5,000 nucleotides of DNA from an uncultured Oxalobacteraceae bacterium (GTDB lineage Bacteria > Pseudomonadota > Gammaproteobacteria > Burkholderiales > Burkholderiaceae). The stretch lies in assembly GCA_946478765.1 (NCBI GenBank), contig CAMLDH010000296.1, positions 1-5,000 of the forward strand. Reading direction: 5' to 3'. The first letter of the stretch is position 1; every line of letters begins with the position of its first letter. The position numbers were made by a program, and so were the translations under genes. Below are positions 1 through 5,000 of this stretch, one piece after another. The notes under the pieces are model-generated. The model worked only from the letters and a program-made list of their open reading frames with translations, did no database searches and had not been told where the DNA came from.

Positions 1-38
1 TTCAACGAATGAATTTCGTGGCTGTTTTTGGTGGGGAC

Positions 39-65
39 GTTGGGCTGATGAAGCGTTAGCCCAAC
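39..65. repeat. REP-like inverted repeat at the recombinase 3' end
   Basis: GTTGGGCT (39-46) and AGCCCAAC (58-65) form a perfect 8-bp stem around an 11-nt loop, followed by CTACC. From memory, intergenic palindromes of this GTTGGGCT...AGCCCAACCTAC type are dispersed in many proteobacterial genomes; that part is recalled, not searched. The stop codon of the truncated recombinase (56-58) lies in the loop and first base of the right arm, so the repeat marks the point where the recombinase gene is broken. Confidence 0.65.
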
Positions 66-574
66 CTACCGCGCTTGTTGCCTTTGGCATCGCGGATTTG
101 AACGCGCATGCGATCAGCATCGATGTCCGCCACTTGCAGGCGCAGTCCTTCGCCGAGTCGCAGGCCAAGCGTGTAGAGGATGTAAAAGAACACGCGATAG
201 CTGAGCACTTTGGTCGATGCGATGAGGTGCTGCATCTGGGCTACGGTGACGATATCAGGCAGTCTTTGTACGTGGGGCGCTTTCACCAGATCAGGCGCAG
301 GCCAAGGCAGATGCAATACATTGTCGTAATAAAATTTGAGGCCGTAGAGATCGTGTTTGAGTGTGCTCCACGAATGCGTGCGCAATAGGTCGGCGAAATA
401 GTTGGTCAGTTGCGCTTCGGTCAAGGCGTTAATCTGATAATGAAAATACTCGCCCGCACGTCGTATCGCACGCGAGTAGGCATCGATCGTTTTAGGTCGC
501 ATGCCTTTGAGTTTGAGACGTTTGAGCTGCGTCTGATAAGATTGCTCGAAATCTGGCGGGTAGTGTGGTTCCAT
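56..574 (-). pseudogene. 3'-truncated tyrosine recombinase (phage-integrase/XerD type)
   Basis: This is the N-terminal 172 residues of a tyrosine recombinase, an enzyme that cuts and rejoins DNA at specific sites. Residues about 10-90 form the SAM-like core-binding domain (LKLKGMRPKTIDAYSRAIRR, then LTEAQLTNYFADLL). The catalytic domain begins near residue 105. The first catalytic arginine is visible in YTLGLRLGEGLRL (R139, with E142), and the probable beta-hairpin lysine in RDAKGNK (K164). After GNK homology stops: the usual continuation with the H-x-x-R box and the tyrosine nucleophile is missing, and the frame closes inside a REP-like palindrome. Relatives are about 290-300 residues, so roughly 40% is lost and it should be inactive. 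The ATG at 574 has an AAGGA 9 nt upstream (584-588). Similar recombinases accompany some IS91-family elements (recalled), but no IS91 transposase is present here. Confidence 0.85.
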
Positions 575-583
575 GACCGTTCA

Positions 584-588
584 TCCTT
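584..588 (-). promoter_or_regulatory. Ribosome binding site of the truncated recombinase
   Basis: AAGGA read on the minus strand, 9 nt before the ATG at 574-572. It supports that start. Another ATG at 584-582 is out of frame. Confidence 0.6.
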
Positions 589-712
589 GTGTTGTGTTGT
601 ACACCCGGTATTTGGGTTAGGATGGATTTTAATTTTTATTGGCGGATCATAAAATGGCAGTGCGAGGATTTCTCCGCGTAGCGGCTTCGTCCAACTCGAT
701 ATTCGACACTGA

Positions 713-727
713 CGTACCTTCGGTACG
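713..727. repeat. Short perfect hairpin
   Basis: CGTACC (713-718) and GGTACG (722-727) pair around a TTC triloop. TGA at 710-712 and TCA just beyond the right arm extend it with a bulge. No T-tract follows on either strand, so it is not a standard intrinsic terminator. It may be a leftover of a mobile-element end. Confidence 0.5.
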
Positions 728-779
728 CTTGTCAACATAGACGTTAGAGCGCACAGCAGGTTCGTAGCAGTCGTCGGCA

Positions 780-975
780 ATGCATATTCAGCACGAGCTC
801 TCAGTCGCCCAGCTCCGAAACGCGCTCGAGCTGACGCCTTGAGCGATGTGTACCTCTGCGGATGTCTTCTGCGTCAGCGTTGCGAACCAGCGCTCGACTT
901 GGTTCAACCACGACGCCGAGGTGGGCGTGAAGTGGACATGGAGAGGAATTGCTGATGCGCTTTCAACGGGCGGTG
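780..975 (-). pseudogene. IS630-family transposase remnant
   Basis: On the minus strand the frame through 940-866 reads HVHFTPTSASWLNQVERWF followed by ATLTQK, the hallmark C-terminal block of IS630-type DDE transposases; the glutamate in WLNQVE (codon 895-893) is the third catalytic acidic residue. Just upstream, a different frame gives PLKAHQQF (around 975-947), matching the usual ...WLKAHPxF that precedes HxHFTP, so a frameshift separates the two pieces near 940-947. Downstream of TQK the normal RRGVHRS-like continuation is scrambled and the frame stops at about 788. The rest of the transposase (about 340 residues in a full copy) and both element ends are absent. It is a decayed fragment with no activity; the outer limits given are approximate. 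Confidence 0.8.
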
Positions 976-1127
976 GCATACAGTACGGCTCGCTGAACGC
1001 TCCGCGCAATACCACTGATTGGGCGCTGGGTGGGAGGGGAGCAAGGGACATCGGCCGGAACCGGGTGCTGGATTGGGGCTTCGGCTTTGCGGTGTGTTGG
1101 GGGAGTAGTCATTCGAAGCAAACAAAT
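976..1127 (+). other. Leader region of the xylanase gene, no gene seen
   Basis: This G-rich stretch separates the IS630 remnant from the xylanase ribosome binding site. The xylanase promoter should lie here or within the remnant, but I see no hexamer pair close enough to the sigma-70 consensus to name. An in-frame extension of the xylanase frame back to 846 crosses this stretch and the antisense of the transposase remnant, and has no protein character of its own. Confidence 0.4.
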
Positions 1128-1134
1128 AGGAGGG
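1128..1134 (+). promoter_or_regulatory. Strong ribosome binding site that sets the xylanase start
   Basis: AGGAGGG sits 8 nt before ATG 1143. It is nearly a full Shine-Dalgarno match, and the codons after this ATG encode a signal peptide. This decides against the in-frame ATG at 846, which would add 99 residues ahead of the signal peptide. Confidence 0.9.
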
Positions 1135-1142
1135 TGGACATT

Positions 1143-2759
1143 ATGAACGTAGCGCGAAGAGTTTTGATGTCATTGCAGTTTCTTGTCGGCGGAATATTCG
1201 GTCTGGTTATCGCCATCAACAATGTCCACGCGGCATCGGGCGGCAGCAAAAGTGCGGGCGCGACTTGCGCCAATCCGAAGTCGCTGACGTTGCCGACCGT
1301 ATTGAATGGCGCCGCGAACACCTGCCTGGTCACCTCCGGCACCATCGACAGCGTCGCTTCCAAGGGGGCGGAGACGTTCACGATCAACGGTGTGTCGTAC
1401 AACAACCTGTGGTCGAACCAGATGCCTGCGCGCATCAATGACAACTATTACATCCGCTACGTGGCCAAGCAGAGCGGGGCGCAGTTGCAGATCAACGGCA
1501 GCAACAGTAGCAGCGGTGCCGTCAGCTACACCCTGACGGTCAGTGTCGGCGGCAGCGGTAGCGGTACGACCAGCCTGTCGCCGGGCAACTACAGCTACAA
1601 GGCGGGCAGCGCGGTCACGATCACGGCAACTCCGCTTCAGGGTTCCGTCTTCTCCAGCTGGAGCGGCGCCGTCATGGGCAGCACGAATCCGCTAACGATC
1701 ACCATGGACGGCAACAAGTCGCTGACCGCGAACTTCACTACGCAGAGCAGCGGCGGCATTGCAGGAGGGGTGAAGTCCCTAGCGAGCTTCCCGATCGGCG
1801 TGGCAGTGAATGCTGGCAACGAGAACAACAGCATTATCAACAGCAGCACCAGCTCACAGCAGCAGGCCGTCGTGCTCCCCAATTTCAGCCAGATGACGGC
1901 AGGCAATATCATGAAGATGGGCTACCTGCATCCCCTGGAGAACACCTTTACTTTCAGCCAGGCCGATGAGTTCGTTTCCTTTGCGCGCTCCAATGGCATG
2001 AATGTACATGGACATACGCTGATCTGGCATTCCGATTACCAGGTTCCTAGTTTCATGAAGAACTACAGCGGAGACTTTGCCGCCATGCTGAAGAACCATG
2101 TCCAAACCATCGTCTCGCACTTCCAAGGTAAGGTGGTGAGCTGGGACGTGGTCAACGAGGCGCTGGCCGACGATGGGGAACCGACGGTAGGGAACAACCT
2201 GCGCAGCACCGTGTTCAGCCAGAAGATGGGCCTCAACTTCATCGATCAGGCCTTCATCAACGCGCGCGCCGCCGATCCGCAAGTCGACCTGTTCTACAAC
2301 GACTACAACCTCGAAGCCAACTGGCAGAAGACGTGGAACATGCTGGCCCTTGTCGATGGCATGAGATCACGCGGCGTACCCATTACGGGCGTGGGTTTCC
2401 AGATGCACGTGAGCATTGATTGGCCGAGCATCAGCGCGATCGAGTCGTCCCTGAAGGCCGTGGCAGATCGCGGCTTGAAGGTGAAGATCACCGAACTGGA
2501 CGTGAGCATGAAGAACGCGTACTCCACTTTCACTTTGGAAGCGGCTACCCGGCAGAAGCAGCGCTATCACGACATCGTCGCGGCCTACCTGCGGGCCGTG
2601 CCACCTGCGCAGAGGGCCGGTATCACGGTCTGGGGGGTGTGGGACGCCGACAGCTGGATCAATGAACCTTCAAAGCCGGCCTGGCCCTTGCTGTTCGATG
2701 ACAACTTCCAGGCCAAGCCTGCACTGCAGGGCTTCAAGGACGCTTTGCTGGGGAACTGA
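1143..2759 (+). CDS. Secreted GH10 endo-1,4-beta-xylanase with two N-terminal accessory modules
   Basis: A 538-residue enzyme that hydrolyses internal beta-1,4 bonds of xylan by the retaining mechanism, outside the cytoplasm. Residues 1-30 are a signal peptide (MNVARR, hydrophobic core, cleavage after VHA). Residues about 40-126 form a module with two cysteines (C42, C61) and INGVSYNNLW that I do not recognise; it may be a carbohydrate-binding beta-sandwich. Residues about 129-199 resemble an InlB B-repeat-like module (GSAVTITATPLQGSVFSSWSG ending in LTANF). A short Ser/Gly linker leads to the GH10 domain, about 215-536, of normal family length. Motifs: GHTLIWH (H291), WDVVNEA with acid/base E339, YNDYN, GFQMH, ITELDV with nucleophile E451, WGVWDADSW, PLLFDDN. 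The usual TxEN motif is TAGN here (G254). No neighbouring xylan genes are in view, so it looks monocistronic. The GH10 call is certain; module identities are inferred. Confidence 0.96.
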   Translation: MNVARRVLMSLQFLVGGIFGLVIAINNVHAASGGSKSAGATCANPKSLTLPTVLNGAANTCLVTSGTIDSVASKGAETFTINGVSYNNLWSNQMPARINDNYYIRYVAKQSGAQLQINGSNSSSGAVSYTLTVSVGGSGSGTTSLSPGNYSYKAGSAVTITATPLQGSVFSSWSGAVMGSTNPLTITMDGNKSLTANFTTQSSGGIAGGVKSLASFPIGVAVNAGNENNSIINSSTSSQQQAVVLPNFSQMTAGNIMKMGYLHPLENTFTFSQADEFVSFARSNGMNVHGHTLIWHSDYQVPSFMKNYSGDFAAMLKNHVQTIVSHFQGKVVSWDVVNEALADDGEPTVGNNLRSTVFSQKMGLNFIDQAFINARAADPQVDLFYNDYNLEANWQKTWNMLALVDGMRSRGVPITGVGFQMHVSIDWPSISAIESSLKAVADRGLKVKITELDVSMKNAYSTFTLEAATRQKQRYHDIVAAYLRAVPPAQRAGITVWGVWDADSWINEPSKPAWPLLFDDNFQAKPALQGFKDALLGN

Positions 2760-2763
2760 GCTT

Positions 2764-2778
2764 CCACGGATGCCGTGG
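2764..2778 (+). terminator. Possible weak terminator or 3'-end hairpin of the xylanase mRNA
   Basis: CCACGG (2764-2769) and CCGTGG (2773-2778) form a perfect 6-bp stem with an ATG triloop, starting 5 nt after the xylanase stop codon. No run of T follows, so it is not a standard intrinsic terminator. It may protect the 3' end of the message or be chance. A palindromic CGTGGCCACG (2774-2783) overlaps its right arm. Confidence 0.3.
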
Positions 2779-2900
2779 CCACGAGATCGCACATCACACC
2801 GATCCCGTGGCCGGGCGTTGCAGGCGCAGGCTTCCGCTTTACTGGCTGCGGTCGAGCAGCACGGAGAGTGCAAGCGTCTGAGCCGGCCTGGATCTATGTC

Positions 2901-2917
2901 GCCGCTTCAGCAGCGGC
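2901..2917. repeat. Small GC-rich stem-loop in the convergent region
   Basis: GCCGCT (2901-2906) and AGCGGC (2912-2917) pair around TCAGC. It lies between the two converging genes and could slow polymerase from either side, but no T-tract follows on either strand. Confidence 0.3.
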
Positions 2918-3002
2918 TCTCGTTGAAGTCGCGTGCCCGTAGAGGCAACAAACCTTCCTGTCCGCTTCTTCCTTCGATTTCAATACGTCTCTGAGCGGAT
3001 GC

Positions 3003-3156
3003 TTACTGTTCTCCCTGCTTCCAGTACAGGCCGGTGCCGATCACGGCGCCGCCTTCCTCCGCAACAAAGCCGGCGCCCAAGCCAAGGACGAATTGCCAAT
3101 CTTCGAGACGATGCGGCCAGTGCATAGCTTGCGGTATCGGTGGTCTGGATGGTCAT
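3003..3156 (-). pseudogene. Remnant of a GNAT-family N-acetyltransferase gene
   Basis: Read on the minus strand, an ATG at 3156 opens a frame MTIQTTDTA that resembles a GNAT N-terminus. About 25 nt on, homology moves to another frame: QAMHWPHRLEDWQFVLGLG, then GAGFVAEEGGAVIGTGLYW and KQGEQ, ending at TAA 3005-3003. From memory this matches residues about 20-65 of a group of about 150-residue GNAT proteins (usual form: LSQAxxWPHRxEDW ... FVAEExGxxxGTALxW ... HASLGMVIV). The next two codons after the stop still read Ala-Ser, as in HASLG. The remnant therefore lacks the segment between the N-terminus and QAMHW, and all of the acetyl-CoA-binding motif. It begins 51 nt after the ghrA stop on the same strand, so the intact gene was probably the last member of that operon. 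It cannot be functional. Confidence 0.75.
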
Positions 3157-3207
3157 GGTGTTTTCCCGTGTTTCGGGGTTCAGTTTAAACGCCAGCGATT
3201 CTTTTTC

Positions 3208-4134
3208 TTAATAGCCTTTGCTGCGATCGATCAGATCGGACAAGGGCTCGCCGCGCTGATGCCGTCTCAAGTTCTCGATCAGTACCGGCGCTGCCGTTTC
3301 AGGCTGGGTCATGCTGGCCACGTGCGGTGTAATGAACACGCGCGGGTGACGCCACAAAGGGTCGTTCGGCGGCAGTGGCTCCGGATCGGTCACGTCGAGA
3401 ATGGCGCGCGACAGCTGGCCCGAATCGAGTGCCGCGAGCAGGGCCTGTTGGTCGAGGTGGGCGCCGCGCCCGACATTGACCACACTGGCGCCGCGCGGCA
3501 GTGCTGCAAACAGGCGCTGCCCGAGGATCCCGCGGGTCGCTTCGGTCAGGGGAACCAGGCAGATCAGCATCTCGCATTTGCTCAGGAACTCGGTCAGGGA
3601 TGCCTCCCCCGCATAGCAGCTTACCCCCGCAATCTGCTTTGCCGAACGGTTCCATCCATGGCGCTGGAAGCCGAAGGTGCCAAGCCGCTCGAGCACCGCC
3701 TGGCCCAGTACGCCAAGTCCCATGACACCGACCGAGCGCGCCGATGCCGGCAGCACTTCGATCGGATCCCATGCGCCGGACGGCTGCATGCGCACATAAT
3801 CAAACAAGTCGCGGTGCAACGCCAGCACCGACATCGTCACATATTCGATCATGCCGTTGATGATGCCAGGTTCGACCATGCGCACCACCTGGACCTGCGG
3901 CGGGATCGCCGAGAAGTCGATATGGTCGATGCCGGCGCCGGATGAAAACAGCACCTTCAGATTGGGCAGTGAAGCAAGGAAGGCGGCCGGCGCCTGCCAT
4001 GCAATCAGGTACTCGACCTCCTCAAGGTCGCCGGTATCGGGCCAGACCCGAAAATCGAGGTCGGGCGCCTGTTCGGCAAAGTACTGCGCCCATGCCGCTG
4101 CGCGTGGCGCGTCCGATCTGTAAAGAACACTCAT
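3208..4134 (-). CDS. ghrA: Glyoxylate/hydroxypyruvate reductase A (D-2-hydroxyacid dehydrogenase)
   Basis: A 308-residue cytoplasmic enzyme of the D-isomer 2-hydroxyacid dehydrogenase family, close in length to E. coli GhrA (312). By family it reduces glyoxylate to glycolate and hydroxypyruvate to D-glycerate, preferring NADPH. Visible features: substrate-side segment LFSSGAGIDHID (63-74); dinucleotide fold SVGVMGLGVLG with GxGxxG at 139-144; WNRSAK (161-166), whose Arg-Ser follows the second beta strand as in NADP-preferring GhrA; catalytic triad R223 (VNVGRG), E252 (DPEP) and H271 (TPHVAS). I place the start at ATG 4134, with GGAG at 4140-4143 five nt upstream and the GhrA-like MSVLYRSD. 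The in-frame ATG at 4221 would add 29 residues, encoded partly by an inserted repeat element. The dehydratase gene lies upstream on the same strand and a dead GNAT gene downstream. A related 2-ketoacid substrate is possible. Confidence 0.93.
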   Translation of the reverse strand: MSVLYRSDAPRAAAWAQYFAEQAPDLDFRVWPDTGDLEEVEYLIAWQAPAAFLASLPNLKVLFSSGAGIDHIDFSAIPPQVQVVRMVEPGIINGMIEYVTMSVLALHRDLFDYVRMQPSGAWDPIEVLPASARSVGVMGLGVLGQAVLERLGTFGFQRHGWNRSAKQIAGVSCYAGEASLTEFLSKCEMLICLVPLTEATRGILGQRLFAALPRGASVVNVGRGAHLDQQALLAALDSGQLSRAILDVTDPEPLPPNDPLWRHPRVFITPHVASMTQPETAAPVLIENLRRHQRGEPLSDLIDRSKGY

Positions 4135-4139
4135 TGAAA

Positions 4140-4143
4140 CTCC
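4140..4143 (-). promoter_or_regulatory. ghrA: Ribosome binding site of ghrA
   Basis: GGAG on the minus strand, 5 nt before ATG 4134. It lies outside the inserted repeat element, so ghrA keeps its own translation signal after the insertion. It supports 4134 over the in-frame ATG at 4221. Confidence 0.65.
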
Positions 4144-4240
4144 ATGGGCTTGATGATTTTTCCTAGGTGCCGCGCAGGAATAAGATGTGCATTTTGGCGG
4201 TCGTAGCGGGATGCGATGCAAGGCGGTGAAGCAGGGAATT

Positions 4241-4259
4241 CGTGAGGCACGGCCTCACG
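4241..4259. repeat. Internal hairpin 1 of the inserted element
   Basis: CGTGAGGC (4241-4248) and GCCTCACG (4252-4259) form a perfect 8-bp stem with an ACG triloop. Confidence 0.85.
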
Positions 4260-4270
4260 CCTGCGAAACG

Positions 4271-4292
4271 GTATCCGCTTGCAAGCGGATAC
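4271..4292. repeat. Perfect 22-bp palindrome inside the inserted element
   Basis: The 22 bases are their own reverse complement: left half GTATCCGCTTG, right half CAAGCGGATAC. As RNA or single-stranded DNA it would fold into a 9-bp stem with a TGCA loop; as duplex DNA it has the symmetry of a dimer-binding operator. It lies near the centre of the element. Confidence 0.9.
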
Positions 4293-4308
4293 TCCTCTCC
4301 GGCCCGAC

Positions 4309-4324
4309 GCAGTGCGAGCACTGC
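4309..4324. repeat. Internal hairpin 3 of the inserted element
   Basis: GCAGTG (4309-4314) and CACTGC (4319-4324) form a 6-bp stem with a CGAG tetraloop. It is the last of three hairpins enclosed by the terminal inverted repeats. Confidence 0.75.
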
Positions 4325-4395
4325 TAGGGATGGGCAACGCAGCAGCGCGCCCGCTACGGCCAGCAAAAATGTGCAGATTATTTCTGCGCGGTGCC

Positions 4396-5000
4396 TTACC
4401 AGCCGCCGACCCAGCCCTCGAACAAGCCTTCGGGCAGCGTGTCGGCATTCGAACCGCGCAGGAAATCGAAGTCGCATCCCTGGTGCGCCTGCTCGACACT
4501 GCGGCTAAACATCGCACGATAGCCGCGGGTGTGCGACTCAACCCGAGGTGGCAGCGCGGCGCGCCGTTTTTCCATTTCCTCAGCGCTGACCAGAATGTCA
4601 AGCCGGCGCTCGGCGACGTCCAGCTCGATCATGTCGCCGGTGCGCACACAGGCCAGCGGGCCGCCGACGGCCGCTTCGGGCGACACATGCAGGATTGCCG
4701 TGCCGTAGGCAGTGCCGCTCATGCGCGCGTCGGAGATCCGCACCATGTCCATGACGCCCCGTTCCATCAGCCGGCGCGGAATCGGGAGCATTCCCCATTC
4801 CGGCATCGCAGCGCCCACCGGGCCCACGTTGCGCAGTATCAGCACGCTGTTTTCGTCGATCCCCAGCGCCGGGTCGTCGATCTGGTCCGCCAGCGACTGT
4901 ACGTCCTCGAACACGACTGCCGGACCGCGGTGCTGGAACAGGTTGCGGTCAGCGGCGCAGGCTTTGATGACGGCGCCATCCGGCGCCAGGCTGCCCTTGA
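4396..5000 (-). CDS. IlvD/Edd-family dehydratase, C-terminal part (runs off the right edge)
   Basis: The last 200 codons of a gene whose start lies beyond 5000; the frame stays open to the edge. The family uses an Fe-S cluster and Mg2+ to remove water from 2,3-dihydroxy acids or sugar acids, giving 2-keto acids. Visible motifs: GSLAPDGAVIK at the edge, HRGPAVVFED, VLILRNVGP, MPEWGMLPIP, then ISDARMSGTAYG with the serine thought to act as catalytic base (codon 4719-4717), EAAVGGPLA, DMIELDV, and a GCDFDFL tail. That tail is, as I recall, typical of the sugar-acid branch (L-arabinonate/D-xylonate dehydratase-like) rather than the branched-chain amino-acid enzyme. Full members have about 570-600 residues. 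The substrate cannot be fixed from this part, so no symbol is given. The TAA stop (4398-4396) directly touches the inserted repeat element, and ghrA follows on the same strand. Confidence 0.93.
   Translation of the reverse strand, partial: KGSLAPDGAVIKACAADRNLFQHRGPAVVFEDVQSLADQIDDPALGIDENSVLILRNVGPVGAAMPEWGMLPIPRRLMERGVMDMVRISDARMSGTAYGTAILHVSPEAAVGGPLACVRTGDMIELDVAERRLDILVSAEEMEKRRAALPPRVESHTRGYRAMFSRSVEQAHQGCDFDFLRGSNADTLPEGLFEGWVGGW

Follow-up and report, generated by a model that had tools for sequence, protein, structure and literature searches.

A nested palindromic element between dehydratase and ghrA-like genes, probably a composite MITE mobilised in trans by an ISAzo13-type transposase

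The intergenic element and its gene neighbourhood

The window, as the whole 5,000-nt stretch of DNA analysed is called here, carries on its minus strand the end of a gene for an IlvD/Edd-type dehydratase (4396..4998; PF24877, 180.6 bits) and a gene for a ghrA-like 2-hydroxyacid dehydrogenase (3208..4134; PF02826, 156.2 bits). From the dehydratase stop codon at 4396-4398(-) to the ghrA start at 4134(-) the distance is 261 nt, and this operon is transcribed from the minus strand, opposite to the strand on which the element described below was modelled. Elsewhere in the window were observed a fragment of an integron-integrase-like tyrosine recombinase at 56-574(-) (PF13495, 49.4 bits; TIGR02249, 72 bits with a cut-off of 265), a small IS630-like transposase remnant at 788-1051(-) that scored below curated cut-offs and, at 846-2759(+), a family 10 glycosyl hydrolase that also has CBM64-like and Flg_new_2 domains.

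An earlier note on this DNA had proposed an inverted-repeat element at 4166-4395 between the two genes, and its presence was confirmed by the pattern of its ends and by comparison of its fold with shuffled sequence. The inverted ends read GCGCAGGAATAAGATGTGCATTTT at 4172-4195(+) and GCGCAGAAATAATCTGCACATTTT at 4366-4389(-), and a pattern covering both (up to 3 mismatches) matched the window twice, compared to a mean of 0.01 matches in 200 shuffles, none of which reached 2. Outside these ends, GGTGCC occurs in direct orientation at 4166-4171 and 4390-4395; as this hexamer is nearly self-complementary, its two direct copies also pair, and the terminal inverted repeats that include it extend over 4166..4199(+) and 4362..4395(-). 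The 230 bases are predicted to fold into a long closing stem with three inner hairpins, with z-scores of -9.4 on the plus strand and -6.7 on the minus strand (0 of 200 shuffles as good on either). Like a MITE (a non-autonomous DNA transposon), the element thus has terminal inverted repeats, is short (230 bp) and is without a transposase gene, as judged from profile evidence on the five window proteins; overlapping ORFs are long open frames in unrelated phase.

The element was found to consist of two parts, a shell of about 160 nt and an insert of about 72-75 nt that forms a double hairpin (DH). The DH insert at 4225..4296(+) is the only part that matches DH loci elsewhere, is absent from the 12 other copies of alignment A1 and has a structure that covaries among 12 DH copies; its hairpins lie at about 4231-4264 and 4271-4292. 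The shell has a hairpin of its own at 4302..4335(+), as placed by alignment A1 and the consensus fold. Thus, the reading of the locus as a MITE-like insertion stood, but its build from a shell and a separate DH repeat had been missed.

Comparison with relatives pointed to a formerly tight junction. Both genes were found at 4 of the 27 ghrA loci fetched, and all four show a dehydratase-ghrA spacing of 0-10 nt (10 nt at L002, 0 at L004, 6 at L005 and 5 at L006); the other 23 loci had no dehydratase match and are uninformative on spacing. The junction that the earlier note had suggested comparing in relatives is close-spaced in these four, where the dehydratase ends in TGG-TAG (L002 and L006), TAA (L004) or TGA (L005). 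In close metagenomic relatives, seven full-length ghrA proteins show 89-93% identity. An insertion accounts for the gap inside this otherwise tight operon: the window copy would have landed at the dehydratase stop codon, so that the ghrA start now lies 261 nt behind it instead of 0-10 nt. Judging from this arrangement, the element would probably break the close or translational coupling of the dehydratase and ghrA and, as the fold predicts, probably place a strong hairpin in their mRNA.

Copies in other genomes and nested build

Searches of other genomes recovered the two parts both separately and together. At least 8 of 199 genomes of the Denitromonas family (L026, G021) match, all at query positions 44-132, which correspond to the inner double hairpin. 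At least 6 of 399 genomes of the Denitromonas order match at 1e-6; in five of these the outer arms are present but the middle is missing, and the sixth, G861, has the double hairpin alone. When the window copy was aligned with 12 of 18 other copies (alignment A1; L080, L092, L093, L100, L102 and L103 were dropped as truncated, irregular or undelimited), the shell was of near-constant length, 152-170 nt as cut, with one insert peculiar to the window copy. The covariance model built from these 13 copies, R1, matches the whole composite element (4166..4395, plus strand in the model's orientation) at 4165-4396 with 147 bits, a score to which the window copy itself contributed as one of the 13. R1 detected matches in at least 51 of the 145 G524-family genomes (E≤0.001), with up to at least 20 in one genome. 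All these counts are lower bounds, as the best 4, 2 and 20 candidates per genome were scored for the Denitromonas family, the Denitromonas order and the G524 family, respectively.

In these relatives, many dispersed copies per genome are present, as expected of a MITE, and they stand at loci with different flanks. In G907, seven equal-score copies (L155-L161, of the GTA-type defined below) occupy seven places with the same printed element sequence; a mobiliser was not found in this genome, where a profile search showed PF07592 to be absent. Because both second copies and a close-spaced junction were found in relatives, the case against insertion that the earlier note had foreseen, the lack of any second copy and any empty site, does not apply. 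A LysR protein beside one copy (G925) has few named relatives, which trend betaproteobacterial.

Other searches were negative within their scope. The window element gave no match to plasmids, and neither did three relatives of the element; it likewise gave none to phages, nor did window positions 1-3200 match plasmids. Three patterns run against viral contigs returned 0, 1 and 1 stretches, and the two loci concerned (L040 and L041) were, on reading, without such an element. Among the 22 genomes behind the ghrA relatives one matched, over 26 bases inside a coding region, which was taken as chance. In 299 genomes of the G002 order the end pattern gave 26 matches in 22 genomes, each with 2 mismatches, compared to 11 for a backwards control; an inward-facing pair was absent among the matches listed, and these genomes lend no support. 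A description of the element was not found in the literature searched, which included few subscription papers and did not cover ISfinder; as far as these searches go, the composite MITE is undescribed, of a known kind but with an unusual nested build.

The nesting recurs in relatives, as the double hairpin also occurs without the shell, and composites of the two are present at several loci of two genomes. G917 has 18 inward-facing end pairs 112-341 bp long, 7 of them exactly 160 bp, and in G925 two of six pairs measure 160 bp and four 231-232 bp. Six composites carry the DH insert reversed with respect to the window copy (L139, L140, L142-L145), three carry another hairpin-rich insert (L138, L141, L185) and two carry both kinds (L181, L182). 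Identical composites with different flanks were found at L139 and L140 and again at L181 and L182, and these composites therefore moved or were copied as units. At one locus (L033), DH repeats stand in tandem, in about three units. The double hairpin as a REP of RAYT transposases was considered and is unsupported, as the motif was detected at 0 of 23 Y1_Tnp loci from 11 of 12 genomes in a crude pattern search confined to the flanks retrieved.

Both parts show covariation. In alignment A4, for which 42 copies were chosen and fitted to the structure of the model, pairing holds in 95.2% of cells, and both sides have changed in 16 of 29 pairs, a level that no slid version and none of 500 shuffles reached. 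For the double hairpin, 14 of 23 pairs are changed on both sides among 12 copies (alignment A5; L032 and L142, the latter mis-cut in A3, were excluded), again more than in any of 500 shuffles or any slid version. Cells with G-U outnumber those with A-C by 74 to 15 in the 42 copies (34 to 15 without one fixed column) and by 18 to 1 in the double hairpin, a comparison biased towards G-U because the structures were predicted on that same strand. In a possible but rather doubtful reading, the folded single strand would itself be under selection, as the covarying pairs and the excess of G-U over A-C on one strand would suggest, and the shell would be a modular cassette holder that captures hairpin repeats time and again in either orientation, its composites then spreading as new transposons. 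Capture, and perhaps spread as well, would then take place in the form of single-stranded hairpin DNA.

Shell ends, target sites and the ISAzo13 family

The window's subfamily is carried by G917, G925 and G959, typically as C-TWA-GGGCCCGCGCAGGAATAAGTT ... AACTTATTCCTGCGCGGGCCC-TWA-G. At many loci of these genomes the columns that correspond to GGTGCC show GGGCCC or GGGGCC when followed inward from either end, and since the same columns are inverted repeat in relatives, GGTGCC in the window makes up the outermost six bases of that repeat. Scoring of 88 chosen copies, mostly the best-scoring ones and not a random sample, with the boundaries of about 21 set by hand, separated 46 GG-type from 42 GTA-type copies. 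TWA was present at both ends of 28 GG-type copies and missing from one or both ends of the other 18; 22 of the 28 scorable copies have the same trimer on both sides and 6 differ, a concordance with a one-sided p of 0.0019 against even chance. Among these six, L142 and L145 of G925 share the left flank and differ in the right, which suggests recombination between copies. The window copy is itself unequal, with CTA at 4163..4165(+), the expected place of the 3-bp TWA duplication, and TTA at 4396..4398(+), which is the dehydratase TAA stop on the minus strand; its duplication either decayed or never matched.

These ends are shared with an insertion sequence, the kind of partner that the earlier note had proposed to look for, and it was found in two genomes. 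The IS end sequence is present in 2 of 100 relatives, G917 and G925. Six contig ends of G917 carry the end motif, each after TWA; from there the sequence continues to the contig edge, as expected of a long repeat, and the IS interior is unassembled. In G925 (L194) the end motif leads into a 347-aa frame that matches ISAzo13 transposase (NF033519, 498 bits with a cut-off of 200; PF07592, 389 bits); since positions 1-240 of the 308 in the PF07592 profile were covered, the gene is C-terminally truncated. When the two window ends are compared with the IS end of G917, 17 and 18 of the first 22 bases are identical; over 34 bases the left end agrees at 23 and the right end at 22, with divergence beyond about 22 bases, and the MITE ends of L139 and L149 agree at 23 to 26 of 34. 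A second ISAzo13-type IS of G925 (L201) is bounded by CTAAGG...CCTAAG, that is, by a TAA duplication, and 3-bp duplications are ascribed to ISAzo13 in the part of the source consulted (PMC10045372).

Further end motifs were observed in G917. Solo motifs of about 20 bp stand behind TWA at L244, L246, L252, L253 and L254 and are followed by sequence unlike the shell. At L243 (645-8755), two inward-facing motifs lie 8.1 kb apart around apparent host genes; the pair may reflect chance, half elements or a larger mobile unit. A larger transposon was considered for this 8.1-kb stretch and set aside, as the large ORFs listed look like host genes.

PF07592 was detected in only 1 of 18 MITE-bearing genomes searched, and in the others the motor would have been lost, be a different one or have been missed. 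Its absence from the other 17 would suit a MITE that depends on a different DDE transposase, for instance an IS630/Tc1-like enzyme duplicating TA in CTAG, and the IS630-like remnant in the window (28.5 bits, cut-off 100) points the same way. So do the GTA-type copies: all 30 that were scorable (12 of the 42 were not) have TAA...TTA without a 3-bp direct repeat, mostly as C-TA-AGTAC...GTACT-TA-G, which would fit TA in CTAG. However, the ends of the window's subfamily are common to the ISAzo13-type IS and the GG-type trimers are concordant, and another mobiliser is unlikely.

Stop codons that close at least 100 open codons were found within 3 nt of 45 of 142 scorable ends of the 88 chosen copies, compared to 9.7% of 1623 control stops in the same flanks. 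Together with the strong fold, the covariation and the excess of G-U over A-C cells on one strand, this position is what would be predicted for a structured RNA of the host, a terminator or a REP-like regulatory repeat, retained at gene ends because of its function. By contrast, the position also follows from the target, which contains TAA or TAG, copies stand at unrelated loci with a target-like flank, and genes that end in such stops show almost no strand preference, 12 running into the element on the model strand and 11 on the other (n=23, among 37 copies). Only one weak terminator-like site was detected, with 0.6 expected, and Rfam gave 0 matches in the window and, at E≤1, four in 12 related loci, all below the gathering score; one of these, che1 (33.5 of 54.1 bits), overlaps a DH stretch of L033. 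A conserved host function is thus quite improbable as an explanation. An integron attC reading of the GTTAGGC ends in G524 presumably does not hold, the boxes facing outward, and was dropped. The form in which the earlier note had cast the MITE, with GGTGCC as a 6-bp target duplication, is scarcely credible: direct copies do stand on both sides, but their near self-complementarity lets two direct copies pair, the GGGCCC and GGGGCC forms in G917, G925 and G959 belong to the element, and the 3-bp TWA lies outside them.

Proposed mechanism and comparison with known systems

Taken together, these results make it probable that the window element is a composite MITE whose shell ends are recognised in trans by an ISAzo13-family transposase, with TWA duplicated at CTWAG-like sites. 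In this mechanism, a palindromic shell of about 160 nt would be recognised at its ends, GGNNCCGCGCAGNAATAAG, and inserted at CTWAG-like sites with duplication of the 3-bp TWA. Such sites would often overlap stop codons, and a gene so hit would keep a stop because TAA or TAG stands once more at the start of the inserted copy. The independent DH repeat would sit inside the shell, and such composites would spread as units. An ISAzo13-type transposase is, from the sequence comparisons, the most likely mobiliser in trans, and we infer that one moved the element in the window's organism. The explanation rests on the dispersed copies, the ends shared with the IS, the concordant trimers, the composites at multiple loci and the close gene spacing in relatives. 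Against it stand the differing trimers of the window copy, the finding of PF07592 in 1 of 18 genomes and of the IS end in 2 of 100, the truncation of L194, the divergence of the ends past about 22 bases, the 6 of 28 discordant and 18 of 46 TWA-deficient GG-type copies, and the lack of a 3-bp direct repeat in 30 of 30 GTA-type copies.

If correct, this explanation links a repeat dispersed widely through betaproteobacterial-type genomes with an IS family that has been little studied, and accounts for the position of copies at stop codons; the natural shells with and without inserts are material with which to test nested MITE growth. ISAzo13 has no occurrence in the part of the MITE review consulted (PMC10969869).

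Compared to REP/BIME and RAYT or TIR repeats, as far as the consulted part of PMC3733652 describes them, the element is similarly palindromic, extragenic, mostly behind genes and composite; unlike them, its DH motif was found at 0 of 23 Y1 loci, and it is a DDE-type IS, rather than a Y1 transposase, that its shell ends match. With the ISAzo13 family the window element shares its ends over about 22 bases and its GG-type relatives share the 3-bp duplications, whereas the window element is without a transposase gene. As in the MITEs of bacterial IS treated in the consulted part of PMC10969869, the window element is short and geneless, has inverted ends shared with an IS and occurs in dispersed copies; unlike in those MITEs, its inner part does not derive from the IS found, this part being a palindrome, conserved and covarying, into which other hairpin repeats are taken up.
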